Shown here one piece after another: positions 1-64,000 of a DNA stretch of 64,000 nt. Under the pieces are notes generated by a model. That model did not search any database. It had not been told where the DNA came from and saw only the letters and a list, made by a program, of their open reading frames with translations. Both the position numbers and the translations under genes were made by a program. The DNA comes from Parashewanella tropica (GTDB taxonomy: Bacteria > Pseudomonadota > Gammaproteobacteria > Enterobacterales > Shewanellaceae): positions 2,924,001-2,988,000 of the forward strand of contig NZ_CP037951.1 in NCBI RefSeq assembly GCF_004358445.1, written 5' to 3'. Within the stretch, counting starts at the first letter, position 1; each line of letters opens with the position of its first letter.

Positions 1-186
1 AATTGTTTTTGTTAACATTTTTTTTACACAAGCTTGTATAATCGTGAGTGAACTTAAAATTATGATTAACTGAATAGCTGATAACGAAAGACAGTTCAAA
101 TTGTTTTGACAGGGATCATTTGATAGGTATCAATACTTCATACTCCAAGTATAAATTCAAACAAGGTAGAGCAATGGTTGATAAAA
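1..186. other. Left-edge non-coding stretch
   Basis: No gene is supported here. The stretch is AT-rich and lies beyond the terminator of the minus-strand TonB receptor gene. It may hold the upstream region of a gene outside the window, but I see no convincing promoter, operator or RNA. Confidence 0.5.
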
Positions 187-216
187 ATAAAGCCCTACTT
201 TTCAGCAGAGCTTTAT
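187..216 (-). terminator. Rho-independent terminator of the TonB receptor gene
   Basis: Read on the minus strand, the stem ATAAAGC(T)CT pairs with AG(G)GCTTTAT across a short loop and is followed at once by a T run. It lies about 30 bases past the receptor stop codon, where a terminator is expected. Confidence 0.8.
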
Positions 217-246
217 AGATATCAAATTATGAAAAGTCATTTTAAA

Positions 247-3143
247 TTAGAACTTAACACCCGCTCGTAGATATACGAATCGGCCTATTACATCATAAGT
301 TGAAACATCCGTATTGGCGCCAAATGCAGAGTACACAAATGGAGGCTCTCTATCAAATACATTATCGACGCCTAAAGTAACAGATACATTTTCAGAAACA
401 TCCCAGTTACCTTGGAAATCGAAAACAATATTTGAGCTCACATCACGCTTAAATGGATCAGTCCACCAACCTTTTTCAGTCTCTTCCACTCCACTGATAT
501 AGCGTGTGATAAGGTTTACTCCGAACTCATCTTTAGTCCAACCTAAGTTAAAGTTTGCCTTAACTTTTGCGAACATACCGTCATGGTCTGCTTCAAATCT
601 TCCTACATGATCGATGACTGTACCGTCTGAAAGCTCTTTGTCGTAACTCAACAAATAAGTACCATCAAGACCTAAACGAAAATCCCCCGCACTGGTCTCG
701 TATAAGTATCTAACGTCGAAATCAACACCAGATGTGGTTATTCCACCTACATTCACCGTGTAGTTATTCACATTTTTAATCAAACCAACTACAGGACTAC
801 CTGGGCCAAATCGATTGATAGAATCACAGTACTGTCCATTCTTAAAACATCCATCTAATCGCTGCTGAGTACCAACTGTCGAGATAGCATCTGTTAATTC
901 TATTTTCCAGTAATCTACACTTGCTGAAAAATTCTCTATAACATCAGAGCTATATACAACACCGACGGTCAAGATATCTGCGGTTTCTGGCTTTAAGCTT
1001 ACTGCGCCGTTCCAGTTTTCAGAACCGCCACCTTTAGTAGGGATCTGCTCCACATCACCAGACTTATAACCATCTGTTGGTACACCGCTTGCTATACAGT
1101 TTTTCCAGTTAGGTCCCGCTTTAACTTTCTCATAATCAGCAAGGGTCTTATATGAATCTTGGTCACATGGATCTCGCGCTTCTGGAAAACCAGTTGCAGC
1201 ACCACCAAATAATTCTGCTATGCTCGGAGCTCTGAATGCCTGTGAAGCTGTTGCTCTCACCATCACACTGTCGATAGGCTTATACTTGATACCAACCTTA
1301 CCACTAGTATTTCTGCCGAATGATGAGTATTTTGAGTGACGAACAGCTAACTCCAAATCCAACAATTTTGCCCATGATTCATCTACAGCAATAGGTACAA
1401 TTGCTTCAGCAAACAAAGAATCAACGTTATAGCCGCCTTTTGTGCCAACAGCAGAACCTGCTGTGGTAATACCTTGAAGGATTAATGAATCAGGTGTGTA
1501 AAAACCACTTTCTTTACGATATTCCCACCCCGCAGCAAAACCGACTGCTCCTGAAGGTAACTCAAATAAGTCACCAGTCACAATAGCATTAACAACTTCC
1601 TGCTTTGTTTGACCAATTTCTGTTGTATTGTAGTCACCAGAAATGTACCTAAGCATCTCAGGTGTGATTTCATCTTTAGTCCCTGGTTGACCAAAAATAT
1701 TTAACGGTACACAACCAGCAATAACTTTATTTTCACCATCTAAACAAACCAGTTTCTCACCTGCAGCGTCAACGACAGGTTTGCCATCAGCATCAACTAT
1801 TAGCTTGTTACTGGCATCTAGCCACCCTGTAGGACCAACTGCATCCTTAACTTTTGCAAGGTTAAAGTAGCCTTCTGCTCTTTCTACTGCGTCACTTTGA
1901 CCCCAGCTATAAGAAACTTCCCAATCCCAACCGTTATCTAGAGCACCTTTAAAACCAACTGCGGATCTAAATGTTTTATAGTCTCTAGAGTTAGCACGAC
2001 CACCTGTTTCCAGCATACGACGCCGCCAATCAGCAATGTCGTAAGATTTACCGTCAGGACTTTTAGGACCAAACTTATGGTTATAGTAGTTCTTTGATGA
2101 GTACGGGGCAGGCTTACCAAAGAAAACCAATGGTGCTAATGGCTCTGGAGCAATCAAACGATTACCACTGTCGTTACATAGTTAGCTTCAGCAAATGACT
2201 TAACATCTCCTAATACACCAAGTTCTCCTAACTCATAGTTTGCAAAAACAGAAGCGTAGCGCCTTGTACTTGGTGTTTGAAGGTAGTTGACGGGGTTATA
2301 GTTGTATGAATCTTTTGCACCATCATACTTTCTCCACGGGCCGTAATCAGGACCACGAGTCACACGCCCATCAGCAGTATTAGCATTAACCCACGGTGGC
2401 GCCGAAGAACCACCTTTCTGTGTACTTCCATCAGGGTAAGCCCTTAATTCGAACTCAGAAAACGGGCGATCCCCCATAAATGCATCTTCTTGATCGCTGT
2501 AGCCAAGTGCTACTACCACGTTCCCTTTATCACTTGAAGTACCAAAAGTAATATCAAATGATTTTTGACCAGCATCACCTTTATCACTTTTTCCGTAGCT
2601 TGTTTTAATTTCAAACCCTTCAAAGTCATCCTTAGTGATAATGTTAACTACACCTGCAATTGCATCAGAACCATAAATTGCAGAAGCACCATCTTTCAGT
2701 ACTTCGATACGCTTAACAATTGCTGTAGGAATTGTATTCAAATCAACAGAAGAATTAGCACCTCCACCGCCTGATACAACACGACGACCATTTACTAGAA
2801 CTAATGTACGGTTTGTTCCAATACCTCTCAAAGAAAATCGAGTTGTTGAGTCACCACCATTGTTAGTTTGAGTGTTTACAGCAGCACCCGCAGACGACGT
2901 CAAATTCTGCAACAAATCACCAACATTCGTAACGCTCATTTTTTGAATTTGTGATGAATCAATAGTAGTTACAGGGTTTGCACCTTCGATATCAGCTCGT
3001 TTAATTCGAGAGCCTGTGACTTCAATCCTTTCTACATCTTTACTTTCTTCTTCTGCAATTGTAGGCGCCGACATTAAGACTGCTGCTCCACCAATCAGAT
3101 TAAATCTAATTGCTTGAGTTAATCCTTTCTTATTGCTTTGCAT
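247..3143 (-). pseudogene. TonB-dependent outer-membrane receptor, frameshifted
   Basis: This gene encodes an outer-membrane TonB-dependent receptor for active uptake of a ligand that cannot be named. It is read as two overlapping frames: an N-terminal 329-residue part (2154-3143) and a C-terminal part (247-2157). The N-terminal part has a signal peptide ending near APTIAEE, a TonB-box-like ERIEVTGSRI and a plug domain (LVNGRRVV, VLKDGASAIYGSDAIAGVVNIITK). The second part is the beta-barrel, ending in an aromatic strand (LRAGVKF). One extra A near 2174 (GTAACG to GTAAACG) joins the frames into a continuous protein of about 965 residues reading ...NYVNDSGNRLIAPEP. The start at 3143 has a strong AGGAGG ribosome site 5 bases upstream. 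The break sits in a short A run, so it is either a recent one-base loss or a read error. Neighbouring genes give no clue to the ligand. Confidence 0.8.
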
Positions 3144-3554
3144 TTGTCCCTCCTAGGTGTGTTTTAATTATGTGCATTTGCAGATACAAAACATCAACAT
3201 AAAGCAAACAACCTTAAAACATGCCTGAGACACATAAATAACCAAAAATGATTCTCCCTTTGTTTATGTCCGTTTCGATTGAATAAAAAATGATTCTGGG
3301 TCGTACTTTGGTATGATTTAGGAGCTTAAAAACAGCTCAAACTCAATTCAGTTTATAGACATGAAATGGTTCAACAGTACAGATATTTGACTTTAGAGTT
3401 TTCTAAGTCACATAAAGTCATTATTAGAAGCTTTATGTCACATACTGTTGAATAGCTCTTATTTTAAACTTGGTCGCTTAATGTCTGTACTAATGAGGAG
3501 TGCACTTAACAAAACTTCTTCTGTGATTTGTAATTCTTTCGAAAAATCATGTAT
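3144..3554. other. Intergenic region upstream of the TonB receptor gene
   Basis: There is no gene here. It should carry the promoter of the minus-strand receptor gene starting at 3143. Two identical 12-mers AAAAATGATTCT (3244-3255 and 3286-3297) lie 42 bases apart, which is four helical turns. Further out are a direct repeat GTCACATA (3407-3414 and 3437-3444) and an inverted ACATAAAG/CTTTATGT pair (3410-3438). These look like regulator sites, but I cannot name the regulator. Confidence 0.4.
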
Positions 3555-3592
3555 AAAAAAATCGGCTACAACTAAGTTGTAACCGATTTTTT
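3555..3592 (-). terminator. Intrinsic terminator downstream of the Oar-like receptor gene
   Basis: The hairpin has the arms AAAAAATCGG(C/T)TACAAC and GTTGTA(A/G)CCGATTTTTT with a very short loop, and a T run follows on the minus strand. It lies about 75 bases past the stop codon of the gene at 3669-6584. Both strands have the hairpin-plus-T-run form, so it could act in both directions. Confidence 0.85.
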
Positions 3593-3668
3593 AAGCTACC
3601 CAATTATCATTAAAATGCTTATATGACCTGCGTTAGCGAAAGACTAAGCATTCTAGGATGACGCTGAA

Positions 3669-6584
3669 TTAAAATTCAGCTCTAAATAATAACTCAACAG
3701 TTCTTGGTGTTTGCCAGCTGGTCTCTGAACCAAATGCAGGGTTGGCGTTAAATGCCCCTCCTGTTTCAGCAATTTCATTATAACGAGTAGGTGTTGTTGA
3801 ATCGAAAACATTATATACATTCAGTTGTACGAATGCTTTTTCAGCAATTCCAAAGTGACTTAAGTCATATTTAGCATTGAAGTCAAACTTTGTTGTCCAA
3901 GGAGTACGTCCGAAACTACCTCTTGAGAACTTCTTTTTACCTACATAGAAAGTGTTTCCATAATCATAAGAATCTTGGTCAGGGAAGTAACCAGCACCTA
4001 ATGCATTACGAGGTCGACCAGAAGTAATATTCAAGTTCATACCAACTGAAAAGTTATCTGTAACTGCATATGAACCAAATACTTTAATTGCATGGCGACG
4101 ATCGTTCGGTAAATTACCATATGCCCCATCCATTAGATATGGATAATCCCAATCAGTAGTTAAACCGGCATCATCTTGACCATTATCACCCTTAACTAGA
4201 CCATCTGTATTACCGTAAAGTTGAGACCAAGTATAACTTGCTTTAACCATCCAATCATCTTGCCATGCCCGCTCTAGTACTAAATCAACAGCATTATAAG
4301 TACGCTCAGCTTTTGGATAACCCAATTGTTCGGCAGTGAAATGATATGTTTCAAGCTTACCATCTTTGTCCGTATCCAATTCGAAGGTAACGTCACGCCC
4401 TGGATTCATTAGAACAAAGTGATGAACTTTTTTTCCAATCTTTTTAAAGGCTGCGTCTACACTAGCGTCATCAATTACGTTCTTCAATTTACGATGCGTA
4501 AACTTAGCCCCAAATGACCAATCTTCGTTAATCATACCTTGATAACCAAGCATAAACTCATCTTGATACATTGGTTTCAGATTCTTATCTGTTACACTGT
4601 CAGGAGAAGGAGCGACACCATCTCCTATAACATGTACATCGCCCAATTGATCACCTAGAATTGGCACATCGCCTTCACCAACACCTTTTAGCTCATAATA
4701 CGTATGCTTATATGTCTCAGCGCCTGCCAAACGGACATTCGTATTAGCAGCGACAGGTAGGTGATAACGTCCTAAATTAGCGAAAACCTTATGTTCACCA
4801 TCACCGGTTAAATCATAAGAAATACCAAATCGAGGAGCAAACTGATTTTTCATTTCAATAAATGTTTTGCCATCTGCATTTAAGTTCTCGAAACTTTCCC
4901 AACGAAGACCTAAATTCACAGTTAACTGATCAGTGGGTGTCCAAGTATCTTCAATGTAAAACGCTGAGTTATTCACATCGAAAGTACCACCTACTTTATA
5001 GTTTCTAACACGAGAATAACGTCCATCCTTGGTTATTGTATAACCGTTAGGAAGCTTCGTTCCAGCCTTATAGTTAATATAGGCATAATAAATACCACCA
5101 GATAGTGTTGTATCAGCTTCACTTGTATTTTTCTCAGCATCATAACCAAATTTTAGATTATGCTCATCGAATAAATACCAATTTGCATCAAAACGATATT
5201 GACGTCTCTTATCTGTATCAGTACGAATTGTAAAGTTTGACCATTGCCCTAGTGATTTTCTAGCTGAAAGATCATAAACGACAGGGTATTTGTCACCTGA
5301 CCCCCTAACAATGTCCCTAAACTCAACTTCACCCGCCATTGCAGAAACGCTGAAATCATCAGTTATGTTACCGGTATAGCGAACAGACCAGCTACTACCT
5401 CCTGTTTTGGCAACACTTGTTGCATCTGGTTTCCCTGGAATCAGCTCTCTAGACTTCAATTCACCTTCATCATTAAAGGTCCAAGCCATAAGAGAGTGGT
5501 CTTCATTAATGTTCCAATCTAGCCTAGCTAAATAATATGGTGAATCATCATTTCGATATAAAGTTCTAGTTCCTGCACTGGTTAAATCTTTTAGTTTTTG
5601 CTCTCGCATTTCATACAGACCATAAAAGAACAGAGTATCTTTAATGATTGGAGCACTTACATAAACGTCGGTAGTATAACCTTTTCTTTCATCTTCACTG
5701 TTATCTACGATAATATCTCCGACACGATTACACTTAGTGTCATTTTTATCTTTACAGTCGCTAGATAAATATCTTGAGCTAGGGCGCTCCCCATATAGTC
5801 CACCAAGTTTCTGTCTATGTTGTAAGCCGAATTTAAATTCGTTTGTTCCAGATTTTGTTGTTGCGCTAACAACACCACCTGTTGAGCGACCGAATTCTGC
5901 AGAATAACCACCAGTTTTCACTTGAAATGCATCGTATGCTAAAAATGGAATTGTTGCCCCTCCAACACCATTTCTATAGTTAGTCATATTTAAGCCATTA
6001 ACATAATATGTGTTTTCAGCTTGCGAAGCACCACCAAAGGTTGCAAGAGCGTTACCTTTTGCATCTGTAAAGCGTGAATCACCTAAATTAACTCCAGGTG
6101 CTAAAAGAGCAACAGAAGTCACATCCGGTGCTATTGGTAATCTTTCAAGTTCTGCGGCAGAAACATTAAAGGATGCTTCAGAGCTTGAAGTATCAACTGT
6201 TGCAATACGTGAACCAGTTACCTGTATAACTTCAATATCATCACCAGACTCAAGACGAATATCTAGTTGAGAAGTCTGACCAATGCCTATAATAACATCA
6301 TTTATTACCGATGTTTTGTACCCCTCTTTTTCGACGCGTATATCGTACTTACCAACAGGAATGTTACTTAAATTGAATACCCCTTTGCTATCAGCAACAA
6401 GCTCTTTTTTATATCCATTTTCTTTGTTTGTAACGATTAAAATAACTCCAGCCAAAGCTGAATTACTCGATTGAGTTACGACTTTCCCTTGTAAGGTTCC
6501 ATCCACGTTATTGGCATATGCCATAGACGCAGTTACGGATAAAGCCGTACAAACTGCAACACGTAATGCTGTTTTTTTAAACAT
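3669..6584 (-). CDS. Oar-like TonB-dependent receptor with an N-terminal carboxypeptidase-regulatory-like domain
   Basis: This is a 971-residue outer-membrane protein. Residues 1-24 are a signal peptide (cut after SMAYA). About residues 27-115 form a carboxypeptidase regulatory-like beta-sandwich (GTLQGKVV..., GVFNLSNIPVGKYDIRVEKEGY). A TonB-box-like EVIQVTGSRI and a plug domain follow (LERLPIAPDV, YYVNGLNMTN, EFGRSTGGVVSATTKSGTNEF), and then a long beta-barrel ending in LLFRAEF. This architecture is that of the Oar/OmpA-related TonB receptors of Alteromonadales, which are thought to import peptide or oligomeric ligands; the ligand here is unknown. The length is typical and the frame is intact. 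It is followed by its own terminator, so it is probably monocistronic. It lies beside another TonB receptor gene and a porin gene. Confidence 0.9.
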   Translation of the reverse strand: MFKKTALRVAVCTALSVTASMAYANNVDGTLQGKVVTQSSNSALAGVILIVTNKENGYKKELVADSKGVFNLSNIPVGKYDIRVEKEGYKTSVINDVIIGIGQTSQLDIRLESGDDIEVIQVTGSRIATVDTSSSEASFNVSAAELERLPIAPDVTSVALLAPGVNLGDSRFTDAKGNALATFGGASQAENTYYVNGLNMTNYRNGVGGATIPFLAYDAFQVKTGGYSAEFGRSTGGVVSATTKSGTNEFKFGLQHRQKLGGLYGERPSSRYLSSDCKDKNDTKCNRVGDIIVDNSEDERKGYTTDVYVSAPIIKDTLFFYGLYEMREQKLKDLTSAGTRTLYRNDDSPYYLARLDWNINEDHSLMAWTFNDEGELKSRELIPGKPDATSVAKTGGSSWSVRYTGNITDDFSVSAMAGEVEFRDIVRGSGDKYPVVYDLSARKSLGQWSNFTIRTDTDKRRQYRFDANWYLFDEHNLKFGYDAEKNTSEADTTLSGGIYYAYINYKAGTKLPNGYTITKDGRYSRVRNYKVGGTFDVNNSAFYIEDTWTPTDQLTVNLGLRWESFENLNADGKTFIEMKNQFAPRFGISYDLTGDGEHKVFANLGRYHLPVAANTNVRLAGAETYKHTYYELKGVGEGDVPILGDQLGDVHVIGDGVAPSPDSVTDKNLKPMYQDEFMLGYQGMINEDWSFGAKFTHRKLKNVIDDASVDAAFKKIGKKVHHFVLMNPGRDVTFELDTDKDGKLETYHFTAEQLGYPKAERTYNAVDLVLERAWQDDWMVKASYTWSQLYGNTDGLVKGDNGQDDAGLTTDWDYPYLMDGAYGNLPNDRRHAIKVFGSYAVTDNFSVGMNLNITSGRPRNALGAGYFPDQDSYDYGNTFYVGKKKFSRGSFGRTPWTTKFDFNAKYDLSHFGIAEKAFVQLNVYNVFDSTTPTRYNEIAETGGAFNANPAFGSETSWQTPRTVELLFRAEF

Positions 6585-6875
6585 AGTTCAATCTCCCTGG
6601 GCATTTTATGTCTTTATTGTTTTCTACCTGTTTTGAATTGCATCACATTCGGTAGTTCACTCAACTTAAAACTGCAACCATTAGTTACATAAATTTGTTG
6701 AATGACGCAATAAAATCACATTTACAACATTTAAGCAACATTGTTATCAAAAATATTTCAATACTGAAACAGTGTTCTTATTGACATAGTGGAGATTTGA
6801 CAGAATAAAAATAGCGACGTTTACCAGTAGTTAGCTGTATTTATAGCTTTTAAGAGGCTTTGAAAGATGTAAACA
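6585..6875. other. Intergenic region between the porin and Oar-like receptor genes
   Basis: There is no gene here. The part next to 6584 is the leader and promoter region of the Oar-like receptor gene, with a ribosome site (CCAGGGAGAT on the minus strand) just upstream of its start. The rest is AT-rich, and I see no repeat or RNA in it. Confidence 0.5.
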
Positions 6876-6903
6876 TAAAAAAACTGGGAAGAACCCAGTT
6901 TTT
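6876..6903 (-). terminator. Intrinsic terminator of the porin gene
   Basis: On the minus strand, AAACTGGG pairs with CCCAGTTT around a 6-base loop and is followed by seven T residues. It lies about 35 bases past the porin stop codon. Confidence 0.9.
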
Positions 6904-6936
6904 AATATTTTGTAAAATGTAACTTCTAGTTAGCTG

Positions 6937-8106
6937 TTAAAAGCTGTATTTGATACCTACACCGATACCATCATCATCGGCTGGTTTCATAGCCGTTTCG
7001 TGGGTACCTTTGAAGTCACTCTTATCAACCCGACCTTCGACGTAAAGTAATGTTTGTGGATCAACTTGATATTGGAGACTTCCAATGATGTTAGCTCGTT
7101 TAAAGGTATCACCAGCATAGGCTTGTTTGTAATCATTGCCAGCATTCAGGACATCGTACTCAACATAGAAACGCAGACCGTTGTCTAATAAGTAAGCCGC
7201 TTCAGCTTCAACGCCTTTTGATTTAGGGATCAAGCGTCCAATGTTATCAACATCATGGTAAGTGGTTTGATTGTAGTTTGCAGCCGCATAGAAACCAGCG
7301 GTATCCCAGTCTCCGTATACGATGCCGCCGCCATAAATTTTATCGACATCACTGGCTTTAGAACCATTGTTGTAGGCAATATCGAATTTACCTCGGTTAT
7401 AACCTGCTGTTACAGTAACCATTGGAACGACTTTGTAACGTAATCCGATACCATAAGTATTTTTGTATGCGATGTTAGCTGGGACAGTGCCTTTAGCAGG
7501 AAATGGAGAGTTAGGAGAGGTTGGATCAATTTTAAAGTCGTTCTCTTTAACTTGGGCTTGAACAGCGACACTTAAGTTACCGAACGTATTACGATATTGG
7601 ATGGTTTGATCACTACGACCAACACCGTTTACGCCACCGTCACTTTTAAAGGTATAAACACCAGCTGCTAGACCATCCCAAATCGCGCCATTATCGGTAT
7701 CTTTTACTACATCCCACCAAGCACTCCACATTTTGCCGATAGCAAGACTGCCGTATACTGGGTGTGATAAGCCGACATACCCTAAACGATTATAGAAAAA
7801 ATCACTTTTTTGATCAGAAACTAAGGCATCATTGTTTACTTTAAGCTCAGGGCTGCCTGCTAGGCTGACTCCCCACTCATAAGCACCAAATACTTTCCAG
7901 TCATTTTGCAATTTGTGTGTAAAATCTAAGTGAACTTTACTGCCACCATTGATGACTTCAGTCTTGCTATTAGTATTTACAACCGCGGCACCTATAGCAC
8001 CTGAACCTGTAATTGATGTGTTGCCGTTGTCATATAACTGAGCAGCGAACACAACAGGAGATAACATTAACCCCGCTACAGCAGTTGCTAAAAAGGATTT
8101 TTTCAT
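6937..8106 (-). CDS. Gram-negative general porin
   Basis: This is a 389-residue outer-membrane porin that should form a trimeric beta-barrel for passive diffusion of small solutes. The signal peptide is clear (MKKSFLATAVAGLMLSPVVFA, then AQLYDNG). Family features are the N-terminal strand, the GYVGLSHPVYGSLAIGKMWS segment typical of the OmpC/OmpF-like superfamily, and a C-terminal strand ending in phenylalanine (GVGIKYSF), the signal for barrel assembly. It has its own terminator and about 110 bases of upstream space before polB, so it is probably transcribed alone. Its substrate preference cannot be read from the sequence. Confidence 0.9.
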   Translation of the reverse strand: MKKSFLATAVAGLMLSPVVFAAQLYDNGNTSITGSGAIGAAVVNTNSKTEVINGGSKVHLDFTHKLQNDWKVFGAYEWGVSLAGSPELKVNNDALVSDQKSDFFYNRLGYVGLSHPVYGSLAIGKMWSAWWDVVKDTDNGAIWDGLAAGVYTFKSDGGVNGVGRSDQTIQYRNTFGNLSVAVQAQVKENDFKIDPTSPNSPFPAKGTVPANIAYKNTYGIGLRYKVVPMVTVTAGYNRGKFDIAYNNGSKASDVDKIYGGGIVYGDWDTAGFYAAANYNQTTYHDVDNIGRLIPKSKGVEAEAAYLLDNGLRFYVEYDVLNAGNDYKQAYAGDTFKRANIIGSLQYQVDPQTLLYVEGRVDKSDFKGTHETAMKPADDDGIGVGIKYSF

Positions 8107-8219
8107 ATCGAGTGACCTATACAGTTAAATGTTTCGCTCTTATAACAAAAGCATATAGGCACTCCAAGTTATTGAAATTAATCTTTATTAATGTAAACAC
8201 TGGATTATATTGGAAATAT

Positions 8220-10574
8220 TCATATCAAGCTTAACTGGTTACTTAACACTTGCACTAAACTCTCATTGGTTACGGCAAAAATAGGTTCAGCGATTGGCTT
8301 TATTTGTTTATCGATGTAGTAATCATAATCAATAGGTGAAGTTCTAAGGCTTACGGGTTCAGAACCCGCTAGAGTGTTGATATATTCAATTTTACAGCCC
8401 CGCTTGCTGTATTTGGGGTCACCAGTTAATACAAGCAATTGGTGAGCAACTTTTACATGAGGCGATGATTTAGCCGTGTAGTCTTCAAGCGGTCTTGTTA
8501 GTTTTCTTTTAAAAATTAGTTCGTTATCTAGATCAGCGTTTTTCAGTTTTGAAAGCTGCTCACTTAAGTACTGACTCAAAGGTTGACCATTGAACAGTCG
8601 CTCAAACAATTCAAATTGAATCCTTCTAGCAATTTGACTCCAATCGTGCCTTACATTTTCCATTCCTTTGAATGACAAGGTAAGTTGCTTATTTTTATCT
8701 CTATATTGTCCGACGTATCGCTTTTTGCTCCCTTGCTCAGAACCACGCAAAGTAGGCATGAAAAATTGTTCATAATGTTTTTCGAACTCAAGCACTAAAA
8801 AACTGTCCAGTTCATATTCTTTTTGTATTTTATTCTGCCAGTTAGCATTTATAATTTTGACTAATTCACCTCCAATCTCATCAAAATCAGCCTCTCGGTC
8901 TTCAACCCAAACAAACGTTGAATCAGTATCTCCATATATGACTTTGTGACCCAGTTCTTCAATCCACACTTTCGTTTGCTTCATGATCTCATGACCGCGC
9001 ATTGTTATAGAACTTGCTAACTTTGCATCGTGAAACACACAACCTGTTGAGCCAAGTACGCCATACATGGAGTTCATGATGATTTTTATCGCTTGAGAGA
9101 GGGGTTGATTGTCATCTTTTTTAGCCAAATCACGTTGCTCGTTTAGCTTAGCAATTAAGTTAGGAAGAATAGGCTTATGACGACTAAAGCTGGCACCTAA
9201 GAATCCGGAAACATTGTCACTATTCGCGTCTGCTTCACCTTCAATTAAGCCTTTGGGGTCTATTAAAAATGTTCGGATTATTGATGGGTATAGACTTTTA
9301 TAATCTAATACCAACACGTTCTTATACAGACCTGGTATTGAATCCATAACGTACCCACCTGGACTTTCTAATCCCTGACTAGCAGGAAATTGCGGTGCTA
9401 CATAACCACTACGATGCAAGTGAGGTAAATATAGATTGTTAAATGCCGCCACCGAAGCACCAACGCGACCAAGTTCTAGCCCTGTGAGTTCACTCCTTGC
9501 AATCGCAAACTGCCATAGTTGAGTTTTCTCAAAGATTTCCCAAACCAAACGACAATCCGTTAAGTTGTAATGTGCTAACACCAATTTATCTTGATGAAAT
9601 AAGTCGGTGATTTTAGTGCCACGATTTTTAACATCATCAATCGCTTTGCCTTCTCCAAGTAACTCCTGAGCCACAAACTCTAGCGAAAAGCTCTCAAACT
9701 GATAAAACGCCGCTTTAAGCCAATCAATACCATCTAATACTACCCGCCCCGGCAGGGAGAGCGTTTCAGGGCGATGTTTTTCTTCGACTTTCCAAGTTAA
9801 CAAGCTTTGGTTACGACCTAAAGTTAACGGTATTTTGTGATATTTGGCTCTGCGATAAAGTAGACTTAAATCAAACGTCACTACTGCCCAACCAATGATG
9901 ATGTCAGGATCGCATTCTTTAAACCAATCTAACAAGGCTAAAATGAGTTGATGCTCATTATCGACAAAATGTAAATAATCTGGCGCATCTTCAATGGCTT
10001 CTCCCACCATAAACACCGTTTGGTGGTTGTCACTATATAGCCCTACTGAATACAGCTCTCCATCCATTGCACATTCGAAATCGAGTGATACGCTTTTAAG
10101 CTTGTGTTGACTTGGTTGCTTGGCACTTCTTGCTTTATCTGCAATAAACCTTGGTGTAGAAAAGCGATCTGACGCAACAAATTGACCGAAAAAATCGACA
10201 TCAAAAGCAATAAACCGTTCAATTAAATATCTATGTTCAGGTCGAATATCAGACTCAAATAACGGAATACTATATTCAGTAGCGATGCGTCTCAGTAAGC
10301 TCATATCACGACTGGATTTTACATAGAGCGCACTGACAGGTTGGAGCTTAAAGCTTTTTAATTCGACTGTTTGAGCTTGAAAGTTCACAGAAGGCGCGAT
10401 TTGTTTTAACTTGGGTAAATCAGATTGATGACAAAAACAAATCCAATCAGCAGACGCAATATCAACTTGAATACAGCCATTTTCAGTGGCTATAAAGTAT
10501 TCCAATAAGTTCTGTTTCCCATCATTTTTCAATCGACGAGTTAATACTTTACCTGTGATAATTTGCTGAGACAT
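8220..10574 (-). CDS. polB: DNA polymerase II (family B)
   Basis: This is a 784-residue family B DNA polymerase, the SOS-induced repair and translesion enzyme with 3'-5' proofreading activity. The exonuclease domain has ExoI (LDFECAMDGE, about residue 169) and ExoIII (YNLTDCRLVWE). The ExoII block reads GWAVVTFDL, with alanine where I recall asparagine in E. coli Pol II. The polymerase domain has motif A (DYKSLYPSIIRT), motif B (KIIMNSMYGVLG) and motif C (YGDTDSTFV), so the catalytic aspartates are present. The length is normal for Pol II. It diverges from dinG across 143 bases that contain a near-consensus LexA box, consistent with SOS control of both genes. Confidence 0.95.
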   Translation of the reverse strand: MSQQIITGKVLTRRLKNDGKQNLLEYFIATENGCIQVDIASADWICFCHQSDLPKLKQIAPSVNFQAQTVELKSFKLQPVSALYVKSSRDMSLLRRIATEYSIPLFESDIRPEHRYLIERFIAFDVDFFGQFVASDRFSTPRFIADKARSAKQPSQHKLKSVSLDFECAMDGELYSVGLYSDNHQTVFMVGEAIEDAPDYLHFVDNEHQLILALLDWFKECDPDIIIGWAVVTFDLSLLYRRAKYHKIPLTLGRNQSLLTWKVEEKHRPETLSLPGRVVLDGIDWLKAAFYQFESFSLEFVAQELLGEGKAIDDVKNRGTKITDLFHQDKLVLAHYNLTDCRLVWEIFEKTQLWQFAIARSELTGLELGRVGASVAAFNNLYLPHLHRSGYVAPQFPASQGLESPGGYVMDSIPGLYKNVLVLDYKSLYPSIIRTFLIDPKGLIEGEADANSDNVSGFLGASFSRHKPILPNLIAKLNEQRDLAKKDDNQPLSQAIKIIMNSMYGVLGSTGCVFHDAKLASSITMRGHEIMKQTKVWIEELGHKVIYGDTDSTFVWVEDREADFDEIGGELVKIINANWQNKIQKEYELDSFLVLEFEKHYEQFFMPTLRGSEQGSKKRYVGQYRDKNKQLTLSFKGMENVRHDWSQIARRIQFELFERLFNGQPLSQYLSEQLSKLKNADLDNELIFKRKLTRPLEDYTAKSSPHVKVAHQLLVLTGDPKYSKRGCKIEYINTLAGSEPVSLRTSPIDYDYYIDKQIKPIAEPIFAVTNESLVQVLSNQLSLI

Positions 10575-10629
10575 TTAAACGGTTACCGAGGTATTACCTA
10601 AAAATTCTAATAAGCATTTTGCACTAAAC

Positions 10630-10645
10630 CTGTTAATATATACAG
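10630..10645. promoter_or_regulatory. LexA box between polB and dinG
   Basis: The sequence CTGTTAATATATACAG fits CTGT-N8-ACAG and differs only slightly from the E. coli consensus CTGTATATATATACAG. It lies 56 bases from the polB start and 73 bases from the dinG start, so it can serve both promoters. Both genes belong to the SOS regulon in E. coli. Confidence 0.85.
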
Positions 10646-10717
10646 TTATATATGGAATGCCATTCTCGACTGTTAGAAATGGCTAATACCAACAACGGAT
10701 AATCTTGCTACCAAATT

Positions 10718-12790
10718 ATGCTCACAACTAAAATAAAAACTCGCATTCGCGCTATTTACAAAGACATTGCCGCAGCCTTGCCAAACTTTGTATCTCGCCG
10801 TGAGCAAAACTACATGGTGGCAGAAATATCAAAAACGCTTGCTGGCGAATACGATAAACATCGCCGAATTGTTGTCGTTGAAGCTGGTACAGGGATTGGT
10901 AAATCCCTATCTTATCTATTAGGCACAATCCCACTTGCCTTAGAGCAAAAAAAGAAAGTCATCATCGCAACCGCGACTGTTGCTCTGCAAGAGCAGCTTC
11001 TGCATAAAGACATTCCTTTCTTCCACCAGCAAGCCGAGCTAGGATTCAAGTTCGGTTTAGTCAAAGGTCGTCAGCGTTATGTTTGCCTATCAAAATTAGA
11101 AATGATGATTGGCACTGATTCGGGTGGTCAGGTAGCTATGTGGCAAACCAAGCCCGATCAAACTCAAATTAAACTACTTGAGCAGCTCCTAAAAGATTTC
11201 CATGAAGGTAAATGGAACGGCGAGATTGATACTTTAAAGCGCCCAATTCCAGATCATCTTTGGCAGCAGATTTCATCAGATAAACATTCCTGCCATCGTA
11301 TGCAGCCAAATCACAGGTTATGCCCATTCCATTCAGCACGTGACGAAATGGATACTTGGGATGTGTTGATCGTAAACCACAGCTTGTTGTTTGCTGATCT
11401 TGAATTGGGTGGAGGTGTGATTTTACCCGATCCTGAAGACAGTTATTATGTCATTGACGAAGCACATCACTTACCAACAGTAGCTCGTGACTTTAGCAGC
11501 GCTCAATCTACAGTTAAAGCAACAGCTGATTGGTTAGAAAAGCTGATGAAAACCGTGAGTAAGCTGCAAAACCAAATCAAGAGTGATTCGGTCATTTCAC
11601 CTGCGCAAAATTTACAAGATCATATTGCAGAGATGATGTCTGGTTCAAAGCTGGTTTCACAGTTTTTTGATTCACATTTAAAGCTATTTAATAACCAAGA
11701 GTCACGCTGGCGCTTTGAACATGGCAAGCTCCCAGAGCAGCTAAAGATACCAGCAGAAAACCTAGCCACAGCTTCAAAATCTGCGGTAAAGCAATTTGCC
11801 AAAGTGCAAAGTATTTTAAACGAAGCCATCAAAGACGGCGAAATACCAAAGCATCAAGCTGAATCACTGTTAACTGAAACAGGCTTTATGATGCAGCGCC
11901 TAGAGGGTGTCAGCAAGCTCTGGCGTTCCATGGCAAAAGAAGACTCAGCCAAAGGTGCGCCGTCTGCTCGATGGGCAGAATTATTATCAGGTAAGCAAGG
12001 CGATTACTTACTGCAAGCCTCCCCTATTGAAGTCGGCTTTATGCTCGAAAACTTATTATGGCAAAAAGCAGCTGGCGTAGTGTTATGCAGCGCGACATTA
12101 AGGGCGTTAAACAAATTCGATCACTTCTGCCATCAAGTTGGATTAACCTTAAATGACGGCAGCCGCTACTTAGCCTTACAATCTCCCTTTGACTATGAAA
12201 ATAACGGCACTTTGTATTTACCTAAAATGCAATGTGAGCCAACGGACGATAACTTCACTCAAGAGTTAGCGGACAAGATTTTTCAACTCGTAGAAGGTGA
12301 AGCTGCAACCCTAGTGTTATTTGCCTCATATTGGCAAATGGATAAAGTCAGTGAACTATTAGAATCAAAATTGAAAACACCTGTATTGATACAAGGTTCA
12401 GCTCCAAGACAAGAACTACTCAAACAGCACTTCCAGCGCTGTGATGACAATAAGCCCAGCATTATCTTTGGTACTGGTAGTTTTTCAGAAGGTTTAGATT
12501 TACCCGGAGATTATTTAACGAATCTCATTGTGACTAAACTTCCATTTGCGGTGCCAACCTCACCAGTTGAACAAGCTCATGCGGAATACATCAAGCTCAA
12601 AGGCGGTAATCCATTTTTACAGCTAACCGTACCAGATGCCTCTAGAAAACTTATTCAAAGTTGTGGTCGACTATTAAGAAAAGAGCTCGACTATGGACGT
12701 GTCACAATTCTCGACCGTCGTTTACTCACCAAGCGCTACGGTAAATCACTCTTAGATGCCTTACCACCTTTTCGTAGGGTGGTTGAATAA
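10718..12790 (+). CDS. dinG: ATP-dependent DNA helicase DinG
   Basis: This is a 690-residue superfamily 2, XPD-like 5'-3' helicase that unwinds R-loops, D-loops and forked DNA at stalled forks. Walker A is EAGTGIGKS (about residues 55-63), the DEAH box is at 248-251, and the C-terminal helicase motifs include SEGLDLPG and SCGRLLR. Cysteines in the iron-sulfur region are C123, C192 and C202. The fourth ligand expected from the E. coli pattern (two closely spaced cysteines before CPF) is not visible: the block reads SCHRMQPNHRLCPF. The TSUP transporter gene starts at the base after this stop codon, so the genes form an operon. The LexA box upstream predicts SOS induction. Confidence 0.93.
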   Translation: MLTTKIKTRIRAIYKDIAAALPNFVSRREQNYMVAEISKTLAGEYDKHRRIVVVEAGTGIGKSLSYLLGTIPLALEQKKKVIIATATVALQEQLLHKDIPFFHQQAELGFKFGLVKGRQRYVCLSKLEMMIGTDSGGQVAMWQTKPDQTQIKLLEQLLKDFHEGKWNGEIDTLKRPIPDHLWQQISSDKHSCHRMQPNHRLCPFHSARDEMDTWDVLIVNHSLLFADLELGGGVILPDPEDSYYVIDEAHHLPTVARDFSSAQSTVKATADWLEKLMKTVSKLQNQIKSDSVISPAQNLQDHIAEMMSGSKLVSQFFDSHLKLFNNQESRWRFEHGKLPEQLKIPAENLATASKSAVKQFAKVQSILNEAIKDGEIPKHQAESLLTETGFMMQRLEGVSKLWRSMAKEDSAKGAPSARWAELLSGKQGDYLLQASPIEVGFMLENLLWQKAAGVVLCSATLRALNKFDHFCHQVGLTLNDGSRYLALQSPFDYENNGTLYLPKMQCEPTDDNFTQELADKIFQLVEGEAATLVLFASYWQMDKVSELLESKLKTPVLIQGSAPRQELLKQHFQRCDDNKPSIIFGTGSFSEGLDLPGDYLTNLIVTKLPFAVPTSPVEQAHAEYIKLKGGNPFLQLTVPDASRKLIQSCGRLLRKELDYGRVTILDRRLLTKRYGKSLLDALPPFRRVVE

Positions 12791-13558
12791 ATGTTACTAG
12801 AAAGTAGCCATTGGCTGATTTTATCGGGAGTAAGTATTGTTGCCGGCTTTATTGACGCCGTGGTCGGTGGCGGTGGATTACTGTCAATTCCTGCTTTACT
12901 TTCTGTTGGTATGCCTCCTCATGTTGCCTTAGGCACAAATAAACTTGCTGCCTGTTTTGGTTCATTTACGTCCGCAATGACCTATTTTAGACAGCAGTTC
13001 TTTACTCCAGCACTTTGGTATAACACCGCCATTGCCACTTTTGTCGGTGCCGTTTTTGGTAGCTTTTTAGTACTTGCAATTGATAACTATTGGCTCGAAT
13101 TGATTTTACCTTTGCTCATCATTTCTGTTGCCCTATACACCTTATTCAGCCCAAACGCGATTGGCTGTAAAAATGAAATCAGTCCTAGTCAACCTCCTAA
13201 TAAAATCAAGCAGTGGCTTAGCGGTTTCTTTCTTGGTGGTTATGATGGATTTGCAGGCCCAGGCATTGGTGCATTTTGGACCTTATCAGCTTCAAAGTTG
13301 TACTCTCTTCCAACATTGAACTGCTGTGGACTAGCAAGATCTATGACCTTAGTAAGTAATGTCACCGCCTTAGTCGTATTCATGCTACAGTCAGATGTAA
13401 TGTATGATATTGGCATAGCTATGGGCTTATTCATGATGCTAGGCTCATTTATTGGGGCGCGCTTTGCTATTCGTTTTGGTTCGAAAGTAATAAAACCAAT
13501 ATTCATAAGTGTGGTCATTGTCATGTCCATTCACCTAGCATGGAGCAACTGGTTTTGA
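12791..13558 (+). CDS. TSUP family membrane transporter (TauE/SafE, YfcA-like)
   Basis: This is a 255-residue inner-membrane protein of the TSUP family, which exports or imports sulfur-containing or small organic anions; the substrate here is unknown. It is a chain of hydrophobic segments. The first repeat has the family signature GFIDAVVGGGGLLSIPALL near residues 19-37, and the second repeat has GGYDGFAGPGIGAFWTLS near 150. It starts immediately after dinG and overlaps priC by 19 bases, so the three genes are co-transcribed. A role in DNA repair is not implied; the order dinG-TSUP-priC is simply conserved in related genomes as I remember them. Confidence 0.9.
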   Translation: MLLESSHWLILSGVSIVAGFIDAVVGGGGLLSIPALLSVGMPPHVALGTNKLAACFGSFTSAMTYFRQQFFTPALWYNTAIATFVGAVFGSFLVLAIDNYWLELILPLLIISVALYTLFSPNAIGCKNEISPSQPPNKIKQWLSGFFLGGYDGFAGPGIGAFWTLSASKLYSLPTLNCCGLARSMTLVSNVTALVVFMLQSDVMYDIGIAMGLFMMLGSFIGARFAIRFGSKVIKPIFISVVIVMSIHLAWSNWF

Positions 13559-14217
13559 ATTCATTAGCCTTGATAAGTAAGTTAGTCGAGCAACTGAATA
13601 AACTTGAACAAGAAGTGTTACAGCACGATGCCAAGCTTGCTCAGGGTGAATGCAAACTGCTACAAAATACTGATAGATTCAATGCCCAACTTTTTTTACA
13701 AACTGGAGCAAAACTTCAGCCTTGTATTCATCAGATCCGAACGCAAATTCAACAACTGGAAAAACGTTTGCGAGTAGGGTTGAATAAAGAAGCGATTGAA
13801 ATCAGCTGTCAACAGATTCAAGATCAGTTCTCAGCGGTTAAGCGGGCTTTAGCCACCACCAACATCAATTTAAAGGCCGCTCGTCAAACTAAAGCATCAT
13901 CGAGGGCTAGATACCTAAATAAACAACAAAAGGTGCATGAAAGCAGCGGGTTTGAATGGATTGCCAGTAACGTTATGCAAAGTTCTCACAAGCTTTATGA
14001 TGAACTGAATAAGCATTTGAACTGGGCATCTCGCATTGAGCAAAAAATTCATGCTCTGGATTTACAACTATCGTCATGCTCAAGCAGAGAAAAGCTCAAA
14101 CTTCAGCATGAAATATTGCAAACCCACAAGCGTTTAGGGAAGTGCCGCCAAGCTATCAGCTACATTGAAGAACGCATTGCATTGTTTGAACGTCCAAATT
14201 CAAAAAAAGGCTACTAA
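13540..14217 (+). CDS. priC: Primosomal replication protein PriC (N'')
   Basis: This is a 225-residue, helix-rich, charged protein matching PriC, which helps reload DnaB helicase at abandoned replication forks. The N-terminal helical part carries the family pattern FNAQLFLQTGAKLQP and QLEKRLRVGL; the C-terminal half is helical with many Lys, Gln and Glu. It has no signal peptide or membrane segment. The start lies inside the end of the TSUP gene (19-base overlap), and the next gene begins 7 bases after the stop. Its position behind dinG fits a fork-repair role. Confidence 0.85.
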   Translation: MEQLVLNSLALISKLVEQLNKLEQEVLQHDAKLAQGECKLLQNTDRFNAQLFLQTGAKLQPCIHQIRTQIQQLEKRLRVGLNKEAIEISCQQIQDQFSAVKRALATTNINLKAARQTKASSRARYLNKQQKVHESSGFEWIASNVMQSSHKLYDELNKHLNWASRIEQKIHALDLQLSSCSSREKLKLQHEILQTHKRLGKCRQAISYIEERIALFERPNSKKGY

Positions 14218-14224
14218 CATTCTA

Positions 14225-15130
14225 ATGCTGCCAATTGTTTATCACCCTTCATATTCTGATTTAGATTTACCAAGCAACCATCGCTTTCCCACCAGCAAAT
14301 ATCGCGATATTTATCAGTACTTATTGGATAATCAATTAGCCAATCCACAACAGTTCTACATGCCAGAACCAGCCAGTATTGATGACATCAAAACCATTCA
14401 TTGCCCTGATTATGTGGAAAGCTTGTTTAACAATACTATTGACCCTAAAGTAATGCGACGAATTGGCTTTCCTTGGAGTGAAAAATTAGTTTACCGAAGT
14501 AGGCATTCAATAGCAGGAACCGCATTAACCGCAAAATTGGCATTAGAGCATGGAAGAGCAATACATCTAACAGGTGGCTACCATCATGCCCATTATGATT
14601 TTGGTAGTGGCTTTTGTGTTTTTAATGATCTTATATATGCAGCGGTGCAAGCATTAAAGGAACCCAATGTAGATAACGTCTTGATTTTTGATTGCGATGT
14701 TCACCAAGGGGACGGTACTGCAACAATGGCACAAGGAAACGACAGCATCATCACCTGCTCGTTACATTGCGGTAAAAATTTCCCAGCCAGAAAAGCGCTT
14801 TCAGATTATGATATCGAACTCGATAAAGGCACTTCAAATGATGATTATCTTGCAACAGTTGAAGAAACGTTAAACTTACTCATTCGTTTACATCAACCTG
14901 ACTTGATTCTGTATGACGCTGGTGTTGATATCCATCAAGATGATGACTTAGGTTATCTTAATATTTGTGACCAAGGTATTGCGCAACGAGATAAGTTAGT
15001 ATTTACACTCGCAAAGCAGCACCATATCCCTATTGCCGCTGTTATTGGCGGTGGCTATAGCCGTGATAAGCAACAGTTAATACAACGCCACTTCAACTTG
15101 ATTCAACAAGCTACAAAATTATGCATTTAG
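14225..15130 (+). CDS. Histone deacetylase family protein (zinc-dependent acyl-lysine or acylpolyamine hydrolase)
   Basis: This is a 301-residue cytoplasmic protein of the arginase/deacetylase fold. Visible catalytic features are the tandem histidines in GGYHHAHYDFGSGF (about residues 117-130), the zinc-ligand block FDCDVHQGDGT (about 157-167), SLHCGKNFPA, and the third metal ligand in YDAGVDIHQDD (about 235-245). It most resembles class IV-like bacterial deacetylases, and its substrate is unknown. I chose ATG 14225, just after priC, rather than an in-frame start 60 bases earlier that lies within priC. Its 3' end overlaps the convergent CaaX-protein gene by 20 bases. Confidence 0.9.
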   Translation: MLPIVYHPSYSDLDLPSNHRFPTSKYRDIYQYLLDNQLANPQQFYMPEPASIDDIKTIHCPDYVESLFNNTIDPKVMRRIGFPWSEKLVYRSRHSIAGTALTAKLALEHGRAIHLTGGYHHAHYDFGSGFCVFNDLIYAAVQALKEPNVDNVLIFDCDVHQGDGTATMAQGNDSIITCSLHCGKNFPARKALSDYDIELDKGTSNDDYLATVEETLNLLIRLHQPDLILYDAGVDIHQDDDLGYLNICDQGIAQRDKLVFTLAKQHHIPIAAVIGGGYSRDKQQLIQRHFNLIQQATKLCI

Positions 15131-15614
15131 GCTTTTTTTGTGCTTGTTTTCTTCTTTTTAGTACTTGCGCTAATTTCTCATCAACATCTGTATCTCTCCT
15201 TTCATACAAATAACCTTCTGTTGCTTTCACTCTCCCAGCTCCAAGCAACATGGACTTATGATCTTTCTTCACAGCAATTCGGAGATCAGATATTTCGGTA
15301 GATAAATAACTTCGCAATGTACTTTGCTGCTCTTGGGATAGAAAAGAAGATATTAATTCATCTCCCTCAACTAATGTGACAATAAAAGTATCTTGTTGCT
15401 GGTCAGCTTGCTTTTCAACAGAAAAGAAGAGCTTATGAGGAATAAATTTATCTCCTGTTCCACCCTTTTGCACTAAAAGCGGAATTTTCACCCGACGATT
15501 TTCATCAAGATTCTGACTTGCGATCTCAATGCTAACTTTGGATAAGTTATAGAATTGCTCTCCGTCTCGACATTCCCCCCAGTATACGACTCCTTGAACT
15601 CCAGATACTGCCAT
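15111..15614 (-). CDS. Unknown 167-residue protein ending in a polybasic CaaX motif; possible host-membrane-targeted effector
   Basis: I recognise no family. The protein is soluble, with no signal peptide or membrane segment, and has a beta-rich N-terminal half (GVVYWGECRDGEQFYNL). Its end is distinctive: KRRKQAQKKPKCIIL. A cysteine, two aliphatic residues and leucine at the exact C-terminus form a CaaX box of the type recognised by eukaryotic geranylgeranyltransferase I, and the preceding lysine/arginine stretch resembles that of Rho-family GTPases. Bacteria lack this enzyme, so such a tail is useful only inside a eukaryotic host. I chose ATG 15614 (GAGG 5 bases upstream) over GTG 15620. It follows the 723-residue gene by about 60 bases on the same strand. 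Caution: the last codons overlap the end of the deacetylase-like gene, so chance cannot be excluded. Confidence 0.7.
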   Translation of the reverse strand: MAVSGVQGVVYWGECRDGEQFYNLSKVSIEIASQNLDENRRVKIPLLVQKGGTGDKFIPHKLFFSVEKQADQQQDTFIVTLVEGDELISSFLSQEQQSTLRSYLSTEISDLRIAVKKDHKSMLLGAGRVKATEGYLYERRDTDVDEKLAQVLKRRKQAQKKPKCIIL

Positions 15615-15673
15615 TTTCACCTCGCATAACTTTTGTCATCTGAATTAAAATCTGAATATATTGAAAGTAGAAT

Positions 15674-17845
15674 TTAAGAATCTGTAGTCTCAACTTGTGG
15701 TTCAAGGGGCTTACTGAAGCAACTCTCAAGCTTAGCTATTACATCAATGGTTTTATTTAGCTCATCTTGAGCTTCTTTTGGTAAAGAATGAAAAATTTTC
15801 TTTAAGGCATGTATTACTTCAGGGGTTGTAGTCGGTGTTACTCCATTAACATCTGCGATAAATTGCTTCTTAAAGGCCTTTATCTCATCCGGTAACTCTT
15901 CTTTTAATGCTATATAGTGAGCCATCAATGCCATTTGAACGTTAATTTTTATACTCGCTACCCGTCGAATGTTTTGAATATGTTCCCTATGTGCTTGACT
16001 CGTTGCCTTAAGTTCCCCTTTCAATTTTCCCTTTAAATCTAGGTCAAGCTTTTGAAGCTTCAACTGTAGCTCTGACTCTTCTTTATCTAACTGTTTTTGA
16101 TCTTGTTCAAACTGATCGATTTTCTCTAGCAAAGGTTTAGCCGCATCGGCAACCTTCTGAACTTGTTTTATTTGATCCATCACATCACTTTGAGTTGCAG
16201 AGGCTCCCGTATTAAATAAGTAACGAACTAAAGTCGCTGCTTTTGTTCCCCAGCTTTTAGCGCTTTGTTCACCAACTCCCACTAACTTCAATGATTCATA
16301 AAATCCAAGGCCAATGCTGTCCTTACCAATTGGGAGCGGGGGTTCCCCCCTCCTTAGCCTAAAGTAGTTAGCGAAAGCTTTCTCTAAATCCAATACAGCT
16401 ATTACTGCGTTCCCTAACATAAATGTCATAACAGGGATCCCATCCAGCCCAACTGTCAGATACGCTGCTGCTCCTAACCCCAAAAAACCAGCAATAGCAA
16501 AAGGAGTTTTAGCCGTTTGAAAACACAAATCTCTGCCTGCATAATGAACACTCTTTTTTTGTATTCCCGCGCAAGCTTGGTCGATTTGAGCCTCTGTCTC
16601 TGCAATATCCTTTTCAGCTTGTTCAACATAAGGTTGTTCATCTTCATGATGTAAACTTAAACTGGCAGGATCGATACCTAATAAATGAAGTGAACCTTCT
16701 GCATCATCATCCAAATGAGGGTGAAGAACTGCACGTGTAGCCCGCCTTATGGACTTTAACTCGGGTAATTGTTTCTTAGTATCTTCAGGTAAACTATCCC
16801 AACAACTTCCCCATTTTTTAGCTAATTGATAATCATCCCTTACTTCGACACGTAAAGTACTCACCTTAACTTTCACATCATCAATTAACTTTATTAACCC
16901 ATGTCGATAAGCGTTTAGGTCTAGTTTATGATACCAGTACTGTTCATATAAAGTTTCAAAGCGTTCTCGAAATTGGTCAGCTTCAAACCTCTCTTTCTTT
17001 GTAATTCGCTTCAATTTTGTTAACTTTTCAAGAGTTATATCTAACCCTTTGATGCGTTGGCCGATATATTGCTCCCCTTTTTTTAATAAGGCATCGCCTT
17101 TCTCAAGTACATCAGTGGCATTTATTAAACCAGCAGGAGTTGAAGAAGACACGACCCCAGTTCCTAATCGTAATGTTTCATTAACAAGTAAAGAAGCTAT
17201 GCCACCTGTAGTGGATCGAATGCCTTCATCATCTGTAAGATAAGACGCCCCTAAATACCCTAGATTACCAATGGCATCCCCCCCTAAAGGCAGCCCCCTT
17301 TCACCGGCAGCAAGCCGACGCCAATTAATGAAAGAAGTCACCCCATTTGAGCTATTCAACCCGACCGTGAGAGAAAGCAAAATAGCGATGGTTAAATAGG
17401 CGATATTCCCATAGCCTAACCAGTAATAATATGCAACAGCTGCTGCACAAGCAGCCAAAATGACTTTAATCAAATTAAGAACTGTGTCCTTCCGAGCCAC
17501 TGCAACCTCCGCCGCGAGTTCTTTTCTTCGCGCTTCAATGGCCTCCAGTTCTTCTCTTTGTAAATCAACTAAAGCACTTTCAAGTAAATCGGGAAATGGT
17601 ATTTCTTTTAAACCCGCTAATGCCACTTGGTTCACTTTGAATAATGTACTGTGCCACCGAGCTCTTGCTCGCAAGTTAACAGGCCTAGCACCTTGAACTG
17701 CTTGCCCATCTCTCGAAGTAGAGATCAACGGTGTCTTTTCGTTCCCTTCTGGGGAAATACCGGAATTTATAGAAGTATGATCCTCGGTAAGCATTCCTGG
17801 TTGATATTGCGGAGTGACAGTAAGATCAGCAGTACCTGCAGCCAT
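15674..17845 (-). CDS. Unknown 723-residue membrane/coiled-coil protein with an internal duplication
   Basis: I recognise no family. The protein has two related halves. Each contains a hydrophobic hairpin (about residues 123-165 and 447-487), then a shared block: F-N-WRRLAAGERGLPLGGDAIG near 172-192 and FRLRRGEPPLPIGKDSIG near 494-511. A helical, coiled-coil-like stretch follows, ending in a second shared block (WDSLPEDTKKQL near 349-360 and FHSLPKEAQDEL near 685-696). The N-terminal 60 residues are Ser/Thr/Gly-rich and disordered, with no classical signal peptide. A strong ribosome site (GGGGGAGAT) precedes the start. It forms a probable operon with the downstream CaaX-protein gene. Hairpin-plus-coiled-coil proteins occur among secreted bacterial effectors and translocators, but that role is only a guess. 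Confidence 0.7.
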   Translation of the reverse strand: MAAGTADLTVTPQYQPGMLTEDHTSINSGISPEGNEKTPLISTSRDGQAVQGARPVNLRARARWHSTLFKVNQVALAGLKEIPFPDLLESALVDLQREELEAIEARRKELAAEVAVARKDTVLNLIKVILAACAAAVAYYYWLGYGNIAYLTIAILLSLTVGLNSSNGVTSFINWRRLAAGERGLPLGGDAIGNLGYLGASYLTDDEGIRSTTGGIASLLVNETLRLGTGVVSSSTPAGLINATDVLEKGDALLKKGEQYIGQRIKGLDITLEKLTKLKRITKKERFEADQFRERFETLYEQYWYHKLDLNAYRHGLIKLIDDVKVKVSTLRVEVRDDYQLAKKWGSCWDSLPEDTKKQLPELKSIRRATRAVLHPHLDDDAEGSLHLLGIDPASLSLHHEDEQPYVEQAEKDIAETEAQIDQACAGIQKKSVHYAGRDLCFQTAKTPFAIAGFLGLGAAAYLTVGLDGIPVMTFMLGNAVIAVLDLEKAFANYFRLRRGEPPLPIGKDSIGLGFYESLKLVGVGEQSAKSWGTKAATLVRYLFNTGASATQSDVMDQIKQVQKVADAAKPLLEKIDQFEQDQKQLDKEESELQLKLQKLDLDLKGKLKGELKATSQAHREHIQNIRRVASIKINVQMALMAHYIALKEELPDEIKAFKKQFIADVNGVTPTTTPEVIHALKKIFHSLPKEAQDELNKTIDVIAKLESCFSKPLEPQVETTDS

Positions 17846-18143
17846 ATCTCCCCCTAAAGTCTTATATGCAATAGGGCGAGGATATAATTTTGATGATTTT
17901 TAGGGCAAATTTATTCTATCAATTGTCAGCGCAGATTAATATTCGCTAACCTATCTAGCTGTATTTTTTAGGTAAATTAACTCTAAATAATGAAGAAGCG
18001 AGAAGGTTCTAACCGAATGCATTTGAAAAGGAATGATAAATACAGCAATATGATTTGACTGAGTTATAGCACTCATGAAGTATAGTAGACTAAAGAAATA
18101 TCAAACTAGAACAATAAAGAGCAGAAACTGTAGATTAGAAAAA
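17846..18143. other. Non-coding gap between two accessory genes
   Basis: This AT-rich stretch contains the upstream region of the 723-residue gene and the 3' side of the 586-residue gene. I see no strong terminator, repeat or RNA here. Confidence 0.4.
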
Positions 18144-19904
18144 TTACAACTCGTACCTTTCCCAAATATATTCAGCATCTTTGGAAAAGATCACCTTAAT
18201 TAGCTCCAGTTTTTCAGAAATTACACATTTTGACCATTCTTTATTAAATAGTATATACATTATTTCTGCGCTCTTTAATTTATCATCAAAAAGCGAATAA
18301 ACGTTATTTTCTCTATAATAACTAGCGACATAGCTTGTTAAATCATCACATAAATTCTGTTTTTTCTTTTTGTTTTCAGGAGAAAATGTATGGGATGAAT
18401 GACAAAATTGCAGTCTTTTCTTCAACTTTTCATATCTGAATTCGGAACTTGTTAGCTGCCTTTTCCAACTATGAGCGGTTGGTATGCCTCCCTCACTAAA
18501 TAAAAACATAGTTCTGATTAAACTATCATTTTTTAAAGGCACTAACTGACTAGAAGTCCAATCTTTCCAACGAGTTCGAGCATAACAATTTACTGTATCG
18601 GTTGCTGCATACAATGTTTTTAAATCCAAATAGCTCGTTGGGTTATAATTCCAACTTCTATCGAATTCTTCATGCCACCATAAAAATGAATAGCCCCTCA
18701 CGCAATACATTAGAGGCTTTGGCAACCTAGGTAGCACGTTGTAAAATAACCCAATAACAACCTTATATTCACCGTATTTACAACAATGGGAGCATATATC
18801 AAGCTCATGTAGTAAATCATGCAATGAAAAAAATACACAGGACATATTTCCACTGTCATGGTCAACTTTAATTGCTTTTGTAAATCCCCAAGGAACAAAA
18901 GGCGTATGGGATGCTAACGATAAGCTTTTATCCGTTAGCTCAGTGAATGATGGGAAATAGAGCTTTTCTTTCCAATTTTGAGTAAAATCACTTACTAAAT
19001 TTTCGACAGTGAATCGAGTGCGTCCTGCACGGGCTGGGATACCAGAAATTGCTGATATATGCTTTATGACTTCTTCAATATGAAGATGCTGCTCTTCTGA
19101 AGCTTCTTCAAACATTAAGTGAAACGGTAAATTTAAAACATCACTTACAGAAGCAGTTTTTGAAAATCCGGCCTTTTGATATCGAGCATCTATTTCTGCA
19201 ATACCACAATCTTTAAGCGCTTTTTTCCAACAAGCTTTATTTTTAAAATCGTTATAAACAAGCCCTTGTATTAAAGGAAAAATAAAACTAACTTGTAAAG
19301 ATTCTTGATAAGGATAGCCAGAGTTCTCAAGTTCAGATAATTGCGATATAAATTGTACTATCCCAACTTTATTTTCACTTGAAACTTCTTTGAATTTTAA
19401 AAACTTTCTGAGCTCTGACTTCATTTCATCACAAGTTTGCTTAAAGCCTATAATAGGCTGTGGTCTGCCAGCCTTTAGCTCCTCAAGAAGAACTTCTCCA
19501 ATCTTCCAAGATAGGTCATCTTCAGTTCTTTCTATGATTTGCTTTACAAACTTTTGAGGGCTCCAAAGCGCAGGATTTTCGCTGCCCATTAATTCGAAAG
19601 CTATTAAACGCGCCTCTGATGAAGACAACATTTTGAAAGGCTTTACTTCACTGGAAGAGTCTGATCTTTTAATACGATTCTGACACCCAGCATAACGGGC
19701 ATCTCTATACGGTGGCTCAGATTGTACAAAGAAATACATTTCATCTCTGTCAGTAAACCAATCACCTTTCTGAGTTACTCGATACTTATGATCACCAATA
19801 TCTAAATTTTCATCTTCATACTCAACATATTCAATCCCCTCACTAATACTTGAAGTTAATGAGTCACTATGAGTACTTGCTGGTCGCTCTAGTAATGTAG
19901 CCAT
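18144..19904 (-). CDS. Unknown 586-residue accessory protein
   Basis: I do not recognise this protein. It has no signal peptide or membrane segment. The first 40 residues are Ser/Thr/Glu-rich and probably disordered, as is common in proteins exported by non-Sec systems. The rest is a mixed helical protein with many Trp, Cys and His; the segment HDLLHELDICSHCCKYGEYK near 358-377 has several possible metal ligands, but I cannot call it a known site. I chose ATG 19904, preceded by GGAG, over an upstream TTG at 19916. It lies in the same accessory block and on the same strand as the duplicated membrane protein and the CaaX protein, which suggests a related origin. Confidence 0.65.
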   Translation of the reverse strand: MATLLERPASTHSDSLTSSISEGIEYVEYEDENLDIGDHKYRVTQKGDWFTDRDEMYFFVQSEPPYRDARYAGCQNRIKRSDSSSEVKPFKMLSSSEARLIAFELMGSENPALWSPQKFVKQIIERTEDDLSWKIGEVLLEELKAGRPQPIIGFKQTCDEMKSELRKFLKFKEVSSENKVGIVQFISQLSELENSGYPYQESLQVSFIFPLIQGLVYNDFKNKACWKKALKDCGIAEIDARYQKAGFSKTASVSDVLNLPFHLMFEEASEEQHLHIEEVIKHISAISGIPARAGRTRFTVENLVSDFTQNWKEKLYFPSFTELTDKSLSLASHTPFVPWGFTKAIKVDHDSGNMSCVFFSLHDLLHELDICSHCCKYGEYKVVIGLFYNVLPRLPKPLMYCVRGYSFLWWHEEFDRSWNYNPTSYLDLKTLYAATDTVNCYARTRWKDWTSSQLVPLKNDSLIRTMFLFSEGGIPTAHSWKRQLTSSEFRYEKLKKRLQFCHSSHTFSPENKKKKQNLCDDLTSYVASYYRENNVYSLFDDKLKSAEIMYILFNKEWSKCVISEKLELIKVIFSKDAEYIWERYEL

Positions 19905-20093
19905 TAGTGGCTCCAATAAAATAACGGAGTTGAAAGGTTAGATACCAAGTTTAGTTAACAACAACCATGAATGAATAAGACTAAAAAAATATTAACGTGT
20001 AGTTAACTTTAAAAGTTACGATACGAAATTTTATAGTACTAACAATGACGCTATTTCAAGATTATTGGAAAACATAAGGTGAAAAATTTTGGA

Positions 20094-20202
20094 GGTTTCC
20101 CTAGAGCCAGCACCCCGGCACATGAGTCGCTTGCTGCGGCTGCTCCCTTCCAGGCCTGACCGAGTCCACAAGGTATCATTGCGGGGGGACCCTAGGGTCA
20201 CC
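20094..20202 (-). ncRNA. ffs: Signal recognition particle RNA (4.5S RNA)
   Basis: The minus strand carries the conserved SRP hairpin core GGTCAGGCCTGGAAGGGAGCA, closely matching E. coli 4.5S RNA. The ends pair: 5' GGTgaCCCTAG with 3' CTAGGGaaACC, which fixes a mature RNA of about 109 bases. With Ffh it targets membrane proteins to the inner membrane. A likely promoter lies about 35 bases upstream, leaving a short leader of the kind RNase P removes in E. coli. A T-rich run follows the 3' end. Confidence 0.93.
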
Positions 20203-20236
20203 ATTGAATTCTTCAAAGACTTTGAAGACGGGTCGA

Positions 20237-20265
20237 ATTATCCCTTATCCAACAAGGTCAATCAA
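20237..20265 (-). promoter_or_regulatory. Sigma-70-type promoter of the SRP RNA gene
   Basis: On the minus strand TTGATT (20260-20265) and GATAAT (20237-20242) are separated by 17 bases, close to the consensus. Transcription would begin near 20230, about 28 bases before the mature 5' end of the SRP RNA. Confidence 0.6.
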
Positions 20266-20363
20266 GTAATTACTGATAGAATCAAGCAATTCTGATGTTA
20301 AGTGAGCAACATCTGCTCAAAAGGAAAATAGAGACAAATAAACTCAGGAAGTTTTGATACAAC

Positions 20364-20389
20364 AGAGCCACATCAAATGATGTGGCTCT
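20364..20389 (-). terminator. Hairpin downstream of fabB
   Basis: A perfect 12-bp stem, AGAGCCACATCA with TGATGTGGCTCT, closes on a 2-base AA spacer about 35 bases past the fabB stop codon. The T run after it is poor, but position and stem strength suggest the fabB transcript end or a 3'-end-protecting hairpin. Confidence 0.65.
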
Positions 20390-20422
20390 GCATTCACGAG
20401 ATCTATTTTTTGACTTCAGAAA

Positions 20423-21634
20423 TTATTTATATTTCTTCATCACTAACGTTGCGTTAGTACCACCAAAACCAAAACTGTTGCTCATTACAGTGTTTAGCTC
20501 AGCTTCTTGGTATTCAGTCACAATATTTAAACCTTGTGCTTTTTCATCAAGGGTTTCAACGTTGATACTTGGTGCGATAAAGCCATTTTCCATCATTAAC
20601 AGGCTGTAAATTGCTTCGTGTGCACCTGCTGCACCTAAAGCGTGTCCAGTCATTGATTTGGTTGATGCCGTTGGTGGGCAGTCGTTACCAAATACTTCTT
20701 GAATAGCTTCAAGTTCGCGAGTATCACCTACTGGAGTCGAAGTGCCATGAGTGTTGATGTAATCAATCTTACCTTCAACATTCGCCATTGCTTCACGCAT
20801 ACAACGAACCGCACCTTCACCAGATGGTGCAACCATGTCATAGCCATCTGAAGATGCACCATAACCTACTATTTCAGCGTAAATTTTTGCACCGCGTGCT
20901 AGGGCGTGCTCAAGTTCTTCAACAACCACTATTGCACCACCACCAGAGATTACGAAACCATCACGGTCAGCATCATAAGTACGTGAAGCTTGTTCTGGAG
21001 TATCGTTATAGCTTGTCGATAACGCACCCATCGCGTCAAAGCCCATAGCTAAGGTCCAATCTACTTCTTCAGAACCACCAGCAAAAACCATATCTTGTTT
21101 ACCAAGCTGGATAAGCTCAACGGCATGACCAATACAGTGTGCACTGGTCGCACATGCTGAACTGATTGAATAGTTGTGGCCTTTAATTTTGAAAGGAGTT
21201 GCCAAACAAGCACTTGAAGTACTAGACATAATGCGAGGTACTACGTAAGGACCTACACGTTTAACACCACGGCTACGAAGAGTGTCAGCAGCTTCTACTT
21301 GGTTTTTTGATGACGCACCACCAGTACCAACAACAAGACCTGTTCTTGGGTTGCTAATTTGGTCTTCGTTTAGCTGCGCATCTTCAATCGCCTCTTGCAT
21401 TGCAATGTATGCGTATGCGGCTGCATCTCCCATAAAGCGTAATGCCTTACGATCGATATGTTCTTTAGGATCTAGCTTAATGTCACCCCAAACACGGCTA
21501 CGAAGATTCATTTCTTCGAACTGCTCTGAATAAGTGATTCCACTGCGACCAGCTTTCAGAGATTCAATCACTTCCTGCTTGTTGTTACCAATACTAGAAA
21601 CAACACCAATTCCACTAATGACGACTCTTTTCAT
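20423..21634 (-). CDS. fabB: 3-oxoacyl-ACP synthase I
   Basis: This is a 403-residue beta-ketoacyl-ACP synthase that condenses acyl-ACP with malonyl-ACP during fatty-acid elongation; the FabB type is needed for unsaturated fatty acids. The catalytic Cys-His-His triad is visible: [10 protein letters not shown] (Cys near 162), [11 protein letters not shown] (near 297) and [15 protein letters not shown] (near 332). The start [16 protein letters not shown] and the C-terminal [13 protein letters not shown] are typical. The length is normal. It diverges from mnmC across 169 bases; the leader holds a terminator-like hairpin. Confidence 0.96.
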
Positions 21635-21684
21635 GTGTTAACTATCCATTCTGTACTGGTTTTTACCTTTTTAAAACAAAAGAA

Positions 21685-21727
21685 AAAACCGTTGTACCCA
21701 AAATTCTGCGACAATAGTAGCGGTTTT
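21685..21727 (-). promoter_or_regulatory. Terminator-like hairpin in the fabB leader
   Basis: On the minus strand AAAACCG pairs with CGGTTTT, with an inner ACTATTGT/ACAAC region, and a T-rich run (TTTTTTCTTTTG) follows. It is oriented to stop transcription just before fabB (start 21634). It may be an attenuator or the end of a short upstream transcript; which one cannot be told from sequence. Confidence 0.45.
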
Positions 21728-21803
21728 ACCGAGTTAAAGTGGTCAGCTTTCCAAAACAACAGGTAAAATACGCCTCTTTGAAGCATGTAACGGGTAAATT
21801 GTT

Positions 21804-23135
21804 GTGACTCATCAAATCGTTAACGATAAAGCCAATGAGATTAAAGTGAATTGTGAAGAAATGCTCCCACCTTTTCAAGTGCCTGAAAATTCTCAAGAGC
21901 AAATAGCTATCGTTGGTGGTGGTCTTGCAAGTGTACATTTAGCGTTATCATTGGCGCAAAGAGGCAAGACCGTACGGTTATTTTGCAAAGACAATGCCCT
22001 TGCACAAGGCGCCTCAGGCAATAAACAAGGGGCTCTATATCCATTACTCACACCTGAAAATGATTTGCTCAGTCAATTTTATCAGCAAGCTTTTTTATTC
22101 AGCCGAAATCGTATTCAGCAACTCCATACTGAAGGGTTTCATGTCAGTCATGATTTTTGTGGCGTTCTGCAAACAGGCTATAACCAAAGATCGACTGATA
22201 GATTAAACAAAATATTGCACGCTCAAGATTGGCCGCAGGACATAGTCCAAGCTATTTCAGCTCAAGCAGCAAATGATTTGGCTGGTTTAGACATAAATAA
22301 AGACGGTGCATTTTACCCTTTAGGCGGATGGGTTTGCCCTGCAGAGTTAACTCAAGCGGTATTTGCCAAAGCACAAACCTTAGCAGATGTTCAAATTAGA
22401 TTTAACAGCAAAATTACCTCTTTCGAGCAAACGGAAAAAGGCTGGCTGCTGCATACTAATGAACAACAATTTGGCCCTTATAAAACAGTAGTAAATGCTT
22501 GTGGTTCTGGTTTGATCAACTTTGAACAAACTCAGTATATTCCAGCGTCAAATTTTCGTGGGCAAGTAAGCCATATTCCCAGCCGAAACGATCTTAAAAA
22601 AATGAAAGCTGTGTTATGTGCACATGGTTACATCACACCACAACATAACCAATTGCATTGTATGGGAGCAAGCTATGTTAAAGACGATCTTAACCGTGAT
22701 TTCCAACCTTATGAGCAATTAGGTAATTTGGAAAAAATGCAACAGAGCTTTGGTGAATCGAACTGGGTATCTGATATCGATATCACAGGAAATTCGGCAA
22801 GAGTTGGGGTTAGATTAGTGACTCGAGATCATTTTCCAATGCTTGGTTTAGCACCAAACTACCCAGAAATCGTTAAACAACAAAAAGCACTAGATAAGAA
22901 CAACAAAAAGCTTGCTGAACAATATTGGAAAGAGACACGTCCAGCCCATTTTGAAGGACTGTATATTTTAGGTGCTTTAGGATCTCGAGGTTTATGTTCT
23001 GGTGCTTTAGCGGCTGAAACACTGGCATGTATTTTATGTAATGAAAAAACGCCACTTTCGGAAGAGTATCTAGAAAGAATGAATCCAAACCGCCTCTGGT
23101 TAAGAAAGCTTATTAAAAATCGGCCGATTTATTAA
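21804..23135 (+). CDS. mnmC: FAD-dependent oxidoreductase half of MnmC (5-carboxymethylaminomethyl-2-thiouridine oxidoreductase)
   Basis: This is a 443-residue FAD/NAD(P)-binding oxidoreductase that matches the C-terminal half of MnmC. In MnmC this half removes the carboxymethyl group from cmnm5s2U34 of tRNA, and the N-terminal half (MnmD) methylates the product. The dinucleotide-binding site IAIVGGGLASVHLALSLA lies at about residues 33-50, followed by QGASGNKQGALYPLLTPEND, typical of MnmC. The C-terminal LGALGSRGLCSGALAAE closes the FAD site. No methyltransferase domain is present upstream: only about 170 bases separate it from the divergent fabB. The gene ends exactly where a MITE-like element begins. 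Confidence 0.88.
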   Translation: MTHQIVNDKANEIKVNCEEMLPPFQVPENSQEQIAIVGGGLASVHLALSLAQRGKTVRLFCKDNALAQGASGNKQGALYPLLTPENDLLSQFYQQAFLFSRNRIQQLHTEGFHVSHDFCGVLQTGYNQRSTDRLNKILHAQDWPQDIVQAISAQAANDLAGLDINKDGAFYPLGGWVCPAELTQAVFAKAQTLADVQIRFNSKITSFEQTEKGWLLHTNEQQFGPYKTVVNACGSGLINFEQTQYIPASNFRGQVSHIPSRNDLKKMKAVLCAHGYITPQHNQLHCMGASYVKDDLNRDFQPYEQLGNLEKMQQSFGESNWVSDIDITGNSARVGVRLVTRDHFPMLGLAPNYPEIVKQQKALDKNNKKLAEQYWKETRPAHFEGLYILGALGSRGLCSGALAAETLACILCNEKTPLSEEYLERMNPNRLWLRKLIKNRPIY

Positions 23136-23246
23136 ATAACCTCAGCTCTGCATAAGCCAACCTCTACAACACTGTACATTAAAATTAGAATTTGTATTGT
23201 TAATTAGAATGTTATTGATTTCGTTATACAGAGCTGAGGTTAAATA
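23133..23246. mobile_element. MITE-like element with terminal inverted repeats and target duplication
   Basis: A 102-base segment (23139-23240) is bounded by inverted repeats ACCTCAGCTCTG(C/T)ATAA, 16 of 17 bases matching, and flanked on both sides by the direct repeat TAAATA. The interior is AT-rich and non-coding. Terminal repeats plus a duplicated target are the hallmark of a non-autonomous transposon. The left target copy contains the mnmC stop codon. A long-loop terminator is the alternative explanation, but it would not account for the flanking duplication. Confidence 0.55.
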
Positions 23247-23350
23247 TCAATTAATAGTTGATTAAAGGTTTACTTTATTTCGATCATTTTAGATAGGTTA
23301 TATTTTTTGTAAGGCATAATGGCAGCAAATCTAACAAGAATGAGGCTATT

Positions 23351-24460
23351 ATGTCGGCTTCAGCTTCAACGTCATCTTCACCTGTACCATATTCTCAATA
23401 TTCTGATACTTTTTCTTCCAGTTCAAGCTCTCATTCCAATGATTTTGTCCCTGACTCATTAGAGTTACCAAAAGCTATCCAACTTCCGTTGTTACTTGAT
23501 CCGAACTTAATAACGACAGCATTTGACGGGGTAGCTTCAAACTATTATGAAATTGGTATAGATTTAGGCGTCTTAAAAACAGACCTAGATCGTATTGAGC
23601 ACAACAGGCGCGGAGTAAATGTAAAGTTCTTCCACGTTATTTCTATATGGGTAAGCCTTGTCGGCTCACACATCGAGCAACTACTCACTATTGTAGAAAA
23701 GAGTAATCGAAGATTAGCTAATCAGGTGAGAGAGAAACTAAAAGTCGACAAGCATTTTTTCTATGTAAAGCGTGACGATACAAATTCCGTCGCGAATCCA
23801 GAAGAAAAGCTAAAGACACTTAGCTATTTACAAGCCGAAAGAAAAAGGCTGATTTTACATTCTGAAAAACAAGCTCAACAAATAAAAAAATTAGAGAAAG
23901 AGAAAAGGCGTTTTGAAGTTAAGCTGTCTAAAGCTCAAGAGGAAATGAGAAAATTAGTCATAGAAAACCAGAGACTACAAAGCAAACTCTTGCTCCAGCA
24001 AAGAAAACTCGAACCTCAATTTTCACAGGGGTTACCAGTAAGAGGAGCGAAGCATAGTCGTTCTGACAGGCAAGTAGTAAAGCTTCCCCAATTAACGCCA
24101 ACCGCAAGGGCTCAACCTTATAGACAAACACGAATCGTAAAAATACAGGTACAAATCGAACAAACTCATATTAGTGCCATCAAGAATATTTTTTTGAAGT
24201 ACCAATTAGATGCATTTTGGGTAGAAATTGCCTACGAAATGAAACTTAGCTCTCATGAAATAAAAAACTGTGAACATTCACATAAAAGTATCCCTAGGCA
24301 AATAATAGAGTTTGTAGATAGGTTACATCAAGATTGTTATACAATTTCACAGCTCACCAGAGCGATAAAAGCCATTGCGGCTCTGAAAGCATCTGAAGTA
24401 AAAGAAAGCGCAAGGAAGGCCTGCCTAGCGCTTGAAGGTATCAATGGTAAAAATCTATAG
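23351..24460 (+). CDS. Death-fold-like/coiled-coil protein; candidate host-directed effector
   Basis: This is a 369-residue protein of unknown function with eukaryote-like layout. Residues 1-35 are very Ser-rich and disordered, like type III secretion leaders. Residues about 52-130 follow the Death-domain pattern: YEIGIDLGVLKTDLDRIEHN, then a helix with tryptophan (HVISIWVSLVG), then HIEQLL and RRLANQVREKL. Residues about 152-222 are a charged coiled coil. Residues about 272-345 form a second Death-like helical region (FWVEIAYEMKLSSHEIKNCE, IIEFVDRLHQDCYTISQLTRAI). In animals such domains assemble immune and cell-death complexes. The start has GAGG 6 bases upstream. The gene overlaps the convergent yfcL by 6 bases and follows a MITE-like element. 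The Death assignment is by pattern and needs a profile search. Confidence 0.7.
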   Translation: MSASASTSSSPVPYSQYSDTFSSSSSSHSNDFVPDSLELPKAIQLPLLLDPNLITTAFDGVASNYYEIGIDLGVLKTDLDRIEHNRRGVNVKFFHVISIWVSLVGSHIEQLLTIVEKSNRRLANQVREKLKVDKHFFYVKRDDTNSVANPEEKLKTLSYLQAERKRLILHSEKQAQQIKKLEKEKRRFEVKLSKAQEEMRKLVIENQRLQSKLLLQQRKLEPQFSQGLPVRGAKHSRSDRQVVKLPQLTPTARAQPYRQTRIVKIQVQIEQTHISAIKNIFLKYQLDAFWVEIAYEMKLSSHEIKNCEHSHKSIPRQIIEFVDRLHQDCYTISQLTRAIKAIAALKASEVKESARKACLALEGINGKNL

Positions 24461-24727
24461 AGATTCGATGTGCATTCTAAATTCGGACCACGCGGTCTTT
24501 ACTAGTCGTAAATCCCCTTCCTCCAGCTCATCTTGAGCGAGTTGCATGCAGCCTTCAATTTTGGAATCCAGTGCTGGTAATGAGCTCTCGCCTTCTGCTT
24601 CTAGCTCAGAAAGTACTACTGCGATATGACCTTGTAAGTAACCGCTGGCAAATAAGGCGTCATCATCACCGTTAGAAACGACATGTTCAATCCAGTTATC
24701 TAAAGCCATTTCATATTGTTCTAACAT
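24455..24727 (-). CDS. yfcL: YfcL family protein
   Basis: This is a 90-residue acidic cytoplasmic protein matching YfcL by sequence pattern (LEQYEMALDNWIEHVV, ASGYLQGHIAVVLSELE) and by place next to aroC-region genes. The function is unknown. Its start overlaps the stop of the NAD-kinase-like gene by one base (translational coupling), and its stop overlaps the end of the Death-fold-like gene. Confidence 0.85.
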   Translation of the reverse strand: MLEQYEMALDNWIEHVVSNGDDDALFASGYLQGHIAVVLSELEAEGESSLPALDSKIEGCMQLAQDELEEGDLRLVKTAWSEFRMHIESL

Positions 24728-25857
24728 TAAATCTCATTCTCCAATTCATCAGGTGCTGCCACTTGGTACATCACACTGTCATGGTAACCAGTGGTGATTG
24801 GATAATAGCCACTGAGTTCTTTATCTAATTCAGGGTCGCCACTATCCACGATTAACGGTCTTCCTTCAAGCGCTTTTAGCTTTGTTTTTGTGGCAAGAAT
24901 AATAATATTTTCTTTGCCGATGCGCTGGATCAATTCACTGCATAGTTGCTGATTACCTCGCCCCAATATATGCCCTTGACCACCAATAAGAGTGATGACA
25001 AGTTTAGTCGCTTGGTTTTCGGTAAGGGTTAACAGTTTTTGTGCCGTTAAATCTGAAGCTAACAGAGATTCATGTTGAATAAGATCAACTCCAAGCAAGG
25101 TGTTCTCAACCCCTAAGGTTTCCATAACAAAAGCAACCGTTGAACCAGACCCCATAATGAAGAGCTCGTCTTCCATGTTCTCGATAACATCGGCAGCAAT
25201 ATCGGCTAACACTAACTCATCAACCTCTTTGCCACCCATTTTCACGGCTTGGACATACCTTGGCTCAGCTGGCACTAACATTTCGCCATAACGTTTGGCT
25301 TTAACTCGCCCCTCTCTGAATGCGGATTCATCAATATCCATAACATCAGCATGCATTAAGCTAACAAGTTCACCTTCAAGCAGCATTTTAACCACTAAAC
25401 CTGATGCTTTAGGCGTTACACCATATACACCTGAATGGATTTTTACCCCAGCAGGTACACCCAGTACAGGCTTTGAATCATCGACAACAGAATACACATC
25501 CCTCGCAGTGCCATCTCCACCTGCAAACAGTAATAAGTCAATGTCAGTTTGATTAAGAGTTTCTACGACTTGGTGAGTATCAGATGAAGTTGGCAGATGG
25601 GAAGTTTGATAGATAAGCTCAATGTCAAAGCCCAGTTCCTTTGCCACTGACTCTCCCATTTCACCGCTAGCGGTTAGAATTTGGATTTTGTCTTTATGTG
25701 GCAACAGTACTTTTAACGCTTCTGCCATTCGTAAGTGTGCTTTAGGGACCGCGCCGAGGGCTAAAGCTTGCTCAGCAACACCATCGCTTCCTTTAAGGGC
25801 AACACTGCCACCGAGTCCTGCATAGGGATTAACAAACATCCCAAGTCGAAACTTCAT
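24727..25857 (-). CDS. ATP-NAD kinase family protein
   Basis: This is a 376-residue cytoplasmic protein of the NAD kinase/diacylglycerol kinase fold. It begins with the family motif GMFVNPYAGLGGSVALKGSDG (residues 6-26) and has the nucleotide-binding block LLFAGGDGTARDVYSVV near residue 108 (GGDGT). It should phosphorylate NAD or a related substrate with ATP; the exact substrate of this YfcL-associated branch is not known to me. A 137-base gap with a REP-like palindrome separates it from aroC upstream. Confidence 0.85.
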   Translation of the reverse strand: MKFRLGMFVNPYAGLGGSVALKGSDGVAEQALALGAVPKAHLRMAEALKVLLPHKDKIQILTASGEMGESVAKELGFDIELIYQTSHLPTSSDTHQVVETLNQTDIDLLLFAGGDGTARDVYSVVDDSKPVLGVPAGVKIHSGVYGVTPKASGLVVKMLLEGELVSLMHADVMDIDESAFREGRVKAKRYGEMLVPAEPRYVQAVKMGGKEVDELVLADIAADVIENMEDELFIMGSGSTVAFVMETLGVENTLLGVDLIQHESLLASDLTAQKLLTLTENQATKLVITLIGGQGHILGRGNQQLCSELIQRIGKENIIILATKTKLKALEGRPLIVDSGDPELDKELSGYYPITTGYHDSVMYQVAAPDELENEI

Positions 25858-25902
25858 ACACTTTCCATTGTCAGTAATAACGGCTAATAACCCAGTTTAT
25901 CG

Positions 25903-25972
25903 ATAGGAGCAATTGTACGGTCGTCAGCACATGGATATGCGTTTCTGTTGTCGTTCGTACTATTGCTCCTAT
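25903..25972. repeat. REP-like palindromic element, copy 1
   Basis: Imperfect inverted repeats ATAGGAGCAAT(T/A)GTACG, 16 of 17 matching, bound a 70-base segment. Its centre (25922-25955) is 30/34 identical to 55519-55552. The centre contains GCACATGGATATGC and GTTTCTGTTG. It sits between aroC and the NAD-kinase-like gene. Two copies in 64 kb suggest a dispersed intergenic family. Confidence 0.65.
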
Positions 25973-25994
25973 TCATCGCTATGATATACCCAAC

Positions 25995-27089
25995 TTATTC
26001 CATTCCTAAGACTGGAGTCTTAGTCACCACATCATGATTTTGTGCTCGATGACGCATGCAATGATCCATCAACACGATGGCGAGCATCGCTTCCGCAATC
26101 GGTACAGCTCTAATACCAACACAAGGGTCATGTCTGCCTTTAGTCACAATATCAACATCTTTGCCATTAATATCCATGGTTTGACCGGGAACACTAATGC
26201 TAGAAGTCGGTTTTAGAGCAATATTAGCCAGTATTGGTTGACCTGAAGAAATACCGCCTAACACTCCACCAGCATGATTAGACTGAAAACCTTTGGTAGA
26301 CATTAAATCTCGACCTTCAGAGCCTTTTTGATTAACCACATCGAAACCATCGCCAATCTCAACGCCTTTTACAGCATTGATACTCATAAGTGCATGAGCG
26401 ATATCGGCATCGATACGATCAAAAACAGGTTCACCTAATCCCACTGGAACATTGTTAGCAACAACCGTCACTTTGGCGCCAATGCTATCACCCTGCTTTT
26501 TAAGATCTTTAAGATAGTCTTCAAGCTGTTCTATCTTACTTGCATCAGGAAAGAAGAATGGATTTTGCGAGATTTGCTCAACATCAATGGTTTCAGCGCG
26601 AATTGGACCGAGTTGTGACAAATAACCGTGGATCTCTACACCAAACTTTTCTTTGAGGTATTTTTTAGCAATAGCACCCGCCGCCACTCGCATAGCGGTT
26701 TCTCTTGCAGATGAACGACCACCGCCCCGATAGTCACGTAAACCGTACTTTTGATGATAAGTGTAGTCAGCATGCCCCGGACGGAAGCTATCTTTGATGT
26801 TTGAATAATCTTGGCTTCGCTGATCGGTATTTTCAATCAATAAGCCAATTGAAGTACCTGTCGTTTTACCTTCAAATACGCCAGAAAGAATTTTGACTTG
26901 ATCAGGTTCACGTCGAGCCGTAGTAAATCGAGAAGTGCCAGGGCGACGACGGTCAAGCTCCAATTGGATTTCTTGCTCACTGATCTCGATACCCGGAGGG
27001 CAACCATCAATGATACAGCCCAATGCAACACCATGGCTTTCACCAAAGGTTGACACTACAAAGTTTTTTCCGATGCTATTTCCAGACAT
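25995..27089 (-). CDS. aroC: Chorismate synthase
   Basis: This 364-residue enzyme converts 5-enolpyruvylshikimate-3-phosphate to chorismate with reduced FMN, the last step of the shikimate pathway. Family signatures are [18 protein letters not shown] near residue 15, the block [22 protein letters not shown] near 104-125 and [17 protein letters not shown] near 325. The length is normal. Its start directly abuts the prmB stop codon, so the two genes are co-transcribed. Confidence 0.97.
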
Positions 27090-28037
27090 TTACGCTTGCT
27101 CGTCCTTATAAATAGTAAATAATGACTCATTCTCAACAAGTTGATCGCGAGTTAGTACAAATACGCCATCACCGCCGTGTTCAAAGTTCACCCATGTAAA
27201 TGGCACTTCTGGGAACTGCTCCATCAAGTGAACCATTGAGTTACCCACTTCTACAACTAACACGCCACTTTCTGTTAGATAGTCAGCGGCATTCGCTAAA
27301 ATTCGTTTAGTAAGATCCAACCCATCTCGTCCTGAGCCTAAACCAATTTCAGGCTCATGATGATATTCATTAGGCATTTCAGATAGATCTTCCTCATCCA
27401 CATATGGAGGATTCGACACAATTAAATCGTATTGTGGGCCCTTCGGGATGGCAGAAAATAAATCTGATTGCATTGGGAATACTCGATCAATCACATGATG
27501 AGATTCCACATTGATTTGCGCCACTTCAAGTGCATCATCACTGATATCTAATGCATCAACTTCCGCTTCTTCGAACTCATAAGCACAAGCGATTGCAATA
27601 CAAGCACTACCTGTACATAAATCTAATACTCGATTTACAGGTTTGTTGTATAACCATGGACCAAAACGATTGGCAATCATTTCAGCAATCGGCGATCTTG
27701 GCACTAATACACGCTCATCTACATAAAACTCTAAGTTTGAGAACCAAGCTTTATTGGTCAGATAAGGAACTGGGATACGTTCATTGACTCGACGAATGAT
27801 TAAATCCACGATTTTGTGCTTTTCAGACGTCAGTAGATTGGTGTTAATGACTTGCTGTCCGATTTCATGTGGTAAATGCAACGCATGGAATACTAAGGCA
27901 ATGGCTTCATCCCACGCATTATCCGTTCCATGCCCATAATAAATATCAGCATCATTAAAACGGCTTACCGCCCATCGCAGCATATCACCTACGGTTTGCA
28001 GTTCATTCACCGCTTCTTCTACATAAATTCTGTCCAA
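27090..28037 (-). CDS. prmB: Ribosomal protein L3 N5-glutamine methyltransferase
   Basis: This is a 315-residue S-adenosylmethionine-dependent methyltransferase of the HemK/PrmC group that modifies a glutamine of ribosomal protein L3. The SAM site is [16 protein letters not shown] near residue 140 and the substrate glutamine motif is [11 protein letters not shown] near residue 210. The N-terminal helical domain is present. It starts the prmB-aroC operon and diverges from smrB; a 16-bp perfect palindrome lies between them. Confidence 0.94.
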
Positions 28038-28065
28038 AACACACTCCTAGATGGTGCAATTGCAA

Positions 28066-28121
28066 ATACCCTTGATAATTCCAGTGGCAGTTTTTCAGGG
28101 CATATGAATTATCAAGGGTAT
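28066..28121. repeat. Perfect 16-bp inverted repeat between prmB and smrB
   Basis: ATACCCTTGATAATTC (28066-28081) is repeated in inverted form at 28106-28121 with a 24-base spacer. It lies in the divergent prmB/smrB promoter region. It could be a regulator site, a palindromic repeat unit or a leader hairpin. No target duplication is evident. Confidence 0.6.
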
Positions 28122-28184
28122 ATTCTATGTCAACTTGGCTTAGGATTCAGTAAAATATCGCCATCTAAGCCAAAGATTCCAACA

Positions 28185-28697
28185 ATGAAAAACAAAGATA
28201 ATCAAGATGACATGGATAGTTTTGCCGATTTAATGAAAGGGGTTAAACCTCTTAAACAAGATAAGCGTCACTTCAAACAAGCGACGAAGCCAAAACAAGT
28301 AACGATTCAGCGCGAGCAAAAAATTGACGCTGATAGTTATTTTTCGGACAGCTATCAACCCTTACTGCCCCACGAAGGTCCGATGCGTTGGAAACAAAGC
28401 GGCGTTGATAACCACTTATTAAAAAGACTTCGTCGTGGCGATTTTGTGCCTGATTTATTGCTCGATCTTCATGGAATGAGACAAACTGAAGCCAAGTTGG
28501 AAATTGCCGCCTTGATTCGAGCATGCGTGAAACAAAGAGTTGAATGCTGCAGTGTAATGCACGGGTATGGTTCAGGTGTTTTAAAACAACAAATTCCAAT
28601 GTGGTTAGCTCAACACCCTAAGGTGTTAGCCTTCCATCAAGCTCCTAAAGAATGGGGAAGCGATGCGGCTTTATTGGTGTTAATCGATATTGAATAA
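28185..28697 (+). CDS. smrB: SmrB, Smr-domain endonuclease for ribosome rescue
   Basis: This 170-residue protein has an N-terminal helical extension and a C-terminal Smr domain with the motifs LDLHGMRQTEAK (about residues 97-108) and VMHGYGSGVLK (about 124-134). In E. coli SmrB cuts mRNA between collided ribosomes. The ATG at 28185 is chosen because the family begins with this short acidic leader; an open frame upstream runs through the palindrome and is unlikely to be translated. Confidence 0.92.
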   Translation: MKNKDNQDDMDSFADLMKGVKPLKQDKRHFKQATKPKQVTIQREQKIDADSYFSDSYQPLLPHEGPMRWKQSGVDNHLLKRLRRGDFVPDLLLDLHGMRQTEAKLEIAALIRACVKQRVECCSVMHGYGSGVLKQQIPMWLAQHPKVLAFHQAPKEWGSDAALLVLIDIE

Positions 28698-28703
28698 TTT
28701 TTA

Positions 28704-29168
28704 CTAACAATTCGGAGACTGTTGAGCCACAAGTTTTGATTCAGAAACACCCGCTTCTATTACTGCGACTCCGGCAGTAGAGAATAAAGGTGGCTCAATC
28801 CCCGTAACCATTTCACTGACTAAGTAGCCAAGCAACGGCATATGAGCAATGACTAAGGTGTTTTTGGCTTGATAATGCTGAGCATAAGCATCAACAGCTA
28901 AAGCACATCGTTCAGGATCGGCATCAGGTGTCAACTCTTTAAGTATTTCAATCTTAGGAGTGATATCTAAAAACTTCTGCACGACTTCCCAAGTTTGTTG
29001 AGCTCTCATATACGGGCTAACTAAAATCAAATCAAACTGTTCAACTTGCTCATTAAGCCACTGGCCAATTTGAGAAACCTGAGTTTTCCCATTTGGCGTT
29101 AAGACACGCTCTTCATCGGTTCTCGCATTAAAACTCGCTTCACCGTGACGCATCAAAAAAAATTGCAT
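28704..29168 (-). CDS. sixA: Phosphohistidine phosphatase SixA
   Basis: This is a 154-residue histidine phosphatase. The catalytic RHGEA motif lies at residues 7-11 of the chosen start (MQFFLMRHGEA), and the second histidine is in VIAHMPLLGYLV. SixA removes phosphate from histidine-phosphorylated signalling proteins, in E. coli ArcB and the nitrogen phosphotransferase protein NPr. I chose the start at 29168 because the RHG motif must lie close to the N-terminus; an upstream ATG would add ten residues. It converges with smrB 6 bases away. Confidence 0.9.
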   Translation of the reverse strand: MQFFLMRHGEASFNARTDEERVLTPNGKTQVSQIGQWLNEQVEQFDLILVSPYMRAQQTWEVVQKFLDITPKIEILKELTPDADPERCALAVDAYAQHYQAKNTLVIAHMPLLGYLVSEMVTGIEPPLFSTAGVAVIEAGVSESKLVAQQSPNC

Positions 29169-29448
29169 AAATGTCTCATCATCAAAATGGCATAACACCT
29201 ATCATTGGTATCCACCACTTTGTTTTATGGTTGTTAACTCAATTGTAACTTCAAAATGCCTAATGGCAAAAGTGGAATAAATTAATAATGAAACAAATTG
29301 ATTCTTATGTCGGTCATTTGACTGAAATCCGAACTATGTCACAGTAAATTTAAAAGTTTGGCGATTATAATTTGCGTTCGCCATTTCAAAACCACTGATA
29401 CCTTGTATCAAAAATATTTCCGCCATAATTTGCGAAATAAGCAAACTG

Positions 29449-29470
29449 CAACCACTATATATTGTGGTTG
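29449..29470. promoter_or_regulatory. Palindrome upstream of the M16 protease gene
   Basis: CAACCAC and GTGGTTG are separated by 8 AT-only bases, about 40 bases before the chosen start of the protease gene. It looks like an operator or a small leader hairpin. The regulator is unknown. Confidence 0.35.
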
Positions 29471-29506
29471 GACTCTTTTGCGCTCTCACACTTACAGGAA
29501 CAATCA

Positions 29507-32299
29507 TTGACCACTGAATCATGTTCAATCATCACCAGTCCCAATGATCATCGTCAGTACCGATTTATTACACTGGCAAATGAACTCAAGGTGCTTTTGA
29601 TACAAGATGAAAAAACCAACCAATCAGCAGTATCTATGGCTGTTAATGTTGGTCATTTCGACGACCCTGAAGATCGTGAAGGCATGGCTCATTTTCTCGA
29701 GCACATGTTATTTCTAGGTACTGAAAAATATCCCAAGTGCGGCGAATTTAATGAGTTCGTGAATCAATATGGTGGTAGTAATAACGCGTGGACAGGAAGC
29801 GAACACACCAACTTTTTGTCTTCAATCGCACCTGAACATTTCGCAGGATTGCTTGATCGCTTTAGTCAATTTTTTATCTCCCCACTGTTTGATCCTGAAT
29901 ATGTGGAGCGTGAACGAAACGCCATAGAGTCCGAATTCAGTTTGAAACTAAAAGACGACGTTAGACGCGTTTACGAAATAGAAAAAGAAACCTGTAATCC
30001 CAAGCATCCATTTACACAGTTTTCTGTTGGTAATTTGGTTACATTAGGCGGGGACGAGAACGAATTAAGGCAAGAGCTTTTAGCGTTTTATCACAGTAAA
30101 TACAGCGCCAACATTATGACGTTGTGTTTGATTGCACCTAACGCTTTAGATGAGCTTGAAGCACTTGCCCACAAATTCTTCTCTGATATTAAAAATCAAT
30201 TTGTGCATAAAAGCTATCCTAAAGTGCCTCTATATGACCAGCAACAATTACAAAAAAGGATCAGTATTGTTCCAGTAAAAAGCCAACGTCGATTAACCAT
30301 TAGTTTTTTATTACCCAATATTGAAAAGCATTACCCAAGAAAGCCGCTTACTTTTATCAGCCATTTATTGGGCAACGAAACCAAGGGCAGTTTGCTTTCA
30401 TATTTAAAGTCGAAAGGTTGGGTAAACAACCTCTCATCAGGCGGAGGAGCCTCAGGTTATAACTTCAAAGATTTTTCCATTCTGTTCCAGCTTACCGCAG
30501 AAGGGCTAGAGCATATTGATGAAATTACGATTGCCACCTTCGAATATTTGGAGCTAATCAAACAAGAAGGTATTGAGGATTGGCGTTATCAAGAAAGGGC
30601 AAACTTACTTCAACAAGCCTTTGATTACCAAGAACCCGTTAAAGCTATCGAGCTGGTTAGTCACCTAAGCATCAACTTACAACACTACCCTGTTGAAGAT
30701 GTGATTTATGGTGATTATCGTATGAATGGTTTATTTGAATCAGAAACCAATACCTTGTTGGCTCAATTAAAGCCCGAAAATATGCGTTTACAAGTTATTG
30801 CACCTGAAGTTGAAGCTCAAATTTGCAGTAAATGGTACAAAGCCGAATATCGAGTTGATGATATTAACCAATGGCTAATACAAAGATGCAAAAGTCCGCA
30901 TGTAAGGGCTGAATTAACCCTTCCTGCGCCCAATCCATTTATCATTGAAAAAGCTCGGCCTAGGCTTACCGATTACCCACACACCACCCCAACGATTTTA
31001 AAAGATGGAAAAGGGTTTAGGCTTTGGTATCAAAAAGACCAGCAATTTAATGTACCCAAAGGACATATCTATTTAGCCATCGACTCTTTATACGCTTGCG
31101 ACACGTTAACGCATGCGGCTTATACTCGCTTATACATAGAAATGGTATTGGATTACCTTACCGAATTTACTTACGATGCTGAAGTTGCAGGTATCCATTA
31201 TCATATCTATCCACACCAAGCCGGACTTACACTTCATATCAGCGGCTTTACCATCAAACAACTAGACTTGCTTAAATTAATCATAGAAAAAGCTCGAGAG
31301 CGTAATTTTTGTCAAACAAGATTTCAGCGTGTTACCAAACAACTGATTAGAAATTGGCGAAACATCAGTAACACTCGCCCTATTTCTCAACTATTTTCAG
31401 CCTTAACGTCAACCGTTCAGTTAAGGAGTTATGAACCAATAAAACTAGCAGAAATCATTGAACATGCGAATCTAGAGCTGCTTCATCAGCACGTGGAACG
31501 ATTCTATCAAGCCACATATTTAGAAGGTTTCTTATACGGTGATTATTTACAAGAAGAAGCCAAAGATATTAGTGAACACTTAAGCGAAGTTTTAGATCTT
31601 GTGTCTGCGCCAAGCCCTGAAACTGAAAGAGAACTTGTTAACTTGAAGGGACAAGGCACTTTAGTAAGTAAAATTGATACCGAGCATCAAGACAGTGCCA
31701 TTTTAGTCTACTTTCAATCAGAGCATACCAGCATTGAAAACATGGCACTATTTAGCCTTTTAAACCACACAATGTCTTCGTCGTTTTTTCATGAATTAAG
31801 AACTCAAAAACAACTCGGCTATATGGTAGGTACTAACTACCTTCCACTTAACCGCCATCCGGGAATGATTTTTTACATTCAATCCCCTAATAGTGGTCCC
31901 CAAATTTTATTAGATGAAATTGATAACTTCATAAGTGACTTTTCATACACAGTCATGCAACTGACAGATGCACAGTGGCGACAAACAAAAGATGGATTAA
32001 TCAGCCAATTGATGGAACATGACCCAAATCTCAAAACCCGAAGCCAGCGCTATTGGACCAGCATTGGCAATAAGGACTATGAGTTTAATCAACGCGAACA
32101 GGTTGTGAATGAAATATCGCAACTGACCAGAGCTGAGCTGATTCGCTTTTTAATCGACAAGATGAAAACAAATTCAAAAGACAGAGTTGTGTTATATAGC
32201 TGCGGTGCAGAACATCAAGAATATGAAATCATGGCATCTGAACTCATTCCTAAAGATTTAGACACATTTAAACAGAACTCAGTACGGTTTACTTTATAG
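29507..32299 (+). CDS. Insulinase-family zinc metalloprotease (M16, pitrilysin-like)
   Basis: This is a large (about 930-residue) M16A protease. The inverted zinc motif HFLEH is in EGMAHFLEHMLFLGTEKYP, and the downstream glutamate is in ERERNAIESEF. The four-domain length is that of pitrilysin/protease III and insulysin, which degrade peptides inside a closed chamber. No clear signal peptide is seen, so it may be cytoplasmic, unlike the periplasmic E. coli Ptr. I chose the TTG at 29507, preceded by AGGAA at a 7-base spacing, over the TTG at 29462 that lies within a palindrome; this is uncertain by 15 residues. Confidence 0.9.
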   Translation: MTTESCSIITSPNDHRQYRFITLANELKVLLIQDEKTNQSAVSMAVNVGHFDDPEDREGMAHFLEHMLFLGTEKYPKCGEFNEFVNQYGGSNNAWTGSEHTNFLSSIAPEHFAGLLDRFSQFFISPLFDPEYVERERNAIESEFSLKLKDDVRRVYEIEKETCNPKHPFTQFSVGNLVTLGGDENELRQELLAFYHSKYSANIMTLCLIAPNALDELEALAHKFFSDIKNQFVHKSYPKVPLYDQQQLQKRISIVPVKSQRRLTISFLLPNIEKHYPRKPLTFISHLLGNETKGSLLSYLKSKGWVNNLSSGGGASGYNFKDFSILFQLTAEGLEHIDEITIATFEYLELIKQEGIEDWRYQERANLLQQAFDYQEPVKAIELVSHLSINLQHYPVEDVIYGDYRMNGLFESETNTLLAQLKPENMRLQVIAPEVEAQICSKWYKAEYRVDDINQWLIQRCKSPHVRAELTLPAPNPFIIEKARPRLTDYPHTTPTILKDGKGFRLWYQKDQQFNVPKGHIYLAIDSLYACDTLTHAAYTRLYIEMVLDYLTEFTYDAEVAGIHYHIYPHQAGLTLHISGFTIKQLDLLKLIIEKARERNFCQTRFQRVTKQLIRNWRNISNTRPISQLFSALTSTVQLRSYEPIKLAEIIEHANLELLHQHVERFYQATYLEGFLYGDYLQEEAKDISEHLSEVLDLVSAPSPETERELVNLKGQGTLVSKIDTEHQDSAILVYFQSEHTSIENMALFSLLNHTMSSSFFHELRTQKQLGYMVGTNYLPLNRHPGMIFYIQSPNSGPQILLDEIDNFISDFSYTVMQLTDAQWRQTKDGLISQLMEHDPNLKTRSQRYWTSIGNKDYEFNQREQVVNEISQLTRAELIRFLIDKMKTNSKDRVVLYSCGAEHQEYEIMASELIPKDLDTFKQNSVRFTL

Positions 32300-32369
32300 T
32301 ATTTTGTTCCATTAACCTGTTTATTTACATCATAAAAACACTGTCAGAATTTCGTTAACGGATAATTTT

Positions 32370-32397
32370 TTGACAGAAAACATCTAGCTTGTATCAA
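32370..32397 (+). promoter_or_regulatory. Possible sigma-70 promoter of the propeller receptor gene
   Basis: TTGACA (32370-32375) is followed after 16 bases by TATCAA (32392-32397). It lies in the 210-base gap before the sensor gene. The -35 is perfect and the -10 is weak. Confidence 0.35.
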
Positions 32398-32509
32398 TTT
32401 TGATGTATTAATGACAATAGCTTTGACAAATGGAACATAATCTGAAAAAGTGTTGTTTTTTTACGGTGTTTGTTAATCCACAAAAACAATAAATAAACAA
32501 AAGATAATC

Positions 32510-35500
32510 ATGCATTTCAGACACATTTGTGCCTTGTTGTTACTCATCCTTTCAGGGACCATTTATGCTTCGGACAACGTCGTAGAAGCCTCCCCAACAC
32601 AACCAACATCAACAGCTGAACAAAAAACAGACGAATCAGTTTCTGATGATGAATCTGATCTCATAGAGATCCCCGAATCTCATATCATTCTTAACACTGA
32701 AACTTATGGTGTTGCCGAGGGATTGTCGCAGAGTACGGTGACTTCTATCGTTGAAGATAAAGACGGCTTTTTGTGGGTAGGTACAGTTAATGGTCTAAAC
32801 CGTTTTGACGGGACAGAGTTTACTCATTATTACGCTGGCGAAAGTGGGCTACCAAGCTCGTTTATTCGCAGTTTGTTTGTAGATGATGATGGCACTTTGT
32901 GGGTTGGTACAAACTCAGGCCTATTTCAATATATGGCAAGAAAAAATAAATTTAGTGAGATAAAATTAAAGAAGAGTCGTGAGCCAATATGGTCTATAAC
33001 TGGAGATAAGAACAACCTACTAATAACAACAGACAACTATGTCTACAAATTAAATAAAAACACAAAAAAACTCTTATCTATATTTAACTCTAAAGAATCG
33101 ATAGGAATACGAAAGTCTTTCGAGTTCAACGATAACCTTTATATTTTAACATACTCAAATAATTTATACTCGATAATCAATGACAAAAAAACGTTTATAG
33201 ACGAGAATGTAAATGACATTTCAAAACTAAACAACGCCTTATTCTTTGCGACTAAAGAAGGAGTTTTTAAAATTGAAAACAAAAAGAAATCAAAAATATC
33301 TAGCAACACCTACATCAAATTAGCTAAAGATCAGCATTTATATGGAGTCAACCAAAGAAGTATCCATAATTTATCAGAAAAAAAGAACATTGGGCATTTC
33401 AAAAAAACAAACTCATCAATTATTTTATTCAAAGTAAAAAAACAAAGTTTTCAAATTGGAACAATTGATGATGGATACAAATCCATATCTATCAAAAATA
33501 ATTTAATAAACAAAACGAACTTAGCTTTTGATTCAATTTGGGGCTTAGCAAAAAGTGATCATAATATTTATTTTTCAAGTAATGACAGCGATATTGAAAA
33601 GGTAAACAATGATCTATCTAACAAATCTAGTATAAATTCCAATATTGAAGGTTATAAATATTTAAGTTTATTCAAAAATAGATTATTTATAGGTTCTAAA
33701 CATGGATTACATTACATTATTGATGGAAATTCAACACAGGTTCTATCTAAAAAAGTCACATCATTAACATCTAATAAAAACACTCTTCTTATCGGAACAA
33801 GCGATGGATTTTTGTACACCCTTGATAAGTCACTTCAAATTAAAAGTCGCCAAATAATAAAGAATAGACCAATTTTCGATATTGAAGAACACAGTAACTC
33901 TATATATATAGCAACTGAATCAGGACTGTTTTTAAAAATAAAAAACAATTTAAAAACAATACATCCTGGAGTTGTAAACCAAATTTGTTCAAATAAAAAA
34001 AACATTTATTTCAGCTCAGATAATTTTTTGTTTTCTTATTCTCACGCCACTAAAAAAACACAAAAAATCATTCCAACCGAAGGGAAGTTAAATGCCCTAT
34101 ATTGTGATAACAAAATAATATTAGCAACCAACTACAACAACGTGCTTTTATTTAAAAATAAAAGACTGATGACTTTTGGTGTCAATTCCGGAGGTCAAAC
34201 TGAATACAACAAATCTCCAATACTAAAAACAAGCGATGATAACTTTCTGATATCTGGCATAGAAGGAGTATCGCAGTTCAATTTAAAAAAAATAAATAAT
34301 CACATTAATAAAAAAATAAAACCCAAGGCGGCAATATCATCTATATCCGTTTTTAACAAAAGAGTTGAAGGGAAAAATAAACACTTTAGCGGTTCATCAT
34401 ACAATACAAAAACAATTACTTTTAATTATTTGGATTATCCTTTCACTCTAAGGTTCACTTCAAATGACAACGAAGGTCGATTTGAATATATGATGAAAGG
34501 AATCGATAGCAAATGGATAATAGCAAATGGTCATAACTCTGCGACTTATACTAATATCCCTCCAGGTGAATATTTATTTCAAGTAGTTGCTTTTGATTCA
34601 TTGACTAAAGAGCGTGGAGATATTAATTCAATAAAAATTATCATTACCCCACCTTGGTGGCTTAGTACAAAAGCCAAAATGGGGTATTTTATTTTTGTAC
34701 TCATCCTATTGATTTTATTTTTGAAACTATTTCAAAGACGCCGAGAAATACAAAAGCAAATAGCTCTTAGTGAAGAACGTTTAATGCTTTCTCTATGGGG
34801 CAGTGGTGATGAAATGTGGGACTGGGATATACGCTCAGGTAAAATTTTCCGCTCAAATGTATGGCAAAGCTTGAACTTTCCTGAAATAGGCCAGCGTGCA
34901 GAGGGTGAAGCTCAAGGTCACAATATCCATCCTATGGATAGAAAGCATGTTAACGACATGCTGAGCGAGCATTTAAACGCTGGTACTGATATTTTTGAAG
35001 TTCCTTATAGGGTCAAAGATATTAAAGGTAATTGGATTTGGATTTTAGACCGTGCAAGAGTCGTTGAGCGTGAAGATGATGGTTCACCTGTTCGTATGAC
35101 AGGAACCATAAAAAACATTAATGATTTTAAGCGGAACGAGGAGCAATTAAAACTGTTTGGTACGGCTATTGAAAATATTTCTGAGGGTATGTTTATTCTT
35201 GATGCTGACTTTCAGTTTATCGAGGTCAATTCAGCTTGTAGTAAAATAATGCGTTGCTCAAATGAAAACATCATAGGCAGAAAACTTAAGTTTACTCAAT
35301 ACCCTGATAGCTTTACTCAACAAGTTAAGCACATGCTAACTAACTATGGACGCTGGACCAGTGAGGTAGATGCAATTCGTGATGATGGTAGCATCTATAA
35401 AATGGATGTCAGCATTGATACCATTTATGATCATAGGGGAAACACCAGTCATTTTGTTGCCATTTTCTCTGATGTGACCATTAAAAAAGCGCAAGAACAA

Positions 35501-36799
35501 GAAATGCGTCAAATGGCATCTACTGACAACCTAACAGGGTTGCCTAACCGCGATAGTCTACAACTAACATTAACAAGCCTTGTTACACGTAAAGCCCGTC
35601 ATTCATTACTAGTTTTGGATATTGATAACTTTAAGAAAATCAATGATTCATTAGGTCATGCCTTCGGTGATGAATTGCTGGTGCAAGTATCGCTTCGAAT
35701 GACCGAAGCTTTAGATGGCGATGCCACTCTTTATCGTCTCGGAGGTGATGAGTTTGCCATTGTTATCGAAAAACTGACTGATATTAACCATATTGCCGCA
35801 GTTGCAAGTCGAATCATTGACACTTTTGTCCAGCCCATAGCTTTAAAAACTCACCAAGCTGTTGTTGGAGCGAGTATTGGGATTGTTCATTATCCCGATG
35901 ATGAAACTAACGAACATGATCTACTAAGATCCGCAGAAATTGCCATGTATTCAGCCAAATCGAATGGTGGTAACAGTTTCAATTTCTACCAAGAATCTGA
36001 AAATGCTGGTGCGATTCGTCAGCTAGAAGTTGAAAACCTTATTAGAGAAGCATTAGAAAAAAATTACTTTGAAGTGTACTACCAACCAAAAATTTCATTA
36101 AGCAGCAATAAAATGGTGGGAATGGAAGCCTTAGTAAGACTGATTCATCCAACTGAAGGTTTTATCTCTCCAGCAGAATTTATTCCAATTGCTGAAGAAA
36201 CAGGGCTTATTGTAGAAATTGGCGAAATTGTACTTAGCAAAGCGTGTAATGCCACCCAAAAATGGGTTGAAAAATATGGATTCAATGGTCGAGTTGCAGT
36301 AAACCTGTCTTCTAGACAATTTGCCTTGCCTGATCTTGAGAGAAGAATTACGCAAGTGCTGAAGTATTCTGAACTTGATTCAAAACACCTTGAAATTGAG
36401 ATTACTGAAAGCACTGTGATTCAAGATCCAGTACAGGCGATCAAAGTCATGACTAAACTCCGTAATATGGGCATCCACTTAGCTTTAGATGACTTTGGCA
36501 CTGGTTATTCATCTTTGACCTATTTGAAAGACTTTCCAATTTCTACCATTAAAATCGACAAATCCTTTATCGATGATATCGATAAATCTGATCGTGATTT
36601 AAAAATGGTCGACTCTATTATCACTATAGCTCACAATATGGGTATTTCAGTAGTTGCAGAAGGAGTGGAGCATCGAAGCCAATTAATTGCCTTACGTGCA
36701 CTAAATTGCGAGGAAATACAAGGATACTTCTATAGTAAACCAATACCAGAAAATGAATATGCACAGTTTCTTAACAAAAGACGGATTATCACTTTTTAA
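32510..36799 (+). CDS. Propeller-sensor/PAS/GGDEF/EAL membrane protein (cyclic-di-GMP turnover)
   Basis: This is a 1429-residue inner-membrane signalling protein. Order: signal peptide (residues 1-20); a periplasmic beta-propeller of two-component-regulator type (about 55-600, with repeats such as DGFLWVGTVNGLNRFDG and DGTLWVGTNSGLFQY); a Y_Y_Y domain (about 635-715, ending PPWWLS); one transmembrane helix (about 718-738); two PAS domains (about 755-1000); GGDEF (motif intact, RLGGDEFAIVIE near 1077); and EAL (motif intact, GMEALVRLIHP near 1204, with DDFGTGYSSLTYLKDFP). Both c-di-GMP synthase and phosphodiesterase motifs look catalytically complete. The middle of the propeller is very rich in Lys/Asn/Ile and in A+T compared with the rest. 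A secreted repeat-peptide gene lies just downstream, 116 bases away. Confidence 0.92.
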   Translation: MHFRHICALLLLILSGTIYASDNVVEASPTQPTSTAEQKTDESVSDDESDLIEIPESHIILNTETYGVAEGLSQSTVTSIVEDKDGFLWVGTVNGLNRFDGTEFTHYYAGESGLPSSFIRSLFVDDDGTLWVGTNSGLFQYMARKNKFSEIKLKKSREPIWSITGDKNNLLITTDNYVYKLNKNTKKLLSIFNSKESIGIRKSFEFNDNLYILTYSNNLYSIINDKKTFIDENVNDISKLNNALFFATKEGVFKIENKKKSKISSNTYIKLAKDQHLYGVNQRSIHNLSEKKNIGHFKKTNSSIILFKVKKQSFQIGTIDDGYKSISIKNNLINKTNLAFDSIWGLAKSDHNIYFSSNDSDIEKVNNDLSNKSSINSNIEGYKYLSLFKNRLFIGSKHGLHYIIDGNSTQVLSKKVTSLTSNKNTLLIGTSDGFLYTLDKSLQIKSRQIIKNRPIFDIEEHSNSIYIATESGLFLKIKNNLKTIHPGVVNQICSNKKNIYFSSDNFLFSYSHATKKTQKIIPTEGKLNALYCDNKIILATNYNNVLLFKNKRLMTFGVNSGGQTEYNKSPILKTSDDNFLISGIEGVSQFNLKKINNHINKKIKPKAAISSISVFNKRVEGKNKHFSGSSYNTKTITFNYLDYPFTLRFTSNDNEGRFEYMMKGIDSKWIIANGHNSATYTNIPPGEYLFQVVAFDSLTKERGDINSIKIIITPPWWLSTKAKMGYFIFVLILLILFLKLFQRRREIQKQIALSEERLMLSLWGSGDEMWDWDIRSGKIFRSNVWQSLNFPEIGQRAEGEAQGHNIHPMDRKHVNDMLSEHLNAGTDIFEVPYRVKDIKGNWIWILDRARVVEREDDGSPVRMTGTIKNINDFKRNEEQLKLFGTAIENISEGMFILDADFQFIEVNSACSKIMRCSNENIIGRKLKFTQYPDSFTQQVKHMLTNYGRWTSEVDAIRDDGSIYKMDVSIDTIYDHRGNTSHFVAIFSDVTIKKAQEQEMRQMASTDNLTGLPNRDSLQLTLTSLVTRKARHSLLVLDIDNFKKINDSLGHAFGDELLVQVSLRMTEALDGDATLYRLGGDEFAIVIEKLTDINHIAAVASRIIDTFVQPIALKTHQAVVGASIGIVHYPDDETNEHDLLRSAEIAMYSAKSNGGNSFNFYQESENAGAIRQLEVENLIREALEKNYFEVYYQPKISLSSNKMVGMEALVRLIHPTEGFISPAEFIPIAEETGLIVEIGEIVLSKACNATQKWVEKYGFNGRVAVNLSSRQFALPDLERRITQVLKYSELDSKHLEIEITESTVIQDPVQAIKVMTKLRNMGIHLALDDFGTGYSSLTYLKDFPISTIKIDKSFIDDIDKSDRDLKMVDSIITIAHNMGISVVAEGVEHRSQLIALRALNCEEIQGYFYSKPIPENEYAQFLNKRRIITF

Positions 36800-36857
36800 C
36801 TAACTACCACTTACTTTTGATAATAAGCTTTCTCAGACGGTATTTTTGACAGTTTTA

Positions 36858-36874
36858 TTGGCACAGCATCTGCA
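36858..36874 (+). promoter_or_regulatory. Sigma-54-type promoter upstream of the repeat-peptide gene
   Basis: TTGGCACAGCATCTGCA matches the -24/-12 consensus YTGGCACGRNNNTTGCW at all but two positions and keeps the exact GG-N10-GC spacing. Transcription would start near 36885, giving a leader of about 30 bases. A TTGACA at 36846-36851 is also present but has no good -10 at the right distance. Confidence 0.6.
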
Positions 36875-36915
36875 TTAGATTCTTATCAATAAACTTAATA
36901 TCTGAGAAACCTAAA

Positions 36916-37215
36916 ATGAAAAAAGTTACTACCTTCATCACTATTGCACTATCCCTATCTTTTGCTCCATCCTTAGTTATTGCAGCAGACCCTACTATTA
37001 GGCTAAAACCAACGCAGTTAGCTGCCGACCCAACTATCAGATTGAAACCTGCTTTGTTTGCTGCTGACCCTACTATCAGGCTAAAACCAACTCAGTTGGC
37101 AGCCGACCCGACTATCAGATTGAAACCAGCTTTACTTGCTGCTGACCCAACTATCAGATTAAAGCCAGCTCTCCTTGCAGCCGATCCAACTATCAGACTC
37201 GCTCAAACTGCCTAA
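36916..37215 (+). CDS. Secreted tandem-repeat peptide precursor, six copies of ADPTIRL
   Basis: This is a 99-residue protein of a type I do not recognise. Residues 1-23 are a signal peptide (MKKVTTFITIALSLSFAPSLVIA). The rest is five perfect-length 13-residue units, ADPTIRLKP followed by TQLA, ALFA or ALLA, and a final ADPTIRLAQTA. Each unit boundary (hydrophobic residue, A, then ADPTIRL) resembles the predicted signal-peptidase cut, so the precursor could yield several nearly identical short peptides; that is inference. It could also stay whole as a small repeat protein. The codons of the repeats differ while the residues do not. A sigma-54-type promoter lies upstream, and a 38-residue gene follows 12 bases downstream with a strong ribosome site. 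Confidence 0.8.
   Translation: MKKVTTFITIALSLSFAPSLVIAADPTIRLKPTQLAADPTIRLKPALFAADPTIRLKPTQLAADPTIRLKPALLAADPTIRLKPALLAADPTIRLAQTA
36985..37212 (+). repeat. Tandem 39-bp coding repeat
   Basis: Five full 39-base units (36985-37179) and one partial unit encode the ADPTIRLKP repeats. Units vary mostly at third codon positions. There is no spacer, so this is not a CRISPR array. Confidence 0.9.
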
Positions 37216-37227
37216 AAGGAGCTTACC

Positions 37228-37344
37228 ATGCTAAGAAATATCCTTATCTCTATGGGTTTGGCAAAGCCGAAAACTCATAAAGTGAAGCTTCCTAAGGGCT
37301 TGAAGGAACTAGAAGTTGTTTCTGCAAAAGCTTGGTGGAACTAA
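37228..37344 (+). CDS. Small 38-residue protein downstream of the repeat precursor
   Basis: An ORF of 38 codons has AAGGAG 7 bases upstream of ATG, an excellent ribosome site. The product is basic in the middle (GLAKPKTHKVKLPKGLK), starts with a short hydrophobic stretch (NILISMGLA) and ends in AWWN. I recognise no family. It has no signal peptide. It is 12 bases from the precursor gene, so the two are almost certainly co-transcribed; it might be a partner, immunity or processing factor, or an independent peptide. A strong hairpin follows. Confidence 0.65.
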   Translation: MLRNILISMGLAKPKTHKVKLPKGLKELEVVSAKAWWN

Positions 37345-37365
37345 TTCCTACTCGGGATCATTATG

Positions 37366-37423
37366 AAAGCATCAGCGTTCGCTGAGGTAACATACCTCAG
37401 CGTAGCTGCTCTTTTAATGCTTT
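37366..37423 (+). terminator. Nested hairpin ending the repeat-peptide operon
   Basis: A perfect 10-bp stem CGCTGAGGTA/TACCTCAGCG with a 3-base loop (37380-37402) sits inside outer arms AAAGCAT/ATGCTTT. T-rich sequence follows the inner stem. It begins about 20 bases after the stop codon of the 38-residue gene. Confidence 0.6.
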
Positions 37424-37734
37424 ATCTTTACCCTATCTAAACGTCCCCACAAAACTATCTATAAAGCCAACTTTAAATAGCAATAACTCAAAAGCAATCA
37501 ACACTATAGCTCCCTTTATTCAACACAACCCTTTAAACTAAATCACCTAACTGCTAGCAGCGACACAGCGTTATTCCTAAGTATGCTAGGACATTATGAG
37601 TTTCATATTCTGTAATAAAGGCTCTGGATACCTGCCTTCGCAAGTATGACGAAAACTCTAAGACTGACTGAATAAACTGCCTATGTAGCTCCCACTCATA
37701 CCCCATTGATAATTAACAATAAATTTCCGCAAGG
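37424..37734. repeat. Non-coding gap with one degenerate REP-like palindrome
   Basis: No gene is supported. At 37628-37647 ATACCTGC and GCAAGTAT flank CTTC (one mismatch), followed by GACGAAAA; this resembles the widespread GGATACCTGC...GTATGACG palindromic repeats of gammaproteobacteria. Nothing else stands out. Confidence 0.45.
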
Positions 37735-37764
37735 CAATAAAAAAGCGGCAACGAAGTGCCGCTT
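37735..37764 (-). terminator. Intrinsic terminator of fadIJ
   Basis: On the minus strand AAGCGGCA pairs with TGCCGCTT across a 6-base loop, followed by TTTTTT. It lies about 40 bases past the fadJ stop codon. Confidence 0.9.
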
Positions 37765-37801
37765 GCGTCACAATTTTGACGAGTGTCTCTTGACGTTAAA
37801 A

Positions 37802-39922
37802 TCAGTCGTAAAACTTACTTCCTTCTTCTGCCATTTTTAATAACAGCTCACAAGGTTCAAATCGTTCGCCATGAGTGGCTTGATAACCCTTAAGAAGTGT
37901 TACTAATTTATCAGCACCCATTTCATCCATATAACGGAATGGGCCACCTAGGAAAGGAGGAAAACCAATACCGAAGATAGCACCAATGTCACCATCTCTT
38001 GGTGAAGCAATAATGCCTTCTTCTAAACAACGTGCCGCTTCATTGAGCATTTGAACCACACATCGTTGTACCAATTTTTGAGGGTCATGAGCATGGCTAG
38101 GCGTAATACCAAATAAGGTGTAAACAGATTCATCAACCTGCTTTTTCCCTTTCTTGGCTTGCTTGCCATATAAATAGAAACCCTTTTCACTCTTACGACC
38201 TTTGCGACCATCAGCCAATAATTTTTCGTAAACATCAGGGGCTTTAAAGCGTGAGCCTAATTCTTTCTCCAAGATCGGAGAAATTTTTGCGCCAACATCA
38301 ATGCCGACTTCATCCAAAAGATTAATAGGGCCAACTGGGAAACCAAACTTAACTAGCGCTTTATCTAAATGTTCAATACGCTGACCTTCAAGTAATACCT
38401 GCGCTGCTTCCAGCATGTAAAGTACGAGAATACGATTTACATAAAAACCTGCGCCATCTTTAACCACAATCGGTGTTTTACCTTGCTTACGTGCGAACGC
38501 GACAGTGGTATCAATGGTTTGTTGTGATGTTTTTTCGTGAGCGATAACTTCCACCAATGGCATTTTTTCTACGGGAGAAAAATAATGAAGACCAATCACA
38601 TTTTCTGGTCTTTCTGCTGCTTCAGCAATTTGCCCGATCGGCAGTGAAGACGTATTAGATGCAAAAATCGTATGTTCGCTACATTCACGTTCGATATCTT
38701 TCACCATTTGATGTTTAAGGTTCAGATCTTCAAACACGGCTTCAACAACAATATCCGCATCTTTAACACCACGATATTCTGTCGTTGTGGTCATCAAGGC
38801 CATGGTATTGTCTCTGGCTGAAGCCGTCATATGACGGCGTTTTACTTTTTTATCGAGCTGCTTATAGGCATAGGCCATAGCATTGCTTAGACCTTGCTCT
38901 GCAATATCTTTTATACGCACTGGCATTTTGGCTTTTGTCGCAGTAACGGATGCAATACCGCCGCCCATTAAACCACCTCCAAGAACAACGGCTTTATTCA
39001 AATCTCGAATTTCCGCTTCGCCTGCTTCTTTTTTCATTTCAGTGGTGGCAAAAAAGATATTACGAAGCGCCGCAGATTCTTTGGTCATGACTAAATCAGC
39101 AAAGTGTCGAGCTTCAGTTTCAAGCCCAGCTTTGCTGCCTTTAGTTACACCTGTTTTAATGCAATCAATAATTTTAGGAGGAGCAGGATAATTACCTTGA
39201 GTTTTCTTATGAACTTTTTTGGCAGCTTGATCAAATACAATATTGCGACCAATAGACGTATCTTCTAAAAAGCGATTAACAAGGGATTTTTTACGAGGCT
39301 TAGGTGTGACCTTTCCTGATTTCGCCAACTCAATCGCAGCTTCAAGCAGAATCGATTGCGGAACCATGTCATTTACTAAACCCGCTTTTAAAGCTTGTTT
39401 TGCACGTAACTGCTTGCCTGTCAGCATCATATCTAAGGCGGTAGTGATGCCGACAAGTTTAGGTAATTTTTGAGTGCCGCCACTACCCGGAAGTAAACCA
39501 AGCATGACTTCAGGTAGCCCAAGCATGGTCTTGGTTGAATCAGAACAAATTCTGGCATGACAAGCCATTGCCAGTTCTAGACCGCCACCTAAACAAACAC
39601 CGTGAATAGCGGCGATAACAGGAAACGAAAGTCCTTCAAGTTCAGCAAAAACTTCATAACCTTTTTTAGTAATTGCAGTAACGTCATCTCGTGTGTTACA
39701 CGCATCCAACATTTTGACGTCGGCGCCAGCAATAAAGCTGTCTTTTTTACCTGAAATAAGCACTAAACCTTTAATACTGGTATCTCGCTTAATTTCACTT
39801 AGCAGTTCACTGATTTCATCAGCAAACTCAGCGCGGAGGGTATTCATGGTTTCACCCGGCACATCCATAGTGACCACAGCGATACCATCATCACGACGTT
39901 CTAAATTAAATGTTTTTTCCAT
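37802..39922 (-). CDS. fadJ: Fatty-acid oxidation complex subunit alpha
   Basis: This 706-residue bifunctional enzyme has an N-terminal enoyl-CoA hydratase/isomerase domain (about 1-190; GADVKML, CLGGGLELAMACH, LGLLPGSGGTQ) and a C-terminal 3-hydroxyacyl-CoA dehydrogenase domain (about 305-700; VLGGGLMGGGIASV nucleotide site, SNTSSLPIG, GLHYFSPVEKMPLVEV). It carries out the hydration and dehydrogenation steps of beta-oxidation. Pairing with fadI, 6 bases upstream, and the length identify FadJ rather than FadB. Confidence 0.95.
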   Translation of the reverse strand: MEKTFNLERRDDGIAVVTMDVPGETMNTLRAEFADEISELLSEIKRDTSIKGLVLISGKKDSFIAGADVKMLDACNTRDDVTAITKKGYEVFAELEGLSFPVIAAIHGVCLGGGLELAMACHARICSDSTKTMLGLPEVMLGLLPGSGGTQKLPKLVGITTALDMMLTGKQLRAKQALKAGLVNDMVPQSILLEAAIELAKSGKVTPKPRKKSLVNRFLEDTSIGRNIVFDQAAKKVHKKTQGNYPAPPKIIDCIKTGVTKGSKAGLETEARHFADLVMTKESAALRNIFFATTEMKKEAGEAEIRDLNKAVVLGGGLMGGGIASVTATKAKMPVRIKDIAEQGLSNAMAYAYKQLDKKVKRRHMTASARDNTMALMTTTTEYRGVKDADIVVEAVFEDLNLKHQMVKDIERECSEHTIFASNTSSLPIGQIAEAAERPENVIGLHYFSPVEKMPLVEVIAHEKTSQQTIDTTVAFARKQGKTPIVVKDGAGFYVNRILVLYMLEAAQVLLEGQRIEHLDKALVKFGFPVGPINLLDEVGIDVGAKISPILEKELGSRFKAPDVYEKLLADGRKGRKSEKGFYLYGKQAKKGKKQVDESVYTLFGITPSHAHDPQKLVQRCVVQMLNEAARCLEEGIIASPRDGDIGAIFGIGFPPFLGGPFRYMDEMGADKLVTLLKGYQATHGERFEPCELLLKMAEEGSKFYD

Positions 39923-39928
39923 CTTGAT

Positions 39929-41239
39929 TTACTCCACTTCGACAATCATTGCAGCGCCTAAACCACCAGCTGCACAAGCGGTTGCTAAACCAGTGCCTCC
40001 GCCACGACGTTTTAATTCATTACATACTTGAGTGATCAAACGAGTACCTGTTGCAGCGAATGGATGACCATAAGCAATTGAGCCACCGAGTACATTGAAT
40101 TTGCTCATATCAATTTCACCAATGGCGCGAGATTGCCCCAGCTTTTCTTCAGCAAACTTTTTAGAAGCAAACATTTTCATGTTGGCTAATGCTTGTGCCG
40201 CAAATGCTTCATGCATTTCGATTAAATCTAAATCTTCTAATTGCATTCCTGCATTCGCTAGCGCTTTAGGCGTGGCGTATGAAGGTCCCATTAACATGTC
40301 TTCCCACACATCAATGGCACTGAACGCATAACTTTTAATATAACCGATTGGGTCATAACCTAATGCTTTAGCTTTGCCTTCACTCATTAAGATCACAGCT
40401 GATGCACCATCAGTTAGAGGTGTAGAATTTGCCGCTGTAACTGTTCCGTGTTTTCTATCAAACACAGGACGAAGTTTGGCATAACCAGCTAAATTCGAGT
40501 CAGTGCGAATATTATTGTCTTTTTCAAGGAATGACTTATAAGGAGAAACATGCGTCACCATCACCTCATCATTCAATACACCTGATTCCCACGTTTGAGT
40601 GGCCAAAGTGTGAGAGCGATGCGCTAACTCATCCTGATCGGCACGACTGATTTGATGAGTCTTTGCCATTTGTTCAGCCGTTTGCCCCATGCTTAAATTC
40701 GTCGAATACTCGGCAACAGCAGGCGGAACAGGCAGTAAATCTTTTAATCGTAATTTCTTAATGATGTTCCAGCGTTGTCCAAGTGTTCTCGCCTTCGATA
40801 AGTCCACCAAGCCACGGGCTAAACGCTTTGACGCTAAAATCGGCACAACCGACGATGAATCAGCACCACCAGCAATACCTATTTCGGCATTGCCTAATAA
40901 AATAGACTCAGCAATATTTGCCGTAGATTGAAAACTGGTGGCACAAGCTCGAGTCACACTATAAGCATCAGTATGAACATTCATCCCTGTGCCTAGAACT
41001 ATTTCACGAGCGATATTTGGCGCAGCAGGCATTTGAACAACCTGCCCATAAACCAATTGGTCAATCAATTTAGGATCAAGTTCTGAGCGAGAAAGCATCT
41101 CGTTTACGACCATCTTCCCTAGATCTAATGCTGAAATACCATGCAAAGCCGTAGCTTGTTTTGCAAACGGTGTTCGTAAACCGCTGACTATCGCAACACG
41201 TTCGCCACGACTGTTAGTGAGTTGTTGCTTACCACCCAT
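39929..41239 (-). CDS. fadI: Acetyl-CoA C-acyltransferase (3-ketoacyl-CoA thiolase)
   Basis: This 436-residue thiolase performs the last, chain-cleaving step of beta-oxidation. The nucleophilic cysteine is in [11 protein letters not shown] (about residue 99), and the C-terminal catalytic residues are in [14 protein letters not shown] and [15 protein letters not shown]. Its length and operon with fadJ identify FadI. A FadR-like and a PsrA-like site lie 140-210 bases upstream, which suggests control by fatty-acyl-CoA. Confidence 0.95.
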
Positions 41240-41381
41240 AAATTACCCCTGTGAAATATATCAATCCGTTAAATGCTATAACCATAGAATAAATCGAACT
41301 GAATAAACAAAATCAATTGAATATATGTCTGGTTTGCCACCAACCTCAAAACAAGATTTTTTTGGGAACTTGTCTGGCGAC

Positions 41382-41398
41382 AACAGGTCAGACCTTAG
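41382..41398. promoter_or_regulatory. FadR-like operator upstream of fadI
   Basis: AACAGGTCAGACCTTAG contains the palindromic core GGTCAGACC of the E. coli FadR site (AACTGGTCNGACCTGTT). It lies between fadI and the divergent MoxR gene. Confidence 0.6.
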
Positions 41399-41435
41399 AA
41401 CTGTGATCTGATTCTAACTATTTAAAAGCAATATT

Positions 41436-41449
41436 CAAACACTTGTTTA
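41436..41449. promoter_or_regulatory. PsrA-like operator
   Basis: CAAACACTTGTTTA fits the C/G-AAAC-N(2-4)-GTTT palindrome described for PsrA, a fatty-acid-responsive repressor. It lies about 40 bases from the FadR-like site. The motif is short, so this is tentative. Confidence 0.4.
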
Positions 41450-41555
41450 GATTTATCTGATTATGAAAAATTAATATCCCTTGAACTTCCCATAAATAAA
41501 ATGATAAAAAACACCATAAATCGTAGTCGAAGCATTTAAATTACTGAGAAAAATC

Positions 41556-42512
41556 ATGTCTCTAAGCCGTTTTCAAACATTACGACAATACTTAAATACC
41601 GTGATCCTCGGTCAGCCGACACTCACGGAAAACCTACTAATCGCACTTGTTGCCAATGGACACCTTTTAGTAGAAGGTCCTCCGGGACTTGCGAAAACCC
41701 GTGCGGTCAAAGCTTTATGTGACGGTATTGAAGGTGACTTCCACCGAGTTCAATTTACGCCTGATTTATTACCTGCCGATCTTACTGGTACTGATATCTA
41801 CCGTGCTCAAACTGGTGCTTTTGAATTCGAGGCTGGGCCGATATTCCATAATTTGATTTTGGCAGACGAAATCAACCGTGCACCAGCAAAGGTTCAGTCC
41901 GCACTATTGGAAGCTATGGCAGAAGGCCAAGTAACCGTTGGTAAAAACAGCTACAAGCTACCTGAACTGTTTTTAGTGATGGCGACGCAAAACCCGTTAG
42001 AAAATGAAGGGACTTACCCATTACCAGAAGCTCAGCTTGACCGCTTTCTTATGCATTTGAGCCTTGATTATCCAAGTGCTGAAACAGAAATGGAAATTTT
42101 GCGTCAATCACGTAAAGAAGCGCAAACTCATCAGCTGCCTTCAATGGAGCCTATCTCTCAAACTGATATTTTTGCAGCTCGTGACGCGGCATTAGATATT
42201 TATTTAGCTGAACCGCTTGAGAAATACATCATCGACATTGTAATGGCGACTCGCCAGCCACAAGGGTTTAGTGAAGAGCTTGCACAATGGATAGAATACG
42301 GTGTCAGCCCTCGCGCCACCATTTCTCTTGAACGTTGTGCAAGAGCAAGAGCTTGGCTTCAAGAACGTGATTATGTATCACCTGAGGATATCCAAGCTGT
42401 AGCAGGTAATGTGTTACGTCACCGCATTCTGTTGAGCTATCAAGCACAAGCAGAAGGGATAAGCACTGATGATGTTATCCAAAAAGTGATCAGCTTAGTC
42501 GCTGTGCCATAA
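41556..42512 (+). CDS. MoxR family AAA+ ATPase
   Basis: This is a 318-residue cytoplasmic ATPase that heads a MoxR/VWA operon. Walker A is EGPPGLAKTRAV (about residues 40-51), Walker B is LILADEINRAP (about 105-115), and sensor 1 is VMATQNPLENEGTYPLPEAQLDRF. MoxR proteins act as chaperones that activate metal-binding or VWA-domain partners, several of which are encoded just downstream. The divergent fadI gene lies 316 bases upstream across a shared regulatory region. Confidence 0.93.
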   Translation: MSLSRFQTLRQYLNTVILGQPTLTENLLIALVANGHLLVEGPPGLAKTRAVKALCDGIEGDFHRVQFTPDLLPADLTGTDIYRAQTGAFEFEAGPIFHNLILADEINRAPAKVQSALLEAMAEGQVTVGKNSYKLPELFLVMATQNPLENEGTYPLPEAQLDRFLMHLSLDYPSAETEMEILRQSRKEAQTHQLPSMEPISQTDIFAARDAALDIYLAEPLEKYIIDIVMATRQPQGFSEELAQWIEYGVSPRATISLERCARARAWLQERDYVSPEDIQAVAGNVLRHRILLSYQAQAEGISTDDVIQKVISLVAVP

Positions 42513-42530
42513 GCCAAATAAAGGTTGTAA

Positions 42531-43478
42531 TTGATAAACACAATGATAACTGAACAACAATTGCCTCTGTTTGCCAATGGCTTAAACCTGACAGAAAAAG
42601 AGTTATTAGCTTGTCAAAATCTGGCTAAGGCATTGCCTAATGTTAACCACAGAGCCAGAGCGGCTTTAGCTGGACATAGAAGCAGTAACATCAAAGGTCG
42701 AGGTATGGAATTTGCCGAAGTTCGTCATTATCAACAAGGTGATGATGTTCGAAGTATTGATTGGCGAGTCACGGCTCGAACAGGCAAGCCCCATACAAAG
42801 CTGTTTGTCGAAGAGCGTGAGCGCCCTATTCTGTTGTTTGTAGACTTTAGCCATAGTCAATTTTTTGGTTCTCAATTATTACTGCAATCAGTACAAACGG
42901 CACATATTGCCGCTACTCTTGGTTGGCAAGCAATACAGCATGGTGATCGACTCGGAGCCTTGGTGGCAACAGAAACAGAACATGTTGAGCTCAAGCCCAA
43001 AAGTCGTCGTCATGGGATTTTGCAACTTATCTCAACTCTAAATGAACTTCATCAACATCAACTAGATAACATTGACGATGAAGATTATCAGCCCGATCAT
43101 GTTTTCAATGCTTGCATGCGCTTAAAACGATTAGCTAAACCCGGTTCATTAGTATGGATTGTTTCAGACGGACAAAACTTTACCCCAGAATGTGTTGCAC
43201 CACTTACTGAGTTAAAACGTCATTGTGAAGTAAAAGCTTTTTTAGTCACTGACCCTTTAAGAACGGGCGAGCTACCACTTCCCAAACAATTTTCACTGCC
43301 TATCAAGCAAGGTAAACATAAAACCGTATTAACACGTCACTCCTACCAAGAGTGGTTAAGTAGCGAACAACAAAAAAGACAACAGTTTCTCTCGATTATG
43401 CAGCAAATCCATGTATACCCGAATATCATTGATGCAGGTAAAAAGCTCAGTGAACAACTGGAGCATTTACGCCAATGA
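42531..43478 (+). CDS. DUF58 domain-containing protein
   Basis: This is a 315-residue protein of the DUF58 family (a degenerate VWA-like fold). The family signature GRGMEFAEVRHYQQGDDVRSIDWRVTART lies near residues 62-90 with short breaks, followed by KLFVEERERPILLFVDFS. It regularly accompanies MoxR ATPases. The TTG start at 42531 is supported by AAAGG 6 bases upstream; an in-frame ATG at 42543 is the alternative. It ends 4 bases into the next gene, so translation is coupled. Confidence 0.9.
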   Translation: MINTMITEQQLPLFANGLNLTEKELLACQNLAKALPNVNHRARAALAGHRSSNIKGRGMEFAEVRHYQQGDDVRSIDWRVTARTGKPHTKLFVEERERPILLFVDFSHSQFFGSQLLLQSVQTAHIAATLGWQAIQHGDRLGALVATETEHVELKPKSRRHGILQLISTLNELHQHQLDNIDDEDYQPDHVFNACMRLKRLAKPGSLVWIVSDGQNFTPECVAPLTELKRHCEVKAFLVTDPLRTGELPLPKQFSLPIKQGKHKTVLTRHSYQEWLSSEQQKRQQFLSIMQQIHVYPNIIDAGKKLSEQLEHLRQ

Positions 43479-43957
43479 ATGCCCAAAATCCAGCACTTGC
43501 TCAGTTAAAAGATATACATACGCCTGAAGCCATCGGAATTTGGCCGCTGGCTATTGGATATTGGGTTGTTATTGTTGTCGTATTAATGCTGATAGTAATG
43601 ACTTACTTGCTTATCAAACGATATAAAAAAAATCAGCAAGTCAAAATTGCCGCTTTAGCTGAATTAAACAGCATATCGCAAAGCGATGAAACCTATGCTG
43701 TGCAAGTTAATGCCGTCTTAAAACGTGCCGCACTAAGTTATAGAAGCCGAGAAGACATCGCCTCTATTGACGGAAAAAATTGGTATCAATGGCTTGATAA
43801 AACCATGCCTAAAAACCAACAAGGTGAAATTGCCGAACTGTTAGATAGACGCTATCAAGCAACGCCTCTATCCGACTCAGAAAAGAAACAGTTGCAGTCA
43901 TTAGCCATGACTTGGCTTAAACAAAGCTTGCCTCTAAAACAGGAGGCAAAATGTTAA
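43475..43957 (+). CDS. DUF4381 domain-containing membrane protein
   Basis: This is a 160-residue protein with one transmembrane helix (about residues 25-47; YWVVIVVVLMLIVMTYLLI) and a cytoplasmic helical part (RAALSYRSREDIASIDGKNW). It matches DUF4381, always found in MoxR/Bat clusters. The start overlaps the DUF58 stop (ATGA type) and the stop overlaps the next start by 7 bases. Confidence 0.85.
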   Translation: MNAQNPALAQLKDIHTPEAIGIWPLAIGYWVVIVVVLMLIVMTYLLIKRYKKNQQVKIAALAELNSISQSDETYAVQVNAVLKRAALSYRSREDIASIDGKNWYQWLDKTMPKNQQGEIAELLDRRYQATPLSDSEKKQLQSLAMTWLKQSLPLKQEAKC

Positions 43958-44946
43958 CCATTATTTGGCCTTGGATTTGGCTATTATTGCCACTGCCACT
44001 CATTTTCAAACGCATTAAACAAAAACAACAAGGTGGACACCTAAAACTGCCAGCAACAGGTAGCATCTCTGGTGTTCAGCAACAAAAAGCTTCACCGTCA
44101 AAATACGGCTACTGGCTTTTATGGTTGTTATTTTTAGCTGCCATTTGTCGCCCACAATGGTTAGGCGAACCCATTGAGCTTCCAAGTAAAGGTCGTGACT
44201 TAATGGTAGCAGTCGATTTATCAGGCAGTATGCAAATCGAAGACATGGTACTAGATAATCAAACCGTTGATCGCTTTACCATGATCCGCCATGTTGTTAG
44301 TGACTTTATTCAACGTCGTAAAGGGGATCGAATTGGTTTAATTTTGTTTGCCGATCACGCCTATTTACAAGCACCTTTAACGCTTGATAGACGCTCAGTC
44401 AGCCAGTTTCTAAAAGAAGCACAAATTGGATTAGTGGGTAAACAAACCGCCATAGGTGAAGCGATTGGTTTAGCGGTTAAACGCTTTGATAAAGTAAAAA
44501 ACAGTAACCGAATTTTGATCTTACTGACTGATGGCTCAAACAATGCTGGCGTATTAGACCCACAACAAGCCGCTGAAATTGCCGCAAAACGAGGCATTAC
44601 AATTTATACCATTGGCGTAGGTGCGGATGTGCTAGAGCAAAGAACACTCTTTGGTCGCCAACGAGTCAACCCGTCTATGGATCTTGATATCAATGCACTT
44701 AAAGCCATTTCAAATACAACCCATGGCAAGTTTTTCCGCGCTCGAAACACTGAAGAATTAGAAAAGATTTACCATGAGATAGACAAGCTAGAACCTATCG
44801 CAAGAGATCAACAAACGTATCGTCCACGTTCAGAGCTGTTTTATTACCCACTCGCCATATTGTTATTACTGCACGTGCTCATGTGTCTAAGCCGATTACC
44901 TGTATTACAAAATTTACGAAAATCCAAATCAGGAGAACAAAAATGA
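43951..44946 (+). CDS. VWA domain membrane protein (BatA-like)
   Basis: This 331-residue protein has an N-terminal membrane segment, a second near residue 54, a von Willebrand A domain with a complete MIDAS (AVDLSGSMQ near residue 89 and LLTDGSNNAG near 190), and a C-terminal membrane helix near residue 300. It should be an inner-membrane protein with the VWA domain in the periplasm or cytoplasm, depending on topology. It overlaps its neighbours on both sides. Confidence 0.9.
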   Translation: MLTIIWPWIWLLLPLPLIFKRIKQKQQGGHLKLPATGSISGVQQQKASPSKYGYWLLWLLFLAAICRPQWLGEPIELPSKGRDLMVAVDLSGSMQIEDMVLDNQTVDRFTMIRHVVSDFIQRRKGDRIGLILFADHAYLQAPLTLDRRSVSQFLKEAQIGLVGKQTAIGEAIGLAVKRFDKVKNSNRILILLTDGSNNAGVLDPQQAAEIAAKRGITIYTIGVGADVLEQRTLFGRQRVNPSMDLDINALKAISNTTHGKFFRARNTEELEKIYHEIDKLEPIARDQQTYRPRSELFYYPLAILLLLHVLMCLSRLPVLQNLRKSKSGEQK

Positions 44947-46829
44947 CCTTACATTTTATTCGTCCTGAATGGTTGTTTGCCCTCATTCCACTCGCAGTGG
45001 TTTTAGTGTTTCTTTGGCGTCAACAAGGCGGAAATACGGTTTGGAATCGTTATATTTCACCTCATCTTGCCAACTTGCTGATTGATTCTGGCGTACAAAA
45101 TAATAAAAACTCAGTATTCTTACTCAGCAGTTTTTGGCTGATTTTGGTTCTCGCCTTATCTGGCCCAGCTGTAACCAAAGAAAACTTACCCGTTTTTGCC
45201 AGTACACAAGGCAGAGTATTGTTGATGGATATGTCGTTATCCATGTATGCCACAGATTTACCACCAAATAGATTGGCTCAAGAACGTTACAAAGCCATAG
45301 ATTTAATAAAAGCTCTTAAAGAAGGAGAAACGGGTTTAATCGCATACGCAGGCGATGCTTTCACTATTAGCCCGTTAACCCGAGATAAAGGCACGCTACT
45401 CAACTTTTTACCAACGTTATCGCCTGACATTATGCCTGTAGCTGGTTCAAACCTTGCAGCAGGTATTGAGAAGGCTAAGCAACTGCTCACTCAAGGTGGA
45501 CACGTTAGTGGTGATATTATTGTCTTCACAGACGGCATTAATGAAAAACAACTTCAACAAGCCAAAGCTCAGCTTAATGACCAAAATTTCCGCTTAATTA
45601 TTCTGGCTTTCGGAAGTCAGCAAGGTGCACCTATTAAGCTTCCTGATGGTCAATTACTCAGAGACAATGCCGATCAAATTGTCGTTGCTAAAACTCGTTA
45701 TGATTTACTTGAAGAATTGGCTCAAGCAGGTCAAGGAATCACTATCCGCCAGCGAGCTGATAATAATGATATTGAACAGATAACTTCATGGTTGAGTGTT
45801 AAAAAACAAGCTAAATTGACCGACCTTGAAGGTGAAACATGGCAAGACTTAGGCCCTTATATCGCTTTATTACTTTTACCTTTTGTACTTATGTTATTTA
45901 GAAACGGCGCGACGTTGTTCTCTCTTGTATTGTGCTCTTACCTTTTGATGCCGCAACAAGCCCATGCCCTTGATTGGGATTCCCTCTGGAAAACACAAAA
46001 CCAACAAGCGCAAGAAGCGTATAACGAGCAAAATTACAAACAAGCTGCCAAACAGTTTAACCAACCTCAATGGCAGCATAGCGCCCAATATAAATCAGGT
46101 GATTTTAAGCAAGCATTAAAAGGTTTTGAGCAAGACAATTCGGCAACGGGACTTTACAACCAAGGCAATACTTTAATGCAAATGGGTAATTATGCCGAAG
46201 CAGAAAAACGCTACCAACAAGCTTTGAAGCAAAATCCTTCGATGGCTGACGCTAAAGATAATTTGGAGTTAGCCAAAAAACTTCAGAAGCAACAGCAGCA
46301 AAATAAACAAAACAGTAGCGGTGACAACAAACAGCAAAACCAAGATAAAAAAGATCAGCAACAACAAAGTGATCAACAAAATCAGAAAAACAGTGACGAA
46401 CAAAAGTCACAACAAAAGCAAAATCAACAGCAGCAAAACAAGCAGAATCAAAACGCTGAGCAAAAAGATCAAAAATCTGGTCAATCACAGTCAGAAGATA
46501 ACCAAAACAATAAACCACAGCAACAAAACCAACAAACATCTCAGGACGACCAAGAACAAAAGCAATCTCAGCAGAAGCAGTCTGAAAAGAAACAGGACCA
46601 AACTCAGTCTGAAAAAGAAAAACCTGATGAGCAAAAATCAGATCAACAACAGGCTGCAACGGCAGAGCAAAAACAAGGTGAACCTAAACAGGAATTACCT
46701 GCAAGTATGCAACGAGTATTAAATGCTTTACCTGATGATCCTCAACTGTTGATCAGAAATAAAATGCAGCTTGAGTATCAAAAACGTCGCCAACAAGGTA
46801 GAACAGTAGAAGGACAAGAACAGTGGTAA
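44943..46829 (+). CDS. VWA and TPR protein (BatB/BatC-like) with a Gln/Lys-rich region
   Basis: This 628-residue protein has two N-terminal membrane helices, a VWA domain with MIDAS residues (LLMDMSLSMYATDL near residue 100, VFTDGINEKQ near 190), and two more membrane segments near 305-345. TPR-type repeats follow (YNQGNTLMQMGNYAEAEKRYQQALKQNP near 415-442, in one unit), then about 150 residues of Gln/Lys/Asn/Ser/Asp low complexity, and a short conserved tail (PASMQRVLNALPDDPQLLIR). The ATG at 44943 overlaps the previous stop (ATGA). The low-complexity region is a known trait of BatC-like proteins. Confidence 0.88.
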   Translation: MTLHFIRPEWLFALIPLAVVLVFLWRQQGGNTVWNRYISPHLANLLIDSGVQNNKNSVFLLSSFWLILVLALSGPAVTKENLPVFASTQGRVLLMDMSLSMYATDLPPNRLAQERYKAIDLIKALKEGETGLIAYAGDAFTISPLTRDKGTLLNFLPTLSPDIMPVAGSNLAAGIEKAKQLLTQGGHVSGDIIVFTDGINEKQLQQAKAQLNDQNFRLIILAFGSQQGAPIKLPDGQLLRDNADQIVVAKTRYDLLEELAQAGQGITIRQRADNNDIEQITSWLSVKKQAKLTDLEGETWQDLGPYIALLLLPFVLMLFRNGATLFSLVLCSYLLMPQQAHALDWDSLWKTQNQQAQEAYNEQNYKQAAKQFNQPQWQHSAQYKSGDFKQALKGFEQDNSATGLYNQGNTLMQMGNYAEAEKRYQQALKQNPSMADAKDNLELAKKLQKQQQQNKQNSSGDNKQQNQDKKDQQQQSDQQNQKNSDEQKSQQKQNQQQQNKQNQNAEQKDQKSGQSQSEDNQNNKPQQQNQQTSQDDQEQKQSQQKQSEKKQDQTQSEKEKPDEQKSDQQQAATAEQKQGEPKQELPASMQRVLNALPDDPQLLIRNKMQLEYQKRRQQGRTVEGQEQW

Positions 46830-48466
46830 AACGACTCTTAACATTATTTTTTCTATTGCTCAGTACGTCATTTTCAGCATTGGCGGTTACCAAGATAGAA
46901 TCGTCAGTAGATAGAAACCCTGTCGTTGAAGGCGAATACTTTATTTTAAATATCACTGCTGATGATGAACTCGACGGTAATACTCTCAATACCTCTGCCC
47001 TACTTAAGGACTTTATTGTCGGTCGAACTAGCGTGAGTCGCAGTACTCAAATCATCAACTTTGATGCTAAGCGTGAAACCCGCTGGCAGATTTTATTGGC
47101 CCCTAAGCACAAAGGCATTGTAAGAATTCCAAGCTTTGAAATCGACAATGTAAAGTCGAATGAAATCGCTCTACAAGTGGTAACCGATAAAAATGCCCAA
47201 CAAAAAAATAAAGACGTTTACATCACTACCTCACTAAATCATCAACAAGGGTATGTGGGTCAATTATTGCTGTATACCATGAAACTTTATCTTGCCGTTG
47301 ATCTTCAACGTGGCGCACTGAATGCTCCAAACATAAATGACGCGCAAGTTAAGCAAATTGGTAACGACAAAGATGATACAGAAATTGTCAATGGACGTCG
47401 TTTTAGAGTAATTGAGAGAACCTATGGCATCATTCCAGATAAAGCAGGTAAGCTAGAAATTACTGGCGCTGGCTTTAACGGTGATGTATTAACCAATACT
47501 CAACCTAGCCGAGGCTTATTTGGATTTAATGAAAGCCGCCCTGTTCTCTTAAATGCAAAACCACAAACCATTCAAATTTTGCCTAAACCAGCTGATTATC
47601 ATGGCAACTGGTTAGTTTCTGATTTGGTTGTGCTGAAAGACACGTGGCCAGAGAATAAGTCAGAATTTGACGTTGGTTCGCCTATCACTCGAACCATCAA
47701 AATCTTAGCGTCAAATACTGACGATACCAGTGTTCCAGATTTCAGTTTAAATTACCCTAATGAGCTAAAAAATTACCCAGAAAAACCCGTACGTAAAACT
47801 TATGTACGAGGCAATTCTATGGTGGCAGAGGTAAGCCAAACTATTGCAATCGTTCCAACCAAACCCGGAACTTTTACTTTACCTGAAGTTAGAGTTCCAT
47901 GGTGGAACCCAGTAAAACGCAAGCAAGAGTTTGCAATGTTACCAGCTAGAACTATAAAAGTTGTTGGCTCAGTACCGGCAATCACTGACGCTCCTGCTGT
48001 TGTTACGCCTCCTATAGCAGGAACACCAACGACACAATCGGTATCTGCTGGCTACTGGCCTTGGGCCACTCTTGCTTTTGCTGTGCTTTGGTTCTTTTCT
48101 ACCTTTATGTGGTGGCGTCAAAGTCGCAAACCGGTTGAACAAGTCGCGACAAATACTAGAGTATCTACTCGCTGGTCTGATATCTCCATAAATCAGCTAG
48201 AACAAGCTTTAGCAAGCAAAGAGTATGGTAAAGTGCTCACTCTGATCCAGCAGTACGTCAGTCAACACCAAGGAACGGCTTTGAACTTGTCGCAAGTCTC
48301 TCAAGCTTCAAAACAGCTTCAACAAGTAATAGAGCAATTACAATCAGCTCAATACGGTAAAGGTCAGTGCCAACTAACGGCAAAAACTCTAAGGGATGCA
48401 ATTGAGTCTTTAAACGTGTCGAATTCGAATAAGAATGACAACCAGTTAACGCCATTAAATCCTTAA
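46823..48466 (+). CDS. BatD family protein
   Basis: This 547-residue exported protein has an N-terminal signal peptide (VKRLLTLFFLLLSTSFSALA), several beta-sandwich repeats (SSVDRNPVVEGEYFILNITADDEL near the start, in one repeat), one transmembrane helix near residue 420 (WPWATLAFAVLWFFSTFMWW), and a cytoplasmic helical tail. BatD (oxygen tolerance) is the standard partner of Bat VWA proteins. The GTG start at 46823 overlaps the previous stop by 7 bases. Confidence 0.9.
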   Translation: MVKRLLTLFFLLLSTSFSALAVTKIESSVDRNPVVEGEYFILNITADDELDGNTLNTSALLKDFIVGRTSVSRSTQIINFDAKRETRWQILLAPKHKGIVRIPSFEIDNVKSNEIALQVVTDKNAQQKNKDVYITTSLNHQQGYVGQLLLYTMKLYLAVDLQRGALNAPNINDAQVKQIGNDKDDTEIVNGRRFRVIERTYGIIPDKAGKLEITGAGFNGDVLTNTQPSRGLFGFNESRPVLLNAKPQTIQILPKPADYHGNWLVSDLVVLKDTWPENKSEFDVGSPITRTIKILASNTDDTSVPDFSLNYPNELKNYPEKPVRKTYVRGNSMVAEVSQTIAIVPTKPGTFTLPEVRVPWWNPVKRKQEFAMLPARTIKVVGSVPAITDAPAVVTPPIAGTPTTQSVSAGYWPWATLAFAVLWFFSTFMWWRQSRKPVEQVATNTRVSTRWSDISINQLEQALASKEYGKVLTLIQQYVSQHQGTALNLSQVSQASKQLQQVIEQLQSAQYGKGQCQLTAKTLRDAIESLNVSNSNKNDNQLTPLNP

Positions 48467-48507
48467 TTACAATGGAGTATGGCGACAGCCCGATAAGAAT
48501 GTAAAAA

Positions 48508-49071
48508 ATGTTGAAACATTTTCGAAATAAAAAGGCGGACAGTACGGTCTCTATAGACATGATTACTAAACAACGCCGTTACGAGAGCCTAGTTCGTGCC
48601 CTAAACACCGACATATACCGTTATGCGTATTGGTTGTGCGGGGACAAACATATTGCCGAAGACGTAACTCAAGAAACCTTTTTACGCGCATGGAAGGCTT
48701 TAGACTCCCTAAAGGATGACAAAGCGGCCAAGGCTTGGTTGATCACGATTTTACGCCGTGAGAACGCTCGTCGGTTTGAACGCAAACAATTTGATTATGC
48801 CGATATTGAGCAAGATCACCTTGAAGATGTGTTTTCAGGCTCAAATGAGCAACATGCTGAGCAACACTTGTTAAGAAGACAAATCGGTAGTTTAGAGTTG
48901 GAGTACCGTGAACCTCTATTACTGCAAGTTATTGGCGGTTTTACTGGTGATGAAATCGCCAGCATTCTTGATTTAAATCGCAATACTGTAATGACTCGAC
49001 TCTTTAGGGCGCGTAATCAGTTGAAAGAAGCTATTGAAAAAACAGAAAAAAGGGGGCTATCGCATGGATGA
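48508..49071 (+). CDS. RNA polymerase sigma-70 family (ECF-type) factor
   Basis: This is a 187-residue sigma factor. Region 2 is RYAYWLCGDKHIAEDVTQETFLRAW (about residues 37-61, in parts) and region 4 is GFTGDEIASILDLNRNTVMTRLFRARNQL (about 143-171, in parts). No region 3 or 1.1 is seen, as in ECF sigmas. The start may instead be the Met at 48559. It is followed with an 8-base overlap by a membrane protein that is the likely anti-sigma factor. The target genes cannot be read from this window. Confidence 0.88.
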   Translation: MLKHFRNKKADSTVSIDMITKQRRYESLVRALNTDIYRYAYWLCGDKHIAEDVTQETFLRAWKALDSLKDDKAAKAWLITILRRENARRFERKQFDYADIEQDHLEDVFSGSNEQHAEQHLLRRQIGSLELEYREPLLLQVIGGFTGDEIASILDLNRNTVMTRLFRARNQLKEAIEKTEKRGLSHG

Positions 49072-49771
49072 GCTAGAATTTCGCCGTAAAGCTTATGCTG
49101 AACCGCATAGTCAAGACGAATCTTTTTTAGAAGCTGCAAATGCAGATTCGACCAAACATGATTTTCTTAATGATTTAAAGTCATTAGACAACAAAATTGC
49201 TGACGCATTAAACGTGTCAACACCAGAAGGTATGACTGAACGCTTAATACTACGTCAGCAGTTAAAGCATCACCAAAAAGTTAAACGTACTACGAGCTTC
49301 TTGGTATCAATGGCTGCTTCAGTTGCATTTGTGGCAGGCGTAACCTTTACTATGCTTCGCACTGGTGAGATAGATTTATCTAGCTATGCGATTGCACACC
49401 AACATCACGCGCCAGCGAGCTTTTCGACAGAAAATGACATTGGTTTTGCCAAAATTAATCATGAACTCGATGGTATAAAAGGGTTGAAAGGCGCACACTT
49501 CACCAAACAGCCCGGACAAGTGGTATTTTCTAAATATTGCGACTTCCAAGGCATTAAAGGTATGCACCTTGTAATGCAAAATAAGGATGGTGGACAAGTG
49601 ACTGTCTTTATTATTCCGAATGAAGACAGAATGATTGCCAAGTCTAATTTTGCTAAAGATGGATATGAAGGCATGACCTTTGAGCAAAATGGTAATTACA
49701 TGATTTTGGTTGGTAAAGAGCAACAAGACTTGAACTATGCCAAGAAAGAGATCAAAGATACCTTTATTTAA
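49064..49771 (+). CDS. DUF3379 membrane protein, likely anti-sigma factor
   Basis: This 235-residue protein has an acidic cytoplasmic N-terminal part (DELEFRRKAYAEPHSQDESF), one transmembrane helix near residues 82-104 (FLVSMAASVAFVAGVTFTML), and a periplasmic C-terminal domain. It matches DUF3379. Start 49064 has AGGGGG upstream and overlaps the sigma-factor stop codon, the usual arrangement of a sigma/anti-sigma pair. Confidence 0.85.
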   Translation: MDELEFRRKAYAEPHSQDESFLEAANADSTKHDFLNDLKSLDNKIADALNVSTPEGMTERLILRQQLKHHQKVKRTTSFLVSMAASVAFVAGVTFTMLRTGEIDLSSYAIAHQHHAPASFSTENDIGFAKINHELDGIKGLKGAHFTKQPGQVVFSKYCDFQGIKGMHLVMQNKDGGQVTVFIIPNEDRMIAKSNFAKDGYEGMTFEQNGNYMILVGKEQQDLNYAKKEIKDTFI

Positions 49772-49821
49772 CGCGTAACAACTTCGTATAATGCACCTAT
49801 TGTTGCAAGTATTAAATTGTT

Positions 49822-50043
49822 ATGACTGATTTCGAAAGTATAAATAAGCTCACAAGCCAATCCTTTAAACAGCAAAAAGGATTAATAAAACGAGTACTAA
49901 ATGGTAAACCCAGTCAGTGTGCTGAATGCAAGCAACCTTTAGAACTCGTTTTACCTGAAGACCAAAAAGCAAAAAGCTCGGGCATTTATTGCAAAAAAGG
50001 CTGCACTGACATCGAGTTAGAACTCGATGCCGTTAATAAATAG
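49822..50043 (+). CDS. Small zinc-ribbon-like protein
   Basis: This is a 73-residue basic protein. Four cysteines in two pairs, QCAECKQPL near residue 34 and YCKKGCTDIE near 58, look like a zinc ribbon. The sequence otherwise has Lys/Gln-rich helices. I know similar small proteins in Shewanella but no function. It converges with the PhnA-like gene. Confidence 0.75.
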   Translation: MTDFESINKLTSQSFKQQKGLIKRVLNGKPSQCAECKQPLELVLPEDQKAKSSGIYCKKGCTDIELELDAVNK

Positions 50044-50061
50044 TTCTGTCTAGTTACTTTT

Positions 50062-50625
50062 TTAAGACTTCTTCACATATTGAGTCAGGATGACAATACG
50101 AGTACCGTTGACTCGTCCTTCAATATGTTCAGGGTTGTTGGTTAAAGAGATATTACGTACTGATGTACCACGCTTGGCAACAAAACTGGTACCTTTTACG
50201 TTCAAGTCTTTAATCACAACTACCGTATCACCCGCATTTAATACTGCGCCATTACAATCCACATGCTTGATATCATCGTCATCTTCAGATGCTTCCTCAT
50301 CAACCCATGCTTGTAGTTCTTCATCGAGGTACAGCATATCCTTCAAATCTTGAGCCCACGTTTCACTACTTAGACGATTAAGCATTCTTGCTGACATCAC
50401 TTGAACCGCTGGTATTGTGCTCCACATGCTGTCATTTAAGCAGCGCAGGTGATTAACGTCAAAACCTTCTGTTCTGGCTACTTGTTCGGAACAAACAGAA
50501 CAAAGCGCGATTTCAGTATCTGACTGAGCACTTGAAGATACATCAAACACTGACAATTCACTTTCCGAACTACACAACTCACACTTACCACCACAACGAG
50601 TGGTTAACTCTTTTGATAACGTCAT
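50062..50625 (-). CDS. PhnA/YjdM domain protein
   Basis: This is a 187-residue protein. The N-terminal zinc ribbon (CGGKCELCSS near residues 11-20 and LCSVCSEQ near 41-48) is followed by a helical linker and the C-terminal PhnA domain (DCNGAVLNAGDTVVVIKDLNVKG near 123-145, in parts; ending in VILTQYVKKS). The family is conserved, but its role is not settled despite the phosphonate-related name. Confidence 0.88.
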   Translation of the reverse strand: MTLSKELTTRCGGKCELCSSESELSVFDVSSSAQSDTEIALCSVCSEQVARTEGFDVNHLRCLNDSMWSTIPAVQVMSARMLNRLSSETWAQDLKDMLYLDEELQAWVDEEASEDDDDIKHVDCNGAVLNAGDTVVVIKDLNVKGTSFVAKRGTSVRNISLTNNPEHIEGRVNGTRIVILTQYVKKS

Positions 50626-50809
50626 TGAAACTATTCACATCAAACTTAAAGATGTGGCGATGCTATCACTTTTCGAGCTTTGAAAATAGCTTATAGCTAA
50701 CAGTTCAAAGGGTTCGTACATTCATGTACTTCTATTAAAAATAATTAACCAATCATGTTAGGTTTATTTGATATAACTAACTGAAATTTAACATAGTAAA
50801 ATAGTTAAT
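50626..50809. other. Gap upstream of the ankyrin gene
   Basis: There is no gene here. The divergent PhnA-like and ankyrin genes share this AT-rich region. It includes a small palindrome GTACATTCATGTAC (50716-50729), which may be a regulator site. Confidence 0.35.
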
Positions 50810-53101
50810 ATGTCTCATGATCTTGCTGTACAAACGCTAACAACCCCAGTAACCCAGTTGTTCCCAGAGCCTGCTAATGAAAGGGTTGAGATAGATTTGC
50901 CAAATCGAACAGTTGATGAATATGTACTGGTAGAAGAAGTCCCTTTTATTCCTCCAGCCCTATATGGTCGATTCATTCAAGTTATAGATAAACAAATAAC
51001 TAATACAGACGACAACACAGAACTAAAAGCATTATTAGAAGATGTACAAGATGCGGCTTCAAATATTTCGGCTTTAGCTTACACCTACGTTCACGGTCCA
51101 AGTAGTTACGAAGCACTACCTCAACAACCTCACAGTATCGCTTCCGCAGAAGTTCAAACAACACAGGCATCGGAAAGTTCTTTAGAGACTAAAACGACAA
51201 TGCAAGCTGAAACAGCCACATCAGAAGAGCACTTAGTCGTTGAGGAATCAGAGAAAGCACCAGTAGAAGTACAAAGTGAGGAAATATTTGCACAACAAAC
51301 AACTACTGAGCAACCCTCTCTAGACGAAGCTAAAGCCGATGTAAAAAGTAAAAAACAAATAACATGGATTAAAGAAGATTTTGTGACAAGCCAGCGCCTC
51401 AGTAATAATCAACAAATCATAAGTAGCCTAGTTGCCCAACTAGGGAAAAGAAAACTGACTAAAGCACAAATACATCAATTAATTTTACAGTTAAATCCAA
51501 ATTATAAAAGCTTGCTTCCTAAAGTTGAGTTTAATTACCATCGTTTGCTTCACACCCTAAATTCGAAAGACTGTACTAAATTTACCGAGGAGCAAACCCA
51601 ACTACTTAACTTAGCTATCGATTGTTTTATTTATGCCAATGAATTACCCAATAATTTCAACAAAAGATGGCAATTGAGGCATTTAATGGTTAACGAGCTA
51701 GGGTTAGAAAGTTTGCCAGGCCAAAGTAGGAGTGTCGCTTGTTATACCACCCCCAAGTTGTTGGTGTTTGGTAATTTAGTTCGATGCTTTATTTCACCAT
51801 TAGTAGTCAATGAACTATTATCCCGAGAAGATCAAGCCCCAGACACAAAAGCTTCACCTGGAGATACTCAAGCTGAGCAGATTAAAACCTTACCTCCAAC
51901 TCCCGACAAAATCTTAGTGGCTGATGTCGATGGCCTTATCTTTTTTCAATCAGAGGATTATACCTACTTGATTGCAAATGAACTGGACAAATTAGTTCCC
52001 GTAGAACTTTCTGATTTACCTGTGGATGTATCCTTAATTCCATTACAAGATACTTGCGCAATGATCCATCAAGGTATTTTTATTGCAACGAGCTTTACTG
52101 AAGCGTTTAATTTCACAAGTGGAACACCATTACAAGCAAAACCGACTTCTTACCAAGACTTCAACGACTCCTGTTGTGAAGTATTAAAGTTACAACCAAT
52201 TTTATGCCTCAATTTGAGAATTCAATCAGACCAAGCCTTTAAGCAACAAGCACAAAAATGGGTACAAACATGTGAAAGTGAATTGGAGCTTATTGATGGT
52301 CTCAGGATCATCAATGACGCTGAAATACGAGTTTTAATATTACAAAAAGCCCTAAGCCTGAATGTGGACCATTCAAACAGTATGCTTTATAAGCATATAC
52401 GCCCTGGCGACTATCAATATTTATCCACAGATTTCTTGGATAAAATTCCTAAGGTTATCAAGCAAAAAGGACTACGCTGGGCTGCAAGATCTGGAATACT
52501 TAATAGTGTAAGAACATTGGATGATTATGGTATTGATTTAAGCTGTGTTGACCCTGATGGCTACACACCATTGCATTGGGCTGCCGCTAGTGGAAATGTT
52601 GAAGTGGTGAAATACTTACATGAAAGACAACCAGAAAAACATCGAACATATCCTCACCCCACCCCACTTTATCTAGCAACAGAACATGGTAACTTGGATG
52701 TGATAAAATACTTAGTGGGAGCTGATTCTGAACTACTTTACCTTCCTAAATACCATACGTTACCAATCCACCGTGCTTGCCAATTAGGAAAAATCAAAGT
52801 AATTCAATTTCTAGTTACTGAACACCCTGAATTACTTGATGTTGCTTCGGAATCCACAGGTTGGCACCCCCTACATTACCTTGCTATGGATGGGAGAACT
52901 GATGCAATTAAAGCTATTGAACCACAGCTTACCTATAAAAGATTAACAAAAAGACTTATTTCTTATCCCTTTGACGATACCTCTCCAGCCGGATACGCTA
53001 AGGAGAATGGGCATACCGAGTGTTATAAATATTTAGTTGAACAACGAGATAGGCTAAAACCCCCAAGCTGGCTTTATTCACTTGCCCTCAAGTTTCAATA
53101 A
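50810..53101 (+). CDS. Ankyrin-repeat protein; candidate host-directed effector
   Basis: This 763-residue protein has no signal peptide. Residues about 110-190 are disordered and rich in Glu/Gln/Thr/Ser. A middle region of about 200-570 matches nothing I know. About residues 580-750 are four to five ankyrin repeats (GYTPLHWAAASGNVEVVKYL, TPLYLATEHGNLDVIKYLV, LPIHRACQLGKIKVIQFLV, HPLHYLAMDGRTDAIKAI). Ankyrins mediate protein binding and are common in effectors that act in eukaryotic cells. The ribosome site is weak. Its 3' end overlaps the convergent ogt gene by 24 bases. Confidence 0.8.
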   Translation: MSHDLAVQTLTTPVTQLFPEPANERVEIDLPNRTVDEYVLVEEVPFIPPALYGRFIQVIDKQITNTDDNTELKALLEDVQDAASNISALAYTYVHGPSSYEALPQQPHSIASAEVQTTQASESSLETKTTMQAETATSEEHLVVEESEKAPVEVQSEEIFAQQTTTEQPSLDEAKADVKSKKQITWIKEDFVTSQRLSNNQQIISSLVAQLGKRKLTKAQIHQLILQLNPNYKSLLPKVEFNYHRLLHTLNSKDCTKFTEEQTQLLNLAIDCFIYANELPNNFNKRWQLRHLMVNELGLESLPGQSRSVACYTTPKLLVFGNLVRCFISPLVVNELLSREDQAPDTKASPGDTQAEQIKTLPPTPDKILVADVDGLIFFQSEDYTYLIANELDKLVPVELSDLPVDVSLIPLQDTCAMIHQGIFIATSFTEAFNFTSGTPLQAKPTSYQDFNDSCCEVLKLQPILCLNLRIQSDQAFKQQAQKWVQTCESELELIDGLRIINDAEIRVLILQKALSLNVDHSNSMLYKHIRPGDYQYLSTDFLDKIPKVIKQKGLRWAARSGILNSVRTLDDYGIDLSCVDPDGYTPLHWAAASGNVEVVKYLHERQPEKHRTYPHPTPLYLATEHGNLDVIKYLVGADSELLYLPKYHTLPIHRACQLGKIKVIQFLVTEHPELLDVASESTGWHPLHYLAMDGRTDAIKAIEPQLTYKRLTKRLISYPFDDTSPAGYAKENGHTECYKYLVEQRDRLKPPSWLYSLALKFQ

Positions 53102-53596
53102 CGTTTTTTTAAGCTCTAACCCATAGGCATAACCCGTTAATTTACCACTCTTTCCAATAATACGATGGCAAGGAACTATGATTGCTATCGGGTTTGCTCC
53201 ATTGGCAGCACCTACAGCACGAACCGCTTTAGGGCGATTAATTTGTTCAGAAATATCGCTGTAGCTAGCGGTTTCACCAAAAGGAACATTCAATAGTGCT
53301 TGCCACACTTGTTTTTGAAAATCGGTTCCTTGTGGTGCAAGAGCTAAATCGAACTCATTTCTAAGCCCGTCAAAGTATTCCTTAAGCTGCACACAAGCCA
53401 TTTCTATATGATGCTCTGCAGCTTCTATTTCATTTTCACTTGCTTGCATAAATTCAAGTTCGGGATTATTTAATGTTAAATGAGAAATCCCAAAAACATT
53501 TGCAGCTAAATAAATCTTACCTATCGATGAATCAACTACTTTATTGACAATAGGTTTAAGCTGCGTTTTTTCGTTTATTTTTTCGAAACTTATCAT
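53078..53596 (-). CDS. ogt: Methylated-DNA-protein-cysteine S-methyltransferase
   Basis: This is a 172-residue suicide repair protein that takes the methyl group from O6-methylguanine onto its own cysteine. The active site is IIVPCHRIIGKSG near residue 138 and the DNA-binding helix is FQKQVWQALLNVPFGETASYSDI, in parts. The length fits Ogt. It diverges from the ABC exporter gene and converges with the ankyrin gene. Confidence 0.93.
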   Translation of the reverse strand: MISFEKINEKTQLKPIVNKVVDSSIGKIYLAANVFGISHLTLNNPELEFMQASENEIEAAEHHIEMACVQLKEYFDGLRNEFDLALAPQGTDFQKQVWQALLNVPFGETASYSDISEQINRPKAVRAVGAANGANPIAIIVPCHRIIGKSGKLTGYAYGLELKKTLLKLEGK

Positions 53597-53636
53597 TTAT
53601 TTTTCGTCCGTGGTTGCTGATTTTTGAAACTACAGT

Positions 53637-55502
53637 ATGCTGAATCGTTTTCGTACATTTTTTAGGACTTTTATGTTTAAACGATTTGAGTCATGGGTAG
53701 ATCCGCTACCTATTGAAGGTAATACTCAACCTCCCAAAGGCATCTTAGCTTTTTGCCTTCACCATACCAAGGGCTATCGTTCACAATTAGTGGTTATGTC
53801 CATTCTTACAGCCTTTCTTGCGATTTTAGAAGTCTCTCTTTTTGGCTTTATGGGACAGCTCGTCGATTGGTTAGTTACTAAAAACCCTGACACTTTATTG
53901 CAAGAAGAAGGAATGAAGCTATTAGGAATGACGCTATTGACGCTGGTCGTCATTCCAGCCTTATCTCTTCTGCATGGACTCATCGTTTATCAAGGATTAA
54001 TGGGGAACTTCCCTATGTCGATCCGATGGTCTTCTCACAAGCACCTGCTTAAGCAAAGCATCAGTTTTTATCAAAGCGATTATGCCGGGCGTGTCGCCAC
54101 TAAGGTTATGCAAACCTCCTTAGCGGTTCGTGAGACGGTAATGAAGCTACTGGACGTGCTTGTTTATATTCTGGTGTATTTCACCTCTATGTTGGTGATG
54201 ATTGCTTCAGCTGATTGGCGTCTAGTGTTACCTATGTTTGTTTGGCTTGGTTGTTACATTGGTATTCAATATTTATTGGTTCCGAAATTAAAAAAAGTTT
54301 CTACAGAGCAAGCTGACGCACGTTCTACCATGACAGGCCGAGTGGTCGATAGCTACACAAATATCGCCACCGTAAAGCTGTTTGCTCATACCGAAAATGA
54401 AGCTGAATATGCTAAGGATTCAATGGATGGCTTTTTAAAAACCGTATACAAGCAAATGCGCTTAGTCACTAAAATAAATGTGGGCGTACAAACGCTAAAT
54501 TATGTATTAGCATTCAGCATCGGCGCACTGTCAATTTGGCTTTGGAAAGAAGCCGCGATTACTGTGGGTGCCATAGCCATTGCCGTAAGCTTATCACTCA
54601 GGCTTAACGGTATGTCGCAATGGATCATGTGGGAAGTCAGTGCTTTGTTTGAAAATATAGGCACCGTGGCTGACGGCATGAAGACTTTATCGAAGCCGAC
54701 AGAGGTCGTCGATATCCCGAACGCCCCAGCGCTGAACGTCACCCAAGGGCAAATTGACTTTAACCAAGTACAATTCCATTACGATCAAGAAAAAAGAGTG
54801 CTCGACTCCCTTAATTTATCCATCAAGCCTGGTGAAAAAGTTGGATTAGTTGGGCGTTCTGGTGCCGGTAAATCGACCCTTGTAAATCTTTTACTGCGCT
54901 TTCATGATATTAAAGAAGGTGAAATTTGCATTGATAACACCGATATCAGCCAAGTAGCTCAAGATTCGCTACGCTCACAAATTGGTATGGTAACGCAAGA
55001 TACTTCTCTATTACACCGTAGCATTAGAGAGAACATTCTCTATGGGCGACCCGATGCAACTGAAGAGGAATTACTTGAAGCCATTGCTAAAGCACAAGCC
55101 GATAGCTTTATCAGCGACCTATCAGATCCTGAAGGTAATCACGGACTGGATGCTTTAGTCGGTGAACGAGGGGTTAAATTGTCTGGCGGACAACGTCAAC
55201 GTATCGCTATCGCACGAGTACTATTGAAAAATGCGCCTATTTTGGTATTAGATGAAGCAACATCGGCTTTAGATTCAGAAGTCGAAGCCGCAATTCAGCA
55301 AAGCTTATATCAATTAATGGAAGGCAAAACGGTTATCGCTATTGCACATCGTCTTTCGACCATTGCAGCAATGGACAGACTTATCGTATTAGATGAAGGA
55401 AAAGTGGTTGAACAAGGCACTCACTCTGAACTCATCAAGTCTGGTGGTATTTATGCGCAACTGTGGGCACATCAAACTGGTGGGTTCTTAGGGGTTGACT
55501 AG
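53637..55502 (+). CDS. ABC exporter, fused permease and ATPase
   Basis: This 621-residue half-transporter has five to six membrane helices (about 60-345) and a C-terminal ATPase domain with Walker A GRSGAGKST (near residue 406), signature LSGGQRQR (near 517), Walker B ILVLDEATSALD and the H-loop IAHRLST. It resembles the MsbA/ATM/multidrug group; a homodimer is likely. The substrate is unknown. Confidence 0.92.
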   Translation: MLNRFRTFFRTFMFKRFESWVDPLPIEGNTQPPKGILAFCLHHTKGYRSQLVVMSILTAFLAILEVSLFGFMGQLVDWLVTKNPDTLLQEEGMKLLGMTLLTLVVIPALSLLHGLIVYQGLMGNFPMSIRWSSHKHLLKQSISFYQSDYAGRVATKVMQTSLAVRETVMKLLDVLVYILVYFTSMLVMIASADWRLVLPMFVWLGCYIGIQYLLVPKLKKVSTEQADARSTMTGRVVDSYTNIATVKLFAHTENEAEYAKDSMDGFLKTVYKQMRLVTKINVGVQTLNYVLAFSIGALSIWLWKEAAITVGAIAIAVSLSLRLNGMSQWIMWEVSALFENIGTVADGMKTLSKPTEVVDIPNAPALNVTQGQIDFNQVQFHYDQEKRVLDSLNLSIKPGEKVGLVGRSGAGKSTLVNLLLRFHDIKEGEICIDNTDISQVAQDSLRSQIGMVTQDTSLLHRSIRENILYGRPDATEEELLEAIAKAQADSFISDLSDPEGNHGLDALVGERGVKLSGGQRQRIAIARVLLKNAPILVLDEATSALDSEVEAAIQQSLYQLMEGKTVIAIAHRLSTIAAMDRLIVLDEGKVVEQGTHSELIKSGGIYAQLWAHQTGGFLGVD

Positions 55503-55518
55503 TTAAGAATGTCACAAT

Positions 55519-55552
55519 CGTGAGCACAAGGATGTGCGTTTCTGTTGACGTT
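55519..55552. repeat. REP-like element, copy 2
   Basis: 30 of 34 bases match 25922-25955, including GTTTCTGTTG and the GCACA(A)GGATGTGC hairpin, which forms a perfect 5-bp stem here. It lies between the ABC exporter gene and the tRNA operon. Confidence 0.65.
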
Positions 55553-55660
55553 TACACAATTGTTCTTTATCCGATAAAAAATCAGATAATCTGAGAAATA
55601 AAGATAATTAAATTAAAAAGAAGATTTAGAAAAAAGATACATAAGAATGGGTAAAAGTAA

Positions 55661-55752
55661 TGGCGGAGAAGGAGGGATTCGAACCCTCGATGGGAGATAA
55701 AGCCCATACTCCCTTAGCAGGGGAGCGCCTTCGGCCACTCGGCCACCTCTCC
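55661..55752 (-). tRNA. tRNA-Ser (GCT), distal copy
   Basis: A 92-base tRNA with a long variable arm; the anticodon GCT is in CCTGCTAAG, the T-loop is GGTTCGAATCC, and CCA is encoded. It is the last gene of a six-tRNA operon and is identical to the first. Confidence 0.95.
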
Positions 55753-55769
55753 GTGGTACTTTTACTTTA

Positions 55770-55846
55770 TGGTACGCGTGAGAGGATTCGAACCTCTGAC
55801 CGCCTGGTTCGTAGCCAGGTACTCTATCCAGCTGAGCTACACGCGC
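55770..55846 (-). tRNA. tRNA-Arg (ACG), copy 4 in operon order
   Basis: A 77-base tRNA; the anticodon ACG is in GGCTACGAACC, and CCA is encoded. The acceptor stem has G1 opposite U72, as in the other three copies. Confidence 0.95.
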
Positions 55847-55868
55847 ATCGATAAAAAGTAAGTAAATA

Positions 55869-55945
55869 TGGTACGCGTGAGAGGATTCGAACCTCTGACC
55901 GCCTGGTTCGTAGCCAGGTACTCTATCCAGCTGAGCTACACGCGC
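55869..55945 (-). tRNA. tRNA-Arg (ACG), copy 3
   Basis: Identical to the neighbouring tRNA-Arg copies, with anticodon ACG and encoded CCA. The spacers on either side differ. Confidence 0.95.
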
Positions 55946-55984
55946 ATCGGTATTTACTAATTTAGATATAAACATGAAATTGAA

Positions 55985-56061
55985 TGGTACGCGTGAGAGG
56001 ATTCGAACCTCTGACCGCCTGGTTCGTAGCCAGGTACTCTATCCAGCTGAGCTACACGCGC
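55985..56061 (-). tRNA. tRNA-Arg (ACG), copy 2
   Basis: Identical to the other tRNA-Arg copies of this operon, with anticodon ACG and encoded CCA. Confidence 0.95.
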
Positions 56062-56089
56062 ATCGAATTCAAGTTCATATTAGATTTGA

Positions 56090-56166
56090 TGGTACGCGTG
56101 AGAGGATTCGAACCTCTGACCGCCTGGTTCGTAGCCAGGTACTCTATCCAGCTGAGCTACACGCGC
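56090..56166 (-). tRNA. tRNA-Arg (ACG), copy 1
   Basis: First of four identical tRNA-Arg genes, 23 bases after the promoter-proximal tRNA-Ser. Anticodon ACG, encoded CCA. Confidence 0.95.
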
Positions 56167-56189
56167 ATCAAAAATATCTAACAAGAAAA

Positions 56190-56281
56190 TGGCGGAGAAG
56201 GAGGGATTCGAACCCTCGATGGGAGATAAAGCCCATACTCCCTTAGCAGGGGAGCGCCTTCGGCCACTCGGCCACCTCTCC
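56190..56281 (-). tRNA. tRNA-Ser (GCT), promoter-proximal copy
   Basis: A 92-base tRNA with anticodon GCT, long variable arm and encoded CCA. It is the first gene of the operon, with a promoter 16 bases upstream. Confidence 0.95.
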
Positions 56282-56296
56282 GTTTTCTTGGCGCAC

Positions 56297-56324
56297 ATAT
56301 TACTGTGTGAAGGAAATAAGTCAA
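56297..56324 (-). promoter_or_regulatory. Promoter of the tRNA operon
   Basis: TTGACT (56319-56324) and TAATAT (56297-56302) on the minus strand are 16 bases apart. A GC-rich discriminator (GTGCGCC) follows, typical of stable-RNA promoters under stringent control. Confidence 0.7.
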
Positions 56325-56495
56325 ACCCTTTTTATTTATGTCGATCCAACTGCCCTGTTTTTAATCACATTGTCGAAGGGTTATGCTAATCAGTAGTAAA
56401 TTATGTATGAAAAGTGCCAGTTTAGGTAGGTTTTGATCAGAAACGCTGAGTTTTAATAAATAAAAGATCTAGGGAGGTTTACTTCATAAAGCCCA

Positions 56496-56526
56496 AAAAA
56501 GAAAAGCCAGCTAAAAAGCTGGCCTT
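56496..56526 (-). terminator. Intrinsic terminator of csrA
   Basis: On the minus strand GCCAGCT pairs with AGCTGGC, followed by TTTTCTTTTTT. It lies about 25 bases past the csrA stop codon. Confidence 0.88.
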
Positions 56527-56547
56527 CAAAACTGCAAATCCCTATTA

Positions 56548-56748
56548 TCAGAAATTGCCGTTACTATCCTCTGATGAATTTTCTTTCTCAGACTGAATGC
56601 GTTGGTAAATTTCTTCACGGTGTACAGAGACTTCTTTTGGCGCGTTAACACCAATACGTACCTGATTACCCTTTACACCTAGTACTGTGACGGTGACTTC
56701 ATCACCAATCATCAATGTTTCACCAACTCGACGAGTCAAAATCAGCAT
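56548..56748 (-). CDS. csrA: Carbon storage regulator CsrA
   Basis: This 66-residue RNA-binding global regulator controls translation of metabolism, motility and biofilm genes by binding GGA motifs in leaders. The conserved sequence is [18 protein letters not shown], then [19 protein letters not shown]. The ribosome site AGGAG is 7 bases upstream. It lies beside the Ser/Arg tRNA operon as in other gammaproteobacteria. Confidence 0.97.
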
Positions 56749-57189
56749 TCGATCGCTCCTATTTTTCCATTACAGCGTACATCCGGCACATCTCCGATTT
56801 CCGCCTATTATAAGGTCAGCTTGGCTTAAATTAATAGTGTTCAATTGAGAAAACGTCATTAAATGGCGATTTGTGGTAAGCAAATGAGCAATTCAATACT
56901 CGACTTGATTTTACCGTACAAACAACTGCTAACTATTTAAATAATGCTTATAAAAAGTCGTCCTAAACCTAACATGAATACCCTCTATCCCCAAGATATC
57001 CGCTCAAGCATTCTGATTTTCAGCAACTTTATGTTCAGGTTCAGCATATTAAAGCTGTATTTGAACAAGCGGTCCACTGAGCTCTCATTAACCATTGAAG
57101 TCTCTTTTTAACCCCTAATCCCTCACTTGGTTCAGTAAGATATAAGACCTGACTTCTAACGGCTTTCTTCTTAATTTTATATCTTCAAA
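56749..57189. other. Non-coding gap between alaS and csrA
   Basis: About 440 bases without a gene. It must contain the csrA promoter near its left end. I found no ORF, RNA or repeat. In Shewanella genomes as I remember them, an aspartate kinase gene (lysC) lies here; I see no remnant of it. Confidence 0.45.
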
Positions 57190-57217
57190 AATAATGCGCC
57201 TTTAAAAGCGCATTATT
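57190..57217 (-). terminator. Intrinsic terminator of alaS
   Basis: A perfect 10-bp stem AATAATGCGC/GCGCATTATT with an 8-base loop is followed by TTTTTG on the minus strand, about 30 bases past the alaS stop codon. Confidence 0.9.
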
Positions 57218-57245
57218 TATTGTTTATAAGAAGCATTAACAAAGG

Positions 57246-59870
57246 TTAAATCAAGCGTTCCTCTAACCAAGGTAATACCTTAGTTAGTGCGTTATCTAGG
57301 TTTTCTGGTTGACTACCTCCAGCCTGTGCCATGTCAGGGCGACCACCGCCTTTACCACCCACAAAGCCAGCAACCATACCTACAAGTTCACCCGCTTTCA
57401 CTTTAGCGGTTAGGTCTTTGCTCACACCAGCGATAAGGTTCACCTTAGCGTCACCAGCAATACCTAATACAACTACACCTGTACCTAGTTTGGTTTTTAG
57501 TTGATCTTGAAGATCACGAAGCGATTTTGCATCGACACCTTCAAGTTTTTTCACTAATACTTTAATACCGTTTACTTCGACGGCTTCGTTGACTAAATCA
57601 GCACTTGCTGCCGAGGCTAACTTACCTTTAAGTTGTGCCACTTCTTTTTCAAGTAACTTAGCTTTATCAAGTTGAGCTTGAAGCTTTGCAACCAATGCAT
57701 TCGGTTCTGCTTTTAATAAAGCGGCAGCAGAAGATAATGCTTGTTGTTGAGCGTTAACCAATTCAATGGCTGCAGCACCTGTTACCGCTTCAATACGACG
57801 AACACCTGCAGCAATGCCTGATTCTTGAGTGATTTTAAATAAGCCAATATCACCCGTGCGGCCAACGTGAGTACCACCACAAAGCTCGATAGAGAAATCC
57901 CCCATAGTGACAACACGCACTTCAGAATCATATTTCTCACCAAACAGAGCCATTGCGCCTTTTTCTTTGGCCGTATCAATGTCCATCACTTCTGCTTTAA
58001 GCTCATGGTTACGACGAATTTGTTGGTTAACTAAGTTTTCAACTTCAACCAGCTCTTCAGCTTTTACAGCTTCAAAGTGAGAGAAGTCAAAACGCAATTT
58101 ATCAGGGTCAACCAATGAACCTTTCTGAGTTACATGCGTACCCAATACTTGACGAAGTGCAGCGTGTAATAAGTGAGTCACACTGTGATTCAGTTGAGTA
58201 CGATGACGACGTTGCTTATTAACTTGAGCCGCTACGCTAACACCCATTTTTACAGAACCAGAAACAAGCTTACCAATATGACCAAAGGCTTGACCGTACT
58301 TTTGAGTATCTTTAACTTCAAACTCAAAATCTTCGCCAGTTAGCATGCCACTATCACCAACTTGACCACCAGACTCTGCATAAAATGGCGTTTGCTCCAA
58401 TACGATAATGGCTTCATCACCAGCTGATAACTCTGAAACTTCTTCACCTTCTTTAAGCAGTTTGATCACACTACTGTTATCAGCCAATAGCTCATAACCT
58501 GTAAAATCGGTCGTTTCTTCAAGAGTGATCGCTGATGAGTAATCGGCACTGAATTGACCAGCGGCTTGCGCACGCGCTTTTTGCTTCGCCATTTCAGCTT
58601 CAAAACCGGCTTCATCTACATCAATTTCACGCTCACGGCAAACATCAGCGGTTAAATCGACAGGGAAACCATAGGTGTCATAAAGCTTAAATAGGGTTAC
58701 ACCATCTAAAACTTTACCGTCTAACTCATTAAGAGCTGCATCTAAAATATTCAGACCACGCTCAAGAGTACGTGCGAATTGTTCTTCTTCCGCTTGCAGG
58801 GCTTTTTCAACAATCGCTTGAACTTCTTTTAATCCATTTGCAGCATCGCCCATCACTTCAATTAAGGTAGGAACGAGCTTGTAGAAGAAAGTATCTGTTG
58901 CACCAAGCTTGTTGCCGTGACGAACAGCACGACGAATGATGCGACGTAAAACATAACCGCGACCTTCGTTCGATGGCATTACGCCATCGGCAATCAAAAA
59001 TGCACAAGAACGAATGTGATCAGCAATGACTCTAAGTGATTTATTTTCGAGATCTTTTGCACCAGTAAGTTCCGCTGCTTTAGCAATTAATTTCTGGAAA
59101 ATGTCGATGTCGTAGTTTGAGTGACCACCTTGCAAAATGGCAGCAATACGCTCAATCCCCATCCCTGTATCTACAGATGGTTTTGGTAGTGGCTCCATCG
59201 TACCGTCTGGTTGACGGTTGTATTGCATGAATACTAGGTTCCAGATCTCAATGAAACGATCACCGTCTTCTTCTGGAGTACCTGGACGACCACCCCAAAT
59301 GTGTTCACCGTGATCATAAAAGATCTCTGTACATGGACCACAAGGACCAGTGTCACCCATTTGCCAGAAGTTGTCAGAAGCGTATTGAGCACCTTTGTTA
59401 TCGCCAATGCGAATAATGCTATCTTCAGGTACACCAACTTTATCACGCCAAATACTGAATGCTTCATCATCAGTTTCATAAACCGTAACGCAAAGCTTTT
59501 CTTTTGGAAGCTTTAACTCTTCAGTTAAAAACGTCCAAGCAAAATTGATGGCATCTTCTTTAAAGTAATCACCAAAACTGAAGTTACCCAGCATTTCAAA
59601 AAAGGTATGGTGACGAGCGGTGTAACCAACATTATCCAAATCGTTGTGTTTACCACCAGCACGTACACATCGCTGTGATGTAGTGGCACGAGTATAAGAA
59701 CGCTTCTCTTGCCCTAAAAACAAATCTTTGAACTGGTTCATACCAGCATTGGTAAACAATAATGTTGGATCGTTGTGCGGAACCAACGAACTGCTATCGA
59801 CAATTTGGTGACCATTGCGACCAAAAAACTCTAAAAACGCGGTTCTAAGCGCGGCAGTGGTTTGATACAT
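57246..59870 (-). CDS. alaS: Alanyl-tRNA synthetase
   Basis: This 874-residue class II synthetase charges tRNA-Ala. Catalytic-domain motifs are [15 protein letters not shown] and [17 protein letters not shown]. The editing domain has the zinc/histidine residues [12 protein letters not shown] and the [13 protein letters not shown] block. The C-terminal domain ends with the glycine-rich [18 protein letters not shown]. The length is normal. recX and recA lie upstream on the same strand, separated by a 236-base gap. Confidence 0.97.
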
Positions 59871-60003
59871 GAACTCGTCCTGAAATTGGAAAGATTAAAT
59901 CAGCAAGCGACAACGTTTTTGTTCTATTCGCTTTTGCCCACAGTGAAATGCGGTGATTATATACTGATAACCACCGGAAATACATGTTATAAAAGGTTTG
60001 AAT

Positions 60004-60025
60004 TAAAAAATAAGCAACTGCTTAA
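60004..60025 (-). terminator. Weak intrinsic terminator after recX
   Basis: On the minus strand TAAGC and GCTTA flank AGTT and are followed by TTTTTT. It lies about 80 bases past the recX stop codon, before the alaS leader. Confidence 0.5.
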
Positions 60026-60106
60026 TAAAGAGCTTAAAATGGGCTTTAAATCAATTTCGATATACTCATTGATTAGGGTGTGTTTAGAGAAAATAATCAA
60101 AGTGAA

Positions 60107-60559
60107 TTAATCGTCTTCACTCACATGCAAGGCATAATTGGCTTGTTCGTAATCGAATCCTTGTCCCAATAAAAAGCGAATACGTTTAGCTTTCTCGTTG
60201 TAACCTGCTGCCGGTTTTCCCGCATACTTTTTCATTGCTTTTTCTTTGGCAAGTTCAAACCAGTCACAATCTGAATTTTCTATCGCTTGTGATATGACTT
60301 CAGAAGATAGCCCTTTAAGTGACATGGCTTGGCGAATTCGAATTACACCATGACCTTTATAGATATGACTTCTCAGCAATGATTCTGCATAACGAGAATC
60401 ATTAAGGTAGCCACTAGCTTCACATTCATCGAGGGCAATCTCGATATCTGTAAGCTCGAAGTCTTTTTTGACGAGTTTATCGTGGATTTGTTTGCGGGAA
60501 TAATCACGGCCAGCTAATAAGCTGACCGCGTAGGATTTGGCTGTTGGTGTGTTAGACAC
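60107..60559 (-). CDS. recX: RecA regulatory protein RecX
   Basis: This 150-residue helical protein binds and inhibits RecA filaments. The family pattern is present (AVSLLAGRDYSRKQIHDKL, SGYLNDSRYAESLLRSHIYKG, IRFLLGQGFDYEQA). It begins 4 bases after the recA stop codon, so the two share a transcript. Confidence 0.93.
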   Translation of the reverse strand: MSNTPTAKSYAVSLLAGRDYSRKQIHDKLVKKDFELTDIEIALDECEASGYLNDSRYAESLLRSHIYKGHGVIRIRQAMSLKGLSSEVISQAIENSDCDWFELAKEKAMKKYAGKPAAGYNEKAKRIRFLLGQGFDYEQANYALHVSEDD

Positions 60560-60563
60560 TGGT

Positions 60564-61622
60564 TTAGAATACTTCGCCAGTTTCTAAATCAACGTTTTCT
60601 TCACCTTCAGCAGCTTGATTAGCTTCTGCTTTACCTAGAAGAAGAGCACGAAGTTGCTGATCGATCTCTTGTGCAACAGCAGGGTTTTCAATCATAAACT
60701 TACCTGCATTTGCACGACCTTGACCAATCTTGTCACCTTTATAACTGTACCAAGCGCCAGCCTTTTCGATGATCTTATGTTGAACACCTAGGTCAACTAA
60801 CTCACCATTGCTGTTGATACCTTGTCCATAAAGGATTTGGAAATCAGCTTGCTTAAATGGTGCGGCAATCTTGTTCTTAACCACTTTAACGCGGGTTTCG
60901 TTACCAACAACTTGGTCGCCTTCTTTAATCGCACCAGTACGACGGATATCTAAACGAACAGAAGCGTAGAATTTAAGTGCGTTACCACCAGTTGTGGTTT
61001 CTGGGTTACCAAACATTACACCAATCTTCATACGGATCTGGTTAATGAAGATAAGTAACGTGTTAGACTGCTTTAGGTTACCCGCAAGCTTACGCATAGC
61101 TTGGCTCATCATACGAGCCGCTAAGCCCATGTGTGAATCACCGATTTCGCCTTCAATTTCAGCTTTTGGAGTAAGAGCCGCAACCGAGTCAACAATGATG
61201 ACATCTACCGCACCAGAGCGAGTTAATGCATCACAAATTTCAAGTGCTTGCTCACCAGTATCTGGTTGTGAACACAGTAGGTTATCAATATCTACGCCTA
61301 GGTTTTTAGCGTAACCAGGATCAAGCGCGTGCTCGGCATCAATAAAGGCACAGGTCTTACCTTGTTTTTGCGCTGCTGCGATAACTTCAAGGGTCAAAGT
61401 CGTTTTACCAGAAGATTCAGGACCGTAGATCTCAACGATACGTCCCATTGGTAAACCACCCGCACCCAATGCGGCATCCAATGACAGCGAACCAGTAGAA
61501 ATGGTTTCTACATCCATTGAGCGGTCTTCGCCCAAACGCATGATAGAACCTTTACCAAATTGCTTTTCAATTTGTCCCAATACTGCGCTCAGTGCTTTTT
61601 CTTTGTTTGCATCTGCTGCCAT
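60564..61622 (-). CDS. recA: Recombinase RecA
   Basis: This 352-residue protein performs homologous recombination and triggers LexA self-cleavage. Walker A is GPESSGKTT (about residues 66-74), Walker B is [12 protein letters not shown], and the L2 region follows [20 protein letters not shown]. The start [20 protein letters not shown] is typical. The promoter contains a LexA box. recX follows directly. Confidence 0.98.
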
Positions 61623-61670
61623 TGTTGTTCCCTCGTGGATATGTAACTCAATTCGATTTAATTGTCAGTT

Positions 61671-61698
61671 AGTATACTGTACAATCATACAGTATCAA
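61671..61698 (-). promoter_or_regulatory. recA promoter with embedded LexA box
   Basis: On the minus strand TTGATA (61693-61698) and TATACT (61671-61676) are 16 bases apart, and the spacer is exactly CTGTATGATTGTACAG, a LexA box. Bound LexA would block RNA polymerase directly. Confidence 0.9.
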
Positions 61699-61801
61699 GT
61701 GTTATTGAAAATAATTTTTAACTTCTTATCGGATCACGAATTTAATTCTTGCTAATATAGCCGTCAAAGATTTTTATTGAGATAGGGCTTTTCTCTTTCC
61801 C

Positions 61802-64000
61802 ATGAATGCCGAACTAGCAAACTTAGACAGCCACACGCCAATGATGCGTCAATACCTTACGATGAAAGCTCAACATGCTGATATGTTGCTGTTTTATCGA
61901 ATGGGGGATTTTTACGAACTTTTTTATGATGACGCTAAACGTGCCGCTGAGTTATTGGGGATTTCACTTACTGCACGCGGCAAAAGCGGTGGCAATCCTA
62001 TCCCAATGGCAGGTATACCTTATCATTCAGTTGAGGGCTATCTGGCAAAATTAGTTCAATTAGGTGAATCTGCTGCAATCTGTGAGCAAGTGGGCGATCC
62101 AGCGACATCAAAAGGTCCTGTTGAGCGTAAAGTAGTACGTATTATCACTCCGGGCACTCTTACTGATGAAGCTTTGCTACAAGAGCACAAAGATAACTTA
62201 TTAGCTGCGGTTTATGGTCGACAAAATCTATTCGGTTACGCCACATTAGATGTTGCTTCAGGTCGATTTGTCGTTAGCGAACTCAACTCATTAGAAGCGT
62301 TAGAAGCTGAGCTACAACGTACTAATCCTGCTGAATTACTGTATAGCGAAGATTTCTCAGAGTTGACCTTAATTGGCTCAATTAAAGGTAGCCGTCGTCG
62401 CCCAGAATGGGAATTTGATTACGACACTGGCATGAAAATGCTGCTTGAACAATTTGGTACTAAAGATCTGCGTGGCTTTGGCATTGGCGATGCCCGATTA
62501 TCATTACAAGCCGCAGGTTGTTTGATGCAGTATGTTAAAGACACTCAACGTGCCGCCCTGCCCCACATTAATGCCATTACTCGTTTTAATCAAAACGACA
62601 GTATTGTACTGGATGCAGCTACTCGTAAAAACTTAGAACTGACTCAAAACCTATCAGGTGGGTTTGATAATACCTTAGCGTCAGTGCTCGACAGTACGGC
62701 TACGCCGATGGGCAGTCGAATGTTGCAACGCTGGATCCACCAGCCATTGACCAATCATGCTCACATTCAAGCTCGTCACCAAGCCGTATCCGAACTAATC
62801 GATGCCAATTTATATGATGAGCTACACGACTTTCTAAAAGGGTTAGGGGATGTTGAACGAATCATTGCCAGATTAGCACTTCGAACCGCAAGACCAAGAG
62901 ATTTTGCACGACTTCGCCAAGCACTGGAAGTGTTACCTGAAATTCAAAATTTGATGTCAGATGCAGAGTCAGCGCATCTACAACTATTAACTCGACTATT
63001 GGGCGAGTTTCCAGCAGAACTAGAGTTACTGCAAAACGCCATTGTAGATAACCCGCCAATGCTGATCCGCGATGGTGGCGTCATCAAAGAAGGCTATAAC
63101 GCAGAGCTTGATGAGTGGCGTCAACTGAGTGATGGTGCTACGAGTTACCTAGAACAAATGGAACTTCGTGAACGCGAGCAAACCGGTATTCCAACCCTAA
63201 AAGTGGGCTACAACCGTGTGCATGGCTATTACATTGAAGTGAGTAAAGCCCAGTCAGCCAATGTTCCGCTGTCTTATCAACGCAGACAAACCCTTAAAAA
63301 TACTGAAAGATACATTACTCCTGAGCTGAAAGAGCACGAAGAAAAAGTCCTTTCTAGCCAAGGAAAAGCGCTTGCACTTGAAAAACAGTTATGGGAACAA
63401 CTATTTGATTTGCTGATGCCACAACTGGCACCTTTACAGCAGTTTGCTAAATCCGCTGCTGAGCTTGATGTGCTAAGTTGTTTTGCTGAGCGTGCTGAAA
63501 TGCAAAATTACACTTGCCCAGAACTTACAAGCGTTACTGGTATTCATATTGATGCAGGGCGTCACCCTGTGGTTGAGTATGTCAGTGATGTCCCTTTTAT
63601 CGCTAATCCTGTTGAGCTAAACAACCAGCGCCGTATGTTGATGGTCACAGGTCCAAACATGGGCGGTAAATCAACTTATATGCGCCAAACGGCATTAATC
63701 ACTTTAATGGCTCATATTGGTTGTTTTGTTCCAGCTGAAAAAGCGGTTATTGGACCGATTGATCGCATCTTTACTCGTATTGGAGCATCAGACGATCTCG
63801 CCTCAGGTCGTTCAACCTTTATGGTAGAAATGACCGAAACCGCCAACATTCTTCATAATGCCACGCAAAACTCTTTGGTATTGATGGATGAAATTGGCCG
63901 TGGAACCTCAACCTATGATGGTCTATCCCTCGCTTGGGCAGCCGCTGAATATCTTGCCACTAAACTACAAGCGTTAACGCTTTTTGCTACCCATTACTTT
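61802..64000 (+). CDS. mutS: DNA mismatch repair protein MutS (3' end outside the window)
   Basis: The first 733 codons of MutS are present, open to the window edge. The mismatch-binding domain carries [15 protein letters not shown] (the Phe-x-Glu motif that stacks on mismatches, near residue 38). The ATPase domain has Walker [11 protein letters not shown] near 618 and Walker [17 protein letters not shown] near 694. MutS recognises mismatches and recruits MutL. The start at 61802 lacks a clear ribosome site. It diverges from recA. Confidence 0.97.

Follow-up and report, generated by a model that had tools for sequence, protein, structure and literature searches.

Peptide quorum sensing in Gram-positive bacteria is exemplified by ComQXP and Agr, which combine a histidine kinase with single-copy precursors and an enzyme for processing or modification. 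Gram-positive bacteria are also the main known source of linear peptide pheromones that have dedicated receptors, and the signals of many c-di-GMP enzymes are unknown. The yeast alpha-factor precursor is eukaryotic; it is processed by Kex2, and the receptor is a GPCR. With these systems we compared a locus of Parashewanella tropica contained in a stretch of 64,000 nt (here called the window), which is carried by a 4.22-Mb genome in one contig. The features of the locus are collected in Table 1. In the open-access papers searched, among them PMC10723142, PMC4168976 and PMC3409153, no account of this system was found.

Table 1. Features of the sensor-precursor locus, with positions counted from the first letter of the window.
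Feature	Position	Strand	Basis
Sensor gene, encoding the putative receptor: Reg_prop propeller and Y_Y_Y, a single TM helix (about residues 720-742), PAS domains, GGDEF, EAL	32510..36799	+	Pfam, hydropathy scan
Hypervariable periplasmic ectodomain of the sensor, about residues 110-715	32840..34655	+	Sliding-window distance, DNA identity
Conserved output domains GGDEF (1003-1155) and EAL (1177-1411)	35516..36742	+	Pfam; pairwise distances
Predicted sigma-54 -24/-12 promoter TTGGCACAGCATCTGCA, TTGGCAC-N5-CTGCA	36858..36874	+	Direct reading; comparison of loci
5' leader with ATCAA and a weak hairpin in the window copy	36875..36915	+	Leader comparison, folding
Putative signal peptide MKKVTTFITIALSLSFAPSLVIA, boundary by eye	36916..36984	+	Sequence, without a predictor run
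Six peptide units: five ADPTIRLKPxxxA, then ADPTIRLAQTA	36985..37212	+	Sequence; copy comparison
Precursor gene A, 99 aa	36916..37215	+	ORF, comparison of loci
Ribosome-binding site AGGAG of gene B	37217..37221	+	Direct reading
Partner gene B, 38 aa, C-terminus AKAWWN	37228..37344	+	ORF; homologues; no Pfam/NCBIfam match
10-bp hairpin 3' of gene B, possible terminator	37380..37402	+	Sequence; RNAfold; absent from terminator scan

The preliminary description of this DNA had proposed a sigma-54-controlled unit of two small genes, the first encoding a signal-peptide-like protein of ADPTIRL repeats and the second a short partner with its own ribosome site, closed by a terminal hairpin. Both ORFs, the ribosome site and the promoter box were read as proposed. 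The array in gene A consists of five 13-residue units and a shorter sixth, all sharing ADPTIRL exactly, and by eye the end of the signal peptide (VIA/ADP) coincides with the unit boundary (LLA/ADP). The hairpin stood as a structure, with a perfect 10-bp stem that is strong by RNAfold and kept in the nearest relative, a 3-nt loop, and TCTTTT 7 nt further on; its role as a terminator fared less well, as the terminators found by the terminator scan do not include it. A 25-residue ORF (MKASAFAEV.., 37363-37440) runs across this presumed terminator, and its start is kept in Parashewanella curva. Genes A and B gave no Pfam or NCBIfam match above cut-off. AlphaFold models were too weak to use, both for the window precursor by itself (mean pLDDT 45.6) and for gene B by itself (65.8, helices 3-9 and 23-35).

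With precursor A as query no related locus was found, presumably because the unit changes between species, and gene B was the usable probe. Gene B was detected in 132 of 152 Shewanellaceae genomes (E up to 0.1), in 39 of the 394 genomes sampled from the order (30 in the family, five in family f15, four in family f20) and in one of the 369 sampled from the class, the window's own. Loci were fetched for 115 of the 132 genomes, the remaining 17 being left out. Directly upstream of B, 112 of these 115 loci have an array with three or more copies, and in 111 the ORF at this place has at least three P-x-[VIL]-[KR] motifs. The other four comprise G020 with six copies of GLPWIEN..., G117 with one copy, and G062 and G111, where the contig ends near B. 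The two-gene unit of a secreted repeat-peptide precursor and its partner, put forward from a single sequence, is supported by this comparison of loci. Homologues with the same pair of genes exist, contrary to what would have refuted the preliminary description. In some Shewanella gene B stands twice in tandem (L025, L049, L059, L071, L087 and others). One gene-B match beside those of Ferrimonas comes from a record titled Marinobacter nauticus (L352), possibly a mislabelled genome.

Twenty genomes of the family are without detectable B. Six of them have no propeller match at 1e-20, two have a weak one only, and 12 have a clear sensor; B was undetected in all eight genomes without a clear sensor match, some of whose assemblies are fragmented or incomplete. 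In 11 of the 12 genomes with a sensor, a sigma-54 site followed by a secreted-type precursor, repeated or single-copy, was read in frame (partly masked in G014 and G010, cut by the contig end in G009), and four of these 11 have a diverged B ending in AGSWWS. In the twelfth (G011) neither a sigma-54 box nor a precursor was recognised. Single-copy precursors occur in G117 and in five loci of the genomes without detected B: four Shewanella genomes encode a 59-aa secreted-type precursor with one core-like end (e.g. RFPIVIF, without K/R), and one Ferrimonas-type genome a 44-aa precursor with the single core-like end AGTPWLGG. A copy number that goes down to one argues for a peptide rather than a polymer.

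The sensor gene lies upstream in 20 of 20 long loci of the family (split into two ORFs in L043) and upstream of gene B in nine of nine loci from two other families, that is in all 29 loci read at length. A fadJ-like ORF lies downstream in 17 of the 20 long family loci, and the nine outgroup loci have the same arrangement as far as the sequence reaches; the names fadJ, fadI and MoxR were given by eye from the sequences, without a family search. An opposite-strand small membrane protein often lies in between at the relatives' loci, and no such ORF is among those listed for the window. Just upstream of the sensor the window encodes an M16-family peptidase (Pfam, 29462-32299), a candidate for peptide turnover, with a TTG start and no evident signal peptide; the end of a similar gene was seen by eye at the same place in L044 and L045. 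A ribosomally synthesised, modified peptide (RiPP) was also considered and set aside: no maturase-like gene was recognised by eye among the linked ORFs of 20 family loci of about 10 kb.

By comparison of loci the predicted sigma-54 promoter is real. At the same place all 98 testable loci (readable start and at least 120 nt upstream), the window included, carry a box scoring at least 13.8 of 16.6 on a consensus whose weights were assigned by hand, and 93 of them reach at least 14. Mononucleotide shuffles reached 14 in none of 1960 cases and 13 in 0.6%. Outside the family a strict sigma-54 box was found in just four of nine loci. The leader contains GTCAA in 86 of 99 loci, against 6.5 expected, and in 78 it stands 14-15 nt past the -12 box. 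Leaders fold slightly better than shuffled sequences (mean z -1.6; z below -1 in 57 of 99), and in some relatives a hairpin covers the ribosome site. The window leader departs from its relatives, with ATCAA for GTCAA and a weak hairpin. Upstream of the promoter, the most frequent 7-mers (at most 57 of 99 loci) resemble the coding end of the sensor itself. In five of five genomes the combination of GTCAA with this promoter had a single match, at this locus, while a reversed control pattern matched once in two of them; a looser pattern gave four matches in the genome of the window. The FleQ box of the c-di-GMP-responsive enhancer-binding proteins FleQ and FlrA contains GTCAAT/ATTGAC (PMC10723142). 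GTCAA at its fixed place in the leaders resembles this box, but matches a half site only, and FleQ-type control of the promoter may be taken as a lead only.

The peptide units are variable between genomes and locked within them. Of 107 arrays, 97 have a period of 13, five of 9, three of 15, one of 11 and one of 14; an array has 4 to 40 copies, and there are 89 distinct consensus units. The unit has the form xxPx[VI][KR]x with a variable tail that closes with Ala. The array of G085 has the unit GHPYVKFKPFEVA, and related genomes have units such as GHPAVKFKPFEVA and AAPNVRFKPVELA. In the 97 period-13 arrays the consensus always has Pro at position 3, which was part of the copy-search motif together with positions 5 and 6, and Ala at position 13, which was outside it; the motif is missing from seven of 1403 in-phase copies. 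Positions 2, 4 and 7 of these arrays take 9-10 residue types between genomes, yet copies within an array agree at 0.98-0.99. Within-array pN is 0.025 versus a pS of 0.30 (107 arrays, four of 111 with fewer than three regular units being left out), and pN is below pS in 105 of the 107. At positions 1, 2, 4 and 7, which lie outside the copy search, pN is 0.012 and pS 0.386, with pN zero in 86 arrays. Copies of the window differ at 0.68-0.69 per synonymous site. Because the copies are locked in amino acids despite their synonymous differences, selection, and not recent copying alone, keeps them identical. The first 18 residues of the precursor also follow the peptide type, with a distance of 0.05 for the same core and 0.257 for different cores at a cytoplasmic distance of up to 0.02.

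Other precursor forms were seen in the outgroup families. Upstream of gene B in L166-L169 (family f20) there are arrays whose precursor ends right after the core (RIQIRI, RIPVRF, RVIIRY, HIPIRF), which suggests that the core itself is the active end. Between sensor and B, L170-L174 (family f15) have short ORFs with a hydrophobic start and no Pro motif but with ends of similar appearance (such as IEDQVGL, twice in L172; IEEGVAI; TDEEVGI); these ORFs probably represent the same system with another peptide type. Matches on plasmids (Enterococcus, Pseudomonas) to further repeat proteins were treated as analogues and not used. One of the analogues, which looks unrelated, is a Pseudomonas asturiensis plasmid protein (L008, 3899-4285) with a signal-peptide-like start and 13-residue repeats AADGADRVGANRV.

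The sensor of the window has 1429 aa, and its GGDEF, EALVR and DDFGTG motifs are intact. From 81 extracted sensors, 12 with an ORF of less than 1200 residues were dropped and 69 were aligned, 68 of them with a peptide unit; the GGDEF/EAL motifs are intact in all 69. The mean pairwise distance in this set is 0.72 in the propeller (residues 250-640), 0.50 in Y_Y_Y, 0.28 in PAS, 0.26 in GGDEF and 0.15 in EAL, and the change from variable to constant coincides with the membrane helix. In a sliding window over eight hand-picked pairs with different peptides, the distance was 0.57-0.80 over residues 161-640 and at most 0.04 past residue 760.

We then asked whether the sensor follows the seven-residue peptide core. 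At a cytoplasmic distance of up to 0.035, the ectodomain distance averages 0.169 (maximum 0.361) in 14 pairs with the same core and 0.598 (minimum 0.407) in 31 pairs with different cores, the mean cytoplasmic distances being 0.013 and 0.018. Genome pairs are not independent. Peptide labels were shuffled within clusters, 2000 times at each of the thresholds 0.02, 0.035, 0.05, 0.07 and 0.10. The observed ectodomain correlation was reached by 13, 0, 0, 0 and 0 shuffles, respectively, and the corresponding counts were 638, 302, 127, 24 and 0 for PAS, 685, 96, 304, 52 and 0 for GGDEF, and 1841, 59, 112, 25 and 0 for EAL. In tight clusters a clear dependence on the peptide is confined to the periplasmic part (propeller and Y_Y_Y); kinship contributes as well, and in wide clusters it shows in all domains. 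At cytoplasmic distances of 0.05-0.10 the effect is weaker but present (0.47 in eight same-core pairs versus 0.61 in 135). The ectodomains are far apart in four of the 28 same-core pairs (G064/G127 0.593, G072/G102 0.63, G028/G067 0.542, G024/G068 0.754; all above 0.06 in cytoplasmic distance), and the receptor allele is thus not set by the core alone. Peptide residues 1-7 fit the ectodomain tree better, with 102 parsimony steps versus 119 for the cytoplasmic tree (neighbour-joining, no significance test). The nearest relative of the window by the cytoplasmic part of the sensor, and its sole close one, is G001 with the unit ATPKVRLIA; the ectodomains differ by 0.669 and the cytoplasmic parts by 0.086. 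The preliminary description had left the link to the upstream c-di-GMP gene undecided. With the two genes adjacent in every locus read at length and the ectodomain switching with the peptide, the Reg_prop/GGDEF/EAL gene is, on this comparative evidence, part of the system.

The two variable cassettes, ectodomain and peptide, are separated by about 2 kb of conserved DNA. In G060/G072 the two ectodomains share 55% DNA identity and the cytoplasmic parts 97%. Across the intergenic region together with the leader the value is 93%. Gene A begins with 36 nt at 97% identity and continues at 76%, and B plus its gap reaches 99%. The cytoplasmic protein parts of this pair are identical (distance 0.000), and the uncorrected pS jumps from 0.13-0.16 in the cytoplasmic part to 0.79 in the propeller, which points to recombination. 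G104/G134, G028/G149 and G074/G134 resemble this pattern, with B at 83-98%. Across the four different-peptide pairs the ectodomain is 50-55% and the 2-kb block 93-97% identical at the DNA level. The reverse case is G047/G114, with the same core, a propeller pS of 0.16 versus 0.63 in GGDEF-EAL, and DNA identities of 96% in the ectodomain and 86% in the cytoplasmic part. Pairs in the pS and DNA-identity comparisons were hand-picked, as were the sliding-window sets (8 and 6).

We put the probability at about three in four that the peptide is a polymorphic ligand of the adjacent c-di-GMP sensor, the two forming a pherotype-like pair that would tune c-di-GMP. Gene A would be the multi-copy precursor of a short secreted peptide, transcribed from the predicted sigma-54 promoter and exported by its putative signal peptide. 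Cleavage after Ala would release single peptides, and the sensor encoded just upstream would recognise the released peptide as its cognate ligand, at the periplasmic propeller. Once bound, the peptide would shift the balance of GGDEF and EAL and with it the c-di-GMP level, and it may signal between cells. Peptide and putative receptor ectodomain are polymorphic and switch together, apparently by recombination, and the cytoplasmic output, the promoter and gene B change far less, as in pherotype (self-recognition) systems. The peptide allele does track the sensor-domain allele above a conserved output domain, the four same-core pairs named above being the exceptions. By sequence (E down to 1e-47) the ectodomain has relatives of solved structure in PDB 3v9f, 4a2l, 3ott and 3va6. 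The likeness to these hybrid two-component sensors lies in the sequence-related ectodomain, and the difference is that they are named histidine-kinase/response-regulator hybrids. They come from Bacteroides, and no ligands other than sugars are known to us for them, which counts against a peptide ligand. We know of no linked hypervariable peptide for hybrid two-component sensors.

The conserved block between the cassettes bears on the reading that one hypervariable locus is swapped as a block, peptide and sensor having no contact. The genes are adjacent, and exchanged tracts could span both; but the block is nearly identical in the four different-peptide pairs while both of its flanks differ, and a joint switch of two tracts would have to be a coincidence. 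We consider such a linkage effect improbable. A signal peptide of Sec type would lead to the periplasm only, and no exporter gene was recognised by eye beside the precursor in the 20 long loci. The precursor may be a reporter of protease or envelope state whose fragments are read by the sensor in the producing cell itself. With a periplasmic self-cue of this kind it is hard to see why there should be so many species-specific alleles and why cassettes of them are exchanged, and we regard it as unlikely, though to be reckoned with.

That gene A encodes a structural protein of the surface or matrix, controlled by c-di-GMP, with the sensor monitoring its assembly, would suit the high copy numbers and the linked c-di-GMP gene. 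It is hard to reconcile with the single-copy precursors, in G117 and five loci without B, and with copies locked at positions that vary between species; the poor model of the window precursor says little. On balance it seems very improbable. A secreted-type variable peptide beside a small gene could likewise be a bacteriocin with gene B as immunity protein, and a partner of that kind would co-vary with the peptide. At cytoplasmic distances of up to 0.07, the distance in B is indeed larger for different-core pairs (0.141 in 117 pairs) than for same-core pairs (0.049 in 18), for which kinship alone may account; but in close pairs (up to 0.02) it hardly varies with the peptide, at 0.013 in ten same-core versus 0.021 in 19 different-core pairs. 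B was also undetected in the five single-copy loci, though present in the single-copy G117. We give the bacteriocin reading hardly any weight. Gene B is probably not a specificity determinant. Most likely, though this is a weak inference, it would help in export, processing or presentation of the peptide.

The sequences themselves point to a candidate ligand for a family of c-di-GMP sensors that is large and widely conserved, and the comparison of loci supplies natural allele pairs for specificity tests. A peptide and sensor paired in this way could explain how related Shewanella discriminate kin from non-kin in the choice between swimming and biofilm. We are evenly divided over the wider proposal that Gram-negative bacteria (Shewanella, Parashewanella, Ferrimonas and relatives) have a family of multi-copy peptide pheromones that is hypervariable, and in which the receptor would be a c-di-GMP enzyme, peptide/ectodomain cassettes would be swapped between species, and the change between motile and sessile life would be under kin-specific control without a kinase relay.

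The locus is like ComQXP and Agr in that a precursor stands beside its putative receptor, that peptide and sensor domain are polymorphic and linked, and that the output domain is conserved. It differs from them in the Reg_prop/GGDEF/EAL receptor, which ends in GGDEF and EAL, in the 4-40 copies of the 107 arrays, and in that no processing or modifying enzyme was recognised alongside by eye. The yeast alpha-factor precursor shares with gene A a signal peptide followed by tandem identical peptide copies, a likeness for which we claim no homology. Receptor type and precursor design differ, so that the system fits none of the polymorphic peptide pheromone systems tested, yet it resembles them.
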